Assembly: GCF_000359745.1 (NCBI RefSeq) | Contig: NZ_AQHN01000055.1 | Location: 372,001-436,000 of the forward strand | Length of the DNA: 64,000 nucleotides | Direction of reading: 5' to 3' | Source of the DNA: Rhizobium freirei PRF 81 | Lineage (GTDB): Bacteria; Pseudomonadota; Alphaproteobacteria; Rhizobiales; Rhizobiaceae | Shown: positions 1-64,000 of the stretch, piece after piece | Numbering within the stretch: the stretch's first letter is position 1 | Layout of the letters: every line of letters starts with the position of its first letter | Notes under the pieces: generated by a model | Told to the model about the DNA's origin: nothing | The model's database searches: none | The model's input: only the letters and a program-made list of their open reading frames with translations | Made by a program: the position numbers and the translations under genes

Positions 1-172
1 ATGCTGGAAAAAGACAAGGCGGGAATAGCGGCTGACAACATGGTGTTATGGTTGCGGATTACCGAAATGTAACTTGAAAGGCTTTGAAAAGCCGAGATTG
101 GATCCTACGTCAGGTCAGCGCGAGAGGAATCGCGCCCCGAATTTGCAGCAACAGATTGCCAAGGAGGCCATC
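1..172. other. Left-edge non-coding stretch
   Basis: This is the region upstream of the first complete gene. A 23-codon reading frame runs from base 1 to 72, but it has no visible ribosome-binding site because the window begins at its ATG, so it could equally be the end of an upstream gene. The only supported signal is the AAGGAGG ribosome-binding sequence at about 160-166, which sets the start of the next gene. Confidence 0.4.
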
Positions 173-997
173 ATGTCGCCTGAAGAACGTCAATTGCTCG
201 CCTCTCTCTTCGATCGCGTGCGCACCGCTTCCAGTACCCAGCGCGACGCCGATGCAGAGACCTTCATCAACCAGTCGGTTCGCGACCAGCCCTATGCGCC
301 CTATTTCCTGGCGCAGGCCGTCATCATGCAGGAACAGGGCATGAAGGCTGCGGCCGATCGCATCCAGCAGCTCGAAGCGCGTGTGCACGAACTCGAGCAG
401 CAGAACGCCCAAGCCAATCAGCCGCAGGGCCAGAGCGGCGGTTTCCTCGGCGGAATAGGCTCGCTCTTCGGCGGCGGCCAGCAACAGCAGCGTTCGCCCG
501 CGCCGCAGGCCGCCAGCCCGCAGCAGCAGGGTCGCCTCTATGACGATTATGCCCGCAATGCCCCGCAACAGCAGCCCGGCCCATGGGGCGGCCAGCCGCA
601 ACCACAGCCATCCGGCCCCTGGACCCAACAGGCCGCGGCTCCTTCCGCCGGCGGCAGCTTCCTGCGCGGCGCGCTCGGCACTGCAGCCGGCGTGGCCGGC
701 GGCGTGATGCTGGCGGAATCGCTCTCCAGCCTCTTCAGCCCGCATCTCGGCGGCACAGGCGGCGGTCTCTTTGGCGGCAATGCCGGCAGCGGCCTCTTCG
801 GAGGCACGGCAGCCAACGCAGCCGAACAGCCGGTGCAGGAAACCATCATCAACAACAACTATTTCGGCAACGGCGATAATAGCGATCAGAATGATCAGAG
901 CGCGGCCGATTACGCCCAGGATGCTGCCCAGGACGCTGAGGACGACGCCAATGACGATTCGTTCGACAACAGCGACGACGACAGCTCGTTTGCCTGA
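173..997 (+). CDS. DUF2076 family protein
   Basis: The 274-residue product fits the DUF2076 family, whose function is unknown. The N-terminus (MSPEERQLLASLFDRVRTA) is predicted helical and reads like the family's start. Residues about 60-90 form a short coiled coil. A long low-complexity stretch rich in Gln, Pro, Gly and Ala follows, with a Gly/Ala-rich hydrophobic patch around residues 165-190 that could contact a membrane. The C-terminus is very acidic, with Asp/Asn/Ser repeats. The start was chosen at 173 because AAGGAGG lies seven bases upstream; the reading frame is open further 5' but without a comparable signal. A bidirectional terminator follows directly. Confidence 0.75.
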   Translation: MSPEERQLLASLFDRVRTASSTQRDADAETFINQSVRDQPYAPYFLAQAVIMQEQGMKAAADRIQQLEARVHELEQQNAQANQPQGQSGGFLGGIGSLFGGGQQQQRSPAPQAASPQQQGRLYDDYARNAPQQQPGPWGGQPQPQPSGPWTQQAAAPSAGGSFLRGALGTAAGVAGGVMLAESLSSLFSPHLGGTGGGLFGGNAGSGLFGGTAANAAEQPVQETIINNNYFGNGDNSDQNDQSAADYAQDAAQDAEDDANDDSFDNSDDDSSFA

Positions 998-1019
998 GCC
1001 GAAACCGCTATAGACCTTG

Positions 1020-1052
1020 CAAAAAGCCGCCATCCTCGGATGGCGGCTTTTT
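1020..1052. terminator. Bidirectional rho-independent terminator
   Basis: A near-perfect stem (AAAAAGCCGCCATCC pairing with GGATGGCGGCTTTTT) has a two-base centre, with A-runs on one side and T-runs on the other. It lies between two convergent genes and can end transcription from both the DUF2076 gene and queF. Confidence 0.9.
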
Positions 1053-1055
1053 CAT

Positions 1056-1520
1056 TCAGCCTCGGCCGCGATAGGGCTGAACGCCCTGATCCGGCAGCCA
1101 GACGCCTTCCGGCGGCTTGCCGGTCTGCCAGAAAACATCGATCGGGATGCCGCCGCGCGGATACCAGTAGGCGCCGATGCGCAGCCACTTCGGCTCCAGC
1201 AGCTCCACCAGACGCTTGGCGATGTAGATCGAGCAATCCTCGTGGAAGGCACCATGATTGCGGAAGGAATGAAGGAAGAGCTTCAGCGACTTCGATTCCA
1301 CCAGCCATTCGTTCGGGACATAGTCGATGACGATATGGGCAAAATCCGGCTGTCCCGTCATCGGGCAAAGCGAGGTGAATTCAGGCGCGGTGAAGCGCAC
1401 GACATAGTCCGTGCCGGCATGGCCCGCCGGCACTTTTTCCAGAACGGCGGATTCGGGGTTGGCAGCCGTTTCCGTTTGGCTGCCAAGCATCGACAGGCCG
1501 GACACATCGGTTTTTGGCAT
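1056..1520 (-). CDS. queF: NADPH-dependent preQ0 reductase QueF
   Basis: This enzyme reduces the nitrile of 7-cyano-7-deazaguanine (preQ0) to the amine preQ1 in the cytosol, a step in making the tRNA base queuosine. The 154-residue length matches the short, single-domain QueF class. The catalytic cysteine (Cys52) and acid (Asp59) are visible in [10 protein letters not shown], and the E-S-K-S-L-K substrate-binding motif starts at Glu75. A His-Glu pair (FHE, residues 92-94) follows. No other queuosine gene is nearby. The gene converges on the DUF2076 gene across a shared terminator. Confidence 0.96.
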
Positions 1521-1704
1521 CTCAGGTCTCCTTGATCATTTTGACGCAGATCCCACGGGCTTCCCTGCCCCCCGGCTCCACATGAATGGTTATTTCGGCA
1601 CCCGCATGGATCGCCCTTGTGGCGTCTTCAAGGCGATTGGGCAGCTGTTATACGTTGGCCCAAGAAAAGCCGCACTGTAAATGCCGTTTGCGATCCGACG
1701 CTAA

Positions 1705-2526
<822 letters not shown>

Positions 2527-2565
2527 GGGTGGCCGCTTTGCGGCAACCCTCGATAGATCAAAGTG

Positions 2566-3201
2566 TTACGACCTGAACGTAACAAACGAGATCACGTTGC
2601 CATCCGGATCGCGCACGTGAAAATCAGTGCCACCCCAGGCCTGCTTCATCAGCGGCTGTGCGAACTCAACATCCCTCTGCTTGAACTCCTCGAACAACCC
2701 CTGGACATTCGAGACCTCGATAGAGGCGAGGATGAGCGATTTTTCCTTCGCCGCAGCGGCGGCAAAATAGGGCACATAGACGAGCCGCAGGTGAATCCAG
2801 ATACCATCGCGCGACACCGCTCCATAGAACGGCGGCGATCCATGCAGGAAATCCTCTGAGAAACCCAGCTTCTCCCTGAAGAAGGCCGCACTCGCAGTCA
2901 CATCCCGCACGAAAAGGATAGGAATGATGCTCTTGAAAACCGGCGGCTCCGCTGATGCGGGCGGCATCTTCGGCGCATCAGCCGCCACAACCTTCAACTC
3001 GGCCCAGCTCTTGTGCCCGACCTCGACCGCAACGATCTCCTGCGCCAATGAGAGAGGGAACTTCATCGCCAGGATCTCGCGATCCGTCAGCTCCTTGAAA
3101 CGATCGAGCGTTCGCACTCTTCCGCCAATGGAATAGTCACGCTCACGGTGCCAGCGCATCAAGAGCTTCGCTTGTTTACGGTAGGTATCGAGGGTTGGCA
3201 T
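2566..3201 (-). CDS. VOC/glyoxalase-family protein with N-terminal extension
   Basis: The C-terminal half (residues about 88-211) is a vicinal-oxygen-chelate domain: it opens with IIPILFVRDVTASAAFF and ends with FHVRDPDGNVISFV, as in the glyoxalase/bleomycin-resistance group. The first about 75 residues form a helical extension (TYRKQAKLLMRWHRERDYS) found in some rhizobial relatives. GGAG precedes the ATG by seven bases. The substrate cannot be inferred. The gene is monocistronic, convergent with bluB and followed by a DUF2459 gene on the same strand 118 bases downstream. Confidence 0.8.
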   Translation of the reverse strand: MPTLDTYRKQAKLLMRWHRERDYSIGGRVRTLDRFKELTDREILAMKFPLSLAQEIVAVEVGHKSWAELKVVAADAPKMPPASAEPPVFKSIIPILFVRDVTASAAFFREKLGFSEDFLHGSPPFYGAVSRDGIWIHLRLVYVPYFAAAAAKEKSLILASIEVSNVQGLFEEFKQRDVEFAQPLMKQAWGGTDFHVRDPDGNVISFVTFRS

Positions 3202-3319
3202 AGGCAGACTCCTGCTGAATGATATCAGCGGGCAGGCCTAGCCCTTTCGGCCCGATGCCGATGTGCCCCACAGGAACGACGCAAAGATTAGGATACAACC
3301 GGAAGCAAGTCAAACCACC

Positions 3320-4030
3320 TCAAGGCAAGGTATGGCTTGCCGCAAAGCGCCCATCCTCATTATGCAGACGCAAGGACATTCGCAACATCCAAGGCAGCGA
3401 CGTCCAGAGGCCTGAGGTCAATCCCGCCTGCCTCAGCCCGGCAGCCGTCCAGGTATTGCATCCCATCAGCGCGTTGAAATAGCCCCGTGCTTCGAAGAAC
3501 GCATCGCTTGGTCCGTAATTGCTGCCAGGCAAGGATATCGGGCCACTGTCGGAGCGATCAAAGCTGGCGAGAATGAATTGCTTGAGCCGCTCCAATCCCT
3601 CGGCGTCGATGCTAATCACGGTGACGGCTGGAGCATCCAGCGGAGTATCACCCGCCAGCTCTGCATGGATGACGGAGCGGTCCAGCGTGAAGCTCTTCAG
3701 GACAGGATCCGCCTTCAAATCGGCCCATGTCTTCGTCTCGATATAGAAGCTGCGGCCACCCCAGCCGAAAACGAAATAGCGCAGGTTTGGGTTGTCGAGA
3801 TCGAGCCCGGCGGTCCGCAGGAATGCGAAACGGCTCAGGAGGTCGCCATCGACGGGAATGGCAATATCCGTGTGGATGGGATTGCTGAGCATGAGGATTT
3901 GCTGTGAGCGCTCGGCTTTTCCAACCGGCTCGTCATGCCAGAGCGGCCGCGGTACGACGATGCCGATGCCGACCACCGTCAAGACGGTAAGCATGGCGAA
4001 GAAACCGCCCTTGAGTATCCTTGAAATCAC
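3320..4030 (-). CDS. DUF2459 / TIGR02117 family protein
   Basis: The 236-residue protein has one N-terminal membrane segment (about residues 9-28) and a soluble domain with NPIHTDIAIPV, FGWGGRSFYIET and MGCNTWTAAGLRQAG. These are the conserved blocks of the family first named for genes near urease clusters. Its biochemical role is unknown. The conserved His, Cys and Asn in these blocks could form an active site, but that is inference. The longest frame starts with GTG at 4030; an internal ATG at 3994 is possible but would cut into the membrane segment. Confidence 0.75.
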   Translation of the reverse strand: MISRILKGGFFAMLTVLTVVGIGIVVPRPLWHDEPVGKAERSQQILMLSNPIHTDIAIPVDGDLLSRFAFLRTAGLDLDNPNLRYFVFGWGGRSFYIETKTWADLKADPVLKSFTLDRSVIHAELAGDTPLDAPAVTVISIDAEGLERLKQFILASFDRSDSGPISLPGSNYGPSDAFFEARGYFNALMGCNTWTAAGLRQAGLTSGLWTSLPWMLRMSLRLHNEDGRFAASHTLP

Positions 4031-4157
4031 CGAACAAAGGCCCCGCCGACATTGAATGTCTTCCGTGGCTTGTTGGCTCTTTCAAGGCAAAAGCGCCCCC
4101 ACGCACTCTTTCCGAGTACATGGGGGTATCGAAACTTTGGGACTATAAGCTCTCGCG

Positions 4158-6347
4158 TCAGGCAGCCTTCGTCTTCACCCGTCGCGCCAGGTGCGCCACG
4201 ACATTCTCGATCATCCGCATGCCGGCATCGCCGCCGAGCGTCATGATCGATTCCGGGTGGAACTGCACGGCCGCGATCGGCTCCTTCACATGCTCGATAC
4301 CCATGATCGTGCCGTCTTCGCTCTCGGCCGTGATCATGAAGTCGCGCGGCAAGCTCGACGGATCGGCAAAGATCGAGTGATAGCGGCCGACCGTCACCTC
4401 GCGCCCGAGGCCGGAGAAAACCAGGCCCGGCTCCAGCACACGGATGCGCGAAGGCTTGCCATGCATCGGGATCGCCAGATGACGCAGCTCACCGCCATAG
4501 GCTTCGGCAAGCGCCTGTAGACCCAGGCAGACGCCGAAGATCGGCAGGTTTCGCGCCCTCGCCTTCTTGATCGTCGCCTTGCAATCGAAATCCTTCGGAT
4601 TGCCGGGACCCGGCGACAGCACGACGAGATCCGGATCGAGCCGGTCGAAGACTTCTTCCGGCACCGGCGTACGCACGGTCGAGACCGTCGCGCCCGTCTG
4701 GCGGAAATAATTGGCCAGCGTATGGACGAAGCTGTCTTCATGGTCGACGAGCAGGATCTTCACGCCCTTGCCGACGGAAGCGACGTCACGTTGCTGTTTG
4801 CCGGAATTGCCGGTCTTGGCATCACGGATAGCGGAAAGCATGGCGGAGGCCTTCAGTTCAGTTTCGGCTTCTTCTTCCTCGGGGATCGAATCGTTGAGCA
4901 ACGTCGCGCCGGCCCGCACCTCGGCAATGCCGTCCTTGATGCGAACGGTGCGCAGCGTGAGACCGGTGTTCATGTCGCCATTGAAGCCGACCATGCCGAT
5001 CGCGCCTCCATACCAGGCGCGCGGGCTTTTCTCGTGGTTTTCGATGAAACGCATCGCCCAGAGCTTCGGCGCGCCGGTGACGGTAACGGCCCAGGCGTGG
5101 CTGAGGAAGCCGTCGAAAGCATCCATATCATCGCGCAGGCGGCCTTCGATATGGTCGACCGTGTGGATGAGCCGCGAATACATCTCGATCTGGCGGCGGC
5201 CGATGACCTTCACCGAACCCGGTTCGCAGACGCGGCTCTTGTCGTTGCGGTCGACGTCGGAGCACATGGTCAGCTCGGATTCGTCCTTCTTGGAATTCAG
5301 GAGCTTCAGGATCTGCTCGCTGTCGGCAATCGGATCGTCGCCGCGCTTGATGGTGCCCGAGATCGGGCAGGTCTCGATGCGGCGGCCGGAAACGCGCACG
5401 AACATCTCGGGCGATGCACCGACCAGATATTCCTGATTGCCGAGATTGATGAAGAAGGAATAGGGCGACGGATTGATCGCCTTCAGGCGCTTGGAAATGT
5501 CTGATGGTTTGCTGTCGCAGCGCTCCATGAACTTCTGGCCGGGCACGACTTCGAAAAGATCGCCCTTGCGGAAGCTCTCCTTCGCCTTGACGACCAGCTC
5601 GGCATACTCACCCGGGCGATGGTCGCTCTTCGGCGGAATGGCGTCGGTATGGCGGAACGGCTTGGGCGCGATCTCGCCGGACTTGCCTTCCGTCGATTGG
5701 CCGTCCTTGGCGAAGTCGTAGCGGTCGATCCAGGCCTTGGCGGAATAGTTGTCGACCACCAGAATCTCGTCCGGCAAGTAGAGTACCATGTCGCGCTGAT
5801 CGTTCGGGCGCTCAAGCTTCAGGTTGATGGCGTCGAACTGGAAGGCCAGATCGTAGCCGAAGGCGCCATAGAAGCCGATGCTGGAATCAGCTTGGGAATA
5901 GAACAGTTCGGTCACCGCACGCAGCACGGTGAACACCGTCGGCATCTTAGAGCGCTCTTCCTCGGTGAAGACGCGGTCCGGCGTCTTCACCGTGAGATCA
6001 AGCCGGCGCGGCGTCGAAGCGCCGAGAACGACTTCGGAAACCGTCTTCAGCTTCTCCGCGATTAAGCCGAGGATAACTTCACCGCGCTCGTTATAAGCTT
6101 CGATCCACACATCGCGTCCATTGCAGGAAAGACCGAGCGGCGGGTCGACGATGGCGGTATCCCAACGTGTGTAGCGGCCAGGATATTCGTAGTTGGAGGA
6201 GAAGACCGCGCCGCGGCGCTCGTCGAGCTTGTCGATATAGGACGATACGGCATCCGCATAAGGCGTCGGCCGGCGCTGCCGGGTGACGGTAATGCCGCCC
6301 TTCGTCTCATAGATTTCCGCACCATCATCCCGAAGGATCGTTACCAT
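4158..6347 (-). CDS. trpE(G): Fused anthranilate synthase TrpE(G)
   Basis: This enzyme makes anthranilate from chorismate and glutamine, the committed step of tryptophan synthesis. Residues 1 to about 515 are the chorismate-binding TrpE part ([22 protein letters not shown]). Residues about 530-729 are the glutamine amidotransferase TrpG part, with the nucleophile in [10 protein letters not shown] (near residue 606) and the His/Glu pair in VQFHPES (near residue 697). The fusion in one 729-residue chain is typical of rhizobia and relatives. Upstream lies a complete transcription attenuator with a three-Trp leader peptide, so expression should fall when charged tRNA-Trp is plentiful. No other trp gene is in the window. 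Confidence 0.97.
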
Positions 6348-6394
6348 TGTTCCTCACTCCGTTGTCAGGCCCGGATGACAGGCGGCCAATATAA

Positions 6395-6426
6395 CAAAAA
6401 AGCCGCCTCGAAATCTCGGGCGGCTC
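6395..6426 (-). terminator. trp attenuator terminator
   Basis: On the minus strand AGCCGCC and GGCGGCT form a stem with an inner CGA/TCG extension, followed by six T residues. It lies between the leader peptide and trpE(G). The upstream GGCGGC (plus-strand positions 6457-6462), next to the leader stop codon, can pair with the left arm of this stem. That gives the alternative antiterminator expected for Trp-responsive attenuation. Confidence 0.9.
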
Positions 6427-6462
6427 ACTCGTCGTCTTTGAACACGATTGGTCGAGGCCGCC

Positions 6463-6510
6463 TCAGCGCGCCCACCACCAAACTGCAGTGTTGTTCAAGG
6501 ACATGTTCAT
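6463..6510 (-). CDS. trpL: trp leader peptide TrpL
   Basis: A 15-codon frame reads MNMSLNNTAVWWWAR followed by TGA. Three consecutive Trp codons near the end, the position 37 bases before a terminator hairpin and the trpE(G) gene beyond identify it as the attenuation leader peptide. The related S. meliloti peptide also ends in WWWAR. No ribosome-binding site precedes the first ATG. The best promoter ends only nine bases before it, so the leader may be transcribed from at or very near its own ATG and translated without a 5' leader. A second in-frame ATG lies at codon 3. Confidence 0.92.
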   Translation of the reverse strand: MNMSLNNTAVWWWAR

Positions 6511-6519
6511 GGCGGGAAT

Positions 6520-6547
6520 TGTTAGCGTGAGATGCTGCGATGCGCAA
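6520..6547 (-). promoter_or_regulatory. Putative trp promoter
   Basis: On the minus strand TTGCGC (plus positions 6542-6547) and CTAACA (6520-6525) are separated by 16 bases and resemble sigma-70 -35 and -10 boxes. The spacing places transcription start at or close to the A of the trpL ATG. This is a by-eye match only. Confidence 0.55.
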
Positions 6548-6602
6548 GCCGCAATCTCGACAACGGGCAGAAACGATTTTGCGTCGCTGCCCATTCCTTA
6601 TC

Positions 6603-8126
6603 CTAGTCTTGCGTTCTGGCCGCTTCGAAGAACTCCTCCGGACCATCCACTTCGACCAGCCGCTTCCGGTCGATGAGCCAGAAGCGATTGCCGACCGAGC
6701 GCACGAAACTGCGGTCATGGGAAACGAGCAGGCAGCTTGCCTCGCCTTCCGTCAACTCTTCCTCCAGCGCCTCCTGGCCGTCGATATCCAGATGGTTGGT
6801 CGGCTCGTCCAAGAGATAGAAGTTGGGATTGGTGAGCCGCAGCACCAGCATGGCAAGCCGCGCCTTCTGCCCGCCGGACAGACGGCCGATCTCCTTCCCC
6901 TGCATCTCGATGCCGATTCCGACGCCGGCAAGCACGGTGCGGGCACGCTGCTCGCCGAGCTCGAACAGGCGCGTGATCATCCCAAGCGGCGTGTCGTTCT
7001 GGCCGAGATTGGAGAGCGCCTGGTCGCTATAGCCGAGCACAAGCGACGGCGTCGGCTTGATCGCTCCACCGCCAGACGGATCGGCGATGGCCCTGCGGAT
7101 CATCTCCACGAAGCGTGTCTTGCCGGCGCCATTCCGCCCAAGCAGCACGATGCGATCGCCCTGGCAAATCCACTGCTGGCCGGTCTTGAGCAAAAGCGTA
7201 CCGTCTGGCGTCGTCACGGCGGCATCCTCCAGCGTCAGAAGTACCTTGGCCTGGATGCCGCGATTGGCGAGCTTGATCGAGCCGGAAGAGCGTTCGCGGT
7301 AGCCCGGCCTCGCGCTGTCCTCTAGCTTCTCGGCCCGCGCCTTCAACTGCTTCGTCTTGACGGTCAGCAGATCGCTGCCGGAATTGACGCCCAGATTATA
7401 GAGCTTGGCCGCCTGCTTGCGCAGCTGCTGCGCCGTCTTCATCTCCTTCTGGTAACGACGCTCGTCCGAGGCATCGACCTCATCCAGCGCCATCCGCGCC
7501 CGGCTATAGGGCAGCGCATAGCTCTGCGGCTGCTCCTGACGCAGGAAAAGCGTCCGGTTGCAAACGGCATCGAGGAAGGCGCGGTCGTGGCTGGCGATGA
7601 TCACGGGCACGTCACGCGGCAATGCATTCAGCCAATCCTCCAGCAGCGCGATCTTGGCGAGATCGAGGTGGTTCGTCGGCTCGTCCAGTAGCAGCACGTC
7701 GGGCTCCGTCACCCATACGCGGGCAAGCATGGCAAGCCGCTGCCAGCCGCCGCTGAGCTGGGCAAGCGCCCTCTCCCGCATCGCCGCCGGCACTGCCAAT
7801 GAATCGAGCGTGACATCGACGCGCCAGCTTTCGCTCGCGATCTGCTCCTTCGGCAGCGCGCAGAGAACGGCATCGTAGAAGGAAACTTCCAGCAGGTTCG
7901 CCGGCACATTCTGCTCGACGTAACCGACGCGGAGACCGCGGGCGCGGGTAATATCGCCGGTCGTCGGCTCCTGCCTGCCCGCTAGGCAGTTGAGCAGCGT
8001 GGTTTTTCCGCGTCCGTTCGCGGCCACGATGCCGACGCGATCACCGGCATCGACGGTGAAGTTGAGATTGGAAAACAAAGGCGCACTCATGGTGACGCCG
8101 AGATTGCGGAGGTTGATCAGAGCCAT
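6603..8126 (-). CDS. ABC-F family ATP-binding protein
   Basis: The 507-residue soluble protein has two ATP-binding cassettes and no membrane domain, the hallmark of ABC-F ribosome-associated ATPases (translation factors or antibiotic-protection proteins). Cassette 1 has Walker A AANGRGKTT and signature LSGGWQR; cassette 2 has GRNGAGKTR and LSGGQKARL. Both have LLDEPTNHLDL-type Walker B segments. The linker (about residues 230-275) is charged and helical. Both Walker A motifs deviate slightly from the usual GPNGAGKST. It cannot be assigned to Uup, EttA or a named resistance type. A 23-codon ORF with a strong RBS lies 187 bases upstream on the same strand and may control it. Confidence 0.88.
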   Translation of the reverse strand: MALINLRNLGVTMSAPLFSNLNFTVDAGDRVGIVAANGRGKTTLLNCLAGRQEPTTGDITRARGLRVGYVEQNVPANLLEVSFYDAVLCALPKEQIASESWRVDVTLDSLAVPAAMRERALAQLSGGWQRLAMLARVWVTEPDVLLLDEPTNHLDLAKIALLEDWLNALPRDVPVIIASHDRAFLDAVCNRTLFLRQEQPQSYALPYSRARMALDEVDASDERRYQKEMKTAQQLRKQAAKLYNLGVNSGSDLLTVKTKQLKARAEKLEDSARPGYRERSSGSIKLANRGIQAKVLLTLEDAAVTTPDGTLLLKTGQQWICQGDRIVLLGRNGAGKTRFVEMIRRAIADPSGGGAIKPTPSLVLGYSDQALSNLGQNDTPLGMITRLFELGEQRARTVLAGVGIGIEMQGKEIGRLSGGQKARLAMLVLRLTNPNFYLLDEPTNHLDIDGQEALEEELTEGEASCLLVSHDRSFVRSVGNRFWLIDRKRLVEVDGPEEFFEAARTQD

Positions 8127-8313
8127 GGTCTTTTCCGGTCTTGCTCGAGCATTCCTTAGACATCGCCGCCGGCTCCTCTTGCCGCGCTGCAGATGCGGTT
8201 GGCCATATGCCGGCCAATGCTCGAAAACATGTCATGACGCGGCCGCGCAAAAGCGTGAGCCTGCGTCTCCCAAAAGGGCAGACCAGAAGAAGTGAGTGAG
8301 TGACAGCCTCTGA

Positions 8314-8385
8314 TCAGCCCTGCAAACGCATCTGCAGGGCACGATTCGGACCGAACTGGCGAATATGCCAGACTATCTTTGTCAC
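8314..8385 (-). CDS. Candidate 23-residue leader ORF upstream of the ABC-F gene
   Basis: A GTG-initiated frame encodes MTKIVWHIRQFGPNRALQMR and three more residues (LQG), ending in TGA. It is preceded by an excellent GAGGAGG ribosome-binding site five bases before the start. The final codons lie in a perfect 8-bp stem (GCCCTGCA pairing with TGCAGGGC, plus positions 8317-8340). Part of that stem can instead pair over 11 bases with positions 8187-8197, about 60 bases before the ABC-F start. It could be a leader peptide or an unrelated small protein downstream of the receptor gene. No homologue is recognised. Confidence 0.4.
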   Translation of the reverse strand: MTKIVWHIRQFGPNRALQMRLQG

Positions 8386-8551
8386 ACGGTCCTCCTCTCT
8401 TTTCTCTCAATAGGCTTAAAGACTGCGCATCTCCCATAACACCGGAGGATACGATTTGCAATTGCACAAGCCGTCCGACACCACCCTAAAAAGAGCAAGA
8501 AGAGGCGACGCCGAAGCATCGCCCCTAAGCTTGCTGCGCCGATGAAACCGC

Positions 8552-10783
8552 TTAGAACCGCTGGGTCAGCGTCAGCTTGAAGGTCCGGCCGGGCTCGGAA
8601 TAGTAGGCCGCGGGCTGGGTTTGCGTGCCGCTGTAAGATGGAGAATTGAGCGAGTCGTAGTAGGTTTTGTTGAAGATGTTGTAGATACCGCCGCGGATGG
8701 TGAGCCCCTTCACCGGCTCCGGCTCCCACCAGCCCGTCAGATCGAAGATGCCGTAGCCGGGCGCGCGCAAGGTATCGCCCGTCTTTTTCGGCTCGCTGGT
8801 CGCGGTGACGAAGGTCAGGTCCGTTCCCCAGACTTCGGTGGCGTAGCCGACCGTGAAGGCCGCCTTTGCCGGAGCAACGGAGTCGATCCATTGGCCGGTG
8901 TCGGAGTCCTTGCCGTTGACATAGGCAAGAGCGCCCTTGATGTGCATGCCGTTGTCGAACGTCTTGTGCGCGTTCATCTCGACACCGTACATGCGGACAT
9001 TGGCACGATTGAAGTATTCGGTAATGCCAAGCGGATAGGTGCCGGTCGGATCGTTCGACCGCGACGTGTCGATGAAGTTCCTGTACTTATTGTAGAAGAC
9101 GCCGACATGGCCGCCGAAATCGTCGTCGCCGAGATTGGTGCCGATTTCGATGCCGTTGCTGGTTTCGGGCTTCAGGTTGGGGTTGCCGTAGCTGACATAG
9201 CCGCCGGGCACGCCGTAGTTCACATAGAGTTCGCTGACGTTGGGCGCTCGGAAAGCCATGGCCCACTGCGCGTAAAGCTCGATATTGTCTTGCGGCTGAT
9301 ACGAAGCGCGCAGCTTCGGCGAGATGCGGCTGTCCGACTGGCCGGCAGGCAGGCCCTGATAGTTGGCGCTGTCGCGGAAGGCGGCCGTGTTCTTCGGCGA
9401 GTAGTCATACCAGTCGAAGCGCAGGCCCGGCGTCAGCGAGAAGCCGCTGGAGCCGAATTCGATCTTGTCGTCGATGAAAGCGCCGACGCGCTTGCTGTCC
9501 ACATCGGGCATGTCGGACTGGTTGGTATGCAGGAACGAGCAAGAGAAGGCCCAGCGCGGATTGGCGCAACTATCCTTGCCGGCCGAATACTGATGCACCT
9601 TGCCGAAAGACGTATCGAGACCGAAGGTGACCTTGTGATGCAGGCTGCCGGTGTCGAACGACTTCGACGCGTTGCCGCTAAAGCCGATGCTGCGGTTCTC
9701 CATTTCGTTGCGGCGCCAATAGTCGCCGATAACGGAGGTGTAACGGTAGCCTTTGACACCGTTTTCACGCAGGAGATTCTGCCAATAGAAAACGGCATTG
9801 GCGGTCTCGAGGAGAGAATCGGCGCTCTCTGCTTCATACTTGTAATCGAGCGAGATGCGATTGCGCTCTACGTTGTCGGTCTGATCGTAGTTGCCGGGCC
9901 GGAAGTTGCCGGTCGGGCTCTGCAGATGCATCGCATCGATCGTCTTGTCTTTGTTGTAATGCTCCGCCGTGATGCCGAATGTGCCGATATCGGTATATTG
10001 GCGGATTTTGAAGAGGCCGCTCTTCTGATTGTAGTCGGCCGGATCCGCCTCCGTGCGCTTGGTCGAATAGCCGCCGATATCGCCGTTGTTCTCAAGCTCG
10101 TGACCACGCGTATAGCCACCCTCGAAAAGAACGGCAGTATTGTCGATGCGCTTGGCAATCGCCGCCGACCCGCCGATGCTCCGGTCATCGCCATTATAGC
10201 CGAACTTGAAGACGCCGCCCCAGTTAGAACCGGGCGCGATCAGATCCTCGGGCTCCAGCGTGCGCAGCACGAAGGCGCCGCCGAGAGCCCTCGAACCGCC
10301 GCGGCTGGAATCGGCACCACGTACGATGTCGACACTGGAAAGCGCGTTGAAATCGAAGCTGTTGATACCGCCTTTGGCATCGCGGGAGGCGTCGAGCAGA
10401 TAGGGGATTTCGATGCCGTCGACCGTCGTCAGGACACGATCGTCGCCAAGACCGCGAATGTTGACGCCACCCGTGGTGCGATTGAAGCCAACGCCGACCT
10501 CGGTGCTCCGACCGAGATCCTCGACACGCGTGATCTGCTTGTCGTCGATTTCCTTTGCCGTCGTCTCGCTCGCGGTCGGAGAGTCGGCGAGCACATCCTG
10601 CGTCGCCTTGGCCTTACCCTTGACGACGATCGGCTTCAGATTGGTCACACGATCGCCCTTGGCAGTCTCGCCCGTTGCCGCGTCGTTCTGGGTTGTTGTT
10701 TGCGCAAAAGATGTCGTCGCCAGCGCAAGGGCGAAAAACGCAGTGCATGCCAAGAGGGTCGAGCGGTAGCGCCGGACAACCAT
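8552..10783 (-). CDS. TonB-dependent outer-membrane receptor, heme/hemoglobin type
   Basis: This is a 22-stranded outer-membrane receptor for TonB/ExbBD-energised uptake, most like the hemoglobin/transferrin/lactoferrin receptor group that includes rhizobial ShmR/HmuR. A signal peptide covers about the first 29 residues. The plug domain holds VLTTVDGIEIPY and VDIVRGADSSRGGSRALGGA. The barrel contains the FRAP and NPNL boxes (AFRAPNVSEL, GNPNLKPET) and ends in a C-terminal Phe (LTLTQRF). No His lies between FRAP and NPNL, unlike many heme receptors. Of two in-frame ATGs the second (10783) has AAAGGA at proper spacing; the first (10789) directly abuts it. Two TGA-N9-TCA iron operators lie upstream. 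Confidence 0.87.
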   Translation of the reverse strand: MVVRRYRSTLLACTAFFALALATTSFAQTTTQNDAATGETAKGDRVTNLKPIVVKGKAKATQDVLADSPTASETTAKEIDDKQITRVEDLGRSTEVGVGFNRTTGGVNIRGLGDDRVLTTVDGIEIPYLLDASRDAKGGINSFDFNALSSVDIVRGADSSRGGSRALGGAFVLRTLEPEDLIAPGSNWGGVFKFGYNGDDRSIGGSAAIAKRIDNTAVLFEGGYTRGHELENNGDIGGYSTKRTEADPADYNQKSGLFKIRQYTDIGTFGITAEHYNKDKTIDAMHLQSPTGNFRPGNYDQTDNVERNRISLDYKYEAESADSLLETANAVFYWQNLLRENGVKGYRYTSVIGDYWRRNEMENRSIGFSGNASKSFDTGSLHHKVTFGLDTSFGKVHQYSAGKDSCANPRWAFSCSFLHTNQSDMPDVDSKRVGAFIDDKIEFGSSGFSLTPGLRFDWYDYSPKNTAAFRDSANYQGLPAGQSDSRISPKLRASYQPQDNIELYAQWAMAFRAPNVSELYVNYGVPGGYVSYGNPNLKPETSNGIEIGTNLGDDDFGGHVGVFYNKYRNFIDTSRSNDPTGTYPLGITEYFNRANVRMYGVEMNAHKTFDNGMHIKGALAYVNGKDSDTGQWIDSVAPAKAAFTVGYATEVWGTDLTFVTATSEPKKTGDTLRAPGYGIFDLTGWWEPEPVKGLTIRGGIYNIFNKTYYDSLNSPSYSGTQTQPAAYYSEPGRTFKLTLTQRF

Positions 10784-10911
10784 AACCATTCCTTTCGAAT
10801 TGCTTCACCGGGCTGGCTGGTTGCTGCATCGGAAGCAGACAAGGGGCTGGCTGGGTAGGTTTTGTTAACAGGACGGAAATATTCCGCCTTCTTTCTGCCG
10901 CATAGAAAACA

Positions 10912-10926
10912 TGAGTATTATTGTCA
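10912..10926 (-). promoter_or_regulatory. Iron-responsive operator (RirA-type), proximal copy
   Basis: TGA, nine bases, TCA matches the core of the rhizobial iron-responsive operator bound by RirA. It sits about 130 bases upstream of the receptor start in a locally AT-rich promoter region. The motif is short, but a second copy 37 bases away makes chance less likely. Confidence 0.6.
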
Positions 10927-10948
10927 ATATATTCGGCGCAAATAATCA

Positions 10949-10963
10949 TGAATAAAATTATCA
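10949..10963 (-). promoter_or_regulatory. Iron-responsive operator (RirA-type), distal copy
   Basis: CATGA, nine AT-only bases, TCATG is a perfect 5-bp inverted repeat containing the TGA-N9-TCA core. The flanks nearly extend the palindrome to eight bases per arm. It lies 37 bases from the proximal copy, upstream of the TonB-dependent receptor and also upstream of the divergent extensin-like gene. Confidence 0.65.
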
Positions 10964-11059
10964 TGTTTAAAGCCAAACCGAGAAAGTTGCTGAATTGCAA
11001 CGAAACGACCACGTCAGGCGTTCTATCGGCATCATCATTAGAATTGGCTGATTTACTTG

Positions 11060-11857
11060 ATGCTGTTTAGAATCGTTTCACTAAGCTCTACGCTCCTTAT
11101 GCTTATGGCCGCTGCCCTTCCGCAAACCGGCCCGATACCGGAACAAAGACCGGACAGTAAACAGGAGCAACCGGCCGAGACCCCGCCGATCCCCATGACA
11201 AAGCCGGCAGTGTCTTCGGAGGAGCTGGCGATCCCAGAAGATCAGTCGGCTACTGGCAAAATGCAGGGTCCGCCTCGCCCGCCCCTGACGATCGCCTCGG
11301 AACCGGACGAAGAGCACATGGCCTGCATGACGGAGCTGACCGCCATGGGCGCGACCCTCAAGGAAATCCCACGCATTGACGATGGCAATGGCTGCGGCAT
11401 CGACAAGCCCATCGCCCTCGCCTCGCCGCTGTCAGGCATAGAACTCAAACCCGAGGGCAAGATGCGTTGCGAAACCGCGCTGGCGCTCGCTCAATGGATG
11501 AAGACAAGCGTCATCCCCTCCGCTGCCGTACTGGAGAACGGCAAGATCGTCACGATCAATCAAGCATCGACCTATATCTGCCGCCTGCGTAACAATGCCT
11601 CTGCCGGCAAGATTTCCGAACATGCCCGCGGCAATGCCATCGATATCGCCAGCTTCACTTTCGAAAACGGCAAAACCATCGGCATCGAACCCAGGCGCGA
11701 AGATCCGACCCTGACGGGCGCATTCCAGCGCGCGGCAAGCGCTTCGGCCTGCCTCTATTTTACGACCGTTTTAGACCCGGAGAGCGACGCCGCCCACGAA
11801 ACGCATTTCCATCTGGATGTGCTCGAAAGGAATGGCGGCTTCCGATATTGCCATTAG
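11060..11857 (+). CDS. Extensin-like family protein
   Basis: The 265-residue protein has an N-terminal signal segment (about residues 1-22), a Pro/Glu-rich linker to about residue 75 and a C-terminal extensin-like domain. Conserved elements are the cysteines in MACMTEL, GCGIDKP, MRCETALAL, YICRLRN and ACLYF, and the motif ISEHARGNAIDIASF followed by ETHFHLD. The His/Asp arrangement resembles D-alanyl-D-alanine carboxypeptidase-type metallopeptidase folds, so a role at the cell wall is possible but unproven. ATG at 11060 is preferred over the overlapping TTG at 11057. The 3' end overlaps the convergent methyltransferase gene by four bases. Confidence 0.8.
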   Translation: MLFRIVSLSSTLLMLMAAALPQTGPIPEQRPDSKQEQPAETPPIPMTKPAVSSEELAIPEDQSATGKMQGPPRPPLTIASEPDEEHMACMTELTAMGATLKEIPRIDDGNGCGIDKPIALASPLSGIELKPEGKMRCETALALAQWMKTSVIPSAAVLENGKIVTINQASTYICRLRNNASAGKISEHARGNAIDIASFTFENGKTIGIEPRREDPTLTGAFQRAASASACLYFTTVLDPESDAAHETHFHLDVLERNGGFRYCH

Positions 11858-12693
11858 GCGAAGGCATCTGAAAACCACATATCCCTATAGATCGCGACCG
11901 CTGTGTCATCGGGCGCGCGATCACGCGTCAGCCAGACCGATCGGATGGACCAGGCGCCTGCAACGGTTGGGACCTTGCTGCATTCAGCTGGATCCGATGC
12001 GCCGACGCAAGGAATGAAATAAGCGGGCATCAGTGCCCGAGCATCATACCCCCATTTCGTGCGGGTGATGCGAACGGCAAGGCCGATCCTGTCATTGGCT
12101 TGCCACGGCATGATGATCCGGCCTCCGGGCCGCAACGCCTGCAGCCACGACATCGGCGGCACGACCACGCCGGCGCTCACGTAGATCAGGTCGGCATCCG
12201 GCAACTCCAACGAGGTTGCATCGCCGTGAATGACGGAAATGCCCTCGAATGAAGCGAGATTCTCGCGTGTCCGCTTCGCCAATGCCCTGTCGATTTCAAT
12301 AGCGTGAACATGGCCGCCCGGCGCCACGAGCGTCGACAGAAGAGCAGTGTAATAGCCTGTTCCCGTTCCGACATGAATGGCCGTCTCGCCAGGCCTCGGA
12401 GCGACAGCACCAATGAAGGCAGCATGGAGAAAGGGCTCGCCATTGTTGATCCCCCTTGTTCTATCCAGCGCAACGAGCACATTCTGATAGAGAAAGGCGG
12501 GATCGTCACCCGGCGTTTCGATACAGCGCCTGTTGACCACGATCTGCCACGGCCCCGGCCCCATGAACGCTTCACGCTTGACCATGTTGAAGGCCCGCTC
12601 CAGCCTCCCATCCGTCGAGTTGCTGGCGGCCGCCATCATCTTCGCATAATGGGCGCGTACTTCATCCAGACTGGCACGGCTACCTGCGGTCAC
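11854..12693 (-). CDS. PCMT-like SAM-dependent methyltransferase
   Basis: The 279-residue product resembles protein-L-isoaspartate O-methyltransferases. Helical N-terminus, then AFMGPGPWQIV, YQNVLVAL, the SAM-binding glycine loop HVGTGTGYYTALLS (about residues 107-120), the acidic loop HAIEIDRALA and a post-I motif with GDATSLELPDADLIYVSAG. Rhizobia carry a separate canonical pcm, so the substrate here is uncertain. Translation starts with GTG, with GGAGG six bases upstream. Confidence 0.78.
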   Translation of the reverse strand: MTAGSRASLDEVRAHYAKMMAAASNSTDGRLERAFNMVKREAFMGPGPWQIVVNRRCIETPGDDPAFLYQNVLVALDRTRGINNGEPFLHAAFIGAVAPRPGETAIHVGTGTGYYTALLSTLVAPGGHVHAIEIDRALAKRTRENLASFEGISVIHGDATSLELPDADLIYVSAGVVVPPMSWLQALRPGGRIIMPWQANDRIGLAVRITRTKWGYDARALMPAYFIPCVGASDPAECSKVPTVAGAWSIRSVWLTRDRAPDDTAVAIYRDMWFSDAFA

Positions 12694-12864
12694 GGGATGC
12701 CTCCATCGTCAAGTGCGATATTGTCGGCGCCCGTTACCGATCTTGCTAGCGATTTTTGCCACGTCAACGGCACAGACGCATCAACGCCCCGCATAACGAC
12801 AATTCTTCCCGCCAGCGACTTCCAAGCCGGCAGGCGGCCCGAAGAATTGAACCAGATTCTGAAC

Positions 12865-14544
12865 TTAAAACAGTCCTTCGATGTAGCCCTGATCATTGAG
12901 GAAAATCCTCTCGGCAGCCGGTGCTTTCGGCAGGCCGGGCATGGTCATGATCTCGCCGGTGATGGCGACGACGAAACCGGCACCGGCCGACAGCCGCACC
13001 TCACGAACCGGCACGATATGCCCTTCCGGTGCGCCGCGAACGTTTGGATCCGTCGAGAAGGAATATTGCGTCTTCGCCATGCAGACCGGCAGGTGGCCAT
13101 AGCCCTGGTCTTCCCACGACCGCAACTGATCCCGCACGGCTTTGTCCGCAGTAACCTCGCCGGCATGGTAGATCTTAGAGGCGACGATCTCAATCTTCTC
13201 CAGCAGCGGAAGATTGTCCGGATAGAGCGGGTGGAAATTCGCCTGACCGGATTCGGCAAGTTCCACCACCTTGAGCGCAAGATCGACGATGCCGGCCGAA
13301 CCCTCGGCCCAGTGACGGCAGAGGATCGCATCGGCACCAAGGCGCGCCACATAATTCTTCAGCGCCTCGATCTCCGCTTCCGTATCCGAAACGAAGTGAT
13401 TGATGGCAACGACGACGGGCACGCCGAACTTGCGGACATTGGCGACATGCCGGCCGAGATTGGCGCAACCCTTGACGAGTGCCTCGACATTCTCCTTGCC
13501 GAGATCCTCCTTCTTGATGCCGCCATTCATCTTCAGCGCCCGCACGGTCGCGACGATGACGGCCGCATCGGGAGAGAGGCCGGCTTTGCGGCATTTGATG
13601 TCGAAGAATTTCTCCGCACCGAGATCGGCGCCGAAGCCGGCTTCCGTCACGACGTAATCGGCAAGCTTGAGCGCCGTGCGCGTCGCGATCACCGAATTGC
13701 AGCCATGGGCGATATTGGCGAAGGGGCCGCCATGCACCAGCGCCGGATTGTTCTCCAGCGTCTGCACGAGGTTCGGCTGCATGGCATCCTTCAGGAGCAC
13801 GGCCATGGCGCCATCTGCCTTCAGGTCGCGGGCATAGACGGGCGTCCGGTCGCGGCGATAACCGACGATGATGTTGCCAAGCCGCTTTTCCAGATCCTTG
13901 AGGTCGGCTGCCAGGCAGAGGATCGCCATGACCTCGGAGGCCACCGTGATGTCGAAGCCGCCTTCGCGGGGGAAACCGTTGGCAACTCCACCAAGCGAGG
14001 AAACGATATCGCGCAGCGCACGATCATTCATGTCCATCGCGCGGCGCCAGGTGATGCGGCGAATATCGATATTCTGCTCGTTGCCCCAATAGATATGGTT
14101 GTCGATCAGCGCGGCGAGAAGATTGTGGGCGGAGGTGACCGCATGAAAATCGCCGGTGAAATGCAGGTTGATGTCTTCCATCGGCACGACCTGCGCATAG
14201 CCGCCGCCAGCCGCGCCACCCTTCACGCCGAAACAGGGGCCAAGCGAGGCCTCGCGCACGCAGACCACCGTCTTCTTGCCGATTCGGTTCAGACCGTCGC
14301 CGAGGCCGACCGTCGTAGTCGTCTTGCCCTCACCCGCCGGTGTCGGATTGATGGCCGTAACGAGAATGAGCTTGCCATCCTTCTTCTCGGCCTGCGCCGC
14401 AATGAAGTCGGCACCGATCTTTGCCTTGTCATAACCGTAAGGCGCCAGATCTTCCGCCGGAATGCCGAGCTTGGCACCAATCTCAATGATCGGCAGCTTA
14501 TTCGCTGCACGCGCGATTTCGATGTCAGATGCGACGGTCGCCAT
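12865..14544 (-). CDS. fhs: Formate--tetrahydrofolate ligase
   Basis: This enzyme joins formate to tetrahydrofolate using ATP, giving 10-formyl-THF for one-carbon metabolism. The 559-residue length is normal. The P-loop-like [18 protein letters not shown] lies near residues 64-81, and the conserved [20 protein letters not shown] and [15 protein letters not shown] blocks are present. The start [17 protein letters not shown] matches the family; the frame is open upstream to 14667 without a supporting ribosome-binding site. The gene is divergent from a UPF0114 membrane protein gene. Confidence 0.97.
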
Positions 14545-14711
14545 CAAACTTGCCCCCAACACACGGTCATTTGCATGTCGGGATAAACCAATATGTTTCC
14601 GGTGTGAATAGGAGCGGCGCAGCGTCTTCCGCGAAACGGCCCGCCTTGCCGCGAGACATCTGCACACCTATTTTCGGGATCCGAATTCAAAGCGAGAACA
14701 AAGGAAAACAT

Positions 14712-15221
14712 ATGAAGTCCCTGGAATTGCTGGTCGAGCGCATCATCCTCTCCAGTCGCTGGCTTCTGGTGATCTTCTATCTCGGTCTTGCCGCTTCGCT
14801 CGCCGTCTATGCCGCCTCATTTATCTATAAGTTCTACAAGGTCGCGATCAACGCGCTGGTCTATGACGAAGCCGATATGATCCTGGCCATTCTCGGCCTC
14901 ATCGACGCCGCCCTGGTGGCGAGCCTGATCGTCATGGTGATGATTTCCGGCTACGAAAATTTCGTCAGCCGATTCGATGAAGGCGAAGACCAGGTATCGT
15001 TCCTCGGAAAGCTCGATTCAGGCAGCCTCAAGATCAAGGTCGCCTCCTCGATCGTCGCCATCTCCTCGATCCACCTGCTGCAAATCTTCCTCAACGCCAC
15101 TCAGTATGACAACGCCAAGCTGATGTGGTTCACCATCATTCATCTCGCCTTCGTCGTCTCCGCGCTGCTGCTTGGATTCCTCGAAAAGATCATGGCGAAA
15201 GCAAAAGCCAAGGATAGCTGA
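14712..15221 (+). CDS. UPF0114 / TIGR00645 membrane protein
   Basis: The 169-residue protein has four predicted membrane segments (about residues 17-40, 55-80, 108-125 and 136-155) and the family's N-terminal block LELLVERIILSSRWLL. The family (E. coli YqhA-like) is conserved but without a settled function. AAAGG sits eight bases before the ATG. It converges on the ClpP-fold gene with only 14 bases between the stop codons. Confidence 0.85.
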   Translation: MKSLELLVERIILSSRWLLVIFYLGLAASLAVYAASFIYKFYKVAINALVYDEADMILAILGLIDAALVASLIVMVMISGYENFVSRFDEGEDQVSFLGKLDSGSLKIKVASSIVAISSIHLLQIFLNATQYDNAKLMWFTIIHLAFVVSALLLGFLEKIMAKAKAKDS

Positions 15222-15235
15222 GGCTGGAATCCCGG

Positions 15236-16186
15236 CTATTGACCGACCATGGCCGATCGGCCGGCCGGCGATGGCGGCGGCGCGACACAATCCGAGATCG
15301 ACTGGTTGGTCCCGCAGTTGCGGGCCGAAACCAGCTCAATGGCATCGGCAAGTTCCGTCGTCAATTTCAGCTTGAGGGCATCCATCTGCGAAATAAGGTG
15401 AATGCCGTTGGGGTCGGTTCCCAGCATCAGGTCGACAACCGATTTATCGATGCCCATCTTGCCCAGGAATCCGACCAGCCGCGCCTTCTGCGCCTTGTCG
15501 AGTTTGGTCGTATCATACTTGCCGACGAATTTGCGCCCGATCTCCCTCTTGGAGAGGATCTTGCGCTTGCCGTCCACGACTTCATATTCGGTGCGATATT
15601 GAACGCGCACCTCGCTATAGGTCGTGGTAATCTGATGTACGCCCATGAGTGCGAATGGGCTGTAGACACGCCGGACACCGCCGGTGAAAAACAGCGGACA
15701 GGCGGAAAAACAGACCGCGTCTGCAGAATACGGTTCTCCCTTGATCGAGCCATCCTTGGCGATCGCAGCCGGGCAAATAGGCTCGGCGTAGGGGCATAGG
15801 CGCGAGCGGGTGCGGCCAACCGCAATGGAGAGCTTCTGCCTGCGGATCGCATAAGCCATCTCCGTCGCGGCCTTCACATCGCCGCCGGGCGAATTGACGA
15901 CGATCGGCAGCTTTCGATCGCCGAGCTGTTTCAGGAGCTTCTGCAGCTTTCTCGGCGAATCCGCCATGATCTGCCCTTCCGCCGAGATCCAATCGGGGCA
16001 CGTATCATCACCGCGGCATTGGCCCATATCCCCATGAACGAGCAGAAACCGCATGGGCTGGCCGCTGGCAACCTCGGCCGCATCGACAGCCGCAGGCGAC
16101 AGGAGCAGAAGCGAAGCAGCCGTCAGAAGCCACAGTGCCGTTTGACAAAACCGCATTGCAAGCTGCGGCAGGAAGCGAAAGTTCAT
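15236..16186 (-). CDS. COG3904-type periplasmic protein with ClpP-like fold
   Basis: The 316-residue product has a signal peptide (about residues 1-36) and a domain reminiscent of the ClpP/crotonase fold. VVNSPGGDVKAATEMAYAI resembles the ClpP oxyanion segment, CFSACPLFFTGG contains a Ser in the place of the nucleophile, and LMGVHQ supplies a His 23 residues later, close to the Ser-His spacing of ClpP. Extra Cys residues (CRGDDTC, RLCPYAEPIC) suggest disulfides. A secreted serine peptidase is therefore possible, but no member is known to me as characterised. ATG at 16186 is chosen over a TTG at 16231 because it opens the signal peptide. Confidence 0.7.
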   Translation of the reverse strand: MNFRFLPQLAMRFCQTALWLLTAASLLLLSPAAVDAAEVASGQPMRFLLVHGDMGQCRGDDTCPDWISAEGQIMADSPRKLQKLLKQLGDRKLPIVVNSPGGDVKAATEMAYAIRRQKLSIAVGRTRSRLCPYAEPICPAAIAKDGSIKGEPYSADAVCFSACPLFFTGGVRRVYSPFALMGVHQITTTYSEVRVQYRTEYEVVDGKRKILSKREIGRKFVGKYDTTKLDKAQKARLVGFLGKMGIDKSVVDLMLGTDPNGIHLISQMDALKLKLTTELADAIELVSARNCGTNQSISDCVAPPPSPAGRSAMVGQ

Positions 16187-16231
16187 GAGATAGACGCCTG
16201 GAAGCGATTGCTTTGGCAAGACCGATATCAA

Positions 16232-16759
16232 CCGCTTTGGGCCTTCGCAAGGCAGGGCACAACACCATCATGCTATTTAGGAAAAGACAGGCTGATAGCA
16301 CGCTTTGGGCGGATTTGGCTGCTGTCAGCAGTCTAGGCCTCGGCCGGTAAATTTGATCGATGAAGACCTAGCTGCAGCCACAACTCACCACACCATATAA
16401 ACAGACAGTCGCTCCACCCTAAGCATGCCTAGGAGATGGTTCAAGTTCATCGTCATACCGGGGATGATCCACAACCTCCGGATAAGCCGCCTCCGACGTG
16501 GTTTGAGATCATGGCCATTCTCTTGGCAGATCCCGTTCTGATGCCGCCAACTGTATATTGGGGTCGTATTTGCAAGTATCGGAAGCGAAATTTCCGCTCG
16601 CAATGGCCGCATTGGCGAAGTGCGCACAACCTCATTAGTTACAATATTAAAATATATGAAAATGAATTTATTTCTGGTTCTGTGATATTTTTGCGTCTAG
16701 CATTCACTTGTAGATCGGGTATTTGATAACGATAACACGCTGTGGGCGCTTCTACTCAT
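16232..16759. other. Gene-free, partly AT-rich stretch
   Basis: This 530-base region upstream of the LuxR gene holds short overlapping frames on both strands with atypical codon use and no recognisable family, so none is called. Its last about 120 bases (16620-16740) are markedly AT-rich compared with the surroundings and probably contain the luxR-family promoter. No repeat or operator was identified. Confidence 0.5.
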
Positions 16760-17491
16760 ATGTCCTATATCATTGCTGCTGAGAGACAATTGCTGCTTTC
16801 TGCCGAGTTGGCTGCTGCTCGGACACAGACAGCGTTCACCCTCGCGCTCGAACGGTCAGGGACTGCCTTCGGCTTCAGCCATGTGGCCGTCATGAATGCC
16901 CCGGTTCCCGACGATTCAATGATGGCAGCGCTGCTGATCGCGGGATCCGTACCAGCTCAATTTGTGCGTGAATTCGATCGTCAGCAACTGGTCCGGCGCT
17001 GCCAGACATTGCTGCGCACACGTGATTCCGTGATGCCACGCTCCTGGCATCTGCTGGAAAAAGACAGTGCCCCGGACGTCGATCTGTCGCGCGAGTTCCA
17101 TGCTCTGCTGATCAATTATAATTGCCCGATGAACGTGATCATTCCGATCAACTCAGCGGACGGGCAGCGTCTTCTTTTCTGGTTCATGGGCAATCGCAGC
17201 ACACTCAGCCAGAGCGAGCTCAACGAGCTCACCATGATCATGATGCAGGCGCTCGATTCCTATAATTGCCTGAAGCGTAGCGACGGTTCGGCGCCGCATA
17301 CGCTTTCGGCTCGTGAACTCGAAGTGGTTCGCTGGACGGCGCAGGGCAAGACGTCGGTCGAAATCGGCCAGATCCTTTCCCTCTCCGACCACACGGTCAA
17401 CGCATATATGATGAACGCGATCAAGAAGCTCGATTGCGTCAATCGCACGCAACTCGTCGCGAAAGCCATCCGGCTCAAGCTGATCAGCTAG
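16760..17491 (+). CDS. LuxR-family regulator (LuxR solo)
   Basis: The 243-residue protein has an N-terminal autoinducer-binding-like domain (about residues 10-160) and a C-terminal LuxR helix-turn-helix (LSARELEVVRWTAQGKTSVE to VNRTQLVAKAIRL). No luxI-type synthase is nearby. Several positions that contact acyl-homoserine lactone in TraR/LuxR are not obvious: the segment before IIPI reads NYNCPMNV rather than the usual Gly-containing form. It may therefore bind another ligand or none. Start uncertain: ATG at 16760 is taken, with an in-frame GTG at 16742; neither has a clear RBS. Confidence 0.82.
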   Translation: MSYIIAAERQLLLSAELAAARTQTAFTLALERSGTAFGFSHVAVMNAPVPDDSMMAALLIAGSVPAQFVREFDRQQLVRRCQTLLRTRDSVMPRSWHLLEKDSAPDVDLSREFHALLINYNCPMNVIIPINSADGQRLLFWFMGNRSTLSQSELNELTMIMMQALDSYNCLKRSDGSAPHTLSARELEVVRWTAQGKTSVEIGQILSLSDHTVNAYMMNAIKKLDCVNRTQLVAKAIRLKLIS

Positions 17492-17593
17492 TCCTTCCAG
17501 CCGCCATCACGCCTCCTCCCGCACGGCAGCGCCGGCCGCTCGCGGCGCGGTTTCATCGTGCTTTATCAGGCCGACCGGCCAGGAGTTTCCCCC

Positions 17594-18733
17594 TTAGCGA
17601 CCACCCAGAACCGTGCGGATTTCAACGAGATTTGACCGCACCCGCAGGACATGAAAGCCCATCGTCGCAAGATGGCTCGGCATGAAGGAACTGTCTTCGC
17701 TGCCATTGGAGATGATGAATGGCTGGATCCGCAGCGCCGCCCGCAGCATCTCGAGGGTGCCGCTCCAGAGCACGCCGGCATTGCGTTCGGCGATGACCTG
17801 CTGAAAGTCTGCGCCGGCCGCGCTCAAAATGCCGTAAGTGGCGTAAAGCTGGCCGTAAGCGAACCAGAAGCGATCGTCCGCACGCGTGTCGAACCATCCG
17901 TAACTGTAATTTTGAGATCGGTCGGCCAAGATATTGGCCGTGCTGCCGAGGTCACCGGCGATATGGTCGACAAACTGCAGCAGACTGTCGGCACGTCCGT
18001 CGAAAATCGTCTTGCAGGTGCTCAAATCCGCATTGAAGGCACGAAGATTGACGATAGCCACGCGATAGTAGCTTGGCGACGGCGTCTTCGGCCCGAAGGG
18101 ATGCATCCCGAAATACCAGCTGGACTCGTCGAACTGCAGGTTGCCGCGCGCCTTCTGCAGATCGCTGTTGATGCCGGAGGTTCCGCGCACGCGGCCAATC
18201 GTGTCGACGAGTTCCGCCGATGTCCGACGGACCACCGAGTTCACACCCCGCTGGAAGGAGGCCTTGTTATCGAGAAAAGGCGTATCGTCCCATGACATCC
18301 CGAACAAGCCGAGCTTGTAAAGCAGCATCGACGAGACCCAGGCATTCTGATTCACGTTGAAATCGGTCAAATCGGCCGCGACATCGACCACCGCCGAAGT
18401 CTGGCAGGCCTTCGGCGCGGTGGCGGCAGCCTGCTGCCCGCTCGTTGCCGGCAACTCCTGTCCGGCGGAGAATTTGCGCTCGGAGAATTTATAGACATCG
18501 GGATAGGCCGTATTGAAGCCGGACCAGACCTGCGTCTGCCAGATGAAATAGATGTAGAGTATCGCGAGCAGGGCCACGAAGGCGGCGATCGGCAGCTTGA
18601 TCATCCAATTGCGCTGCCGATACCAGCCGTGCGCGGCCAGAAAAGGCCAGGCAATCCCGACGAAGACGAGCCCCAGCCATCGTCCGATAGCGGCAGTCAT
18701 CCGCTTCCAGAGTGCCGTGATCGAACCAAGCAT
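17594..18733 (-). CDS. DUF2333 family membrane protein
   Basis: The 379-residue protein has two closely spaced hydrophobic segments near its N-terminus (about residues 15-35 and 48-66) and a long periplasmic domain. Conserved pieces include DLTDFNVNQNAWVSS, PFLDNKASFQRGV and SYGWFDTRADDRFWFAYGQL, as in DUF2333 proteins of alpha- and gammaproteobacteria. Function unknown. The start at 18733 opens with MLGSITALWKRM; longer versions add a Cys/Arg-rich segment unlike the family. Divergent or operon partners are not evident. Confidence 0.78.
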   Translation of the reverse strand: MLGSITALWKRMTAAIGRWLGLVFVGIAWPFLAAHGWYRQRNWMIKLPIAAFVALLAILYIYFIWQTQVWSGFNTAYPDVYKFSERKFSAGQELPATSGQQAAATAPKACQTSAVVDVAADLTDFNVNQNAWVSSMLLYKLGLFGMSWDDTPFLDNKASFQRGVNSVVRRTSAELVDTIGRVRGTSGINSDLQKARGNLQFDESSWYFGMHPFGPKTPSPSYYRVAIVNLRAFNADLSTCKTIFDGRADSLLQFVDHIAGDLGSTANILADRSQNYSYGWFDTRADDRFWFAYGQLYATYGILSAAGADFQQVIAERNAGVLWSGTLEMLRAALRIQPFIISNGSEDSSFMPSHLATMGFHVLRVRSNLVEIRTVLGGR

Positions 18734-18930
18734 GGACACGTCTCCTAAACCGCACCGCGCATCCCGCATCATGCGAAGGACGCCACACACCAAACCCTGC
18801 GCATCGGCCTTCTCGAAAATCCCTTTCGATTTCCGTGCTATAGGGCTTCGTTGCTATTCGTTTTCAGCAAATATGTGTTCTTGAGGAAAACAACAACAGC
18901 CCGCATGGAATTTTCGGCGCCAAGCGCCAT

Positions 18931-19953
18931 TCATCCTTCCGGTTGCACGTCGTCGGAAGTCTCTTCCACCTCCGCAGGCGCGGACAGCAGATGTGGTTCC
19001 AGCCGCCTGGCGAATACGAAGTCGACATGCGCCTTGCGTGCCGCCAGATCATGCCCGGCCAGCACATTCGACTCGAACGCCTGGATCAGACTTTCGACCG
19101 CCGCCGGTCGAACCGCCACCAGTGACGGTGGATCGACCTCCAGCGCCAGTGCCTTCAATAAAGCGATGCGCTGCTCGATATCGACCGTGAGCTTGCCCGC
19201 CATGGCACCGACGGCGGCGATCTGCGCATTCAGGACTCCCGCCAACCCCTCATAAATATCGATAAGGCGCTGGCGCATCATTCGATCGGACTGCAGTCCC
19301 CTCTCCCGCTTGCGAATTTCATCCTGCTCGGCCAGCAGATCGCGGTAGTCCTCTCCCAACTCCGGATGAGCATCGGGATGAGACGCTAAAGGCAGGCTGC
19401 GGCGCAGGCTGGCGATCCTGGTGATCACCGCATCGGCATCGCGCTGCACCTCCTCGATCTCGAAATCGAGTTTGCGCCGTCGCTTGATTGCCCCTTCCAG
19501 ATGGATTTCGCAATCGTGAAAGCATCGAGACAATGCGGGCCGCGCCTGCTTGAACAGGAGATCGAGCGTTGCAGAGGCACTCAAGGCGGCGTCGAGATCG
19601 GCAATGATCGCCTCCGGCTTCATCGGGCCGCGGGCCAGCTTCCGGCGAAGCAGGCTTGCATCCTCAAAGCCGGCGTTTTCGTCAAACCGCCGTCGATGCT
19701 GCAGATCCGCCTCCGCCGTCACGCGATCCAGGTCTTTTACCAGCGACAAGGCAAGGGATTTCCATCGGTCCAGCAGTTCGACCGTCTCACGCACCAGCGT
19801 TTCCTCGACCGGGAAATTGACGGTGTCGATGCGCTCCTCGCCTCTGGCATGGCTGGCGAGCGTCGCCACTGCGGCGCTCGTGCTGCCGATGGCGTCGTCG
19901 AGCGTCACCTGCGCCTTGTCGAGCACGCTGTCGAAGGAATGAGGTATGGCCAT
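18931..19953 (-). CDS. Hypothetical helical / coiled-coil protein
   Basis: The 340-residue soluble protein is not recognised. It is almost entirely predicted helix, with charged heptad-like stretches around residues 60-115 and 150-220 (KRRRKLDFEIEEVQRDAD, EQDEIRKRERGLQSDRMM). The C-terminal about 20 residues are acidic. No signal peptide, membrane segment, Cys motif or nucleotide-binding motif is visible. GGAGAG eight bases before the ATG supports the start. It lies upstream of the DUF2333 gene on the same strand, separated by 197 bases. A scaffold or cell-envelope-associated role would be guesswork. Confidence 0.65.
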   Translation of the reverse strand: MAIPHSFDSVLDKAQVTLDDAIGSTSAAVATLASHARGEERIDTVNFPVEETLVRETVELLDRWKSLALSLVKDLDRVTAEADLQHRRRFDENAGFEDASLLRRKLARGPMKPEAIIADLDAALSASATLDLLFKQARPALSRCFHDCEIHLEGAIKRRRKLDFEIEEVQRDADAVITRIASLRRSLPLASHPDAHPELGEDYRDLLAEQDEIRKRERGLQSDRMMRQRLIDIYEGLAGVLNAQIAAVGAMAGKLTVDIEQRIALLKALALEVDPPSLVAVRPAAVESLIQAFESNVLAGHDLAARKAHVDFVFARRLEPHLLSAPAEVEETSDDVQPEG

Positions 19954-20025
19954 GAAAGCGTCTCTCCCCTGCCTCTCGGCGCGAGACTAGCCGCTTCCGC
20001 ATGACATGAAAATGCCCTGCCTCAT

Positions 20026-20412
20026 TTATCGGGCAGCAGCTGGATTCCGCAAATAGGCGATCAGATCATCGAGGTCCTTGTCGCTCTTCAAACCGGGGAA
20101 GGCCATCCTGATGCCCTTCACCAGAGACTGCGGTGCCGGCAGATATTTGCGCAGCAAGGCTTCGTCCCAGATCTTGCCGTCAGCCCCGAACGCCTTCATC
20201 GCCGGCGAATAGTTATAGTCCGGCACGCTCGCGACTGGACGACCGACAACGCCCATGAGCGACGGCCCGACGCGGTTCTCGTGCGCGGTCGCCGTGTGGC
20301 AGGCGGCGCATTTCCTGAAAACGGCAGCGCCGGCCGCTGCGTCTCCATCCGCAAAGGCCACGGAGCCGGAAGCGAGTATGATCGCCGCCAATGTCAGATA
20401 GAACAATTTCAT
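20026..20412 (-). CDS. Periplasmic class I cytochrome c
   Basis: The 128-residue protein begins with a cleavable signal peptide (about residues 1-20) and contains the heme-binding motif CAACH near residue 40. RVGPSLMGVVGRPVAS and GIRMAFPGLKSDKDLDDLIAYL follow, the latter supplying the Met axial ligand. This pattern fits soluble cytochrome c2/c552-type electron carriers. GGAGGG four bases before the ATG at 20412 fixes the start. It lies 31 bases downstream of tdk on the same strand and may be co-transcribed with it, although no functional link is known. Confidence 0.9.
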   Translation of the reverse strand: MKLFYLTLAAIILASGSVAFADGDAAAGAAVFRKCAACHTATAHENRVGPSLMGVVGRPVASVPDYNYSPAMKAFGADGKIWDEALLRKYLPAPQSLVKGIRMAFPGLKSDKDLDDLIAYLRNPAAAR

Positions 20413-20443
20413 CACGCCCTCCATCCCATCGCGTGGCCTCACC

Positions 20444-21025
20444 TTACTCGCCCGATATCGCCTCCTCCCAATGACGGCGGCAGAGCGAAACATATTTGTC
20501 GCTACCGCCGATTTCGATCTGCGCGCCCTCGCGCACGACCTCCCCGGTGGCATCCAACCGCACGACCATGGTCGCCTTGCGGCCGCAGTGGCAGATCGTG
20601 CGTACCTCGCGCAATTCGTCCGCGATGGTCAGCAATTCCTGCGATCCCGGGAACAGCCTTCCATGAAAATCCGTACGCAGCCCATAGGCCATCACAGGCA
20701 GGCCAAGGCGATCGACGATATGGGCGAGCTGCCACACCTGCTCGCGCGTCAGAAACTGCGCCTCGTCGACGAAGACGCAGGCCAGCGGCTCGCTTGCATG
20801 CATTCCATCGATCAACGCATAGAGGTCGTCGCCGATCTCGAACGGCATGGCATCCATCGTCAGCCCGATGCGCGAGGCGATCTTCCCGCGGCCGGCACGA
20901 TCATCCAGGGCCGCAATCAAGGCGGCTGTGCGCATGCCGCGCTCCTGATAATTATAGGCGGCCTGCAGCAACATGGTCGACTTGCCGGCGTTCATCGTCG
21001 AATAGTGGAAATAGAGCTTGGCCAT
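20444..21025 (-). CDS. tdk: Thymidine kinase (type II)
   Basis: This kinase phosphorylates thymidine to dTMP in nucleotide salvage. The 193-residue chain matches bacterial TK1-like enzymes: P-loop MNAGKST at residues 11-17, Walker B VFVDEAQFLT, the lid region and a C-terminal zinc ribbon (CHCGRKAT and CRRHW). GAGA precedes the ATG. It is followed by the cytochrome c gene. Confidence 0.96.
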   Translation of the reverse strand: MAKLYFHYSTMNAGKSTMLLQAAYNYQERGMRTAALIAALDDRAGRGKIASRIGLTMDAMPFEIGDDLYALIDGMHASEPLACVFVDEAQFLTREQVWQLAHIVDRLGLPVMAYGLRTDFHGRLFPGSQELLTIADELREVRTICHCGRKATMVVRLDATGEVVREGAQIEIGGSDKYVSLCRRHWEEAISGE

Positions 21026-21258
21026 GACATTCTCCTTGAACGCTTCATGGGTTCTGCGCGACGATAAGAAAAGACATTCTCCGAGAAAACCACAGGATTA
21101 AGAAGCACGCGTAGGGGCGTCCAAGGCCCCCGTAACGCTCGCGCAGAAAAATAACGGCGTCGCAATCAGCCCCCTCAAACCGGCGCAAATACACTGTGGT
21201 CGCTTGAAAATGTCAGTTATTGGTGGTTGCTTGGGAACGTTACACTGGGAGTCACGCA

Positions 21259-22215
21259 ATGATAAAAATGACCCTTACCGCAGTCGCATTTGCTTCAGCT
21301 TTTTCAGCTCTGACACTGGGCGCCACCGCTGCTTCCGCAGCCGAGGCGGCGAGCTGTGGCACCGTACATTTCGCCGATGTGGGTTGGACCGACATCACCT
21401 CCACTACCGCAACGGCCTCCGTCCTCCTGAAGGCGCTCGGCTACGACACCGACGTCAAGGTGCTTGCTGTGCCGGTGACCTATCAGTCGCTTAAGAACAA
21501 GGACATCGACGTCTTCCTCGGCAACTGGATGCCCTCCATGGCCGAGAACATCAAGCCGTTCGCGGAAGACAAATCGGTCGAAACCGTCCGCGCCAATCTC
21601 GAAGGCGCCAAGTATACGCTCGCCACCAATGAAAAGGGTGCCGCGCTCGGCATCAAGGACTTCAAGGATATCGCCGCCCATAAGGGCGATCTCGACGGCA
21701 AGATCTATGGCATCGAGCCGGGCAATGACGGCAACCGCCTGGTCATCGACATGGTCGACAAGAACACTTTCAGCCTGAAGGGCTTCGAAGTGGTCGAGTC
21801 CTCCGAGCAGGGCATGCTCGCGCAGGTCGCCCGCGCCGACAAGGAAGGCAAGCCGATCATCTTCCTCGGCTGGGCGCCGCACCCGATGAACACCACCTAC
21901 AAGATGACCTATCTGTCCGGCGGCGACGACGTCTTCGGACCGAATTTCGGCGGCGCGACCGTCTACACCAACGTCCGGGCCGGCTACCTGCAGCAGTGCC
22001 CGAATGTCGGCGCCCTCGTCAAAAATCTCGTCTTCTCGCTGCCGATGGAAAACGAAATCATGGGCAAGATCCTGAACGATGGCAAGGATCCGGAAGTGGC
22101 CGCAAAGGAATGGCTGAAGGCCAATCCGGCAGCCGTTACCCCCTGGCTCGCCGGCGTCACCACCAAGGATGGCACAGACGGCTTGGCGGCGGTCAAGTCC
22201 AAGCTTGGCCTGTAA
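21259..22215 (+). CDS. choX: Choline ABC transporter substrate-binding protein ChoX
   Basis: This periplasmic receptor delivers choline to ChoWV. A signal peptide (about residues 1-30, ending TAASAAEA) precedes the mature domain. The aromatic box that binds the quaternary ammonium is recognisable in VGWTDITSTTA, LGNWMPSM and LGWAPHPMN, in the order known for S. meliloti ChoX. The 318-residue length is typical. It is the first gene of choXWV. A GC-rich hairpin 15 bases after the stop probably protects or partly terminates the choX message, giving more receptor than permease. Confidence 0.95.
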   Translation: MIKMTLTAVAFASAFSALTLGATAASAAEAASCGTVHFADVGWTDITSTTATASVLLKALGYDTDVKVLAVPVTYQSLKNKDIDVFLGNWMPSMAENIKPFAEDKSVETVRANLEGAKYTLATNEKGAALGIKDFKDIAAHKGDLDGKIYGIEPGNDGNRLVIDMVDKNTFSLKGFEVVESSEQGMLAQVARADKEGKPIIFLGWAPHPMNTTYKMTYLSGGDDVFGPNFGGATVYTNVRAGYLQQCPNVGALVKNLVFSLPMENEIMGKILNDGKDPEVAAKEWLKANPAAVTPWLAGVTTKDGTDGLAAVKSKLGL

Positions 22216-22230
22216 TAACAGCGGTTGATT

Positions 22231-22252
22231 GAGGGGCGGCCAAACCGCCCCT
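22231..22252 (+). terminator. Intercistronic hairpin after choX
   Basis: AGGGGCGG and CCGCCCCT form an 8-bp stem with a five-base loop, followed by TTCTCTTC. It could act as a weak terminator or as a 3' stabiliser between choX and choW. Confidence 0.6.
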
Positions 22253-22387
22253 TTCTCTTCCGTGGACGGACTGCTCCCTTCGCGTCCCGCCATTCCCAGG
22301 ACAACGGTCCGTGTGGCGTGACAGACCGTTATTCTTCGGCGGCACCTTCCGGAACATACGATATCATCGGAACAGCCGCCCCCAATC

Positions 22388-23245
22388 GTGGGCAAAGACG
22401 TGAACTGGTTAACCGATTACCGCCTCCCCATCGGGCCATGGGCCAAAGCTGTCGTGGACTGGCTGACGACCAACGTCACATGGTTCTTCGACGGCCTTTC
22501 CTTCGTCGTCGCGCATGTGATCAACGCATTGCTGTTCCTGCTTCAGGCGCCGCATCCCTTGATCGTCGTCATCGCATTCACCGCTGCAGCCTATTGGATG
22601 CGCCGCAGCGCGGGTGTCGCAGCCCTCACCTTCATTGGCCTGCTCATCACCATCAACCAGGGCTACTGGAAGGAAACGACGGAAACATTGGCACTGGTGC
22701 TGGCCTCGACCTTCGTCAGCATGCTTGTTGGCGTGCCGCTCGGCATCGCTGCCGCCCGTCGGCCCTGGCTCTTCGCTTTCATGCGGCCGATCCTTGACCT
22801 GATGCAGACCATTCCGACCTTCGTCTACCTGGTGCCGGCCATGATCCTGCTCGGCCTCGGCATGGTGCCCGGCCTCGTCGCCACGGTCGTCTTCGCCATC
22901 CCGGCCCCGATCCGCATGACCCGTCTCGGCATCATCTCCACGCCTCCCTCTCTGGTGGAAGCAGCGGAATCATTCGGCGCCACGCCACGACAGGTACTGC
23001 GCAAGGTGGAACTGCCTTTCGCCATGCCGCAGATCATGGCAGGCCTGACGCAGACCATCATGCTGTCGCTCTCGATGGTATCGATCGCCGCACTCGTCGG
23101 AGCTCCCGGTCTCGGCGTACCGGTTCTGCGCGCGCTCAATAGCGTCAACGTTGCCAAGAGCTTCGACTCTGGTGCCTGCATCGTCATCCTGGCGATCATT
23201 CTCGACCGTATGTTCCGCGCCCCTGGCGAAGGAGATCGCTCATGA
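22388..23245 (+). CDS. choW: Choline ABC transporter permease ChoW
   Basis: This is the inner-membrane permease of the choline importer. The 285-residue protein has about six membrane segments and the permease EAA loop SLVEAAESFGATPRQVLRKV (about residues 192-211), which contacts the ATPase. It belongs to the ProW/OpuAB family. The GTG at 22388 is the longest start; a second in-frame GTG at 22400 is possible, and neither has a strong RBS. It overlaps choV by four bases (ATGA), indicating translational coupling. Confidence 0.93.
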   Translation: MGKDVNWLTDYRLPIGPWAKAVVDWLTTNVTWFFDGLSFVVAHVINALLFLLQAPHPLIVVIAFTAAAYWMRRSAGVAALTFIGLLITINQGYWKETTETLALVLASTFVSMLVGVPLGIAAARRPWLFAFMRPILDLMQTIPTFVYLVPAMILLGLGMVPGLVATVVFAIPAPIRMTRLGIISTPPSLVEAAESFGATPRQVLRKVELPFAMPQIMAGLTQTIMLSLSMVSIAALVGAPGLGVPVLRALNSVNVAKSFDSGACIVILAIILDRMFRAPGEGDRS

Positions 23246-24291
23246 CCACCGCTGTCGCATTCAACAATGTCAGCATCATCTTCGGCGATCGCCCCGATGC
23301 AGCGCTGAAACTCGTCGACAATGGCAAATCGCGTGACGAAATCGGCAAGTCCACAGGCATGGTGCTTGGTGTCGCCAACGCCTCGCTGGAGATCGAGGAA
23401 GGCGAAATCCTCGTCCTGATGGGCCTCTCCGGCTCCGGCAAATCGACGCTGCTGCGCGCCGTCAACGGCCTTGCCCCCGTCGTGCGCGGCGAGGTCGTCG
23501 TCAATACCAAGAACGGCCCGGTCAATCCTTATTCCTGCAATCCCAAAACGCTGCGCGATCTGCGTATGCACACGGTCTCCATGGTGTTCCAGCAGTTTGC
23601 GCTGCTGCCGTGGCGCACCGTCGCCGACAATGTCGGCTTCGGCCTTGAGCTTGCCGGCGTTCCGGAAGCCGAGCGCAAGAAACGCGTCGGCGAACAGCTC
23701 GAACTCGTCAACCTTACGCAATGGGCCAATCGCAAGGTTAACGAGCTTTCGGGCGGCATGCAGCAGCGCGTCGGCCTGGCGCGCGCCTTTGCGACCGGCG
23801 CCCCGATCCTGCTGATGGACGAGCCGTTCTCCGCGCTCGACCCATTGATCCGTACGCGGCTTCAGGACGAGCTGCTCGAATTCCAGCGCCGCCTGAAGCG
23901 CACGATCCTCTTCGTCAGCCACGATCTGGACGAGGCCTTCCGCATCGGCAACCGCATAGCCATCATGGAAAGCGGCCACATCATCCAGTGCGGGACGCCA
24001 CAAGAGATCGTCAAAAACCCTGCCGATCAATACGTGGCCGATTTCGTGCAGCACATGAACCCGATCAGCATGCTGACGGCGCGCGATGTCATGCAGCAGG
24101 GCGTCGGGCACTCGGCCAATGGCGGTTCCGTCACGGCTACGGCCACCGCCGCCACGCCGCTCGTCGATATCCTCGACGCCCTCACCCGCCAGCCGGGCAA
24201 TATCGGCGTTGTTGACAACGGCACGATTATCGGAACGATCTCTGCGCAAGACGTCGTGGCTGGCCTCACCAGCCACCGGCGAAAGGAGTAG
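23242..24291 (+). CDS. choV: Choline ABC transporter ATP-binding protein ChoV
   Basis: This ATPase of the choline importer has Walker A GLSGSGKST (about residues 56-64), signature LSGGMQQRVGLARA, Walker B ILLMDEPFSALDP and the switch His in VSHDLDEAF. The 349-residue chain continues into a C-terminal regulatory region with a CBS-like end (NIGVVDNGTIIGTISAQDVV), common in glycine-betaine/choline ATPases. It starts inside the choW stop region. Confidence 0.95.
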   Translation: MTTAVAFNNVSIIFGDRPDAALKLVDNGKSRDEIGKSTGMVLGVANASLEIEEGEILVLMGLSGSGKSTLLRAVNGLAPVVRGEVVVNTKNGPVNPYSCNPKTLRDLRMHTVSMVFQQFALLPWRTVADNVGFGLELAGVPEAERKKRVGEQLELVNLTQWANRKVNELSGGMQQRVGLARAFATGAPILLMDEPFSALDPLIRTRLQDELLEFQRRLKRTILFVSHDLDEAFRIGNRIAIMESGHIIQCGTPQEIVKNPADQYVADFVQHMNPISMLTARDVMQQGVGHSANGGSVTATATAATPLVDILDALTRQPGNIGVVDNGTIIGTISAQDVVAGLTSHRRKE

Positions 24292-24327
24292 TCGTTCGCG
24301 ACTGCTCCTCAATTCATGGAGCAGTTA

Positions 24328-24819
24328 ATGAGCGATAAACCATCGATAATCCGGGAAACGGACGAGGATGCGCGCAACCAGGCGCGCATCCTCGTCCATA
24401 CGGCCTCGCATGCAGCTCTGGCCGTCATCGACCCCGAGACCGGCTTTCCGTCCGTCAGCCGCGTTCTGACGGCCATGGATACGGACGGCGTACCCGTCAT
24501 TCTCGTGTCCGGCCTTTCCTCTCATACGAAGGCCCTGGTGAAAGACCCGCGCGCTTCGGCGCTGTTCGGCGATCCCGGCAAGGGCGATCCCCTCGCTCAT
24601 CCCCGCCTGACCGTGCGCTGCAGCGCCGAACGCGTCGATCAGCAAGGCGAGGCCCATGCGCGCATTCGCAAGCTTTTTCTTGAGCGTCACCCCAAGTCCA
24701 AGCTCTATATAGACTTTCCGGATTTCTGCTTCTTTCGCCTGGTTCCGCTTGATGCAAGCCTGAACGGCGGCTTTGGAAGGGCCTATATTCTGTCCTCGAA
24801 GGACCTTGTGATTCTTTAG
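24328..24819 (+). CDS. HugZ-like FMN-binding split-barrel protein (short form)
   Basis: The 163-residue product belongs to the pyridoxamine-phosphate-oxidase-like split-barrel superfamily, nearest the HugZ/HutZ group. It shows ARILVHTASHAALAV, FPSVSRVL, LVSGLSSHTKALVKDPRASA and the LYIDFPDFCFFRL end. It lacks the extra C-terminal domain (DUF2470) of longer HugZ heme-degrading enzymes, so heme oxygenase activity should not be assumed. ATG at 24328 is chosen because GGAG lies six bases upstream; an ATG at 24316 has no RBS. It follows choV by 36 bases and is probably in the same transcript. Confidence 0.82.
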   Translation: MSDKPSIIRETDEDARNQARILVHTASHAALAVIDPETGFPSVSRVLTAMDTDGVPVILVSGLSSHTKALVKDPRASALFGDPGKGDPLAHPRLTVRCSAERVDQQGEAHARIRKLFLERHPKSKLYIDFPDFCFFRLVPLDASLNGGFGRAYILSSKDLVIL

Positions 24820-24925
24820 GCTGAAAACAAATTTCCGTTGCAATAAGGCCATACAATAGTGCGAGAATTAGTAGCTGGGTAGCCAGAGATAGTTGCGACC
24901 ATTATTGGTAGGTTTCTATTCAATA

Positions 24926-24941
24926 GCCCGGAAAACCGGGC
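24926..24941 (+). terminator. Possible terminator of the cho transcript
   Basis: GCCCGG-AAAA-CCGGGC is a perfect 6-bp stem with a four-base loop, 107 bases after the HugZ-like stop. The following GATTTCTG is a poor T-tract, so termination would be weak or need Rho. Confidence 0.45.
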
Positions 24942-25067
24942 GATTTCTGATCTATATGTGATCGCAACCGACCTATTTTGGGTTAATTGATGTTCTGAAA
25001 CGGACCCGGGCCGCCCTTTATGACATCGCGCGGCTGTCATACGTACATGCCTAAAACAGCATACCCG

Positions 25068-25093
25068 ATACCTTAAATTTAGGTATATACAAT
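25068..25093. promoter_or_regulatory. Inverted repeat and NolR-like box upstream of the regulator
   Basis: ATACCT-TAAATTT-AGGTAT is a perfect 6-bp inverted repeat. Overlapping it, TTTAG, nine bases, AT matches the published NolR consensus (A/T)TTAG-N9-A(T/A). It lies about 95-120 bases upstream of the nolR-like start, so autoregulation is plausible. The consensus is short and would be met by chance about once in 4 kb per strand. Confidence 0.5.
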
Positions 25094-25188
25094 CTTCGGC
25101 TCCTATTGGTATTGTTCAATATCGGTTTGGTACCGGCATAGAAATAGCACAATTTCTGATGTGCGCTCCGCATTGGGAAGTTTAAAAC

Positions 25189-25506
25189 ATGAAGACAAGA
25201 AATTTAGCCGAACACTCTAATGTTGCGGCGGCATTATTATCTGCAATGGCGAACCCAAAGCGTCTTTTGATTCTTTGCAGTCTTGTTAAAGGTGAGGTTC
25301 CCGTTGGCGTTTTGGCCAATCAGGTCGGACTGAGTCAATCGGCACTTTCCCAGCACCTTTCGAAGCTTCGCGCTCAGAAGCTGGTGAAGACGCGCCGTGA
25401 TGCTCAAACGATTTACTACTCCAGCACGTCGGAATCGGTCATCCGGGTTCTCGAAACGCTGGAAGACATTTATTGTGAACCTGAAAAAAGTAGATCGGCT
25501 GCCTAA
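25189..25506 (+). CDS. nolR: NolR-like ArsR-family regulator
   Basis: The 105-residue winged helix-turn-helix protein carries LLSAMANPKRLLILCSLV, the recognition-helix block VGLSQSALSQHLSKLRAQ and the wing TRRDAQTIYYSS, almost identical to rhizobial NolR. NolR represses nod genes and other symbiosis genes as a homodimer. The ArsR-type metal-binding cysteine motif (ELCVCDL) is absent, as in NolR. The protein is slightly shorter than the canonical about 118-residue NolR and may be a paralogue. A GC hairpin directly follows the stop (25507-25522), and a full terminator lies at 25608. Confidence 0.78.
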   Translation: MKTRNLAEHSNVAAALLSAMANPKRLLILCSLVKGEVPVGVLANQVGLSQSALSQHLSKLRAQKLVKTRRDAQTIYYSSTSESVIRVLETLEDIYCEPEKSRSAA

Positions 25507-25858
25507 GGGCTCCAACGAGCCCCGGCTTTGCCGGCGAACGGTCTTGCAGGGACACTTTCTACCCCGGAAGATCGACTTTCTTTCATCACCACACGCTTAA
25601 CTGCTTCAGCTGGCAAATCAGTGATTTGCCGGCTTTTTCATTTGTGTTTCGGCACCACCCGCAGGCAAGCTGCCTCCCACGGGATCAAGTCCGATCCGCC
25701 GCCCGAGCAGACGCGCCCCTTTCATGCCGCCCCTCCCCAACACCATCTTTGCCTTGACGCAAAAAGGCCGGCTGATAATTTGACCAGGCAGTAAATATAA
25801 TCGCGCGGCGTAGCGCCGCAGACGGGAAATGGCCCCCGAATGGCCATTGGAGAACAGC
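25507..25858. other. Non-coding region after nolR-like gene
   Basis: Contains a hairpin at the regulator stop (GGGCTC-CAAC-GAGCCC), a rho-independent terminator at 25608-25638, and 200 bases upstream of the aminotransferase gene in which nothing else is recognised. Confidence 0.5.
25608..25638 (+). terminator. Rho-independent terminator
   Basis: AGCTGGCAAATC and GATTTGCCGGCT form a 12-bp stem with one G-T pair and a three-base loop, followed by TTTT. It ends the nolR-like transcript. Confidence 0.85.
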
Positions 25859-27187
25859 ATGTCGGACCGTTTGAATGCCACCCCCAACGATTTGCGCGCC
25901 TTCTGGATGCCGTTTACGGCCAACCGTCAGTTCAAGAAGGAACCGCGCCTCTTCGTCGGCGCCAAGGATATGTACTACACCACCCATGACGGTCGGCAGG
26001 TACTGGACGGAACGGCGGGCCTGTGGTGCGTAAACGCAGGGCACTGCCGCCCGAAGATCACCGAAGCGATCCGCCAGCAGGCGGGCGAGCTCGACTATGC
26101 CCCCGCCTTCCAGCTCGGCCATCCCAAGGCCTTCGAACTGGCGAACCGCCTCGTCGATATCGCCCCCGAAGGCCTGGACCACGTCCTCTATACAAACTCC
26201 GGCTCTGAATCGGTCGAGACTGCGCTCAAGATCGCGCTTGCCTATCACCGCGTGAAGGGCAATGGCTCACGCTTCCGTCTCATTGGCCGCGAGCGCGGCT
26301 ATCACGGCGTCAACTTCGGCGGCATCTCCGTCGGCGGCATCGTCTCGAACCGCAAGATGTTCGGCACGCTCTTGACCGGCGTCGATCACATGCCGCACAC
26401 GCATCTGCCCGGCAAGAACAACTTCACGCGCGGCGAGCCCGAGCATGGCGGCGATATCGCGAGCGAACTCGAGCGCATCGTCACGCTGCACGATGCCTCG
26501 ACCATCGCGGCCGTCATCGTCGAGCCGGTTGCAGGCTCCACCGGCGTCCTCATTCCGCCGAAGGGCTATCTGCAGAAGCTGCGCGAAATCTGCACCAAGC
26601 ACGGCATCCTCCTGATCTTCGACGAAGTCATCACCGGCTTCGGCCGTCTGGGCGCTCCCTTCGCTGCTCAGTATTACGATGTGAAGCCTGATATGATCAC
26701 CACGGCCAAGGGCCTGACCAACGGCGTGATCCCGATGGGCGCGGTGTTCGTCACCTCGGAAATCCATGACGCCTTCATGCAGGGACCCGAGCACATGATC
26801 GAGTTCTTCCACGGCTACACCTATTCCGGCAATCCGATCGCCTCTGCCGCAGCGCTTGCGACGCTCGACACCTACAAGGAAGAAGGCCTGCTCACCCGCG
26901 CAGCCGAGCTTTCCGACTACTGGGCCGATGCCTTGCATTCGCTGAAGGACTGCCCGAACGTCATCGACATTAGAAACACCGGCCTGATCGGCGCCATCGA
27001 GCTCGACCCGATCGCAGGCGAGCCCACCAAACGCGCCTTCACCGCCTTCCTGAAGGCCTATGAAAAGGGCCTGCTGATCCGCACCACCGGCGACATCATC
27101 GCGCTTTCGCCACCGCTGATCATTGAGAAGCACCATATCGACGAGCTGTTCGGCAAGCTTCGCGAGATCCTGCAGAATAATATCTAA
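25859..27187 (+). CDS. Omega-amino acid--pyruvate aminotransferase
   Basis: This class III PLP-dependent aminotransferase transfers amino groups from beta-alanine or other omega-amino acids or amines to pyruvate. The 442-residue chain has DRLNATPNDLRAFWMPFTAN at its start, NSGSESVETALK (PLP phosphate loop), the ring-binding Asp in LLIFDEVITGFGRLG and the Schiff-base Lys in TTAKGLTNG. AGWLW-type motif GTAGLWCVNAGHCRP is typical of the beta-alanine--pyruvate subgroup. GGAG precedes the ATG at 25859. Natural substrate not proven. Confidence 0.92.
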   Translation: MSDRLNATPNDLRAFWMPFTANRQFKKEPRLFVGAKDMYYTTHDGRQVLDGTAGLWCVNAGHCRPKITEAIRQQAGELDYAPAFQLGHPKAFELANRLVDIAPEGLDHVLYTNSGSESVETALKIALAYHRVKGNGSRFRLIGRERGYHGVNFGGISVGGIVSNRKMFGTLLTGVDHMPHTHLPGKNNFTRGEPEHGGDIASELERIVTLHDASTIAAVIVEPVAGSTGVLIPPKGYLQKLREICTKHGILLIFDEVITGFGRLGAPFAAQYYDVKPDMITTAKGLTNGVIPMGAVFVTSEIHDAFMQGPEHMIEFFHGYTYSGNPIASAAALATLDTYKEEGLLTRAAELSDYWADALHSLKDCPNVIDIRNTGLIGAIELDPIAGEPTKRAFTAFLKAYEKGLLIRTTGDIIALSPPLIIEKHHIDELFGKLREILQNNI

Positions 27188-27247
27188 GGCGAAATCGCAC
27201 CATCTCGTCTCAATGAGGCAAAATGGTATCAGCGAATTCGAGGGCAT

Positions 27248-27287
27248 CCCCTCTCCCCGCTTGCGGGGAGAGGGTTAGGGTGAGGGG
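27248..27287 (+). repeat. 40-bp GC repeat, copy A
   Basis: CCCCTCTCCCCG, a short centre, CGGGGAGAGGG, then TTAGGGTGAGGGG. The same unit occurs twice more within 560 bases (27713-27752 inverted and 27802-27842 direct). It has the look of a REP-type intergenic palindrome. Confidence 0.85.
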
Positions 27288-27306
27288 CTGTTCATGGCGA
27301 TGTTAG

Positions 27307-27712
27307 ATGCGCGGTCCGGAGCCTAAAACCACGCAGCGCGCACGCAAGCCTCCGTCAGTCGGACAATGATGCCGAAGCGAAATTATGGTCGGAACTTCGC
27401 AACCGACGACTGAACGGCTTCAAATTCGTCCGGCGGTTTCCAATCGGTCCTTATTTCGCTGATTTCGTCTGTCGGGAGCGAACTCTCGTCATCGAAGTCG
27501 ATGGCAGCCAACATGCCGAGAACAGGCGTGACGCCATCCGCGATGAATTCATGACCTGCGAAGGTTGGTCTATCGCTCGCTTCTGGAATGTTGACGTTCT
27601 TACAGCTATGCCATCCGTTCTTGAAACCATCATAGCCATCTGTGATGGCAGATTGACCGAGGCGGTGGTGGCCCGTGACTTCAAGTTCCTTCCGGCAATG
27701 CCGCAGAAATAG
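27307..27712 (+). pseudogene. DUF559 endonuclease-like gene, frameshifted
   Basis: Starting at ATG 27307 the frame reads MRGPEPKTTQRARKP and then hits a stop. One frame over, the sequence continues from LRQSDNDAEAKLWSELRNR through FKFVRRFPIGPYFADFV and EVDGSQHAENRRD to IARFWNVDVL and a TAG at 27710. Together they form a full-length DUF559 protein of about 135 residues (Vsr/restriction-endonuclease-like fold). A single extra C near 27348-27353 explains the break; removing it restores RKLRQSDN. The gene is either decaying or the base is a sequencing error. It lies between copies A and B of the 40-bp repeat. Confidence 0.75.
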
Positions 27713-27752
27713 CCCCTCACCCCAACCCTCTCCCCGTTTTACGGGGAGAGGG
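27713..27752 (-). repeat. 40-bp GC repeat, copy B (inverted)
   Basis: CCCCTCACCCCAACCCTCTC followed by CCCG-TTTTA-CGGGGAGAGGG is the reverse of copies A and C. It begins directly after the DUF559 stop codon and, with copy C, could form a large cruciform or RNA hairpin. Confidence 0.85.
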
Positions 27753-27801
27753 AGTCTGTCGAACTCCCAAAACACCGTCCGATCAACAAATTCGGATAGA
27801 T

Positions 27802-27842
27802 CCCCTCTCCCCGTAAAACGGGGAGAGGGTTAGGGTGAGGGG
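27802..27842 (+). repeat. 40-bp GC repeat, copy C
   Basis: CCCCTCTCCCCG-TAAAA-CGGGGAGAGGG then TTAGGGTGAGGGG. Same orientation as copy A, 35 bases before the adenine deaminase start. The palindromic core could affect transcription into that gene. Confidence 0.85.
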
Positions 27843-27876
27843 TAATACGGAATCACAGCGGATGCAGGAAGACACC

Positions 27877-29574
27877 ATGACCACCAAACTCGAACGCTAT
27901 ATCGACCAAGGCGTCGGCCGGGAGCCTGCGGACATTGTCCTGAAGAACGGCCGCTTCTTCGATCTGGTGACCGGGGAGCTGGTCGCCTCGGACATCGCCA
28001 TTTGCGGCGACCGCATCGTCGGCACCTGCGGCACCTATCAAAGTCGCAAGGAGATCGACATCTCCGGCCGCATCGTCGTGCCCGGCTTCATCGACACCCA
28101 CCTACATATCGAATCCTCGCTGGTAACGCCGCATGAGTTCGATCGCTGCGTCCTACCCTATGGCGTCACGACCGTGATCTGCGATCCGCATGAGATCGCC
28201 AATGTGCTCGGCACCGAAGGCATCCGCTATTTCCTGGATTGCTCGCTCGAAACGATCATGGATATCCGCGTCCAGCTTTCCTCCTGCGTGCCGGCAACGC
28301 ATCTGGAAACCTCGGGCGCCGATCTGCCGATCGAAACGCTGCTGCCCTTCCGCAACCATCCGAAGGTGATCGGCCTTGCCGAATTCATGAATTTCCCCGG
28401 CGTGATCCACAAGGATCCCGTCTGCATGGCGAAGCTCGAAGCCTTCCAGGGTGGCCATATCGACGGCCACGCGCCGCTGCTGCGCGGCAACGACCTCAAC
28501 GGCTATCTCGCGGCCGGCATTCGCACGGAGCATGAATCGACGACCGCCGAAGAGGCGCTGGAGAAGATCCGCAAGGGCATGCAGGTGCTGGTGCGCGAAG
28601 GCTCCGTCTCCAAGGACCTGCATGCGCTGATGCCCATCATCACCGAGCGACTGTCGCCCCATCTTGCGCTCTGCACCGACGACCGCAACCCGCTCGATAT
28701 CGCCGAGCAGGGCCATCTCGATTACATGATCCGCACGGCAATCGCGCATGGCGTGGAGCCGCTCGCGATCTATCGCGCAGCCTCCATCTCCGCCGCCCGC
28801 GCCTTCGGCCTGCGGGATCGCGGCTTGGTGGCGCCCGGCTGGCGCGCCGATCTCGTCGTCATCGACAGCCTCGAAAACTGCAAGGCCGAGATTGTCTTCT
28901 CCGCAGGCAGACGGGTGACAGCCGAACTCTTCGCGACCCGCAAATCTGTCGACCCGGTCGGTCTTGACAGCGTCAAGGCCCGTCCGATCAACGCCGCTGA
29001 TTTCGGTGTTCCGGTCAGCGAGGGCGAAAGCTCCGTCATCGGGGTGATGCCCGGCAAGATCATCACCCAACATCGCCGTTATCGCCTGCCGACCAACGGC
29101 AACCAGACCGATATCGATCTCGGCAATGATGTCATCAAGGTCGCCGTCATCGAACGCCACGGCAAGAACGGCAATCACGCCAACGGCTTCGTCCAGGGTT
29201 TTGGTCTGAAGAAGGGCGCGATCGCCTCGACCGTCGGTCACGACAGCCACAATATCTGCGTCGTTGGCGTCAATGAGGACGATATGGCACTTGCAGCCAA
29301 TCGCCTCAGCGACATCAACGGCGGCTTCGTCGTCGTTGAAGATGGTGTCGTGACAGGTGAAATCGCCCTGCCCATCGCCGGGCTGATGAGCCTGGAGCCC
29401 TATGAAAGCGTGCGCGATACATTGCATCATCTGCGCCAGGCGGCCTATGCCCTCGGCGCGACGCTGGAGGAACCCTTCCTGCAGCTCGCCTTCCTGCCCC
29501 TGCCCGTCATCCCGCATCTGAAAATATCGGACAGAGGTCTTGTCGACGTCGACAAGTTCATGCTGATCGGCTGA
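27877..29574 (+). CDS. ade: Adenine deaminase
   Basis: This amidohydrolase converts adenine to hypoxanthine. The 565-residue chain has the metal-binding [17 protein letters not shown] (about residues 67-83), [37 protein letters not shown] and CTDDRNP motifs of bacterial Ade enzymes, and the C-terminal [17 protein letters not shown] precedes ATG 27877; the in-frame ATG at 27862 overlaps that RBS. Hypoxanthine would feed the xanthine dehydrogenase encoded 30 kb away in the same window. Confidence 0.96.
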
Positions 29575-29712
29575 TCGGGCGAGCCTGCCGCAATAAACAT
29601 CCGGCGGATCGCAATTTGTGTCGCGAAGATATCGGCAACCAAACAATTCGAGCCCCGGGGCTTCAATTGATGAAAGCCGATTGCTATCTTTCTTCTACGA
29701 TATGAAAACCGT

Positions 29713-29819
29713 CTAGAGCAATTCCAGGAAAAGTGCGCAGCGGTTTTCCGTCCGGAATTGCTGGAGAATAAAGAGATAGAGCAGTTCGGAGATTTCGTGA
29801 AAAGCTGAACCGCTCGAGT
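29713..29819 (+). repeat. Rhizobial palindromic intergenic repeat, family 1 copy a
   Basis: Begins TAGAGCAATTCCAGGAAAAG, contains GCGGTTTTCCGTCCGGAATT and ends near GAACCGCTCGAG. The AATTCC/GGAATT arms make it palindromic. Matching copies lie at 30386-30482 (inverted), 37867-37972 and, diverged, 61617-61715. It is of the same general kind as RIME-type elements of rhizobia. Confidence 0.75.
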
Positions 29820-29835
29820 CCTTGAAAGAACAATC

Positions 29836-30036
29836 GTGACAAAGCTTGAGCAGATTGAGAAAAACATTGTCGATTTGGCGCCGGAAGACTTTAAGGCATT
29901 TACCGAATGGTTCGAAGCCCTGAAGGCGACCCGTTGGGACAGGCAGATCGAAGCTGATGCAGGTGCCGGCAAGCTGGACCGGCTGGCGGACGGAGCCCTT
30001 GCCGATTTTCGCGCCGGAAAGACGCGACCGCTTTGA
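29836..30036 (+). CDS. Putative antitoxin of a small TA pair
   Basis: The 66-residue product (MTKLEQIEKNIVDLAPEDFK at its start, DGALADFRAGKTRPL at its end) resembles the small antitoxin-like proteins paired with RelE/ParE-type toxins: an N-terminal helical part and a flexible C-terminal tail. It starts with GTG and its stop overlaps the next gene's TTG start (TTGA), giving translational coupling. No classical DNA-binding domain is obvious. The pair is enclosed by inverted copies of a palindromic repeat. Assignment rests mainly on gene arrangement. Confidence 0.6.
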   Translation: MTKLEQIEKNIVDLAPEDFKAFTEWFEALKATRWDRQIEADAGAGKLDRLADGALADFRAGKTRPL

Positions 30037-30287
30037 AGCATCACGCCGCGCCACGATTTTGGCAGGCTTATGAAATGTTGCCGAAGCATGTGCAGGAACT
30101 CGCCGACCGCAACTTCGAACTGCTGAAATCAAATCCGAGGCATCCCTCGCTCCATCTTAAGCAGGTAGGTCGTTTCTGGTCGGCACGGGTCGGGATTTCC
30201 TGGCGAGCGCTTGCCGTCGCTGATGGCGACGATCTCGTTTGGTTCTGGATCGGCTCCCACACCGATTACGACAAGCTCATTCGCTAA
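30033..30287 (+). CDS. Putative RelE/ParE-superfamily toxin
   Basis: The 84-residue product has the compact RelE/ParE layout: helix-rich N-terminus (PKHVQELADRNFELLKSNP), then LKQVGRFWSARVGISWRALA, where the basic and aromatic residues of the family usually sit, and a last strand DDLVWFWIGSHTDYDKLI. Such proteins are usually mRNA endonucleases or gyrase inhibitors, but the target is not predictable. TTG at 30033 overlaps the antitoxin stop; an internal ATG at 30072 would remove the first helix. Confidence 0.65.
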   Translation: MKHHAAPRFWQAYEMLPKHVQELADRNFELLKSNPRHPSLHLKQVGRFWSARVGISWRALAVADGDDLVWFWIGSHTDYDKLIR

Positions 30288-30385
30288 AGCATGTCGTGCG
30301 GAGGCTTTGCGACGCCGGCATGCGTAAAATCAAAGATCTAAAGCGCGAGAAGCGCATCAGAAAGATCGCGGCGTGCCTTAGATCA

Positions 30386-30482
30386 TTTCCGCTCTTCTTC
30401 GAATCGCGAGAACGCTCTACCTCCTTGTTTTTTGCGCATTCCGGACGGAAAACCGCCGCGCACTTTTCCTGAAATTGCTCTA
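30386..30482 (-). repeat. Palindromic intergenic repeat, family 1 copy b (inverted)
   Basis: Reads ATTCCGGACGGAAAACCGC, then GCGCACTTTTCCTGAAATTG and CTCTAA, the reverse complement of copy a with a few changes. It closes the toxin-antitoxin-like pair on its right side and abuts the stop codon of the alpha-glucosidase gene. The 30288-30385 stretch before it also contains palindromic, repeat-like sequence (GCATGTCG ... CGCCGGCATGC). Confidence 0.75.
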
Positions 30483-30483
30483 A

Positions 30484-32130
30484 CTACCCCATCTGTGCAC
30501 AGAACACATCCAGCGCTGCAAGCGCCACCGTCGACCCTGCGTCGGCGGTGGTGAACCCCGGCATGGCGATCGTCTTGCCCAGCTTGATATCCTTGGGCAA
30601 AACGACCTTCACCGGCTTGCGGGACAGATTAAAGACGAACAGCAGCGTTCCGCCATCCTTGGAGCGTGTGAAGGCAAGAACATCCTCCTCGGTGTCGAGG
30701 AAAGTCATGTCGCCATCGCGCAAGGCGGCATGCGCGGAACGGAAGGCCAATGTCTGCCGATAGTGATGCAGCACGGAATCCTTGTCCGCCTCCTGCCTGT
30801 CCGCCGCAAGCGCCGCATGCTGGTAGGGAACGGGCAGCCACGACTTGTCGGCCGTCGTAAAGCCGGCATGGGCGCGGCTCGCCTCCCACGGCATCGGCGT
30901 ACGGCATCCGTCACGTCCCTTGAAAGCCGGCCAGAAGCGGATGCCGTAGGGATCGCGCAGATCCTCGAAGGCAAGCTCGGCCTCGGGCAGGCCCAGCTCC
31001 TCGCCCTGATAGAGGCAGATCGAGCCGCGCAGAGTCGAAAGCAGCGAGATCGCAAGCTTTGCGACGCGCGGCTGCTCTTCCTCCGTTTCGGCAAAGCGGC
31101 TGACATGGCGCTGGACGTCGTGGTTCGAAAAAGCCCAGCAGACCCAGCCGTCGACCACGTTGTCCTGGAAGTCGCTGACGCAACGGCGGAAGTGTGCCGG
31201 CGTGAAATCGGGGCCCAAAAGGTCGAAGGTATAGCACATATGCAGCTTGTCGCCGCCGCTTGTATAGGCGGCCACAGTCTGCAGCGAGCGGGCGCCGTCG
31301 CCCACTTCGCCGACCGTCGCGCGGTTCTCGTATCGATCGAGCAATGCCCGGAAGCGCTTCAGGAAGCCGATATTCTCCGGCTGTGTCTTGTCGTAGAGAT
31401 GGTTCTGCATCCCGTAAGGGTTGCTCTCGGGGGCATCGAGCCCGCTCGTCGCGACAAGCGCCGCCGGATTGTCCCGCAATTTCTTGTCGCAGAAATAGTA
31501 GTTCACCGTATCCAGGCGGAAGCCGTCCACGCCACGGTCGAGCCAGAATCTCACGGCCGAAAGCACTGCGTCCTGAACCTCGGGATGGTGAAAATTCAGG
31601 TCCGGCTGCGAGGTCAGGAAGTTGTGCTGGTAATATTGCCGGCGCACGCCGTCCCATTCCCAGCCCGGCCCGCCGAAGATCGACAGCCAGTTGTTCGGCG
31701 CCGTGCCGTCCGGCTTCGGATCTGCCCAGACGTACCAATCCGCCTTCGGATTGTCACGGCTTGCCCGGCTCTCCACGAACCAGGGATGCCGATCCGAGGT
31801 GTGCGAAATGACCTGATCGATGATGACCTTGAGCCCCAGCTCGTGCGCTGCCGCCATCATCTCGCCGAAATCGGCAAGCGTGCCGAAAATCGGATCGACA
31901 TCGCAATAATCGGCGACGTCATAGCCCATATCGGCCATCGGCGAAGTGAAGAAAGGCGCCAGCCAGATCGCATCGACTCCGAGCGCGGCAATGTGAGGCA
32001 GGCGTCGGGTAATCCCCTTTATGTCGCCGAGCCCGTTGGCATCCGTGTCTTGAAACGACCGCGGGTAGACCTGATAGATTACCGCCCCGCGCCACCAATC
32101 GGCCTGCGCCGCTTTATTCGTCGATTTCAT
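30484..32130 (-). CDS. aglA: Alpha-glucosidase, GH13 family
   Basis: A 548-residue cytosolic glycoside hydrolase that releases glucose from alpha-glucosides such as sucrose, maltose or trehalulose. The GH13 signature regions are clear: VIIDQVISHTSDRHPWF (region I), DGFRLDTVNYYF with the nucleophile Asp, ATVGEVGDG with the acid/base Glu, and FSNHDVQRHVSR with the stabilising Asp. The start WWRGAVIYQVYPRSF lies 12 residues in. GAGG precedes ATG 32130. S. meliloti AglA is the closest known type, but here no aglEFGK transporter adjoins; the divergent neighbour is a peptide importer. Confidence 0.92.
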   Translation of the reverse strand: MKSTNKAAQADWWRGAVIYQVYPRSFQDTDANGLGDIKGITRRLPHIAALGVDAIWLAPFFTSPMADMGYDVADYCDVDPIFGTLADFGEMMAAAHELGLKVIIDQVISHTSDRHPWFVESRASRDNPKADWYVWADPKPDGTAPNNWLSIFGGPGWEWDGVRRQYYQHNFLTSQPDLNFHHPEVQDAVLSAVRFWLDRGVDGFRLDTVNYYFCDKKLRDNPAALVATSGLDAPESNPYGMQNHLYDKTQPENIGFLKRFRALLDRYENRATVGEVGDGARSLQTVAAYTSGGDKLHMCYTFDLLGPDFTPAHFRRCVSDFQDNVVDGWVCWAFSNHDVQRHVSRFAETEEEQPRVAKLAISLLSTLRGSICLYQGEELGLPEAELAFEDLRDPYGIRFWPAFKGRDGCRTPMPWEASRAHAGFTTADKSWLPVPYQHAALAADRQEADKDSVLHHYRQTLAFRSAHAALRDGDMTFLDTEEDVLAFTRSKDGGTLLFVFNLSRKPVKVVLPKDIKLGKTIAMPGFTTADAGSTVALAALDVFCAQMG

Positions 32131-32423
32131 CAAGCCGCCTCGATATCGCACAAGGCTTCCCAGTTTGCATACTCGGACGCGGGCGGCAAGCCGCAATCAG
32201 TGGCTGGTCCGAATGCTACTGGCGAGCGTGTAAATTCGCGCTATCAATTTTAGAGATTTATCAACATGGAAGTTCGCAGCTGGATCGTGTCCGTCTCTTT
32301 TGGGCTTGAATGCGACGCGGCTTCGGATAACTTCCGCCACTGACCCGCAAGGATGGGTCGCCTGAGGATCAAAAATACCCCTGTAAAATCAGGGACAATA
32401 ACTCCAGAAAGGTGGGAAAACAT

Positions 32424-34004
32424 ATGACTCATATCGCCAGAAAATTCCTAGCGACGGCTCTCGTCAGCACGGTATTGAGCTTCTCCGCACATGCCGCGAC
32501 CCTCAATATCCACAATGGCGGCGACCCGACTTCGCTCGACCCGCAAAAGATTTCCGGCGATTGGGAGAACCGCATCGACGGCGATATTTTCGAAGGTCTG
32601 GTGACTGAGGATCCCAAGGACAATCCCATTCCGGGCCAGGCTGCGAGCTGGACCATTTCCCCCGACCAGAAGGTCTATACCTTCAAGCTGCGCGACGGCA
32701 TCAAGTGGTCCGACGGCCACCCGGTCACCGCTCAGGATTTCGTCTTTGCATTTCAGCGCCTGATGGATCCGAAGACTGCCGCCCAGTACGCCTACCTGCA
32801 ATACACGATCAAGAACGCGGAAAAGATCAACAAGGGCGAGATCAAGGATCTGAGCCAGCTGGGCGTCAAGGCAATCGACGACAAGACGCTGGAAATCACG
32901 CTCGAGAACCCGACGCCCTACTTCCTCAACGCCTTGATGCACTACACGGCCTATCCGCTGCCGAAGCATGTCGTCGAAGCCAAGGGCGACCAATGGGTCA
33001 AGATCGAGAATATCGTCACCAATGGCGCCTATAAGCCGGTGGAGTGGGTGCCGGGCTCGCATGTCACCAACGTCAAGAACGATCAGTATTATGACGCCAA
33101 GGACGTGAAGATCGACAAGGTGAACTTCTACACACTGGAAGATCAGGCAGCCGCCCTGAAGCGCTATCGCGCCGGCGAATTCGATGTCGTCACCTCGTTT
33201 CCCGCCGATCAGTATGAATGGCTTCAGAAGAACCTTCCAGGCCAGGCGCATGTGGTGCCGTTCCTTGGCACCTATTACTACGTCCTGAACGCCACCAAGC
33301 CGCCCTTCAACGACAAGCGCGTTCGTCAGGCTCTCTCCATGGCCGTCAACCGCGAGGTCATCGGTCCGAAGATCCTCGGCACCGGCGAGTTGCCGATGTA
33401 TTCCTGGGTGCCGCCGGGTACGGCCAATTACGGCGAACCGGCCTATGTGAGCTGGAAGGACGAACCCTACAAGCAGAAGGTCGAAGAGGCCAAGAAGCTG
33501 CTGAAGGAAGCAGGCTTCGGCCCCGATCATCCGCTGAAGGCACAGCTTCGCTACAACACCAACGACAACCACAAGCGCATTGCAGTCGCGATCGCCGCCA
33601 TGTGGAAGCCGCTCGGCGTCGATGTTGAGCTCTACAACACCGAAACCAAGGTGCATTACGATGGAATGAAGCGCGGTGAAGTGGAGATCGGCCGTGCCGG
33701 CTGGCTCGCCGACTACAACGACCCGATCAACTTCCTCAGCCTGCTCTCGACCGGCGTCGACATGAATTACGGCCGCTGGAGCAATCCGAAATACGACGCA
33801 CTGATCACTCAGGGCAATGAGCAGACCGACCTGAAGAAGCGCGCCGAGATCTACAAGCAGGCCGAGCAACTGGCCCTCGACGATAGCGCCGCGATCCCGA
33901 TCTACTACTACGTTTCCCAGAACATCGTCGCCCCGAAGGTCCAGGGCTTCGTCGACAACATTCAAGACATCCACCGCACGCGCTGGCTGTCGATCAAAGA
34001 ATAA
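32424..34004 (+). CDS. oppA: Oligopeptide ABC transporter substrate-binding protein OppA
   Basis: This periplasmic peptide receptor (SBP family 5) has a signal peptide of about 25 residues ending in SAHAA and 526 residues in all. Conserved blocks include LNIHNGGDPTSLDPQKISGD, FKLRDGIKWSDGHPVTAQDF and NPTPYFLNAL. AGGTGG before ATG 32424 supports the start over a GTG at 32412. It opens the oppABCDF operon. A strong hairpin between oppA and oppB suggests that the receptor is made in excess over the membrane parts. Confidence 0.95.
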   Translation: MTHIARKFLATALVSTVLSFSAHAATLNIHNGGDPTSLDPQKISGDWENRIDGDIFEGLVTEDPKDNPIPGQAASWTISPDQKVYTFKLRDGIKWSDGHPVTAQDFVFAFQRLMDPKTAAQYAYLQYTIKNAEKINKGEIKDLSQLGVKAIDDKTLEITLENPTPYFLNALMHYTAYPLPKHVVEAKGDQWVKIENIVTNGAYKPVEWVPGSHVTNVKNDQYYDAKDVKIDKVNFYTLEDQAAALKRYRAGEFDVVTSFPADQYEWLQKNLPGQAHVVPFLGTYYYVLNATKPPFNDKRVRQALSMAVNREVIGPKILGTGELPMYSWVPPGTANYGEPAYVSWKDEPYKQKVEEAKKLLKEAGFGPDHPLKAQLRYNTNDNHKRIAVAIAAMWKPLGVDVELYNTETKVHYDGMKRGEVEIGRAGWLADYNDPINFLSLLSTGVDMNYGRWSNPKYDALITQGNEQTDLKKRAEIYKQAEQLALDDSAAIPIYYYVSQNIVAPKVQGFVDNIQDIHRTRWLSIKE

Positions 34005-34013
34005 TTGGGAACA

Positions 34014-34045
34014 GCCTCCCTCCCGGGCAAAAGCGGGAGGGAGGC
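34014..34045 (+). promoter_or_regulatory. Intercistronic hairpin covering the oppB RBS
   Basis: A perfect 12-bp stem (GCCTCCCTCCCG with CGGGAGGGAGGC, loop of eight) ends ten bases before the oppB ATG. No T-run follows, so it is not a classical terminator. The right arm contains GGGAGGGAGG, the only good ribosome-binding sequence for oppB, so the stem should both protect oppA mRNA and limit oppB translation. Confidence 0.75.
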
Positions 34046-34055
34046 GTCTAAGACC

Positions 34056-34979
34056 ATGTTTGGCTATGCTCTCCGTCGTCTGCTGTCGACAATCCCCGTC
34101 ATGTGGATTGCCGTAACGGTATGCTTTTTCATTCTGCGTCTCGCTCCCGGCGGCCCCTTCGATGGCGAAAGGCCATTGCCGCCGGAAGTCAAAGCCAACC
34201 TCGCGGCTCATTACAACCTCGATAAGCCCCTGGTTGAGCAATACCTGATCTATGTCGGCGACGTCATGAAGGGCGACCTTGGCCCCTCTTTCGCCAATCA
34301 GGATTTCACCGTCACCCAACAGATCATGTCCGGCTTCCCCTATACGCTGACCATCGGCGGCGCTGCCTTCGTGCTCGCAACCGTCGTCGGCGTGTTCATA
34401 GGCTGTCTCGGGGCGCTTTATCAGAACCGTGCGGCCGACTATTGGCTGGGCGGCGGGCTCCTCATCGGCCTGGTCATGCCGAGCTTCCTGATCGCTCCGA
34501 TCCTTCAGCTCGTCTTCGGCAACACGCTCGGCTGGCTGCCGGTCGGCGGCTGGGGCGACGGCTCGATCAAATTCCTGATCCTGCCAATCATCGTGCTGAC
34601 GCTGCCGCATGCGGCCCGCATCTCGCGGCTGATGCGCGGCTCTATGATCGAGGTGATGGGCCAGAACTTCATCCGCACCGCCAAGGCCAAGGGTATCGGC
34701 CCGCGGCTGACGATCATGCGCCACGCATTGAAACCAGCCATGATGCCCGTCGTCTCCTATCTCGGACCGGCGGCAAGCTATCTGCTCACCGGTTCGCTGG
34801 TCGTCGAAAGCATTTTCGGCCTCCCCGGCGTCGGCCGCTACTTCGTTGGCGCAGCCCTTAACCGTGACTACGGCATGGTCCTCGGCACGGTCATTTTCTA
34901 CATGGTCCTGATCGTGGTCCTCAACCTGCTGGTCGACATCGCCTATGCCTGGCTCGACCCGAAAGTGAGAATGCGATGA
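34056..34979 (+). CDS. oppB: Oligopeptide ABC transporter permease OppB
   Basis: The 307-residue inner-membrane permease begins MFGYALRRLLSTIPVMWIAV and has six membrane segments. RLAPGGPFDGERPLPPEV matches the OppB N-terminal periplasmic block, and the ATPase-contact EAA loop (FIRTAKAKGIGPRLTIMRHA) lies near residues 205-224. It overlaps oppC by four bases (ATGA). The frame is open upstream through the hairpin, but the family's N-terminus supports 34056. Confidence 0.94.
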   Translation: MFGYALRRLLSTIPVMWIAVTVCFFILRLAPGGPFDGERPLPPEVKANLAAHYNLDKPLVEQYLIYVGDVMKGDLGPSFANQDFTVTQQIMSGFPYTLTIGGAAFVLATVVGVFIGCLGALYQNRAADYWLGGGLLIGLVMPSFLIAPILQLVFGNTLGWLPVGGWGDGSIKFLILPIIVLTLPHAARISRLMRGSMIEVMGQNFIRTAKAKGIGPRLTIMRHALKPAMMPVVSYLGPAASYLLTGSLVVESIFGLPGVGRYFVGAALNRDYGMVLGTVIFYMVLIVVLNLLVDIAYAWLDPKVRMR

Positions 34980-35893
34980 TCCTCAATTCCGCCAAGAGAG
35001 AATTGCTGGAAGCGGAATTGCTTTCGGCAGAAGGGCTCGCACCCAAAGGGCGATCCCTCACCGGCGATGCGATGCGTCGCCTCCTGCGCAACAAGGCAGC
35101 CGCGCTTTCGCTGATCGTGCTGGCATCGCTGGTGCTGATTGCCATTTTCGGCCCCAGCTTCCTCCCCTTCAACTATGAGGATCCTGACTGGACGTCCTTC
35201 CGCGGCGCTCCGGATTTCGCCGCCGGCCACTACTTCGGCACCGACGGCAACGGTCGTGACCTGCTGGCGCGCACGCTCTACGGCACCCGCGTCTCGCTCA
35301 CCGTCGCGCTCGTGGCAACGCTCGTCTCCGTGGTCATCGGCGTGCTGTACGGCGCTGTCGCCGGCTATTTCGGCGGCCGCATCGACGCCGTCATGATGCG
35401 CTTCGTCGACATCATGTACGCCTTGCCCTACGTGCTCTTCGTCATCCTGCTGATGGTGATCTTCGGCCGTAATGTCTATCTGCTCTTCGCAGCGATCGGC
35501 GCGCTCGAATGGCTGACCATGGCCCGTATCGTGCGCGGCCAAACCCTGTCGATCAAGCAGCGGGAATTCATCGAAGCCGCACGGGCCTCGGGGCAAAGAT
35601 CGTTCAAGATCATCCTCAAACACATCGTGCCGAACCTCGTCGGTCCGGTGGTCATCTATGCGACGCTGACCATCCCGGAAATCATCGCCACGGAAAGCTT
35701 CCTCTCCTATCTCGGCTTCGGCGTTCAGGAGCCGCTGACATCGCTCGGTACGCTCATTGCGGAAGGCTCGGCCGGCATGGAGACGACGCCCTGGCTGCTG
35801 CTCTTCCCGGCCGGATTCCTGGTCGCGCTGCTGATGAGCCTGCTCTTCATCGGCGACGGTCTGCGCGACGCTTTCGATCCGAAGGATCGCTGA
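34976..35893 (+). CDS. oppC: Oligopeptide ABC transporter permease OppC
   Basis: The second permease subunit, 305 residues, with an N-terminal cytosolic extension, six membrane segments, HYFGTDGNGRDLLARTLYGT (an OppC hallmark near residues 80-99) and the EAA loop FIEAARASGQRSFKIILKHI. It is translationally coupled to oppB through ATGA; oppD follows after one base. Confidence 0.95.
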   Translation: MILNSAKRELLEAELLSAEGLAPKGRSLTGDAMRRLLRNKAAALSLIVLASLVLIAIFGPSFLPFNYEDPDWTSFRGAPDFAAGHYFGTDGNGRDLLARTLYGTRVSLTVALVATLVSVVIGVLYGAVAGYFGGRIDAVMMRFVDIMYALPYVLFVILLMVIFGRNVYLLFAAIGALEWLTMARIVRGQTLSIKQREFIEAARASGQRSFKIILKHIVPNLVGPVVIYATLTIPEIIATESFLSYLGFGVQEPLTSLGTLIAEGSAGMETTPWLLLFPAGFLVALLMSLLFIGDGLRDAFDPKDR

Positions 35894-35894
35894 C

Positions 35895-36890
35895 ATGACA
35901 GAAACACTTCTCGAACTCAAAGACTACTCCATCACCTTCCGCACGCCGGAAGGCGAAGTGGCGGCGGTCTCGAAGATGAACCTGAAGGTCGGCCGCGGCG
36001 AGCGCATTGCCGTGGTCGGCGAATCCGGTTCCGGCAAGAGCCAGACCTTTCTCGGCCTGATGGGCTTGCTCGCCAAGAACGGCCGCACCAGCGGCCAGGC
36101 GCTGCTTGACGGCAAGGACCTGCTGACGCTGAAGCCGCGCGAACTTGACCACGTGCGCGGCAAGGACATGGCCATGGTCTTCCAGGACCCGATGACCGCC
36201 CTTAATCCGTCGCTGCGCATATCGCGGCAGTTGACGGAGCAGCTGGAGGTTCATGGCGGCCTTACAGCACGTGCTGCCTCAACGGCGGCGCTGGACATGT
36301 TGAAGCGTGTCGGCATTCCTGACCCGACGCGTCGCTTCAGCCTTTACCCGCACGAACTTTCGGGCGGCATGCGCCAGCGCATCGTTATCGCCATGGCGTT
36401 GCTGACCAAACCGAAGCTTCTCATTGCCGACGAGCCCACCACTGCGCTCGACGTGACGATCCAGGCGCAAATCCTCGATCTTTTCAACGAGTTGACGGCG
36501 GAAATGCACACGGCGCTCGTCATGATCACCCACGACCTCGGCGTCGTCGCCGGTCTCGCCGACCGCGTCGCCGTCATGTATGCCGGCCGCATCGTCGAGG
36601 AAGCACCGGTCGAGGAGCTCTTCGAAGATCCGGCGCACCCCTACACGGCGGCGCTGCACGCCTCGATCCCGCGCCCCGATCAGGATGTCGACGATCTCGC
36701 CGTCATCCCCGGCCGACCGCCGAACCTGATGCACCTGCCGCGCGGCTGCGCCTTCTCGCCGCGCTGCGCCCATGTGGAGGACGACTGCCTCGACGCCGCG
36801 CCGCCGCTAAACCAGCTCGCGGCACGTCGCTGCGCGGCTTGCTTCCACCCCCTTTCGACTGATCAGGAACGGAGCCTCGTCCATGGCTGA
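35895..36890 (+). CDS. oppD: Oligopeptide ABC transporter ATPase OppD
   Basis: The 331-residue ATPase has Walker A GESGSGKSQT (Gln after the Ser is normal for OppD), signature LSGGMRQRIVIAMAL, Walker B LLIADEPTTALDV and switch His in ITHDLGVVAGLAD. The C-terminal oligopeptide/dipeptide extension contains CAFSPRCAHVEDDC, which in this family can hold an Fe-S cluster. It overlaps oppF by eight bases. Confidence 0.95.
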   Translation: MTETLLELKDYSITFRTPEGEVAAVSKMNLKVGRGERIAVVGESGSGKSQTFLGLMGLLAKNGRTSGQALLDGKDLLTLKPRELDHVRGKDMAMVFQDPMTALNPSLRISRQLTEQLEVHGGLTARAASTAALDMLKRVGIPDPTRRFSLYPHELSGGMRQRIVIAMALLTKPKLLIADEPTTALDVTIQAQILDLFNELTAEMHTALVMITHDLGVVAGLADRVAVMYAGRIVEEAPVEELFEDPAHPYTAALHASIPRPDQDVDDLAVIPGRPPNLMHLPRGCAFSPRCAHVEDDCLDAAPPLNQLAARRCAACFHPLSTDQERSLVHG

Positions 36891-37869
36891 ACAAACGCTT
36901 CTGAAGGTCGAACATCTGACCACCGAATTCGAGCTGCCGTCGAAGTCCTTCTTCAAGCCGCCACTGGTTCTGACGGCAGTCAACGACGTCAGCTTCGAGC
37001 TGAAGACCGGTCGCACGCTGGGCATCGTCGGCGAGTCCGGTTGCGGCAAGTCCACGCTCGGCCGCTCCATCCTGCGGCTGATCAAGGCGCAGAAGGGCCG
37101 CATCATGTGGCAGGGCGGCAACCTGCTCGACCTCTCCGAAGAGGAAATGCGCGCCGCACGCCGCGACATGCAGATCATCTTCCAGGATCCGATCGCCTCG
37201 CTCGATCCGCGCATGACCGTCGGCGACATCATCGCCGAGCCGCTGACCGTGTTCGAGCCGAAGCTGAGCCGCGCGCAGCGGCAGGATCGCGTTCGCGAGA
37301 TCATGGCGGCCGTCGGTCTCGTTCCCGAGATGATCAACCGCTACCCGCATGAATTTTCGGGCGGGCAGGCGCAACGCATCGGCATTGCGCGAGCGGTCAT
37401 CACCCGGCCGAAGCTCATCATCTGCGACGAGCCGGTCTCGGCTCTCGACGTCTCGATCCAGGGGCAGGTCATTACGCTCTTGCGCCGGCTGCGCAAGGAG
37501 TTCGGCCTGACGCTGATCTTCATCAGCCACGACCTTTCGGTCGTGCGCCTGATCTCGGACGATGTACTCGTGCTCTATCTCGGCAAGGTCGTGGAAGCTG
37601 GCGATGCCGCCACGGTCTTCGACCATCCGGCCCACCCCTATACCCAGGCATTGTTCTCTGCGGCCCCTATCCCAGACCCGAAACTGGCACGGAGCCGCGA
37701 GCGCATCCGCCTGCAGGGAGATCCGCCCTCGCCGCTCAACCCGCCGCAGGGCTGCGTCTTCTCGCCCCGCTGCTGGAAGGCGACGGATATCTGCCGCACG
37801 CAGATGCCGCCGACCCAGCAGGTGCGCGCCGGTCAGACGGCGGCCTGCTATCATATGGATAGGCCGTAG
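36883..37869 (+). CDS. oppF: Oligopeptide ABC transporter ATPase OppF
   Basis: The second ATPase, 328 residues: Walker A GESGCGKSTLGRS, signature FSGGQAQRIGIARA, Walker B LIICDEPVSALDVS, switch His in ISHDLSVVRLI and a Cys-bearing C-terminal extension (CVFSPRCWKATDIC). The TAG stop is the first three bases of a palindromic repeat (family 1, copy c), so the repeat may form the 3' end of the opp message. Confidence 0.95.
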   Translation: MAEQTLLKVEHLTTEFELPSKSFFKPPLVLTAVNDVSFELKTGRTLGIVGESGCGKSTLGRSILRLIKAQKGRIMWQGGNLLDLSEEEMRAARRDMQIIFQDPIASLDPRMTVGDIIAEPLTVFEPKLSRAQRQDRVREIMAAVGLVPEMINRYPHEFSGGQAQRIGIARAVITRPKLIICDEPVSALDVSIQGQVITLLRRLRKEFGLTLIFISHDLSVVRLISDDVLVLYLGKVVEAGDAATVFDHPAHPYTQALFSAAPIPDPKLARSRERIRLQGDPPSPLNPPQGCVFSPRCWKATDICRTQMPPTQQVRAGQTAACYHMDRP

Positions 37870-37972
37870 AGCAATTCCAGGAAAACTGCGCAGCGGTTTT
37901 CCGTCCGGAATTGCGAAAAGACAAAGAGATAGAGCGGTTCAGAGATATCGTGAGGCGGCGAACCGTTCTAGA
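37867..37972 (+). repeat. Palindromic intergenic repeat, family 1 copy c
   Basis: TAGAGCAATTCCAGGAAAAC, then GCGGTTTTCCGTCCGGAATT and a trailing GAACCGTTCTAGA. It is co-linear with copy a at 29713. Its first three bases are the oppF stop codon. Confidence 0.75.
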
Positions 37973-38064
37973 ATGTCAAAAGTGGGCGGCGGCGACCGCC
38001 GCCTACCTTGCTCAAGCCGCTGCTTGCGCGTATGCAGCAGCCGGACAGAATGCAGGAGGCAGTC

Positions 38065-38979
38065 TTGAGCGGGCATTTTCTTTCGATCGGTGAATGCATG
38101 GTGGAACTGTCGCAGGCCGATGACGGACACCTGCGCAAGGGCTTTGCCGGCGACACATTCAACACCGCATGGTATGCCCGCGCCTGCCTGCCTGAAGACT
38201 GGTCGGTCGACTATTTCACCGCGCTCGGCGACGACGCCATGTCCGATGAGATGGCAACCTTCATGGGCTCTGCCGGCATCGGCACGGCAAGCATCCGCCG
38301 CCTTCGCGGCAAGACCCCCGGCCTCTACATGATCAATCTGAAGGACGGCGAACGCTCCTTCAGCTATTGGCGCGACAGTTCCGCCGCCCGCCAGCTCGCC
38401 GCCGATGGCGACGCGCTGCGCGCGGCGATCGAAGCCTCCGATGTGCTATATTTTTCGGGCATCACGCTGGCGATCCTGCCGCGCGAGGATGCCTATACGC
38501 TGCTGGCCGAACTTCGCCGTGCCAAAGCGGTCGGGAAGCTCGTCGCCTTCGATCCAAATCTGCGCCCTCGCCTGTGGTCCAGCCTCGACGCGATGCATAC
38601 CCTGATCGCCGACGGCGCCCGCGCCTCAACCCTCGTCATGCCGAGTTTCGATGACGAGGCCGCGCATTTCGGCGACGATTCCATCTCCAGCACCATCCGT
38701 CGCTACCGCCAGTACGGAGCCAATATGGTCGTCGTCAAGAACGGCCCCGAAGGCGCGACGATCGGATCTGGCGCAGACGAAACGCTTGTCCCCGCCGTCA
38801 AGGTGAACAAGGTCGTCGACACCACCAGCGCCGGCGACAGCTTCAACGGCGGATTTCTCGCCCACTACCTGCAACATGGCGATCCGCTCGCCGCCGCCGC
38901 TTTTGCCGCCGAAATCGCCGCGAAAGTCATTCAGGAGCACGGCGCGCTTGTCTCGCCCAAGAAGCTGAAGATCGCCTGA
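38065..38979 (+). CDS. kdgK: 2-dehydro-3-deoxygluconate (KDG) kinase
   Basis: A PfkB-family sugar kinase of 304 residues that phosphorylates KDG for the Entner-Doudoroff route from uronates or gluconate derivatives. The N-terminus FLSIGECMVELSQ, the KDG-kinase block GFAGDTFNTAWYARA, and the C-terminal anion-hole motif TTSAGDSFNGGFLAHY are present. AGGAGG lies five bases before a TTG at 38065, giving MSGHFLSIGECM; this is preferred to the ATG at 38050, which overlaps the RBS. No other KDG-pathway gene adjoins. Confidence 0.9.
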   Translation: MSGHFLSIGECMVELSQADDGHLRKGFAGDTFNTAWYARACLPEDWSVDYFTALGDDAMSDEMATFMGSAGIGTASIRRLRGKTPGLYMINLKDGERSFSYWRDSSAARQLAADGDALRAAIEASDVLYFSGITLAILPREDAYTLLAELRRAKAVGKLVAFDPNLRPRLWSSLDAMHTLIADGARASTLVMPSFDDEAAHFGDDSISSTIRRYRQYGANMVVVKNGPEGATIGSGADETLVPAVKVNKVVDTTSAGDSFNGGFLAHYLQHGDPLAAAAFAAEIAAKVIQEHGALVSPKKLKIA

Positions 38980-39056
38980 TCTGCGCTGTAATAATTCCAT
39001 CATGGACACCCCCCACAATATAGTGGGCGCGGGAATCATGTTTGAAGCACCGCAAT

Positions 39057-39174
39057 CGCTAGAGCCGGATGATTTTAGGTCTGCTTGACCTAAAATCTGA
39101 ATCCGCTCGAGAATTAAACAAATAGAGCATGATGTCGTCCGAAAACCGCATACACTTTTCGGCATCATGCTCTG
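39057..39174. repeat. RIME-type intergenic element, family 2 copy 1
   Basis: Two palindromes in tandem. The first is GATTTTAGGTC-TGCTT-GACCTAAAATC. The second is GAGCATGATG ... CATCATGCTC with inner CCGAAAA/TTTTCGG arms. Two-palindrome architecture and about 110-bp size match the rhizobial RIME elements. Related copies are at 43235-43350 and, truncated, 49038-49120. Confidence 0.8.
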
Positions 39175-39218
39175 GCACCGTCGTCATGAGGATGCGGTGC
39201 GGATAGGCTGTTTTGGGC

Positions 39219-40331
39219 ATGTTGCAACGCTTGTCGAACATCGAAGACAATATTTGGGCGCAGGCGGCGACGCCCGTCGCGATACCGGAGCGGTTGCTCA
39301 TCGTCAGCGATGCCTGGCATCCGCAGGTCAACGGCGTCGTCCGCTCCATCGAAAACACCAATCGCGAGCTGATACGCCGGGGCGTGGACGTGTCCATGAT
39401 CACGCCGGACGGCTTCCGCAACATTCCCTGCCCGACCTATCCGGAAATCCGGCTTTCGATCGCGTCCTATCGCAAGGTGGCAGCCAAGATCGAGGCGGCA
39501 CGCCCGACATATATCCATATCGCCACGGAAGGGCCTCTTGGGCTCACCGCGCGTCGCTGGTGCATCCGAAACGGAATGCCTTTCTCGACGAGCTACCACA
39601 CACGGTTTCCTGAATATGTCGCAGCGCGCCTGCCCATACCGAAAAGCTGGCTCTATGCCTTCGTCAAATGGTTCCACAATGCCGGCTATGGCTGCATGGT
39701 CGCAACCCCCAGCCTGGCCGATGAACTCCAGCAGCGCGGCATCCGCAATCTGCTCCCCTGGAGCCGCGGCATCGATTCGACACTCTTTCGCCCCTACCCG
39801 CTGGAAGATAACCCCTTCGACCTACCGCGACCGATTTTCATGACCGTCGGTCGTGTGGCGCTTGAAAAGAACCTGCCGGCCTTCCTCGATCTGGATCTGC
39901 CGGGATCGAAGGTCGTCGTCGGCGATGGGCCGGCACGCGCGGAGTTGGAGAAGCTCTATCCCGACGTGCATTTTCTCGGCGCGAAGTTCGGCGAGGAACT
40001 GGCACACGCTTACGCTCAGGCCGACGTCTTCGTCTTTCCCTCGAAGACCGATACGTTCGGCAATGCAATCCTCGAAGCACTGGCAAGCGGCGTCCCGGTC
40101 GCCGCTTATCCCGTTACCGGCCCCGCCGATATTCTTGCCGGCAACGAGAAAGCCGGCGTGGTGGATGCAGATTTGGCAAAAGCCTGCATCGCCGCGCTTT
40201 CCTGTTCGCGCGAAGCCGCTCGCACAGTTGCCCTCAGCTATTCCTGGGAGGCCGCCACCACGCAATTCATCGGCAATGTCCGCGTTGCCAATCATCGTGG
40301 CCGAAAGCAGACGCATGGCATGAGCTTTTAG
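39219..40331 (+). CDS. GT4-type glycosyltransferase
   Basis: A 370-residue GT-B fold enzyme. The N-terminal domain opens with SDAWHPQVNGVVRSIENTNR; the C-terminal nucleotide-sugar domain has TVGRVALEKNLPAFLDLD and the EX7E-type region DTFGNAILEALASGVPVAAY. The pattern resembles glycosyltransferases acting on diacylglycerol or on phosphatidylinositol mannosides; an Agrobacterium relative has been reported to make glucosyl- and glucuronosyl-diacylglycerol under phosphate starvation. Acceptor and sugar are therefore plausible but unproven. ATG 39219 is preferred over TTG 39213. No strong RBS is visible. Confidence 0.8.
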   Translation: MLQRLSNIEDNIWAQAATPVAIPERLLIVSDAWHPQVNGVVRSIENTNRELIRRGVDVSMITPDGFRNIPCPTYPEIRLSIASYRKVAAKIEAARPTYIHIATEGPLGLTARRWCIRNGMPFSTSYHTRFPEYVAARLPIPKSWLYAFVKWFHNAGYGCMVATPSLADELQQRGIRNLLPWSRGIDSTLFRPYPLEDNPFDLPRPIFMTVGRVALEKNLPAFLDLDLPGSKVVVGDGPARAELEKLYPDVHFLGAKFGEELAHAYAQADVFVFPSKTDTFGNAILEALASGVPVAAYPVTGPADILAGNEKAGVVDADLAKACIAALSCSREAARTVALSYSWEAATTQFIGNVRVANHRGRKQTHGMSF

Positions 40332-40598
40332 CCCGGCAAGGCTCGATAATGATTTCTTGATACTTACCTGCAGATATTTGATAGCAGCGGGCTCAGGCGC
40401 CGCTGTCGGCACGCGCATATCGCGTGACATGCGTCGCCTTCTCGACATGAAAGTCTCGATGGCACCCGCAGTGCCCAGCGGGTGGCCGCCGCAAATTGGC
40501 TCTCCCAAAAAATACCAGAAATCCGTAGCCGTTACACGCTTTTTGGCGTACAATTATTTATCGCACGATTTAGGCAATCCCCCCAGGGAGTATTGGAA

Positions 40599-41039
40599 AT
40601 GGCGGACGACCCGCTGAAATTGGACACCTTCATCTGCTTCGCTCTCTATTCGGCGAACCACGCGATGAATCGACTGTACAAACCCATGCTCGACGCGCTG
40701 AATCTGACCTACCCGCAATATCTCGTCATGGTGACGCTGTGGGAAGAAGACGGGCAGACCGTCGGCGGCATCGGCGAAAAGCTCTTCCTTGAATCGAGCA
40801 CGCTGACGCCGCTGCTGAAGCGCCTGGAAGCGGCCGGTTTCATCCAGCGCATCCGCAGCAAGGAAGATGAGCGTCAGGTGCTGATCCATCTGACCAGCGA
40901 AGGCGTGGCCCTGAAGAAGAAGGCCGCAAGCATCCCCGCCTGCATTCTCGATGCCTCGGACCATACCGTCGAGGAATTGACGCGATTGAAGGCGGAGATC
41001 ACTACATTGCGTGCGGCATTGAGCAAGAACGCGGCCTGA
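40599..41039 (+). CDS. OhrR-type MarR-family peroxide sensor
   Basis: The 146-residue winged helix-turn-helix protein has the OhrR signature ICFALYSANHAMNRLYKP, with the reactive Cys13, and QYLVMVTLWEEDGQTVG. A second cysteine, Cys115 in SIPACILDAS, fits the two-cysteine OhrR class, which forms an intersubunit disulfide when oxidised by organic hydroperoxides. The ohr gene it normally controls is not adjacent. A TACAATT half-site lies 44 bases upstream of the start. ATG 40599 is chosen from the family's N-terminus. Confidence 0.82.
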   Translation: MADDPLKLDTFICFALYSANHAMNRLYKPMLDALNLTYPQYLVMVTLWEEDGQTVGGIGEKLFLESSTLTPLLKRLEAAGFIQRIRSKEDERQVLIHLTSEGVALKKKAASIPACILDASDHTVEELTRLKAEITTLRAALSKNAA

Positions 41040-41068
41040 TCAACGATGCCCATGAGCGGGCAAGCGCA

Positions 41069-42499
41069 TCAGGTCCGCTTCTTCTTGTTCTCGTAAGGGT
41101 TTTCCGATGAACGGAAATGGATGCGGATCGGCACGCCGGGTATGGAGAAATCCGCGCGCAGGCCGTTGATCAGATAGCGTACATAGGAATCCGGCAGCGC
41201 GTCCGAGCGCGTGCAAGAAATCATGAAGGCCGGAGGCCGCGCCTTCACCTGCGTCATATACTTAAGCTTGATGCGGCGGCCGGAAACGGCCGGTGGCGGA
41301 TGCTGGACCTGCTGCGTCTCGAGCCAACGGTTGAGACGTGCGGTCGACACGCGCTTGTTCCAGACCTTGTCGGTATCGACGATCGCCTGCATCAGGCGGT
41401 CGAGCCCCTCGCCGGTCTGCCCGGCAATCGGTATGGCGCGGATGCCGCGCGCCTGCGGCAAGAGCCGGTCGGTCTTCTCGCGCAAATCGGCAAGCACGGC
41501 CTGACGATCCTCGATCATGTCCCACTTGTTGAAGGCGAGCACGGCGGCGCGGCCTTCGCGGATAACCAGATCGACGATCTGCAGATCCTGCTTCTCGAAG
41601 GGAATGGTCGCATCGAAGACGATGACGACGGTTTCGGCGAAGCGGATGGCGCGCAGCGCATCGGCAACGGAGAGCTTCTCAAGCTTCTCCGTGACCTTCG
41701 CCTTGCGGCGCATGCCGGCGGTGTCGAACATTTTTATGGTGCGCCCGCGCCAGCTCCAGTCCACGGAGATCGAATCGCGCGTGATCCCGGCTTCGGGGCC
41801 GGTCAGCAGCCTGTCCTCACCGAGGAAGCGATTGATAAGCGTCGACTTGCCGGCATTCGGGCGACCGACGATGGCGACGCGCAGCGGCCGCGTGTCGTCA
41901 TAGGCGGGTTCCTCGTCGATCTCCTCGGCATCTTCGCCGGCAGCGGGACGCGGGATGGAAACATTGGTCTCCGCCTCATCGTCCACCTCCGGAAACGCGC
42001 GCTCGTGGCCGATCGCCTCGATGATCGCGTCGCGCAGATCCATCATGCCCTGGCCGTGCTCGGCCGAAATCGGACAAGGCTCGCCAAGGCCAAGCGTATA
42101 AGCATCGTAGAAGCCGCTATCGGAACCGCGCGCCTCGGACTTATTGGCGACGAGTACGACGGGCCGACCGTGCTTGCGCAGCATTTCGGCCAGCGTCTTG
42201 TCGACATGGGTCAGTCCCATCTTGGCATCGACGACGAACAGCGTCAGATCGGCTTCGTCGATCGCCGCTTCCGTCTGGGCGCGCATGCGGCCTTGAAGGG
42301 ATTCATCCTGGGCCTCTTCAAGGCCGGCCGTATCGACGATGCGGAAGCGAAGATCGATCAGCTTGGCGTCGCCGGGTCGGCGGTCACGCGTGACACCCGG
42401 CGTATCGTCGACGAGCGCTAGCTTCTTGCCAACGAGACGATTGAAAAGCGTAGACTTGCCGACATTCGGGCGACCGACGATCGCAACCGTAAAGCTCAT
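41069..42499 (-). CDS. der: Ribosome-assembly GTPase Der (EngA)
   Basis: This essential GTPase acts in 50S subunit maturation. The 476-residue chain has two tandem G domains: G1 [17 protein letters not shown] and DTAGLEE in the first; [16 protein letters not shown] and NKWD in the second; then a KH-like C-terminal domain. The acidic linker between the domains (about residues 170-203) is long, as in other rhizobia. It begins 11 bases after the stop of the upstream TPR gene, forming a conserved two-gene operon. Confidence 0.97.
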
Positions 42500-42510
42500 T
42501 TGGCGATCCT

Positions 42511-43194
42511 TCAGCCTTTTGCGACCGGAGCCTTGCCGGATGCGGTGATGAGATCAAGCAGCATCTGCGCACGATTGACGACGTTGCGCGGGCTCTGCGG
42601 ATCGTCGACGATCGCCTGGAACCACTGCCGGGCCTTGGCGAAATCGCCGGCCTTGTAGGCGGCAAGACCCAGAACGTCACGCGCCGAATGGCGGAAAGCA
42701 TTCGCCGGCACGGCCAGTTCCTGAGCTTCGGCCGCAACCTGATCATAGGTGCCGGTATCGACGAGCATGTAAGCGGCGCGCAGGCGTGCCGCGTCGCGAA
42801 CGACGACCGGAACGTCCGTCTGCTTGCCGACGGCGGAGAAGACGGCAATCGCGCCGGCCTTGTCACCCTTCTGCGCCTGCAGCGTGGCCGCGCGCAGACG
42901 TGCGAGCAAAGGATAGGAACCCGGGCCGCTCTTTTCGATCGTGGCCAACGCGGCAAGCGCATCATCCGTCTTGCCCTGATCGGCCAGCGTCAAAGCGGCG
43001 AGGAACTGGTCGCCACCGGCACCGGCCTGGTTGCCTGACCAATAGCGATAGCCGCTAAAGGCTGCCGTGCCGAGAACGATGAGCACGGCTCCGCCGATGA
43101 TGAGCCGGCCAAAACGGCGCCATACGAACCGCAACTGGTCCGAACGCAGTTCTTCGTTCACCTCGCGGATGAAGCTGTCGTCATTGAATGCCAT
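42511..43194 (-). CDS. TPR protein of the YfgM-like type
   Basis: A 227-residue bitopic membrane protein: a cytosolic N-terminus ([20 protein letters not shown]), one membrane segment at about residues 28-48, and a periplasmic part built from TPR-like helices. The pairing with der is widely conserved; in gammaproteobacteria the corresponding YfgM works as a SecYEG-associated periplasmic chaperone. GGAG lies before the ATG. A RIME-type repeat precedes the gene. Confidence 0.87.
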
Positions 43195-43234
43195 TCTCGT
43201 CTCCGGCCCAAGCCAAATAATACCAAAAAAGCTT

Positions 43235-43350
43235 AGAGCATGATTCCAAAAAGTGTCAGCGGTTTTCGCGCGACATCATACTCCATCTCTTAAATTCTGG
43301 AGCGGATTCAGATTTCAGGTCGATGCGACCTGAAATCATCCGGCTCCAGC
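43235..43350. repeat. RIME-type intergenic element, family 2 copy 2
   Basis: Inverse orientation of copy 1: AGAGCATGATTCCAAAAAGT first, then GATTTCAGGTC-GATGC-GACCTGAAATC. Arms are slightly diverged (CATGAT ... ATCATA), so the outer palindrome is imperfect. Confidence 0.8.
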
Positions 43351-43408
43351 GTTAGTGGGGCCTTCTACTCCATTTTGCGGCCGTTGTAAGGGGGAATGGC
43401 AGAAATCG

Positions 43409-43990
43409 TCACATAACCAGCGGCGAAACTCCGATAATCCACGCATGAAGCTTCCAAATGATCAGGCCCCAAGCGACGGCGCCGATGACGATCGCATAGA
43501 GATCGTATGTCGCCGAAACGAACGGACGCAGAGTGATCTCGCCGGCGCGCTCGCGCCGCTTCAGCGAAATGCGCAGGATCACACCCCAGGCGAGGAAGGC
43601 GGCAAAGAGCAGGATGGCAGCGCCATCGCCATTCGACAGAAGATGCGCCAGCGCCCAGATCTTCACCGAAAGCACCATCGGATGCTTCGTTCTGACCGCG
43701 ATGTGCCCCGCCGGAAGCAGCGAGGCGGCCAGACAGATCAGCGCAAGCAGCATCAGCAGGATGGTGATGTGGCTCATCCAGAACGGCGGCGACCAGATCG
43801 GCGTCATGTCCCGCGCCTGGCCGAAGCCGTAGATCAGGACGACCAGCGCGACGATGCTCGCGATCGAATAGGCAATCTTCCAGCCGGCCTCGCCGAGGCT
43901 TGCGATCAAAGAGGTTCGAAATCCGGGTGCGACGACGCGGACCAGGTGGATGCCAAGAAAAAGAACAATGCCGAGAATGAGCAATGACAT
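43409..43990 (-). CDS. NnrU-like membrane protein
   Basis: The 193-residue integral membrane protein with about five to six membrane segments contains SHITILLMLLALICLAAS, HPMVLSVKIWALAHLLSNG and the typical Lys-His-Pro-Met motif (RTKHPM) of the NnrU family, linked in some denitrifiers to nitric-oxide metabolism and similar in layout to isoprenylcysteine methyltransferase-type proteins. No denitrification gene is near, so that role should not be assumed. It is divergent from the polysaccharide deacetylase gene. Confidence 0.82.
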   Translation of the reverse strand: MSLLILGIVLFLGIHLVRVVAPGFRTSLIASLGEAGWKIAYSIASIVALVVLIYGFGQARDMTPIWSPPFWMSHITILLMLLALICLAASLLPAGHIAVRTKHPMVLSVKIWALAHLLSNGDGAAILLFAAFLAWGVILRISLKRRERAGEITLRPFVSATYDLYAIVIGAVAWGLIIWKLHAWIIGVSPLVM

Positions 43991-44164
43991 GGATGAAATC
44001 CCCTACGTGCAGCAATATCCTTATCGGCAGCCGCAAAAAATTGCCAGCTTCACCGCAGCTTCGCCGCATTTGCACGAAAGGAAGGAGCCCACCCTGGGGT
44101 ATGCCGTCCAATATCGCTGGACGATCTTTGGCAAGGCATGCTCGATCAAGCAATATCGGTGCCC

Positions 44165-45145
44165 ATGTTTCGCTCAGCTTCCTGCCTCTCGCTTGCGTTT
44201 TCCCTCGCCCTGCCAGCCATCGCCCAGGCGGATGAAAAGCCCAAGCAACTGGTCATGATTTCCTTCGACGGCGCTCATGACAACGCGCTCTGGACCAAGA
44301 GCCGCGAAATCGCTTCGCGCAACGGCGCGCATTTCACCTATTTCCTCTCCTGCACCTTCCTGATGAACAAGGCGCAAGCCAAGGCCTATCAGGGGCCGAT
44401 GCAACGTGCTGGCAAATCCAATGTCGGCTTCGCCAAGAGCGAAGACGATGTGCGCACCCGCATCGCCAATATCTGGGGCGCCCATCTGGAAGGACACGAT
44501 ATTTCCAGCCACGCCTGCGGCCACTTCGATGGTAAGGGCTGGAGCGCAGGCGATTGGAAACAGGAGTTCGTGAACGCCCGCACCGCCCTTCGCGATGCAT
44601 GGAAGAATGTCGGCATCGCCGATCAGGAACCGCAAGGCTGGGAAGATTTCGCCACGCATGACGTCAAAGGCTTCCGCGCCCCCTACCTTTCCGTCAGCGA
44701 CGGCCTGATGCCGGCGGAAAAGGAGATGGGCTTCCAATATGATGCGAGCCTGGTGACGAAGGGGCCTGCCCTGCCGCAGGTGGTCGACGGCATCTATCGC
44801 TTCGGTCTGCCATTGATCCCCGAAGGCCCCGAGCATCGCCCGGTCATCGGCATGGACTATAATCTCTATGTCCGGCACTCCAAGGGCGCCGAAGACAAGG
44901 CGAACGCCAAGATCTATGAAGACCGCGCCTTCGATGCCTTCGAAGCCGCCTTCAACAAGCAATATGACGGCGAGCGCATTCCACTGCAGCTCGGCTTCCA
45001 TTTCGTCGAGATGAATGACGGCGCCTATTGGCGGGCGCTCGACCGCTTCGTCAGCGATGTCTGCCACAAGCAGGATGTCGCCTGCGTCAGCTATTCCGAA
45101 GCCGTCCCGCTGATCGCAGCCCGAGGCAAGTCGCAGCAGGGGTGA
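44165..45145 (+). CDS. Secreted polysaccharide deacetylase-like protein
   Basis: The 326-residue protein has a signal peptide (about residues 1-22, ending AIAQA) and a NodB-homology-like domain. LVMISFDGAHDN carries the Asp of the first catalytic motif, GHDISSHACGHFDG the metal-binding histidines, and KGFRAPYLSVSDG the FRAPY motif. The first motif has D-G-A instead of the usual D-D, so one metal or catalytic contact may differ. Possible substrates are chitin-like or cell-wall glycans. ATG 44165 opens the signal peptide. Confidence 0.8.
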   Translation: MFRSASCLSLAFSLALPAIAQADEKPKQLVMISFDGAHDNALWTKSREIASRNGAHFTYFLSCTFLMNKAQAKAYQGPMQRAGKSNVGFAKSEDDVRTRIANIWGAHLEGHDISSHACGHFDGKGWSAGDWKQEFVNARTALRDAWKNVGIADQEPQGWEDFATHDVKGFRAPYLSVSDGLMPAEKEMGFQYDASLVTKGPALPQVVDGIYRFGLPLIPEGPEHRPVIGMDYNLYVRHSKGAEDKANAKIYEDRAFDAFEAAFNKQYDGERIPLQLGFHFVEMNDGAYWRALDRFVSDVCHKQDVACVSYSEAVPLIAARGKSQQG

Positions 45146-45303
45146 GGAACGGTCGGGCGAAGCCCGAGCAATCGACCCGGTGGGACGATCGCAGCGACGA
45201 ACGCCCTGAGCCAAAACGAAGGGCTGGCGTTAGAACGAACAAAGATCTGCTCATCGCCGTCGCAAGTGCAACAGGCCTCGCCTCCCCGCTATTGCCGTCA
45301 TTG

Positions 45304-45331
45304 AAAAAGGCTCCGTTTCCGGAGCCTTTTT
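45304..45331. terminator. Bidirectional rho-independent terminator
   Basis: AAAAAGGCTCCG and CGGAGCCTTTTT form a 12-bp stem with a four-base loop, flanked by A and T runs. It lies between the convergent deacetylase gene and bacA. Confidence 0.9.
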
Positions 45332-45332
45332 G

Positions 45333-46646
45333 TCAGCCGTCTGCCTGAATGACGCCCGCTTCACGCTCGAGGTAACGCTGATCGATCGATGGCAGCGGCA
45401 CATTGTCGATCGCGGCTTCAAATGTCTTCAGGCGCTTGTGGATCGACAGAAGCTCGATGATCGTCGTCCAGGAATTGACGAGATACTGGAAGGAATTGCT
45501 GACCTGCCCGAACGCCGTGGCGATCTGCTGATAGATACCGTAGGTGATGACGCCCGCAACGAAGGTCGGCACCAGCATGAACAGAACGAACATCGTATCG
45601 GCCTGCAGATAGAAATATCGGGCGACGTTGAAATAGACGTAGTGGAAGTAGATGCGGAAATAGTTCCGCCGCACATTGGCGAAGAGCTCCTTCACCGTTG
45701 CCGGCTGCGCGCGCTCCTCATGATCCTCGCCATAGACAAGTTCCTTGCGATAGGCCGCTTCGACACGCTGGTTCTTGAAGTTGAGGCCCGGCAGTTTGAT
45801 CCCCGCGACGGCAAGCAGGACGGTGCCGAAAATCGACCAGAAGAGCGCCAGCCAGAAGAGCGAGTGAGGAATCTTGCCGATGATCGGCAATTCAGTGACG
45901 TAGGTCGAAAGCGCAAGCAGGATCGGCAGGAAGACGATCAAGGTCATCACGGAATTGATCAGGCTGATACCCAGGCCTTCCAGCACGCTGGAAAGGCGCA
46001 TCGTATCTTCCTGAACACGCTGCGAGGCACCCTCGATGTGACGCAGTCTCTCCCACTTCGACATGTAGAAGTCGTTCATCGCCGTGCGCCAGCGGAAGAT
46101 GTAGTGGCTCGTAAAGAAATCCGTCAGGATCGAGACGAACATGCTGAGGAACGCAATCTGCGCAAAGATAATCATCAGCGAATAGAAACTTTCGGTCGTC
46201 ACCCCCGGCTGCTTTGTCAGCGCAGCCTGCAATAGATCACCAAACGGACGGCGAAAATTATTGATGACCACGCTTACCTGAACACCGAAATAGGTGACCA
46301 GGATGATGAGCGCCGAGCCCCAGAGCGACCAGATTTTCCAGGGATGGTTCCAGGCACGAATGTGCCATGCGCCGCAGAAGACGAGGATACAGACAAGGAA
46401 GAACCCGTAAAACCAGAGATTTCCCCAGAGCAGGAAATAGCTGAGATCGTATGGCTCCTTTCCCTCCCCCGGCATGACGAAGCCTAACCGAGTTCCCAAG
46501 CCGGAAAAGAACGAATACCAGACCGCGATGCAGGCAAGCGTCCAGACCGCCATCGAGATGAAGAACAATTTGGGCTGAGGGAAGAAGGAGTGGAACACGG
46601 CAGATAAGCTTCCTTGATCGGGTTCTGAGCGGAACCGCAATGACAT
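45333..46646 (-). CDS. bacA: Peptide transporter BacA/SbmA family
   Basis: This inner-membrane, proton-driven importer takes up antimicrobial and nodule-specific cysteine-rich peptides; rhizobial BacA is needed for bacteroid survival in many legumes and affects lipid A. The sequence shows the family blocks SHYIFRWRTAMNDFYMSKWE, RHIEGASQRVQEDTMR, GIKLPGLNFKNQRVEAAYRK and NSWTTIIELLSIHKRL. There is no ATPase domain, which separates it from BclA. The longest frame starts with ATG 46646. A GTG at 46598, giving VFHSFFPQPKLFFIS like other BacA N-termini, has GGAAG upstream and may be the true start. Confidence 0.95.
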   Translation of the reverse strand: MSLRFRSEPDQGSLSAVFHSFFPQPKLFFISMAVWTLACIAVWYSFFSGLGTRLGFVMPGEGKEPYDLSYFLLWGNLWFYGFFLVCILVFCGAWHIRAWNHPWKIWSLWGSALIILVTYFGVQVSVVINNFRRPFGDLLQAALTKQPGVTTESFYSLMIIFAQIAFLSMFVSILTDFFTSHYIFRWRTAMNDFYMSKWERLRHIEGASQRVQEDTMRLSSVLEGLGISLINSVMTLIVFLPILLALSTYVTELPIIGKIPHSLFWLALFWSIFGTVLLAVAGIKLPGLNFKNQRVEAAYRKELVYGEDHEERAQPATVKELFANVRRNYFRIYFHYVYFNVARYFYLQADTMFVLFMLVPTFVAGVITYGIYQQIATAFGQVSNSFQYLVNSWTTIIELLSIHKRLKTFEAAIDNVPLPSIDQRYLEREAGVIQADG

Positions 46647-46761
46647 CAGTACCCGGGGAACCTAAGACAGTTCGCCAGGAGCGGCAACCGGCAGAGAGCT
46701 ATTCTTACGTAGATGTAATTGCTTATCCCGCGATCGTGATGCAGTTGTTCAGGATCAAATC

Positions 46762-46778
46762 TTCACTCATTGAGTGAA
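46762..46778. promoter_or_regulatory. 17-bp perfect palindrome between bacA and padR
   Basis: TTCACTC-ATT-GAGTGAA has two 7-bp arms and a three-base centre, a form typical of TetR-family operators. It lies in the 268-base divergent region, 116 bases from the bacA ATG and 137 from the padR ATG. Which gene it controls is unknown. Confidence 0.6.
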
Positions 46779-46845
46779 TTCATCTTTCTCTGAGCGCCCC
46801 CTTCTCAACCATCCCCTCCCGGAAATCACCCCTCTTGCGGATAAC

Positions 46846-46869
46846 TATCTTACGATATATATCTTACGA
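46846..46869 (+). promoter_or_regulatory. Tandem TATCTTACGA boxes upstream of padR
   Basis: TATCTTACGA occurs at 46846-46855 and 46860-46869, spaced 14 bases centre to centre. A third, near-identical TATCCTACGA is at 46971-46980, inside the reading frame. Likely operator or promoter elements for padR itself. Confidence 0.6.
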
Positions 46870-47078
46870 CATGACTAACGATACAAACCTTCACACTTTA
46901 AAAGGAGAAACGAAATGAGAGGTTTCAGAGATCGCATGTTCGGAGATAGCTTTGACATCGTCGAGGCATATATCCTACGACACGGCCGAGGCCGTGAATC
47001 GCACGGCGAGCACAGGAGAGACTTCATGAGAGGCTTCAAGGGCGGCATGTTCGGCGGCGGGTTTCGTACCGGCCGCAA
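46857..47078 (+). repeat. 111-bp in-phase duplication spanning the padR start
   Basis: Unit 1 (46857-46967) and unit 2 (46968-47078) share an ATATATC(T/C)TACGACA box, an AGGAGA ribosome-binding site and an ATG at exactly the same distance (58 bases from box to ATG), followed by MRGFRDRMFGDSF in unit 1 and MRGFKGGMFGGGF in unit 2. The sequences between are diverged, so the event is old or under selection at the anchors only. The spacing of 111 bases is 37 codons, keeping the frame. Confidence 0.65.
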
Positions 47079-47595
47079 GTTCGACGCAGCCGACCTGCAG
47101 CTCATCATCCTCGCCCTGCTCTCGGAGCAGCCGCGCCACGGCTATGAACTGATCAAGACTTTTGAGGAGCGCTCCGGTGGCTTCTATGTGCCGAGCCCTG
47201 GCGTCATCTACCCCGCCCTCACCTATCTCGAAGAAACGGGCCAAGCCGAAGTCGAGGTGAGCGGCACGAAGAAGCTCTACCGCATCACCGAAAGCGGCCA
47301 GAAGCGCGTCGACGACAATCGTGATCTGGTGGAAGCGACATTCGCCAAGCTCACCGCGATCGGCGAAAAAATGGCCCGCGTCCGCGAGGTTTTCGACGGC
47401 GGCGAGGATGATGGCCGCGACAGCCCGTTCGATCGCCATGGCGCCGGCGACGTGCATCGCGCTCGCCACCTGCTGCGCTCCGCGCTTCGCTCGAAATTCC
47501 CCTGGAGCAAGGCCGAAGGCGCACGCATCGCCGCAATCCTCGAGCGCGCCGCCGCCGACATCATCCGCGGCGAACCGAAAAACGGCGAAGAGTAG
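46915..47595 (+). CDS. PadR-family transcriptional regulator
   Basis: The 226-residue regulator carries the PadR winged helix-turn-helix at about residues 58-135 (LIILALLSEQPRHGYELIKT, PSPGVIYPALTYLEETG, KLYRITESGQKRV) and a helical dimerisation tail. The effector is unknown. AGGAGA precedes ATG 46915, but an equivalent RBS and ATG at 47026 (residue 38) come from a 111-bp duplication, so two forms could be made. TATCTTACGA boxes sit upstream of both starts. It is divergent from bacA and convergent with map. Confidence 0.88.
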   Translation: MRGFRDRMFGDSFDIVEAYILRHGRGRESHGEHRRDFMRGFKGGMFGGGFRTGRKFDAADLQLIILALLSEQPRHGYELIKTFEERSGGFYVPSPGVIYPALTYLEETGQAEVEVSGTKKLYRITESGQKRVDDNRDLVEATFAKLTAIGEKMARVREVFDGGEDDGRDSPFDRHGAGDVHRARHLLRSALRSKFPWSKAEGARIAAILERAAADIIRGEPKNGEE

Positions 47596-47619
47596 AATTC
47601 CGGCGATTGAGCCCGGACA

Positions 47620-48372
47620 TCAATTATCCGGCAATGTCAGGATGACCGGCCCATTGCGGGTGGCAACGATCGTGTGTTCGTACTGAACCGTGGGCGCCTG
47701 CGGATCGGCATAGAGCGTCCATGCATCGTCGCCACCCTCTGCCCAGGTGGCGCCGAGCGACAGAAACGGCTCGACCGTGAAGACCAGGCCGTCTTCCATG
47801 ATCCGGGTCTCGGAAGGATCCGCCCAGGTGGAAACTTCGCCGGGCTCTTCGTGCAGCGAGCGGCCGATACCGTGGCTGGCGAGATTGGCGATCAAAGTAT
47901 AGCGGTTCTTCTGCGCGAAAGCGCCGACGGCCTGCCCGATCTTCGCAAGCGGCGCGCCGCTCTTCACCTGATTGAGGCCGACCCAGAGCGCCCGTTTGCC
48001 GTCCCGGCAAAGACGCTCGATCTTCGGCTTGGCCGGCGGCACGGTAAAGGATGCGCCGGTATCGGAAAAGAAGCCATCCTTCTCGGCCGAAACGTCGAGA
48101 TTGACCAAGTCTCCAGCCCGGATGATGCGGGGACCGGGAATGCCGTGGGCCACTTCCTCGTTGACGCTGATGCAGGTGGCGCCGGGAAACTTGTAAACCA
48201 GTTCCGGCGCCGACTGCGCGCCGGCATCCTCCAGCACCTTGCGGCCGATCGCATCGAGCTCCAGCGTGGTAATGCCCGGCTCGAGTGCAGCGGCCATCGC
48301 CTGCAGCGCATTGGCGCAGATACGGCCGATATCTTTCAGCTTGGTCAGTTCTTCTTCAGTCGAGACGATCAT
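47620..48372 (-). CDS. map: Methionine aminopeptidase, type I
   Basis: This enzyme removes the initiator Met from nascent proteins. The 250-residue chain carries the metal ligands in NLDVSAEKDGFFSDTGASF (two Asp), SHGIGRSLHEEP (His), FTVEPFLS (Glu) and VQYEHTIV (Glu). SVNEEVAHGIPGPRIIRAGD is the type I hallmark. GGAAG precedes the ATG. Rhizobia often have more than one map gene, and this may be the accessory copy. Confidence 0.94.
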   Translation of the reverse strand: MIVSTEEELTKLKDIGRICANALQAMAAALEPGITTLELDAIGRKVLEDAGAQSAPELVYKFPGATCISVNEEVAHGIPGPRIIRAGDLVNLDVSAEKDGFFSDTGASFTVPPAKPKIERLCRDGKRALWVGLNQVKSGAPLAKIGQAVGAFAQKNRYTLIANLASHGIGRSLHEEPGEVSTWADPSETRIMEDGLVFTVEPFLSLGATWAEGGDDAWTLYADPQAPTVQYEHTIVATRNGPVILTLPDN

Positions 48373-48503
48373 TTACGGCTTCCGGCATGCTCGTGCTCTC
48401 GGCAATGGTCTGCGAGAGGTTAAGATTTGGCTTTCGCCTCTTCACCCCACACAGTCAATGCCTTTCTGGCCGATGGGACGGACTTTCGCCTTTCGAAGTC
48501 GGA

Positions 48504-49016
48504 TCAAAGGCGCGGATCGTCCGACAGTAATGCCCAGCGCTCGTGATCGCACCATTCCCCGCCGATCTTCAGATATTTCGGCGAGAACCCCTCCTTGCGG
48601 AAGCCTAGCCGCTTGACCAAAGCGATCGAAGGCTGGTTGCCGGGCTGGATATTGGCCTCCAGCCGATGCAGGCCGACCGCATCGAAGGCATGTGCCACAG
48701 CCAGGCGAACAGCTTCCGTCATGAAGCCTCGACCGGCAAAGCCCACCATGCCGTGATAGCCGAGAAAGGCGCTGCGGAAACCGCCCCAAACCATCTGGCT
48801 GATATTGACGACGCCGATAATGCCGCCGGAACCGGGATCGCGCGCCACCAGACCGATGTTCGGCCCTGTCACCGTCTGACCGAACCAGGCGTCGAAGCCG
48901 GCCCGATCAAGAAAAGGATGAGCCCATGGCACATGATGAGTGCTGCTCGCGATATTGGCGGCGATGAGTTCGTCCGCATCCGATTGCCTGACGGGCGCGA
49001 TGATCACTTGCGGCAT
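48504..49016 (-). CDS. GNAT-family N-acetyltransferase, RimJ/RimL-like
   Basis: The 170-residue product has the acetyl-CoA-binding pattern of GNAT proteins: GIIGVVNISQMVWGGFRSAF, LGYHGMVGFAGRGFMTEAVR with the RGFMTE loop, and the RimJ-like end HRLEANIQPGNQPSIALVKR followed by LGFRKEGFS. Such enzymes acetylate ribosomal-protein N-termini or small amines. The substrate cannot be told here. GGAA lies upstream of the ATG. Confidence 0.9.
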   Translation of the reverse strand: MPQVIIAPVRQSDADELIAANIASSTHHVPWAHPFLDRAGFDAWFGQTVTGPNIGLVARDPGSGGIIGVVNISQMVWGGFRSAFLGYHGMVGFAGRGFMTEAVRLAVAHAFDAVGLHRLEANIQPGNQPSIALVKRLGFRKEGFSPKYLKIGGEWCDHERWALLSDDPRL

Positions 49017-49037
49017 GGCTCGTTCCCTGTTTCCACC

Positions 49038-49120
49038 GGAGTATGATGCCGAAAAGTGTTAGCGGTTTTCGGACGACATCATGCTCCATTTCTTTGATTC
49101 TGGAGCGAGCGTTAGCAAAT
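49038..49120. repeat. RIME-type intergenic element, family 2 copy 3 (truncated)
   Basis: GAGTATGATGCCGAAAAGTG ... CGGACGACATCATGCTCC keeps the first palindrome; the second is mostly lost. It occupies the gap between the GNAT and DoxX genes. Confidence 0.75.
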
Positions 49121-49131
49121 CGAATCAGAAA

Positions 49132-49560
49132 TCAAAAGCTTCGATCGGAAAACGGAATCATTCTGCGAACCGCTTCATAACGAAGATAAAGTCCGCCCCA
49201 GGCGATCACGCCGACATAGACGCCGAACAGCAGATGCGAAAAGATCGGGCTGCCGACGCGCAGATGGGTGGCGATCGCCCCTCCAAGAAGACCCGTCAGC
49301 AGGATCGCACCGAGGACCGACGTTCTCGGGATCGCATAGAGAATGGCGCAGCCGAGTGTGATGACGCCGAGAAGCCGCGCAAGCGCTGGGTCGGCGGAAT
49401 AGCCGAGCCCCGCCATCGTCTCCGTAACCACCGGAAGCGGGATGATCTTGATCACGCCATCGAAGACAAGAAAGGCAACGATCAGCCCGCTGAGGATCAT
49501 GCCGGCCACGCGCTGGGCTCGCGTGACGGACGAGGTAGATGAATCGAGTGCATAAGACAT
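49132..49560 (-). CDS. DoxX-like membrane protein
   Basis: The 142-residue protein has four predicted membrane segments and the DoxX-like pattern (VFDGVIKIIPLPVVTETMAG, LLGVITLGCAILYAIPRTSV, LLTGLLGGAIATHLRVGSP). Function in this subfamily is unknown; others are linked to redox or thiol stress. It is 30 bases downstream of the AHSA1 gene and appears to be the last gene of the ECF sigma operon. Confidence 0.85.
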   Translation of the reverse strand: MSYALDSSTSSVTRAQRVAGMILSGLIVAFLVFDGVIKIIPLPVVTETMAGLGYSADPALARLLGVITLGCAILYAIPRTSVLGAILLTGLLGGAIATHLRVGSPIFSHLLFGVYVGVIAWGGLYLRYEAVRRMIPFSDRSF

Positions 49561-49590
49561 GTTCGTATCCCCCGGAATTGAATCGGAAAT

Positions 49591-49884
49591 TCAGATCTTC
49601 GCCGTCAATGCGGCAAGCTGCTCGGCACATTGGGCCCATCCCTGACGGAAGCCCATCTTCTCGTGCGCCTCGCGATCCTCGGCTGACCAATGCAGCACGG
49701 TTGCCGTATAGCGGGTCTTGCCGCCGGCGCGAATGTCGATCTTGGCAGCCGACACCGTCCATGGCAGCGGAGCAAACCACTGCTTCAGCAGCTCTTCCTC
49801 CGTCCAGCAGCGGAAGATCTCGTCACGCGGCGCGTCAATGATGCGCGTGAACGAGAGTTCGTGGCGCTGGCTCCGCTCGGTCAT
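49591..49884 (-). CDS. AHSA1/SRPBCC protein with internal deletion
   Basis: The 97-residue frame begins like a normal AHSA1-family protein (HELSFTRIIDAPRDEIFRCW, LLKQWFAPLPWTV) and ends like one (TRYTATVLHWSAEDREAHEK, MGFRQGWAQCAEQL), but the roughly 55 residues that normally lie between are missing. The join is at Gly54-Gly55/Lys56 (about 49719-49725), where GGCGGC could have served as a short direct repeat for an in-frame deletion. GAGGA before the ATG is intact. The core sheet of the helix-grip fold would be lost, so the product is probably not functional. Confidence 0.78.
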   Translation of the reverse strand: MTERSQRHELSFTRIIDAPRDEIFRCWTEEELLKQWFAPLPWTVSAAKIDIRAGGKTRYTATVLHWSAEDREAHEKMGFRQGWAQCAEQLAALTAKI

Positions 49885-49984
49885 ATGTCGGTTCCTCTTT
49901 GCAACTTCGCACGGCCTGCGCCGCTTATACTCTAACGACGTTCGGGACCGCCGCTTTCAGACAGCGTGGACACAAATTTTTCGA

Positions 49985-51244
49985 TTATTTTGCTGCAGCA
50001 GCGACAGCATCTGCGCTCAGACGATCGAGCTGGTGGCGGATATGGGTCGCCTCGGCGGGCGAGCGGGCAAGTGCAATTGCCCTATCGAAGGCGATGCGTG
50101 CCTCCTGCGGGCGGCCGAGCTGCGCCAGCAAGCCGCCCGTTACGCCATGAAAATAGAAATAGCCACCGAGCTGCGTTTCGAGCGGCGCGATCAGCGCCAG
50201 AGCCGCCTCCGGCCCCTTCAGCTTGGAAAGCGCGACCGCCCGGTTGAGCGTGACGACAGGAGACGGTGTCAGGCGTTCCAGCATTTGATAGAGAAGATCG
50301 ATCTCCGCCCAGTCGGTGTCTGCGGCGCGCTTCGCCCGCGAGTGCAGCGCCGCGATCGCTGCCTGCACCTGATAAGGTCCCGGACGGCGATGGCGGATCG
50401 CCTTGTCGAGCAGGGCAAGCGCCTCGTCGATCGAAGTCCGGTCCCAGAGCGAGCGATCCTGCTCTTCCAAAAGGATGATCTGCCCATCCGCGTCGAACCG
50501 CGCCGCCTTGCGCGATTGCTGCAGCAGCATCAGCGCCAGCAGCGCCATGGTTTCCGGCTCAGCCGGAAAGATCCGTAGCAGCAGCCGGCCAAGCCGGATC
50601 GCCTCGTCGGCAAAGGCTGCCGCCTCGCGATGCGTTCCGCCGGCCGAATAGCCTTCATTATAGATCAGGTAGATCATGGCGCTGACGAGCGCCAGCCGCT
50701 CGCTTCGTTCCACGGCACCAGGTGTTTCGAAAGGAACGCCCGCGGCGGCCACGCGCGCCTTCGCCCGGGTGATCCGCTGTTCCATGGCACTGTCGCTGAC
50801 CAGAAACGCGCGGGCGATTTGCTGCACGGAAAGGCCCGAGACAATACGCAGCGCGAGTGCAATCTGCTGTGTCGCCGGCAGATCCGGATGGCAGCAGATG
50901 AACAGCAGCCGGAGAATATCATCGCGATAGCCAGAGCCGTCGAGCCGTTCGGCAAGGTCGCTCTCTGCATCCTCAGTATCGGAAATCGCCTCCTCGTCCG
51001 GCAGGCTTTGCAATTTCGCCTGCTTGCGCACCGTATCGATGCCGCTGTTGCGGCCGACGAAGATCAGCCAGGCGATCGGATCGCGTGGCGGCCCCTTGTC
51101 GGGCCAGGCCTTCAGCGCCCGCAGGCACGCCTCCTGAAAGGCTTCCTCTGCGGTATCGAGATTGCGGAAATAGCGCAGCAGCGCTCCCAGCACCTGCGGC
51201 CGGGCATTGGTGAGCGCGATATCGATCCAGGCAAGATCCGTCAT
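49985..51244 (-). CDS. ECF sigma factor, group ECF42-type
   Basis: The 419-residue protein has sigma-2 and sigma-4 regions (residues about 1-175: LRYFRNLDTAEEAFQEACLR, LIFVGRNSGIDTVRKQ, SVQQIARAFLVSDSAMEQRI) followed by a long helical/TPR-like C-terminal extension (LIYNEGYSAGGTHREAAAFA and so on). This layout, plus an adjacent DGPF-domain gene and no anti-sigma gene, is the signature of ECF42. These factors are thought to be controlled by their own C-terminal domain. It overlaps the DGPF gene by four bases (ATGA). Confidence 0.9.
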   Translation of the reverse strand: MTDLAWIDIALTNARPQVLGALLRYFRNLDTAEEAFQEACLRALKAWPDKGPPRDPIAWLIFVGRNSGIDTVRKQAKLQSLPDEEAISDTEDAESDLAERLDGSGYRDDILRLLFICCHPDLPATQQIALALRIVSGLSVQQIARAFLVSDSAMEQRITRAKARVAAAGVPFETPGAVERSERLALVSAMIYLIYNEGYSAGGTHREAAAFADEAIRLGRLLLRIFPAEPETMALLALMLLQQSRKAARFDADGQIILLEEQDRSLWDRTSIDEALALLDKAIRHRRPGPYQVQAAIAALHSRAKRAADTDWAEIDLLYQMLERLTPSPVVTLNRAVALSKLKGPEAALALIAPLETQLGGYFYFHGVTGGLLAQLGRPQEARIAFDRAIALARSPAEATHIRHQLDRLSADAVAAAAK

Positions 51245-51615
51245 GTTGCTATTGTCCCCGGCCTGAACAGATAAAGCGGGCGAATTTCATAGGCTCCCAC
51301 ACCCGGATTGGCGGCTGCCAGCTCCTTCGAGAATTCGAGTGCCGCCTCGAGCGATTCGAAATCGACGACGTAGAAGCCCAGCAATTGCTCTTTGGTCTCA
51401 GCGAAGGGGCCGTCGATGACGATCGGCTCGTTCTTGCCCTTGCGCAGTGTCGTCGCCGCCGTCGTCGGCATCAGGCGCGCCACCGGCCCAAACTTGCCGG
51501 CCTCGGCGAGCGGCGCCTGCACCGCAATCAGCCGCGCCATCGTCGCCTCTTCCTGCTCCTTGGACCAGGCGAACACGGCGTCTTCATCGTTGTAACATAG
51601 GATCGCGTAGAGCAT
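51241..51615 (-). CDS. DGPF / YCII-related domain protein
   Basis: The 124-residue protein begins MLYAILCYNDEDAVFAWSKE and contains IVIDGPFAETKEQLLGFYVV with the D-G-P-F motif. YCII-fold proteins of this group always accompany ECF42/ECF41-like sigma factors and are frequent members of their regulons, but their biochemical role is open. GAGAAGGAAG lies before the ATG. It opens the operon DGPF-sigma-AHSA1-DoxX. Confidence 0.9.
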   Translation of the reverse strand: MLYAILCYNDEDAVFAWSKEQEEATMARLIAVQAPLAEAGKFGPVARLMPTTAATTLRKGKNEPIVIDGPFAETKEQLLGFYVVDFESLEAALEFSKELAAANPGVGAYEIRPLYLFRPGTIAT

Positions 51616-51637
51616 GAGGACTTCCTTCTCCAGTAAA

Positions 51638-51664
51638 GACGAGGAAGTATCACTCGTACCGACA
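51638..51664 (-). promoter_or_regulatory. Putative ECF42-dependent promoter
   Basis: On the minus strand TGTCGG (plus 51659-51664) and CGTC (51638-51641) are separated by 17 bases, close to the TGTCGA/CGTC promoter reported for ECF42 factors. It lies 23 bases before the DGPF start, which would make the sigma operon self-activating. Confidence 0.65.
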
Positions 51665-51679
51665 GGTCCCGTCAAAAAA

Positions 51680-52729
51680 TTATCGTTGGAGATGACCGGC
51701 TTGGCGGATGAGGTCGATCAGGCCGGCGACCTCGCGTAGACGCGGAGACGACAGTTGCAGATCGCGGTCCGTACGCTCGACGATGACCAAATCGTCATGC
51801 GGGATGACGAAGGCGTATTGCCCACCCGCTCCCCAGGCAAAATAAGAGCCGGCCGGAAGGTGAAATACGTTCCTGCCACCATTCCCCGTCGACGATACGG
51901 CTTCGCTCGTCCACCAGAGATATCCGTAGCCCAATCCCTGATCCGCATCCGAATGAGGCGTCGTGCTTTCACGCACCCATTGCTGGGGAACGATCTGCTG
52001 ACCGTTCCAGTGCCCGTCATTCAGAAAGAGGAGCGCAAACCGGGCAAGGTCGCGCGCACTCATTCGGAATGTGTAGGCAGCATGGATGGATGCCTCTCCA
52101 AGAAACTTGTGTTGGGCACGCGGGTCGTAATCCTGCATGTCGATCTTGCGGGCGATTTCGTTTTCGAAAGCGTCATAGATCTGCGTGCCGGTCGCCTTTT
52201 CGTAGATGGTTCCGAGCGCGTTGAAATCCCAGTTGTTGTAATACCAGAAGGTGCCGGGCGCATGGCTGAATCGTTGCGGCCGCGCTGCCGCCATGGCCGG
52301 CGTCTCGTAGAGAGCCGGGTGATACACGCCGGACCGCGCCTCAAGCAGCATCTGGATCGTCGCCTGCATTTCCTGCGCCGATAGCGACGGCGGATTGTCG
52401 TCGATCGCAGCCTGTTGCAGCGTCGCACTGAGATCGATCTTGCGATGCGCAACCGCAATCCCGATCAGCGCATCAAGCAGACTTTTACGGATCGACGCCA
52501 ATTCCATCGGCTTCTCCGTATCCCCCCACTCGGCAACGACTACCCCATGCTGAACGACCATCACTGCGCTGACATCATGCTCGTCCGCAAACGCTTCCGC
52601 CTCGGCCAGCTTTGCCGCCGACCACCCGGATTCCTCTGGTGACGGATGCGCCCATTCTGCGGAAGGAACCGTTTGCGCCATCGCTGGAGCCGATAGCATT
52701 GCAGCGAATAGCAGAGAGACGAAACGCAA
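51680..52729 (-). CDS. Secreted serine hydrolase, class C beta-lactamase-like
   Basis: The 349-residue protein has a signal peptide (ending APAMAQ near residue 19) and a beta-lactamase-like fold. The nucleophile Ser lies in ELASIRKSLLDAL (S-x-x-K), the general base Tyr in GTFWYYNNWDFNALG (Y-x-N), and GAGGQYAF supplies the third motif in the place of KTG. Such proteins are more often esterases or peptidases than true beta-lactamases. TTG at 52729 starts the signal peptide, with AGGA seven bases upstream. Confidence 0.85.
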   Translation of the reverse strand: MRFVSLLFAAMLSAPAMAQTVPSAEWAHPSPEESGWSAAKLAEAEAFADEHDVSAVMVVQHGVVVAEWGDTEKPMELASIRKSLLDALIGIAVAHRKIDLSATLQQAAIDDNPPSLSAQEMQATIQMLLEARSGVYHPALYETPAMAAARPQRFSHAPGTFWYYNNWDFNALGTIYEKATGTQIYDAFENEIARKIDMQDYDPRAQHKFLGEASIHAAYTFRMSARDLARFALLFLNDGHWNGQQIVPQQWVRESTTPHSDADQGLGYGYLWWTSEAVSSTGNGGRNVFHLPAGSYFAWGAGGQYAFVIPHDDLVIVERTDRDLQLSSPRLREVAGLIDLIRQAGHLQR

Positions 52730-52851
52730 AGCTGATGTCCTGTTTCAAAGTTGTCGCTGAGATTTCGAGGAATCGAGCGTTTTCAGTGACGGAGCCCGGT
52801 CCCGCTCGTTTTCTCGGAAATATCAAGGTGAAAGTTTCGCAGCCATAGCCT

Positions 52852-53763
52852 CTAAGTACCGTTTCGCCGGATGCTCAGAGCGCCCGCCTTTGCATCAAGC
52901 TCTGCGACCGCCCCCATGAAAACGCTCGCCGGGCTGTTGCCGTGCCCGAGTGGTAGACCGCCAAGTACCGGCACCTCAAGCTCGGCCAGATGTTCGCGCA
53001 GGATATCGATGACCGAAAAACGGCGATCGAATTCGAAATCGGTAAACTGGCCGACAGCCACGCCCGCCAAGCCGCTCAAATGTCCCGCCTTGCGCAGCAT
53101 GGTCATCTGCCGGTCCACTTGGCCACGATACATGCCCACCGCCTCGAGCAGCAGGATCGCGCCATGCAGATCCGGCAGCGCCCAACCGGCACATGTCGCA
53201 ACCATGTCGAGATTGCCGCCGATCAACCGACCCCGACACTCTCCACTTGTCGTCAAAGCGAAGGTCGGCTCCTCCGGGCGCGAGGCAATGACGATGTCCT
53301 CGGCTGTCATCATCGCCCGGTGTAGCAGCTCGCACGTGTAAGCACTGACACCATCGTCATTGGCCCCGGCAAAGAAAGCTCCGTGAATGCTGGCCAATTG
53401 GCCGTTCTTCAGAACGCTGAGCAGCAATGCCGTGATGTCGCTGAAGCCGATAACGAACTTGGGGTCGCGTCGGACCGCCTCGAAGTCCAATTGGTCGGCG
53501 ATGCGATACGAACCTTTGCCGCCGCCTGTGGCGAAGACCGCCCGAACATCGGGATCACGAAACGCGGCGTTGAGATCCGCCAATCGCTCCTCGTCGGTGC
53601 CTGCAAGATAATCTCGTTTGCAAAAGGCATGTTCGCCGAAGTCTATGCTTAGTCCCCAGCCTTTCAGGATTTCGGCATGCCTCAAAACCCTATCCCTGTC
53701 GGGTGGACTTGCGGGCGAGACGAAACACACCTTATCGCCCGGCCGCAATGGCGGCGGGATCAT
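52852..53763 (-). CDS. LD-carboxypeptidase, S66 family
   Basis: The enzyme family cleaves the terminal D-Ala from muropeptide tetrapeptides in cell-wall recycling (LdcA) or inactivates microcin C (MccF). The 303-residue product has LRPGDKVCFVSPASPP, FATGGGKGSYRIADQLD, the nucleophile Ser in IGFSDITALL, the Glu in LLLEAVGMYRGQ and the His in GLPLGHGNSPASV, a Ser-Glu-His triad. ATG 53763 is chosen because it starts right before the family's conserved N-terminus; ATG 53799 and GTG 53814 are alternatives, none with a strong RBS. Confidence 0.87.
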   Translation of the reverse strand: MIPPPLRPGDKVCFVSPASPPDRDRVLRHAEILKGWGLSIDFGEHAFCKRDYLAGTDEERLADLNAAFRDPDVRAVFATGGGKGSYRIADQLDFEAVRRDPKFVIGFSDITALLLSVLKNGQLASIHGAFFAGANDDGVSAYTCELLHRAMMTAEDIVIASRPEEPTFALTTSGECRGRLIGGNLDMVATCAGWALPDLHGAILLLEAVGMYRGQVDRQMTMLRKAGHLSGLAGVAVGQFTDFEFDRRFSVIDILREHLAELEVPVLGGLPLGHGNSPASVFMGAVAELDAKAGALSIRRNGT

Positions 53764-53874
53764 GATCCGATCCGTGCTGGTCCGACTCAATGATTCCATG
53801 CCGAATTTTTGCACGAAATATCAGCCGGCGTCAGCCCGCGTGACGACTGGTCCGATGAAGGATTCCAACGGCCC

Positions 53875-55371
53875 CTACCCGGCGGTCAATGTCCGCTTCA
53901 CGGCGTTCTTCCATCCCTTCAGCTTGGCGTTTCGGGTCGTGCCGTCCATGTTCGGTTCAAACCGGCGATCGCGCGCCCAAGCCTTGGCGAAACCTTCGCG
54001 ATCCGGCCACACGCCGGCTCTGCTGCCTGCCAGCCAGGCGGCCCCGAGTGCCGTGGTTTCCAGGATGGTTGGACGGTCCACGGGCGCATCCAGCAGATCG
54101 GCCAGCCGCTGCATCGTCCAGTCAGAGGCGACCATGCCGCCATCGACGCGCAGCACCGTATGCTGGCCGCTGCCGCTGCGCCAATCCTTGTGCATGGCGT
54201 CCAGTAGATCCCGCGACTGATAGCAGACGGCCTCCAGCGCCGCCCGGACGATTTCCTCCGGACCTGTATTGCGGGTCAGCCCGAAGATCGCGCCGCGCGC
54301 ATCGGGATCCCAATAAGGTGCTCCGAGACCGGTAAAGGCCGGGACGAGATAGACCTCCTGAAGCGGATCGGCCTTGGCCGCGAGATCGCCGGAATCGGAA
54401 GCGCGCTGGATTGCCTTCAAGCCATCGCGCAGCCACTGCACGGCAGCACCGGCGATGAAGATCGAGCCTTCCAGCGCATAGGTCGTCTCGCCGTTCAGCC
54501 GATAGGCGATGGTTGTCAGCAGACGGTTCTTCGAGCGCACCATGTCCGCGCCGGTATTCAGCAGCGCAAAGCAGCCGGTGCCGTAGGTGGATTTCATCAT
54601 GCCGCGTTCGAAGCAGGCCTGGCCGATCGTCGCCGCCTGCTGGTCGCCGGCAACGCCGAGGATCGGGATTTCGGCGCCGAAATGCCTGGGATCGGTTACG
54701 CCGAAATCGGCAGCGCAGTCCTTCACCTCGGGAAGCATCGCAGCGGGCACGCGCAGGATATCCAGCAGCCGCTCGTCCCATTCGTTGCTGGCGATATTAT
54801 ACATCAAAGTCCGAGAGGCATTGGTCGCATCGGTGAGGTAGCTCTTCCCCCCTGTCAGTCGCCAGATCAAAAAAGTGTCGATCGTGCCGAAGCAGAGTTC
54901 GCCCTTGGCAGCGCGAGCGCGCGCACCCTTCACATTGGTGAGCAGCCAGGAAAGTTTCGTTCCGGAGAAATAGGGATCCAGCAGCAGGCCGGTGCGACGG
55001 GTAAAGAGCGTCTCCAGATCCTGCCGCTTCAGCTTCTCGCAATAGTTTGCCGTACGGCGATCCTGCCAGACGATGGCATTGTGGATCGGCTTGCCGGTCT
55101 CGCGATCCCAGACGACGACGGTCTCGCGCTGATTGGTGATACCGAGCCCGGCGATATCCTTGGCGGTAATGCCGGCGGCTTCGATGGCCTTGCGGACGGT
55201 GAAGAGAACGGAGGACCAGATTTCCTCCGGATCGTGTTCGACCCAGCTGGGCTTCGGATAATGCTGGGTGAACTCCTTCTGACCGACGCCGGCGACCTTC
55301 ATCTTGCCGTCGAAAACGATAGCCCGCGTCGACGTCGTCCCCTGGTCGATCGCCAAGACATAACCGCTCAT
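53875..55371 (-). CDS. glpK: Glycerol kinase
   Basis: This enzyme phosphorylates glycerol to glycerol 3-phosphate. The 498-residue chain shows the FGGY-family N-terminal phosphate loop [43 protein letters not shown] and the C-terminal [25 protein letters not shown] sits before the ATG. Upstream (55411-55447) several GAAA/CGAAA units occur (AAAACGAA, GTGAAAAGAAAGCGAAACGA), reminiscent of DeoR/GlpR-type operators. No glpD or transporter gene is adjacent. Confidence 0.96.
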
Positions 55372-55599
55372 GCATTCCTCCCTGTTTCCTTGGTATCAAC
55401 AGATACGCGAGCAAAACGAATGTGAAAAGAAAGCGAAACGAAATTTTCCGCAGAAACTCGCTTTCCCGCCCATGCCATGGCGGTCGGCAGCATCGCGAAG
55501 GAACCTGACGGCGATACGATTGCCATGTTCGCGGGTTTGGGACTAGGTTCAAATGCTTTTGCATTGCAGCAGGAAGCTGCCCTGTCCAAGGAGAAGATC

Positions 55600-56376
55600 A
55601 TGGCAAGAACAGTTGTCGTCACCGGTTCCACGAGCGGTATCGGCCTCGCGATCGCGACGGCCTTCGTCGCCAAGGGTGATAACGTCGTCATCAACGGCTT
55701 CGGAAAGCCCGAGGAAATCGATGGGATCAAGAACAAGCTGGAAGCCTCGGGCGGCGGCAAGGTGATCTATCATCCGGCCGACATGACGAAGCCTGCCGAG
55801 ATCGCCGACATGATCGCAACGGCCAATAACACCTTCGGCAGCGTCGATGTTCTCGTCAACAATGCCGGCATCCAGCACGTCGAGAAGATCGAGGACTTCC
55901 CGATCGAGAAGTGGGACCAGATCATCGCGATCAATCTGTCCAGCTCCTTCCACACGATCCGTGCCGCCATTCCACTGATGAAGGCGAAGAAGTACGGCCG
56001 CATCATCAACATCGCCTCGGCGCATGGCCTGGTCGCCTCCCCCTTCAAATCCGCCTATGTCGCTGCAAAACATGGTATACTTGGCCTGACCAAGACGGCA
56101 GCGCTCGAGCTTGCCGAATTCGGCGTCACGGTGAATGCCATTTGCCCAGGCTACGTCCTGACTCCGCTCGTCGAAAAGCAGATCCCGGACACGGCAAAGG
56201 CTCGCGGCATGACCGAGGAGCAGGTCAAGAACGAGGTCATCCTCAAGGCTCAGCCCACGCATGAATTCGTCAAGGCCGAGGAGATCGGCGCCCTGTCGCT
56301 TTACCTTGCGAGCGACGAAGCGCGTCAGGTAACCGGCACGCACGTCTCGATTGACGGTGGCTGGACCGCGGAATAA
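55600..56376 (+). CDS. bdhA: D-3-hydroxybutyrate dehydrogenase
   Basis: An NAD-dependent short-chain dehydrogenase that oxidises 3-hydroxybutyrate to acetoacetate, used when the storage polymer PHB is broken down. The 258-residue chain has the Rossmann loop VTGSTSGIGLAIA, NNAGIQHVEKI, the catalytic Ser/Tyr/Lys in NIASAHGLVASPFKSAYVAA followed by K, and CPGYVLTPLVEKQI. AAGGAG precedes ATG 55600. It is followed 71 bases later by xdhA, matching the bdhA-xdhA-xdhB mixed-function operon described in S. meliloti. Confidence 0.96.
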   Translation: MARTVVVTGSTSGIGLAIATAFVAKGDNVVINGFGKPEEIDGIKNKLEASGGGKVIYHPADMTKPAEIADMIATANNTFGSVDVLVNNAGIQHVEKIEDFPIEKWDQIIAINLSSSFHTIRAAIPLMKAKKYGRIINIASAHGLVASPFKSAYVAAKHGILGLTKTAALELAEFGVTVNAICPGYVLTPLVEKQIPDTAKARGMTEEQVKNEVILKAQPTHEFVKAEEIGALSLYLASDEARQVTGTHVSIDGGWTAE

Positions 56377-56447
56377 CCATATGCGGTTAGGGCCGGATTC
56401 GCGCCAGCGCCTCCGGCCCCGACAAACGAAGAATAAACGGGAACGAC

Positions 56448-57917
56448 ATGAGCGACAGCATCCGCTTTATCCTCAACGGCGAGGATATCACGCTATCCAG
56501 CCTGCGCCCGACCGAGACGCTGCTCGACTTCCTGCGCCTCAAGCGACGCCTGACGGGAACCAAGGAAGGATGCGCGGAAGGCGACTGCGGCGCCTGCACC
56601 GTGCTGGTCGGCCGGCTGATCGATGGCGGGCTTCATTATGAGTCGGTCAATGCCTGCATCCGCTTCGTCGGCTCGCTGCATGCAACCCATGTCGTTACCG
56701 TCGAACATCTCGCCGCGCAGAACGGCACGCTTCATCCGGTGCAGCAGGCCATGGTCGATTGCCACGGCTCGCAATGCGGTTTCTGTACGCCTGGCTTCGT
56801 CATGTCGCTTTACGGCCTCTGGCTGACGACGGAAAAGCCGAGCCGGGCCCAGATCGAGAAGTCGCTGCAGGGCAATCTCTGTCGTTGCACCGGCTACGAG
56901 CCGATCATCAAGGCCGCCGAGCAGGTTAGCCAGAAGCGGCCGAGCGCACTCTTCGATCCACTCGAGAGGACGAGGGCCGATATCATCGCCCGCCTGTGGG
57001 CGATGCAGGGCGGCGACACCATCGAGATTGCCGAGGGCGAGGATCGCCTCATCGTGCCCGGTTCCGTCTCGGAGCTGGCGCGGATACTTGCCGACGAACC
57101 GAATGCGACGGTTGTCGCCGGCTCGACCGATGTCGGGCTCTGGGTCACGAAACAAATGCGCCGGCTCAACCCGGTCGTCTTCATCAACCATTTGACCGAA
57201 CTGCAGAAGATCTCGGTGGAAGCGAAAGGGCTGACCATCGGCGCCGGCGTCACCTACAGCCGCGCCTTTGCCGTGATCGCCGAAAAGATCCCGGCCATGG
57301 CCAACCTCATCGACCGCATCGGCGGCGAGCAGGTGCGCAATATGGGCACCATCGGCGGCAACATCGCCAACGGCTCGCCGATCGGCGACACGCCCCCACC
57401 GCTGATCGCGCTTAGCGCAACGGTCAAACTCCGTTCGACGGCAGGCACGCGCAGCCTGCCGCTGGAGGATTTCTTCATCGACTATGGCAAGCAGGATCGC
57501 AATCCCGGCGAGTTCGTGGAGAGTATCTTCGTGCCCTATCCCGCCGACGATGCGCGTTTCGCCGTCTACAAAATCTCCAAGCGCCGCGACGAGGATATTT
57601 CGGCCGCCTGCGGCGCCTTCCATCTGTCGCTGGACACTGCCGGTAATGTCGCCGATATCCGCATCGCCTTCGGAGGCATGGCCGGCACGCCGAAGCGCGC
57701 CCGCAGCGTCGAGGCGGAGCTGATCGGCAAGCCGTGGACGGAGGCAGCCGTCACCGCTGCGCGCGATGCCTTCGACAACGACTACACGCCGCTGACCGAC
57801 TGGCGCGCCTCGGCCGACTATCGGCAATTGACCGCCAAGAACCTTCTCATCCGCTTCTACCTGGAGACGGCCGGTGCACCGCAGGAACTGAAGCGCTTCG
57901 CGACCGCGGAGGCCTGA
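56448..57917 (+). CDS. xdhA: Xanthine dehydrogenase small subunit XdhA
   Basis: The iron-sulfur and FAD subunit of xanthine dehydrogenase, 489 residues. The plant-type 2Fe-2S site is in CAEGDCGACTVLVGR and the second cluster in GSQCGFCTPGF and GNLCRCTGYEP. The FAD-binding domain begins near residue 190 (ATVVAGSTDVGLWVT, NMGTIGGNIANGSPIGDTPP). It passes electrons from the molybdenum subunit to NAD+. xdhB starts three bases after its stop. Confidence 0.97.
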   Translation: MSDSIRFILNGEDITLSSLRPTETLLDFLRLKRRLTGTKEGCAEGDCGACTVLVGRLIDGGLHYESVNACIRFVGSLHATHVVTVEHLAAQNGTLHPVQQAMVDCHGSQCGFCTPGFVMSLYGLWLTTEKPSRAQIEKSLQGNLCRCTGYEPIIKAAEQVSQKRPSALFDPLERTRADIIARLWAMQGGDTIEIAEGEDRLIVPGSVSELARILADEPNATVVAGSTDVGLWVTKQMRRLNPVVFINHLTELQKISVEAKGLTIGAGVTYSRAFAVIAEKIPAMANLIDRIGGEQVRNMGTIGGNIANGSPIGDTPPPLIALSATVKLRSTAGTRSLPLEDFFIDYGKQDRNPGEFVESIFVPYPADDARFAVYKISKRRDEDISAACGAFHLSLDTAGNVADIRIAFGGMAGTPKRARSVEAELIGKPWTEAAVTAARDAFDNDYTPLTDWRASADYRQLTAKNLLIRFYLETAGAPQELKRFATAEA

Positions 57918-57920
57918 ACC

Positions 57921-60260
57921 ATGGACAAATCCACTTTCGAAGAACACAAGGTCGTCATTAACGGATCGATGCACGGTTCGCTGCGCCATGATTCCGCACA
58001 TAAGCATGTGACCGGAGCCGCCGATTACATCGACGATATTCCGGAGCCTGCCGGGCTGCTGCACGGCGCGCTCGGCCTTTCCGACCGCGCCCATGCCGAA
58101 ATCGCTGGCATCGACCTCTCGGCCGTCAGAGCCTATCCGGGCGTCGTCTGGGTGTTCACCGGCATCGACATTCCCGGCGTCAACGACACCAGCTCCAACG
58201 GCATGCATGACGAGCCTCTGCTTGCCGAAGCGAAGGTCGAGTTCCATGGCCAGCCGATCTTCGCGGTCATCGCCGAAACGCGCGATGCGGCGCGCCAGGC
58301 CGCGCGCCTTGCCAAGATCGATTATCGCGACCTGCCGCATTGGAGCGATATCGACGGGGCGCTCGCCAACGGCGCGCCGCTCGTCTACGAGCCGATGACG
58401 CTCAAGCGCGGCGAGCCGGAAGCCGAAATGGCCAACGCCAGGCATCGCATCAAGGCGCAGATGCGCATCGGCGGACAGGAGCATTTCTACCTCGAGAGCC
58501 ATATCGCCATGGCGATCCCCGGCGAAGACGACGAAGTCGCCGTCTGGTCGTCGACGCAGCATCCGAGCGAAATCCAGCACATCGTCGGCCATGTCCTCGG
58601 CATTCCATCCAACGCCGTGACGGTCAATGTGCGCCGCATGGGCGGCGGCTTCGGCGGCAAGGAAACGCAGGGCAACCAGTTTGCGGCGCTCGCCGCCGTC
58701 GCCGCCAAGAAGCTCGGCCGCGCCATCAAATTCCGGCCCGACCGCGACGAGGACATGAGCGCCACGGGCAAGCGGCACGACTTCCTGGTGGACTACGAAG
58801 TCGGCTTCGACGATGACGGCCGCATCCGCGCGGTCGATGCGACTTATGCCGCTCGCTGCGGCTTCTCATCCGATCTTTCCGGCCCGGTCACCGACCGTGC
58901 GCTCTTCCATGCGGATTCCAGCTATTTCTACCCGCATGTACATCTGGTGTCGAAGCCGCTGAAAACGCACACTGTCTCCAACACTGCCTTCCGCGGCTTC
59001 GGCGGTCCGCAAGGCATGGTCGGCGGCGAACGCATGATCGAGGAGATCGCCTATGCGCTCGGCAAGGACCCCTTGGAAATCCGCCGCGCCAATTTCTACG
59101 GCCAGCCGGGCTCTGGCCGGACGCTGACCCCCTATCACCAGGAAGTCACCGACAACATCATCAACCGCATCGTCGACGAGCTGGAACAGACCTCCGACTA
59201 CCAGGCACGGCGCAATGCCATCATCGAGTTCAACCGCTCCAGCCGTTTCATCCGCAAGGGCATTGCGCTGACGCCGGTGAAATTCGGCATTTCCTTCACC
59301 ATGACCGCCTTCAACCAGGCCGGAGCGCTGGTGCATGTCTATCAGGATGGCTCCATCCACCTGAACCATGGCGGCACAGAGATGGGCCAGGGCCTCTACA
59401 CCAAGGTGGCGCAGGTCTTGGCCGACAGTTTCCAGGTCGATATCGACAGGGTGAAAATCACCGCGACGACGACCGGCAAGGTGCCGAATACTTCGGCGAC
59501 CGCGGCTTCATCCGGCTCAGACCTGAACGGCATGGCCGCCTTCGATGCCGCCCGGCAAATCAAGGAGCGGCTCGTCGCTTTTGCAGCGGAAAAGTGGGGC
59601 GTCGGCACTGAAGACGTACAGTTCCTGCCGAACCGAGTGCGCGTCGGCAATGAGGAAATCCCCTTCCCGGATTTCGTCAAGCAGGCCTATTTCGCCCGCG
59701 TCCAGCTCTCGGCTGCCGGCTTCTACAAGACGCCGAAGATCCACTGGGACCGCAAGGCCGGTCGCGGCACGCCCTTCTATTATTTCTCCTATGGCGCCGC
59801 CTGCTCGGAAGTGTCGATCGATACGCTGACGGGCGAATATCTGATCGACCGTACCGATATCCTCCACGATGTCGGACGCTCCCTCAATCCAGCGATCGAT
59901 ATCGGCCAGGTCGAAGGCGCCTTCGTGCAGGGCATGGGCTGGCTGACGACCGAAGAGCTCTGGTGGGACGCGAGGGGCCGTCTGCGCACGCATGCGCCCT
60001 CCACCTACAAGATCCCGCTTGCCTCCGACCGGCCGAAGATCTTCAACGTGCGTCTGGCGGAATGGTCCGAAAACGCGGAAGCCACCATCGGCCGCTCGAA
60101 GGCCGTCGGCGAGCCACCCTTCATGCTCAGCATATCGGTGCTCGAGGCACTTTCGATGGCGGTCGCCAGCGTCGCGGATTACCGCGTCTGCCCGCGCCTC
60201 GATGCGCCGGCAACGCCGGAGAGGGTGCTGATGGCGGTCGAGCGGCTCAAGGGAATGTGA
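57921..60260 (+). CDS. xdhB: Xanthine dehydrogenase large subunit XdhB
   Basis: The molybdenum-cofactor subunit, 779 residues, oxidises hypoxanthine to xanthine and urate. GGGFGGKETQGNQFAALAA (near residue 240), AFRGFGGPQGMVGGERMIEE and HGGTEMGQGLYTKVAQV bind the cofactor, and the catalytic Glu lies in KAVGEPPFMLS close to the C-terminus. The cofactor-insertion chaperone XdhC is not in the window. A perfect 8-bp stem (60289-60308, GAGTATGC/GCATACTC) lies 29 bases after the stop. Confidence 0.97.
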   Translation: MDKSTFEEHKVVINGSMHGSLRHDSAHKHVTGAADYIDDIPEPAGLLHGALGLSDRAHAEIAGIDLSAVRAYPGVVWVFTGIDIPGVNDTSSNGMHDEPLLAEAKVEFHGQPIFAVIAETRDAARQAARLAKIDYRDLPHWSDIDGALANGAPLVYEPMTLKRGEPEAEMANARHRIKAQMRIGGQEHFYLESHIAMAIPGEDDEVAVWSSTQHPSEIQHIVGHVLGIPSNAVTVNVRRMGGGFGGKETQGNQFAALAAVAAKKLGRAIKFRPDRDEDMSATGKRHDFLVDYEVGFDDDGRIRAVDATYAARCGFSSDLSGPVTDRALFHADSSYFYPHVHLVSKPLKTHTVSNTAFRGFGGPQGMVGGERMIEEIAYALGKDPLEIRRANFYGQPGSGRTLTPYHQEVTDNIINRIVDELEQTSDYQARRNAIIEFNRSSRFIRKGIALTPVKFGISFTMTAFNQAGALVHVYQDGSIHLNHGGTEMGQGLYTKVAQVLADSFQVDIDRVKITATTTGKVPNTSATAASSGSDLNGMAAFDAARQIKERLVAFAAEKWGVGTEDVQFLPNRVRVGNEEIPFPDFVKQAYFARVQLSAAGFYKTPKIHWDRKAGRGTPFYYFSYGAACSEVSIDTLTGEYLIDRTDILHDVGRSLNPAIDIGQVEGAFVQGMGWLTTEELWWDARGRLRTHAPSTYKIPLASDRPKIFNVRLAEWSENAEATIGRSKAVGEPPFMLSISVLEALSMAVASVADYRVCPRLDAPATPERVLMAVERLKGM

Positions 60261-60414
60261 TGTCCTTTAGAGGACGAACTGGAGATTCGAGTATGCTGCG
60301 GCATACTCAAATCATAAAGGTTGCGACCAATCCTTTAAAACCTCACCCATCCGCGCCCTAGCCATCCTCATCGAAATCGGCAATGAAGGAGAAGCATCCA
60401 AAGCTCCTTGCCAC

Positions 60415-60618
60415 CTACAGCAGCCGCCTATCGTCATAACGCGGCTCGCGCCCATCCAGAAATCCAAGATCGCGCTTCAGCCGGTCCGGCATCTCGTCAA
60501 GATCCAGATTCGGCGATGGCTCGGCACGCTTCGCAAAGACCTGCATCAACGATTCCAGAACCCGTGCCAGAACCGTGGGCCGGGCTACTTCCACCTGCTC
60601 CACGACATAGCAATCCAT
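60415..60618 (-). CDS. Small conserved-looking hypothetical protein
   Basis: The 67-residue product is not firmly assigned. Its C-terminal half (LDEMPDRLKRDLGFLDGREP) resembles the end of DUF1127-type small Arg-rich proteins, where a 'RDLG' motif follows a helix. The N-terminal half is helical. GAGGTG lies before the ATG. It is divergent from the LysR gene with 102 bases between starts, so it may be a target of that regulator. Confidence 0.55.
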   Translation of the reverse strand: MDCYVVEQVEVARPTVLARVLESLMQVFAKRAEPSPNLDLDEMPDRLKRDLGFLDGREPRYDDRRLL

Positions 60619-60720
60619 AACGACACCTCAATTAAATCAGCGATATAAATTGCAGTTTGGCGTGAAAAATGCTGAAATTCCAATTGAAGTATCATCTGCA
60701 TACATAAAGAGAGCTTATTC

Positions 60721-61617
60721 ATGAAGCTGTCCAAACGCTTCCCTCTGAATGCACTTCGCGTCTTCGAGGCTGCCGCCCGGCTCGGCAGCTTTACGCGGGC
60801 CGGCGAAGAGCTCGGCATGACGCAGACGGCGGTCAGCTATCAGATCAAGCTTCTGGAAGAGACAACGGGCGAGCCGCTTTTCCTGCGCCGCCCGCGACAG
60901 ATTCTATTGACGGAAGCGGGAGAACAGCTAGCCCCGAAAGTGGCAGAAGCTTTTGCCATGCTGCAGGACGCCGTGGCCTCGATCAGCGGCGACGCCGAAA
61001 CGACGCTGCACATCCACTCCACCCCTACATTCGCGTCCCAGTGGCTGGCGCAGCACATCGGCACGTTTCAGCTCAAGCACCCCAAGATTGCCGTTCGCCT
61101 CGCCACTTCGGGATCGATCATCGACTTCGCCCGGGAACCGTCCGACATTGCCATCCGTGCCGGGCGCGGAACATGGCCCGGATTGCGCGCACATCTGCTG
61201 ATGAAGATGCATTTCACGCCCATGCTGAGCCCAGCCCTGGCCGCGACGATCGGCGGCGTGCATGAGCCGACCGACCTCCTCAAGCTGCGCATCATCGATG
61301 CCGGCGATCCATGGTGGGTTCAATGGTTTCAGGAAGCCGGCGTACCGGATCCCGGGCTTCAAGGCAGGCCGCGCAGCCGGCTCGGCGCCCAGTCCTTCGA
61401 GGCAAGCGCCGCCATAGCGGGCCAGGGAGTGGCCGTGCTAACCCCCGAATTCTACGCGGATGACCTGGCCTCCGGCCGTTTGATCCAGCCCTTCGATCTG
61501 CTCTCGACCGACGGCTCCGACTATTGGATCGCCTATCCCGAAAACAGGCGGCACACGCCGCGCATCCGCGCATTCAGGGACTGGATCCTCGGCGAATTCG
61601 GCATGCCGCTCGATTAG
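60721..61617 (+). CDS. LysR-family regulator, GcvA-like
   Basis: The 298-residue regulator has an N-terminal winged helix-turn-helix (LNALRVFEAAARLGSFTRAG, ELGMTQTAVSYQIKLLEE, LFLRRPRQILLTEAG), the conserved PLNAL start of GcvA-like proteins, and a periplasmic-binding-protein-like effector domain (residues about 92-295). It lies between xdhB and puuD and is divergent from a 67-residue gene, so it could regulate that gene or the purine genes. The effector is unknown. The 3' end is followed by a diverged family 1 repeat. Confidence 0.92.
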   Translation: MKLSKRFPLNALRVFEAAARLGSFTRAGEELGMTQTAVSYQIKLLEETTGEPLFLRRPRQILLTEAGEQLAPKVAEAFAMLQDAVASISGDAETTLHIHSTPTFASQWLAQHIGTFQLKHPKIAVRLATSGSIIDFAREPSDIAIRAGRGTWPGLRAHLLMKMHFTPMLSPALAATIGGVHEPTDLLKLRIIDAGDPWWVQWFQEAGVPDPGLQGRPRSRLGAQSFEASAAIAGQGVAVLTPEFYADDLASGRLIQPFDLLSTDGSDYWIAYPENRRHTPRIRAFRDWILGEFGMPLD

Positions 61618-61715
61618 GGTGATCCCGGGAAAGGGGCGCAACGGTTCCGCGTCCGGAATTGCGTAAAAGCAACGGGACGGAGTGGTTCAAAAATTCGTGA
61701 AGAGCCGGACTGCTG
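61617..61715 (+). repeat. Palindromic intergenic repeat, family 1 copy d (diverged)
   Basis: GCAACGGTTCCGCGTCCGGA followed by ATTGCGTAAAAGC, then a GTGGTTC...GTGAAGAG tail, aligns with copies a and c with many substitutions. It starts at the LysR stop codon. Confidence 0.5.
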
Positions 61716-61721
61716 CAGCGC

Positions 61722-62054
61722 TCACTCGGACATATCGGGCGCATAGAAGCAGCGCGGCGTATTCTCGTCCGGAAACAGACAGAGATGATAGGCGCCATCC
61801 GGCGAGTGCATCGCTTTCCTCTGCGGCAGGGTGAAGATGTGCTCACGCGTCACGCTGTGATGATCGCCGGGATTGATCGTCACCCGATAGCCGCCTGGGA
61901 TGATCGTGACCGTGCGCGAGGGGATCATCTGGCAATCCCCGCTCTCACCATCGCCATTGCAACAGTAGGGATCATAAGACCAGCCGGAAGGCGCGTCGTG
62001 CGCCATGGCAGAGACTGCGAAAAAAAGAAAGACGAGCGCCAGAATACCACGCAT
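61722..62054 (-). CDS. Secreted Cys-rich hypothetical protein
   Basis: The 110-residue product has a clear signal peptide (MRGILALVFLFFAVSAMAHD) and a small domain with six cysteines (YDPYCCNGDGESGDCQ, HLCLFPDENTPRCFY) and a central ITIIPGGY-like segment (VTIIPGGYRVTINPGDHH). Similar small periplasmic proteins are common in rhizobia without known function. GGAGA seven bases before ATG 62054 supports the start. No relation to the neighbouring puuD is evident. Confidence 0.75.
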   Translation of the reverse strand: MRGILALVFLFFAVSAMAHDAPSGWSYDPYCCNGDGESGDCQMIPSRTVTIIPGGYRVTINPGDHHSVTREHIFTLPQRKAMHSPDGAYHLCLFPDENTPRCFYAPDMSE

Positions 62055-62269
62055 GGGCAATTCTCCGTCGAAAAATAGGCGGCCGCCGCGGACACGGTCC
62101 GCTTCCAGCAGCCGACGGCATTTTAGTAAAAACTGCTATAACCTGAGATAATGCGCTCCGGGCGCACGACAAGATCGAAGCTTTCGGTCGGCTCACCAAA
62201 CTCTCTCCTTCCATCCGACCTCAACATTTTGCAAAGTGCCGAGTCGAAGAACGAAAAAAGGGGACCGGA

Positions 62270-63508
62270 ATGTATGAATACGCCATAGCGTGGGAGTGGC
62301 TCGCCTTTGCCGCACGCTGGTTCCACGTCATAACCGCCATTGCCTGGATCGGTTCGTCTTTCTACTTCATCGCGCTCGATCTCGGGCTGGTGAAGCGGCC
62401 GCATCTTCCGCCTGGCGCCTATGGCGAGGAATGGCAGGTTCACGGCGGCGGCTTCTATCATATCCAGAAATATCTCGTCGCTCCCGCGCAAATGCCCGAG
62501 CATCTGACCTGGTTCAAATATGAGAGCTATTTCACCTGGCTTTCCGGCTTCCTGATGATGTGCATCGTCTATTATGGCGGCGCCAACCTCTTCCTCATCG
62601 ACCGGCATGTGCTTGACGTCAGCGTTCCCGTCGCGATCATAATTTCGCTGGCGTCGCTCGCCGTCGGCTGGATCATCTACGATCTGCTCTGCAAGTCGCC
62701 GCTCAGCAACAATACCTGGGGTCTGATGATCGTGCTCTATGCCGTTCTGGTCTTCATGGCCTGGGGCTACACGCATCTCTTCACCGGCCGCGCCGCTTTC
62801 CTGCATCTCGGCGCCTTCACGGCGACGATCATGTCGGCCAACGTCTTCATGATCATCATCCCCAATCAGAAGATCGTCGTCGCAGACCTCATCGCCGGTC
62901 GCACCCCCGACCCGAAATACGGCCGCATCGCCAAGCAGCGCTCGCTGCACAACAACTACCTGACGCTGCCCGTCATCTTCTTCATGCTGTCGAACCACTA
63001 TCCCCTGGCCTTCGGCACGGCCTACAACTGGGTCATCGCAGCGCTGGTCTTCCTGATGGGCGTCACCATCCGCCACTGGTTCAACACGACGCATGCCCGC
63101 CAGGGTCGTCCGACCTGGACGTGGATCGTCACGCTCGTCCTCTTCATCGTCATCATATGGCTTTCAACCGTTCCGAAAGTGCTGACCGGCGAAAAAGAAG
63201 CCAACGTCGTCTCGCCTGCCTTCCAGCAATTCGCCTCGGACCAGCATTTCCCCGCAGTCAAGCAGATGATCTCGACGCGCTGTTCCATGTGCCACGCGGC
63301 AGAACCCGTCTATGAGGGCATTGTCCGCGCGCCGAAGGACGTCAGGCTGGAAAATGACGAAGAAATCGCTATGCATGCCCGGGAAATCTATATCCAGGCC
63401 GGGCGCAGCCATGCCATGCCTCCGGGCAACGTCACCGATGTGACGCCCGAGGAGCGCAAATTGCTGGTCGCCTGGTTCGAAAGCTCCATCGGAGAAAAAA
63501 GCCAATGA
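62270..63508 (+). CDS. puuD: Membrane urate hydroxylase PuuD
   Basis: This membrane-bound urate oxidase converts urate to 5-hydroxyisourate, passing electrons to a c-type heme. The 412-residue protein has about eight membrane segments (WEWLAFAARWFHVITAIAWI at the start) and a C-terminal periplasmic cytochrome c domain with the heme motif CSMCH (about residue 340) and axial Met in SHAMPPGNV. GGGGACCGG precedes the ATG. The stop overlaps the guanine deaminase start (ATGA), so both are co-translated. Confidence 0.95.
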   Translation: MYEYAIAWEWLAFAARWFHVITAIAWIGSSFYFIALDLGLVKRPHLPPGAYGEEWQVHGGGFYHIQKYLVAPAQMPEHLTWFKYESYFTWLSGFLMMCIVYYGGANLFLIDRHVLDVSVPVAIIISLASLAVGWIIYDLLCKSPLSNNTWGLMIVLYAVLVFMAWGYTHLFTGRAAFLHLGAFTATIMSANVFMIIIPNQKIVVADLIAGRTPDPKYGRIAKQRSLHNNYLTLPVIFFMLSNHYPLAFGTAYNWVIAALVFLMGVTIRHWFNTTHARQGRPTWTWIVTLVLFIVIIWLSTVPKVLTGEKEANVVSPAFQQFASDQHFPAVKQMISTRCSMCHAAEPVYEGIVRAPKDVRLENDEEIAMHAREIYIQAGRSHAMPPGNVTDVTPEERKLLVAWFESSIGEKSQ

Positions 63509-64000
63509 CCACCCTTTTGCGCGGCCGCCTGCTTTCCTTCAAGCGCCTGCCGCAAAGCCTCGATGACACCGACAGCTACGTTTACGAAAGCGATGGCGGC
63601 CTGCTGATCGAAAACGGCGTGATCGCCGCGATCGGCCCTTACGCTGATATCAAGGCGCAGGCGCCGGCTGACGTCACCGAAATCGATCACCGCCCGCATC
63701 TGATCCTGCCCGGCTTCATCGACATGCACCTGCATTTCCCGCAGATGCAGGTCATCGCCTCCTATGCCGCCAACCTCTTGGAATGGCTGAATACCTATAC
63801 CTTCCCCGAGGAGTGCCGCTTCGTCGAAAGCGCGCATGCTGAGCGTATCGCCACACATTTCTACGACGAGATGATCCGCCACGGCACCACGACGGCCGTC
63901 GCCTATTGCTCGGTGCACAAGACCTCCGTCGACGCCTATTTCACTGAGGCCATGCGACGCAACATGCGCATGGTCGGCGGCAAGGTGATGATGGACCGGA
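63505..64000 (+). CDS. guaD: Guanine deaminase, 5' part
   Basis: Only the first 165 codons lie inside the window; the gene runs off the right edge. The N-terminal residues TLLRGRLLSFKRLPQ, the metal-binding LPGFIDMHLHFPQMQVIASY (about residues 68-87) and LLEWLNTYTFPEECRF are those of amidohydrolase guanine deaminases, which convert guanine to xanthine. It is coupled to puuD by a four-base overlap and supplies xanthine for XdhAB. Confidence 0.93.
   Translation, partial: MTTLLRGRLLSFKRLPQSLDDTDSYVYESDGGLLIENGVIAAIGPYADIKAQAPADVTEIDHRPHLILPGFIDMHLHFPQMQVIASYAANLLEWLNTYTFPEECRFVESAHAERIATHFYDEMIRHGTTTAVAYCSVHKTSVDAYFTEAMRRNMRMVGGKVMMDR

Follow-up and report, generated by a model that had tools for sequence, protein, structure and literature searches.

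The DNA analysed here, a stretch of 64,000 nucleotides from Rhizobium freirei PRF 81 (the window, whose coordinates are used throughout), carries on its minus strand an ABC-F ATPase gene (6603..8126), the controlled gene of this study, and the upstream neighbour of its leader is a gene for a TonB-dependent receptor of the haem/haemoglobin type (8552-10789). A terminator-like hairpin with a T-rich tail lies directly after the receptor gene (8526-8501, minus strand) and, as seen from the terminator scan of the window, separates the receptor from the ABC-F leader. About 50 nt ahead of the start of a short upstream open reading frame (uORF), the promoter-like motif TTGCAA-N16-TTATGG was located (8434..8461, minus strand); this window copy was not called by the strict consensus scanner. 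In 86 of 102 representatives, the looser pattern TTGNNN-N15..19-TA(T/A/C) precedes the uORF start by 30-95 nt, as compared to 11 on average and at most 19 in 200 shuffles, which suggests that the transcript starts ahead of the uORF. Both this pattern and the terminator-like site behind the receptor gene speak against an ABC-F transcription start downstream of 8314, which an earlier reading made from the letters alone had named as a refutation of its proposal.

The uORF itself (MTKIVWHIRQFGPNRALQMRLQG, 8314..8385, minus strand) consists of a GTG start and 23 codons in all, followed by TGA, and is preceded by the Shine-Dalgarno sequence GAGGAGG (8391..8397, minus strand); that earlier reading (the sequence-only reading) had pointed to this motif ahead of the frame 8385-8314, and both are indeed present on the minus strand. 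Codons 12-17 read GPxxAL, of which the Gly-Pro codons GGT CCG (8347..8352, minus strand) form a putative stall motif. The hairpin at 8317-8340, described in the same reading as perfect over 8 bp, comprises eight Watson-Crick pairs and a TGCG loop, or ten pairs when one G-U and one more A-U are counted. Its 5' arm, which is supported by covariation, is referred to as segment 1 (GCCCTGCAGA, 8331..8340) and its 3' arm as the core of segment 2 (TTTGCAGGGC, 8317..8326). As used in the alternative helix 2:3, segment 2 corresponds to GGGCTGATCAGAGG (8307..8320) and includes the uORF stop codon. Segment 3 (TTCTTCTGGTCTGCCC, 8276..8291) is the partner of either segment 2 or segment 4, and segment 4 (AGACCGGAA, 8133..8141) occupies positions -15 to -7 relative to the ABC-F start and faces 8280-8288 in helix 3:4. 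Finally, CTCTGATCA in ABC-F codons 2-5 (8114..8122) is the complement of 8308-8316; all these segments lie on the minus strand. Between the uORF and the ABC-F gene (8314 to 8126), a scan of the window, and of the window alone, found no terminator-like site on the minus strand, as the sequence-only reading had stated, and hence no intrinsic terminator of the VmlR/MsrD type.

The leader had no Rfam match at the gathering score, and a search with 8050-8552 returned only four matches, with E-values of 1.5-3.1. Elsewhere in the window, a match to the RcsR1 sRNA family (RF02552, 106 bits) was found at 6396-6491 (minus strand), just upstream of gene 4158-6347, which we take to be trpE-like. RcsR1 is presumably the trp leader/attenuator sRNA of rhizobia and, on that assumption, another uORF-controlled system 1.8 kb away. 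In several Rhizobium loci (L035, L124-L127, L130), the gene immediately preceding the leader also encodes an ABC-F-like protein, with about 30% identity.

The product of the controlled gene has the two ABC domains, the interdomain linker and the fold of an ABC-F ATPase. The best family model was NF000355 (ribosomal protection-like ABC-F) with 302.7 bits, below the NCBIfam cut-off of 380, and by this cut-off the protein is not assigned to the antibiotic-resistance (ARE) ABC-F proteins. By sequence, the best solved relatives are VmlR2 and E. coli YheS, and VmlR2 (PDB 8buu) was the best-matching solved ABC-F by both sequence and Foldseek. Comparison of the predicted model (mean pLDDT 88.8) with VmlR2 gave 29% identity over 479 aligned residues, a Z-score of 33.4 and an rmsd of 4.4, scores about equalled by human ABCF1 (Z 33.9), VgaL (33.2) and EttA (32.2); VmlR2 shares the two-ABC fold and is too distant for its drug spectrum to be transferred. 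The linker motif NSGSDLL was kept in all six close sequences, that of the window included. An insertion between the first-domain motifs, presumably the Arm, is found in several distant ABC-F sequences and is missing from the window protein. As judged from the predicted model, structure comparison confirms an ABC-F protein and does not separate a resistance factor from a housekeeping one.

Conservation and Distribution of the Leader

Orthologous upstream regions were collected from the family and order genomes with an ABC-F match at E ≤ 1e-110 (57/297 and 41/297 genomes, respectively), from 98 genus genomes and from named contigs, giving 186 regions; two loci without a recognisable ABC-F start (L212 and L252) were left out before counting, and two genomes are represented twice (L032/L254 and L033/L199). 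Within the genus Rhizobium, 98 of 148 genomes were taken, 97 of which entered the leader analysis, the remainder being known by DNA match alone. In 183 of the 186 regions, the hairpin is preceded by a uORF of 15-27 codons in which Gly-Pro falls within codons 10-16, and 182 of these 183 leaders carry an SD-like motif. The leader finder required GP and an SD-like motif, favoured AL/AP and kept the shortest frame among the possible starts; L132, which lacks an SD-like motif, and L157 are manual additions. The three regions without an intact GP leader are of different kinds, namely a uORF without GP (L198), a hairpin without an intact uORF (L259) and a region with neither (L214). The combined test for a GP-containing uORF plus stem was passed by 182/186 native regions as compared to 7/3,720 shuffles. 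It was passed by none of 73 other regions, each a stretch of 420 bases preceding position 4000 in one of the loci L036-L110; 62 of them lie directly upstream of a distant ABC-F match and 11 count as random-region controls, since there the ABC-F match does not start at position 4000. The sequence-only reading had tied its proposal to conservation of the frame and its pairings among close relatives: the frame is kept in 183/186 loci, whereas the alternative pairing that it named is not (see below).

A DNA search with 8127-8551 matched all 148 genus genomes searched, and the core shared by most of them consists of the hairpin and the 43 bases after it. The distance from the hairpin to the ABC-F start is 100-253 bases and the gene further upstream varies; therefore, the leader belongs to the ABC-F gene. 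Its specificity was further analysed by searching 385 genomes of Alphaproteobacteria with a covariance model built from the leader; 31 of these genomes had a match at E ≤ 0.01 (35 places). All 13 places with E-values of 6e-7 or lower are situated just upstream of an ABC-F homologue, with 50-64% identity outside the window's own genome, and the latter has one strong match. Eleven of the 13 are independent, one of the others being the window and one (G254) having been in the model. The independent strong matches come from eight families outside the order, and nine of the eleven contain Gly-Pro, the other two reading RGSV and RQPV. These distant leaders (L276 and L278, in place of xGPx) keep the hairpin and the Ala. 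The remaining 22 places (E 3e-4 to 0.01) were collectively treated as chance; of the loci retrieved for them, L282 and L287 alone resemble ABC-F, at 24-28% identity. An exact motif scan of the 385 genomes yielded two matches only, the criterion being too strict. A specific link of the leader to this ABC-F gene is shown by this comparison of genome sequences.

The leader was also present in all five plasmid records examined of the 12 that matched (S. meliloti M162, M270 and three others); leader-bearing plasmid records other than those of S. meliloti include Ketogulonicigenium vulgare SKV, Pararhizobium qamdonense and Gemmobacter fulvus. The uORF does not appear in the annotation of the four annotated plasmid records, of which the gene table is incomplete.

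Codon usage distinguishes what is held in the peptide from what is held in the RNA. In 146 distinct leader windows, Gly is encoded by GGC (99), GGT (44), GGA (2) and GGG (1), and Pro by CCC (66), CCG (36), CCT (30) and CCA (14). Since every synonymous Gly and Pro codon is in use, it is the peptide (Gly-Pro) itself that is selected. By contrast, the stem begins with the codon for the Ala four positions after Gly, and this codon is GCC in 146/146 windows, so that GP is conserved at the amino-acid level and the stem at the RNA level. Because the finder required GP, its presence in every one of the 146 windows in part reflects the search itself; the figures free of this condition are the 183/186 loci and the 9/11 independent model matches. 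The residue before GP is Arg, Phe, His or Tyr in 178/183 leaders, and 9-15 residues precede the Gly. This upstream segment is rich in Arg, His, Phe and Gln, and among its 954 residues in 97 distinct segments only 3 Gly, 6 Ala, 4 Glu and 13 Pro were counted, a composition judged against a background of three window proteins only and in related segments, so that p-values are not independent.

The frame of several lineages terminates within the hairpin, and in L175, L206, L260 and L274 it stops right after Ala-Leu, in the 5' arm, from which it follows that the leader tail is dispensable. The tail MRLQG of the window leader, considered as a macrolide-type R/K-x-R/K motif, was rejected: it is not R-x-R/K, and it is no motif because the tail changes with the stem, with LRACLQG, LHHHVLQG, ALHK and others in its place. 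An arrest peptide of the RAPP/RAGP type (R-[AG]-[PG]-P core) was likewise rejected, RAGP, RAPP and RGPP being found in 0/183 leaders. Beside the window leader, the MQYYFRFNRQRGPVNALQMRLQG-type leader is named as a leader type.

Alternative RNA Helices

Structural tests were carried out with 102 representatives, or with 66, 87 or 101 of these where stated. Across 66 diverse sequences, hairpin 1:2 was paired in 98.0% of cells, and 5 of its 10 pairs had changed on both sides. Its covariation amounted to 0.212 as compared to 0.109 after shuffling, with 0/500 shuffles as high and all slid controls lower, and the native arms folded better than chimeric ones in 94/102 representatives. For helix 2:3 (8307-8320 with 8276-8291), the local fold had a mean z of -1.95 in the 102 representatives, 88% of them below -1, and native energies were below those of the chimera in 71/101. 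Helix 3:4 (8280-8288 with 8133-8141) recurs as the alternative helix over the ABC-F ribosome-binding site (RBS): native arms were better than chimeras in 63/102 and better than pairing with neighbouring windows in 93/102. Among the 87 representatives with recognisable segments its mean length was 7.66 as compared to 7.11 after permutation (0/2,000 permutations as high), and the start of the segment 4 motif CAGACCAGAG, or of the sequence closest to it, falls at -17 in 107/183 loci and at -16 in 33/183. Per-column permutation support for 3:4 was modest because its core is nearly invariant, and ungapped helices compared with mononucleotide shuffles reached p < 0.05 in just 25% (3:4) and 10% (2:3) of the 102. 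When RNA duplexes were computed for the segment 3 region with the RBS region, the energies were -28.8 for native, -27.0 for swapped and -21.9 for mid-region combinations; this test was replaced by the stricter ones because it allowed long loops. The Brucella-type leader has other letters, a strong 2:3 fold (z -4.84 in L033) and a 3:4 helix made of GGCAGAAT facing ATTCTGCC. Comparison across lineages shows support for the three predicted helices 1:2, 2:3 and 3:4.

Segments 3 and 4, which form the recurring alternative helices, had not figured in the sequence-only reading. That reading had instead paired eleven bases of the hairpin (8327-8337) with 8187-8197. The complement CGCATCTGCAG exists in the window and is not conserved: it is complete in 2/183 relatives, with at least nine bases in 6/183, and this pairing looks coincidental since its full form is so rare. 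An exact 9-base complement between the segment following the hairpin and early ABC-F codons was found in 37/183 loci, all of them in the genus, and the pairing of 8308-8316 with ABC-F codons 2-5 is a possible extra lock of the off state.

The effect of a stalled ribosome was imitated by making segment 1 unavailable (masking) in RNAs ending at the ABC-F start codon. In the 102 representatives, the expected pairs of 2:3 rose from 2.9 to 10.9 and those of 3:4 fell from 9.4 to 6.0, with a loss of more than three 3:4 pairs in only 49/102. The RBS became more open in 78/102 (p 2e-11), by more than 0.1 in 46, and closed by more than 0.1 in three; it was not more open in 24/102, including the same-genus relatives L010, L021 and L112. 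When the hairpin was kept and the preceding sequence removed, values stayed near the unmasked ones (2:3 4.1, 3:4 10.2, RBS openness 0.454 vs. 0.451). For the window RNA, masking increased 2:3 from 0.6 to 14.2 pairs, decreased 3:4 from 8.8 to 4.6 and raised RBS openness from 0.49 to 0.64. On masking, the minimum free energy structure of the window RNA ending just before the start codon switched from helix 3:4 to helix 2:3, with weak re-pairing elsewhere of five segment 4 bases (CCGGA). With 30 nt of coding sequence included, the masked RBS was more open in 63/102, and the equilibrium fold of the window RNA stayed off despite masking, partly because 8308-8316 also pairs with ABC-F codons 2-5. 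Consequently, the switch in the window would depend on folding order.

Discussion

The leader combines a uORF under amino-acid selection with mutually exclusive predicted helices, one of them over the RBS, as expected of a uORF-dependent translational attenuator. We propose that the leader is an ermC-type translational attenuator of the ABC-F gene, which is turned on when a ribosome stalls in the uORF, and we regard this as likely. In the off state, ribosomes would translate the 23-codon uORF and leave, whereupon hairpin 1:2 would form and permit segment 3 to pair with segment 4, covering the ABC-F RBS. A ribosome stalled in the GPxxAL stretch (codons 12-17) would cover segment 1, and segment 2, thereby freed, would pair with the emerging segment 3, so that segment 4 would be released and ABC-F translated. 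Once made, the ABC-F protein would work on the ribosome, most likely by lifting the inhibition behind the stall. Here, we infer that the uORF is translated, that ribosomes stall on it and at which codon, that a ribosome-targeting small molecule is the cause and what ABC-F does; an antibiotic is the presumed inducer. According to the toeprint distance in the portion of the VmlR report available (PMC9226507), some 16 bases separate the leading edge of the ribosome from the P-site codon. At this distance, a ribosome with Pro or either of the next two codons in its P-site would occupy segment 1 largely or completely, while segment 2 stays accessible. Gly, Pro and Ala are brought together in the very part of the peptide at which stalling would mask segment 1, and the leader geometry fits an ermC-type switch. 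Leader-peptide attenuation of the ABC-F gene, as suggested in the sequence-only reading, fits the comparative evidence, whereas the switch proposed there through 8187-8197 is not conserved; its view that control acts on translation rather than via an intrinsic terminator agrees with the comparative evidence and with the lack of a terminator in the window.

Tentatively, the GPxxAL leader may be a sensor with an undescribed stall code, reporting some class of ribosome inhibitors encountered by soil Alphaproteobacteria, and the ABC-F protein a dedicated protector, the two together forming an undescribed inducible ABC-F resistance system of Gram-negatives. The nearest stall rules, in those parts of the literature that were available, are the Gly-codon-specific one of bottromycin and the Ala-dependent one of chloramphenicol. 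The leader offers a handle on the question from which compounds soil Alphaproteobacteria protect their ribosomes, and on whether Gly-Pro in a short nascent chain can be a conditional stall signal, and it is a ready-made reporter for inducer screening.

The same RNA switch could also operate without a drug if GPxxAL stalled by itself when ABC-F is scarce and ABC-F resolved the stall, in which case the leader would measure ABC-F activity. This feedback by intrinsic arrest, which we consider rather unlikely, would be in line with the available text of a study of arrest peptides (PMC12992588), where Gly-Pro ends the SecM core RAGP, RGPP and RAPP are strong arrest cores and ABCF proteins are named among translation-enhancing factors, as well as with the action of MsrD on its own stalled leader complex in the part of that report available (PMC10314930) and with the Arg, Phe, His or Tyr found before GP in 178/183 leaders. 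Against it, just 9-15 residues precede the Gly and RAPP, RGPP and RAGP occur in 0/183 leaders; moreover, the gene is found in 57/297 family genomes at E ≤ 1e-110, unlike a housekeeping factor, yet the leader DNA is present in 148/148 genomes of the genus. Alternatively, stalling in the uORF or loss of its translation might control Rho-dependent termination instead of RBS access. Precedents, as far as the accessible sections of the reports go, are a DUF1127 gene of S. meliloti under uORF-dependent, presumably Rho-dependent, attenuation (PMC12218461) and the leaders of VmlR and MsrD, which act at least partly by termination (PMC9226507, PMC10314930). However, the window has no intrinsic terminator between the uORF and the gene, and segment 4 keeps its place directly ahead of the start codon, a constraint not expected from termination alone; such transcription attenuation therefore seems improbable. 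The palindrome GCCCTGCAAATGCGTTTGCAGGGC is a near-perfect inverted repeat whose arms are conserved, and it might instead serve a repressor as its operator in the DNA, the uORF being incidental; this is very hard to reconcile with the G-U pairs common in the stem (11/66 and 20/66 at two inner positions), which break a DNA palindrome, with the compensating changes in the arms, with the position of the palindrome at the end of a frame that 183/186 loci retain and with the accompanying segments 3 and 4.

The proposed translational attenuator resembles ermC/ErmCL where, according to the excerpts available, a uORF, a stalled ribosome and alternative RNA structures likewise hide or expose the RBS of the controlled gene. 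The ErmCL leader motif is IFVI, instead of which the present leader has GPxxAL; furthermore, the gene controlled here is an ABC-F gene and the setting is Alphaproteobacteria. The leaders of VmlR, CplR and MsrD also are uORFs controlling ABC-F genes, in Gram-positive bacteria, and in the available portions of these reports (PMC9226507, PMC10201436, PMC10314930) their uORFs comprise only 3 to 6 residues (MIN, MRI, MYLIFM) in leaders with intrinsic terminators, whereas the present uORF has 15-27 codons, a conserved Gly-Pro and no terminator found in the window. From the same portions, the VmlR leader has an SD-sequestering hairpin (PMC9226507), and the terminator hairpin of CplR also hides the SD sequence, with translational attenuation and with premature termination not being essential for induction (PMC10201436). 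In a rhizobium, the uORF of the S. meliloti DUF1127 gene likewise gives uORF-dependent attenuation, which is tetracycline-responsive; as far as described in the accessible text (PMC12218461), it differs in being transcription attenuation, presumably through Rho, with C-rich elements and a different gene; ABCF is mentioned there in a reference title only. Arrest peptides of the SecM/RAPP type similarly have Gly-Pro or Pro-Pro in an upstream-encoded arrest core; in the available part of the study (PMC12992588), their cores are RAGP, RAPP and RGPP, mostly in small secretory or membrane proteins, and these cores occur in none of the 183 leaders analysed here.

A search of the open-access literature found no ABC-F leader described for Rhizobium or for Alphaproteobacteria. 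Attenuation of ABC-F genes by leaders and switches of the ermC type are already known, and CplR, in the text available, is an ABC-F leader acting on translation. As new we rate the Gram-negative setting, the longer GPxxAL leader with its unrecognised motif and the apparent lack of a terminator. The inducible ABC-F leaders considered for comparison are Gram-positive with very short uORFs, and the present one is a conserved Gram-negative leader with a defined, testable motif.
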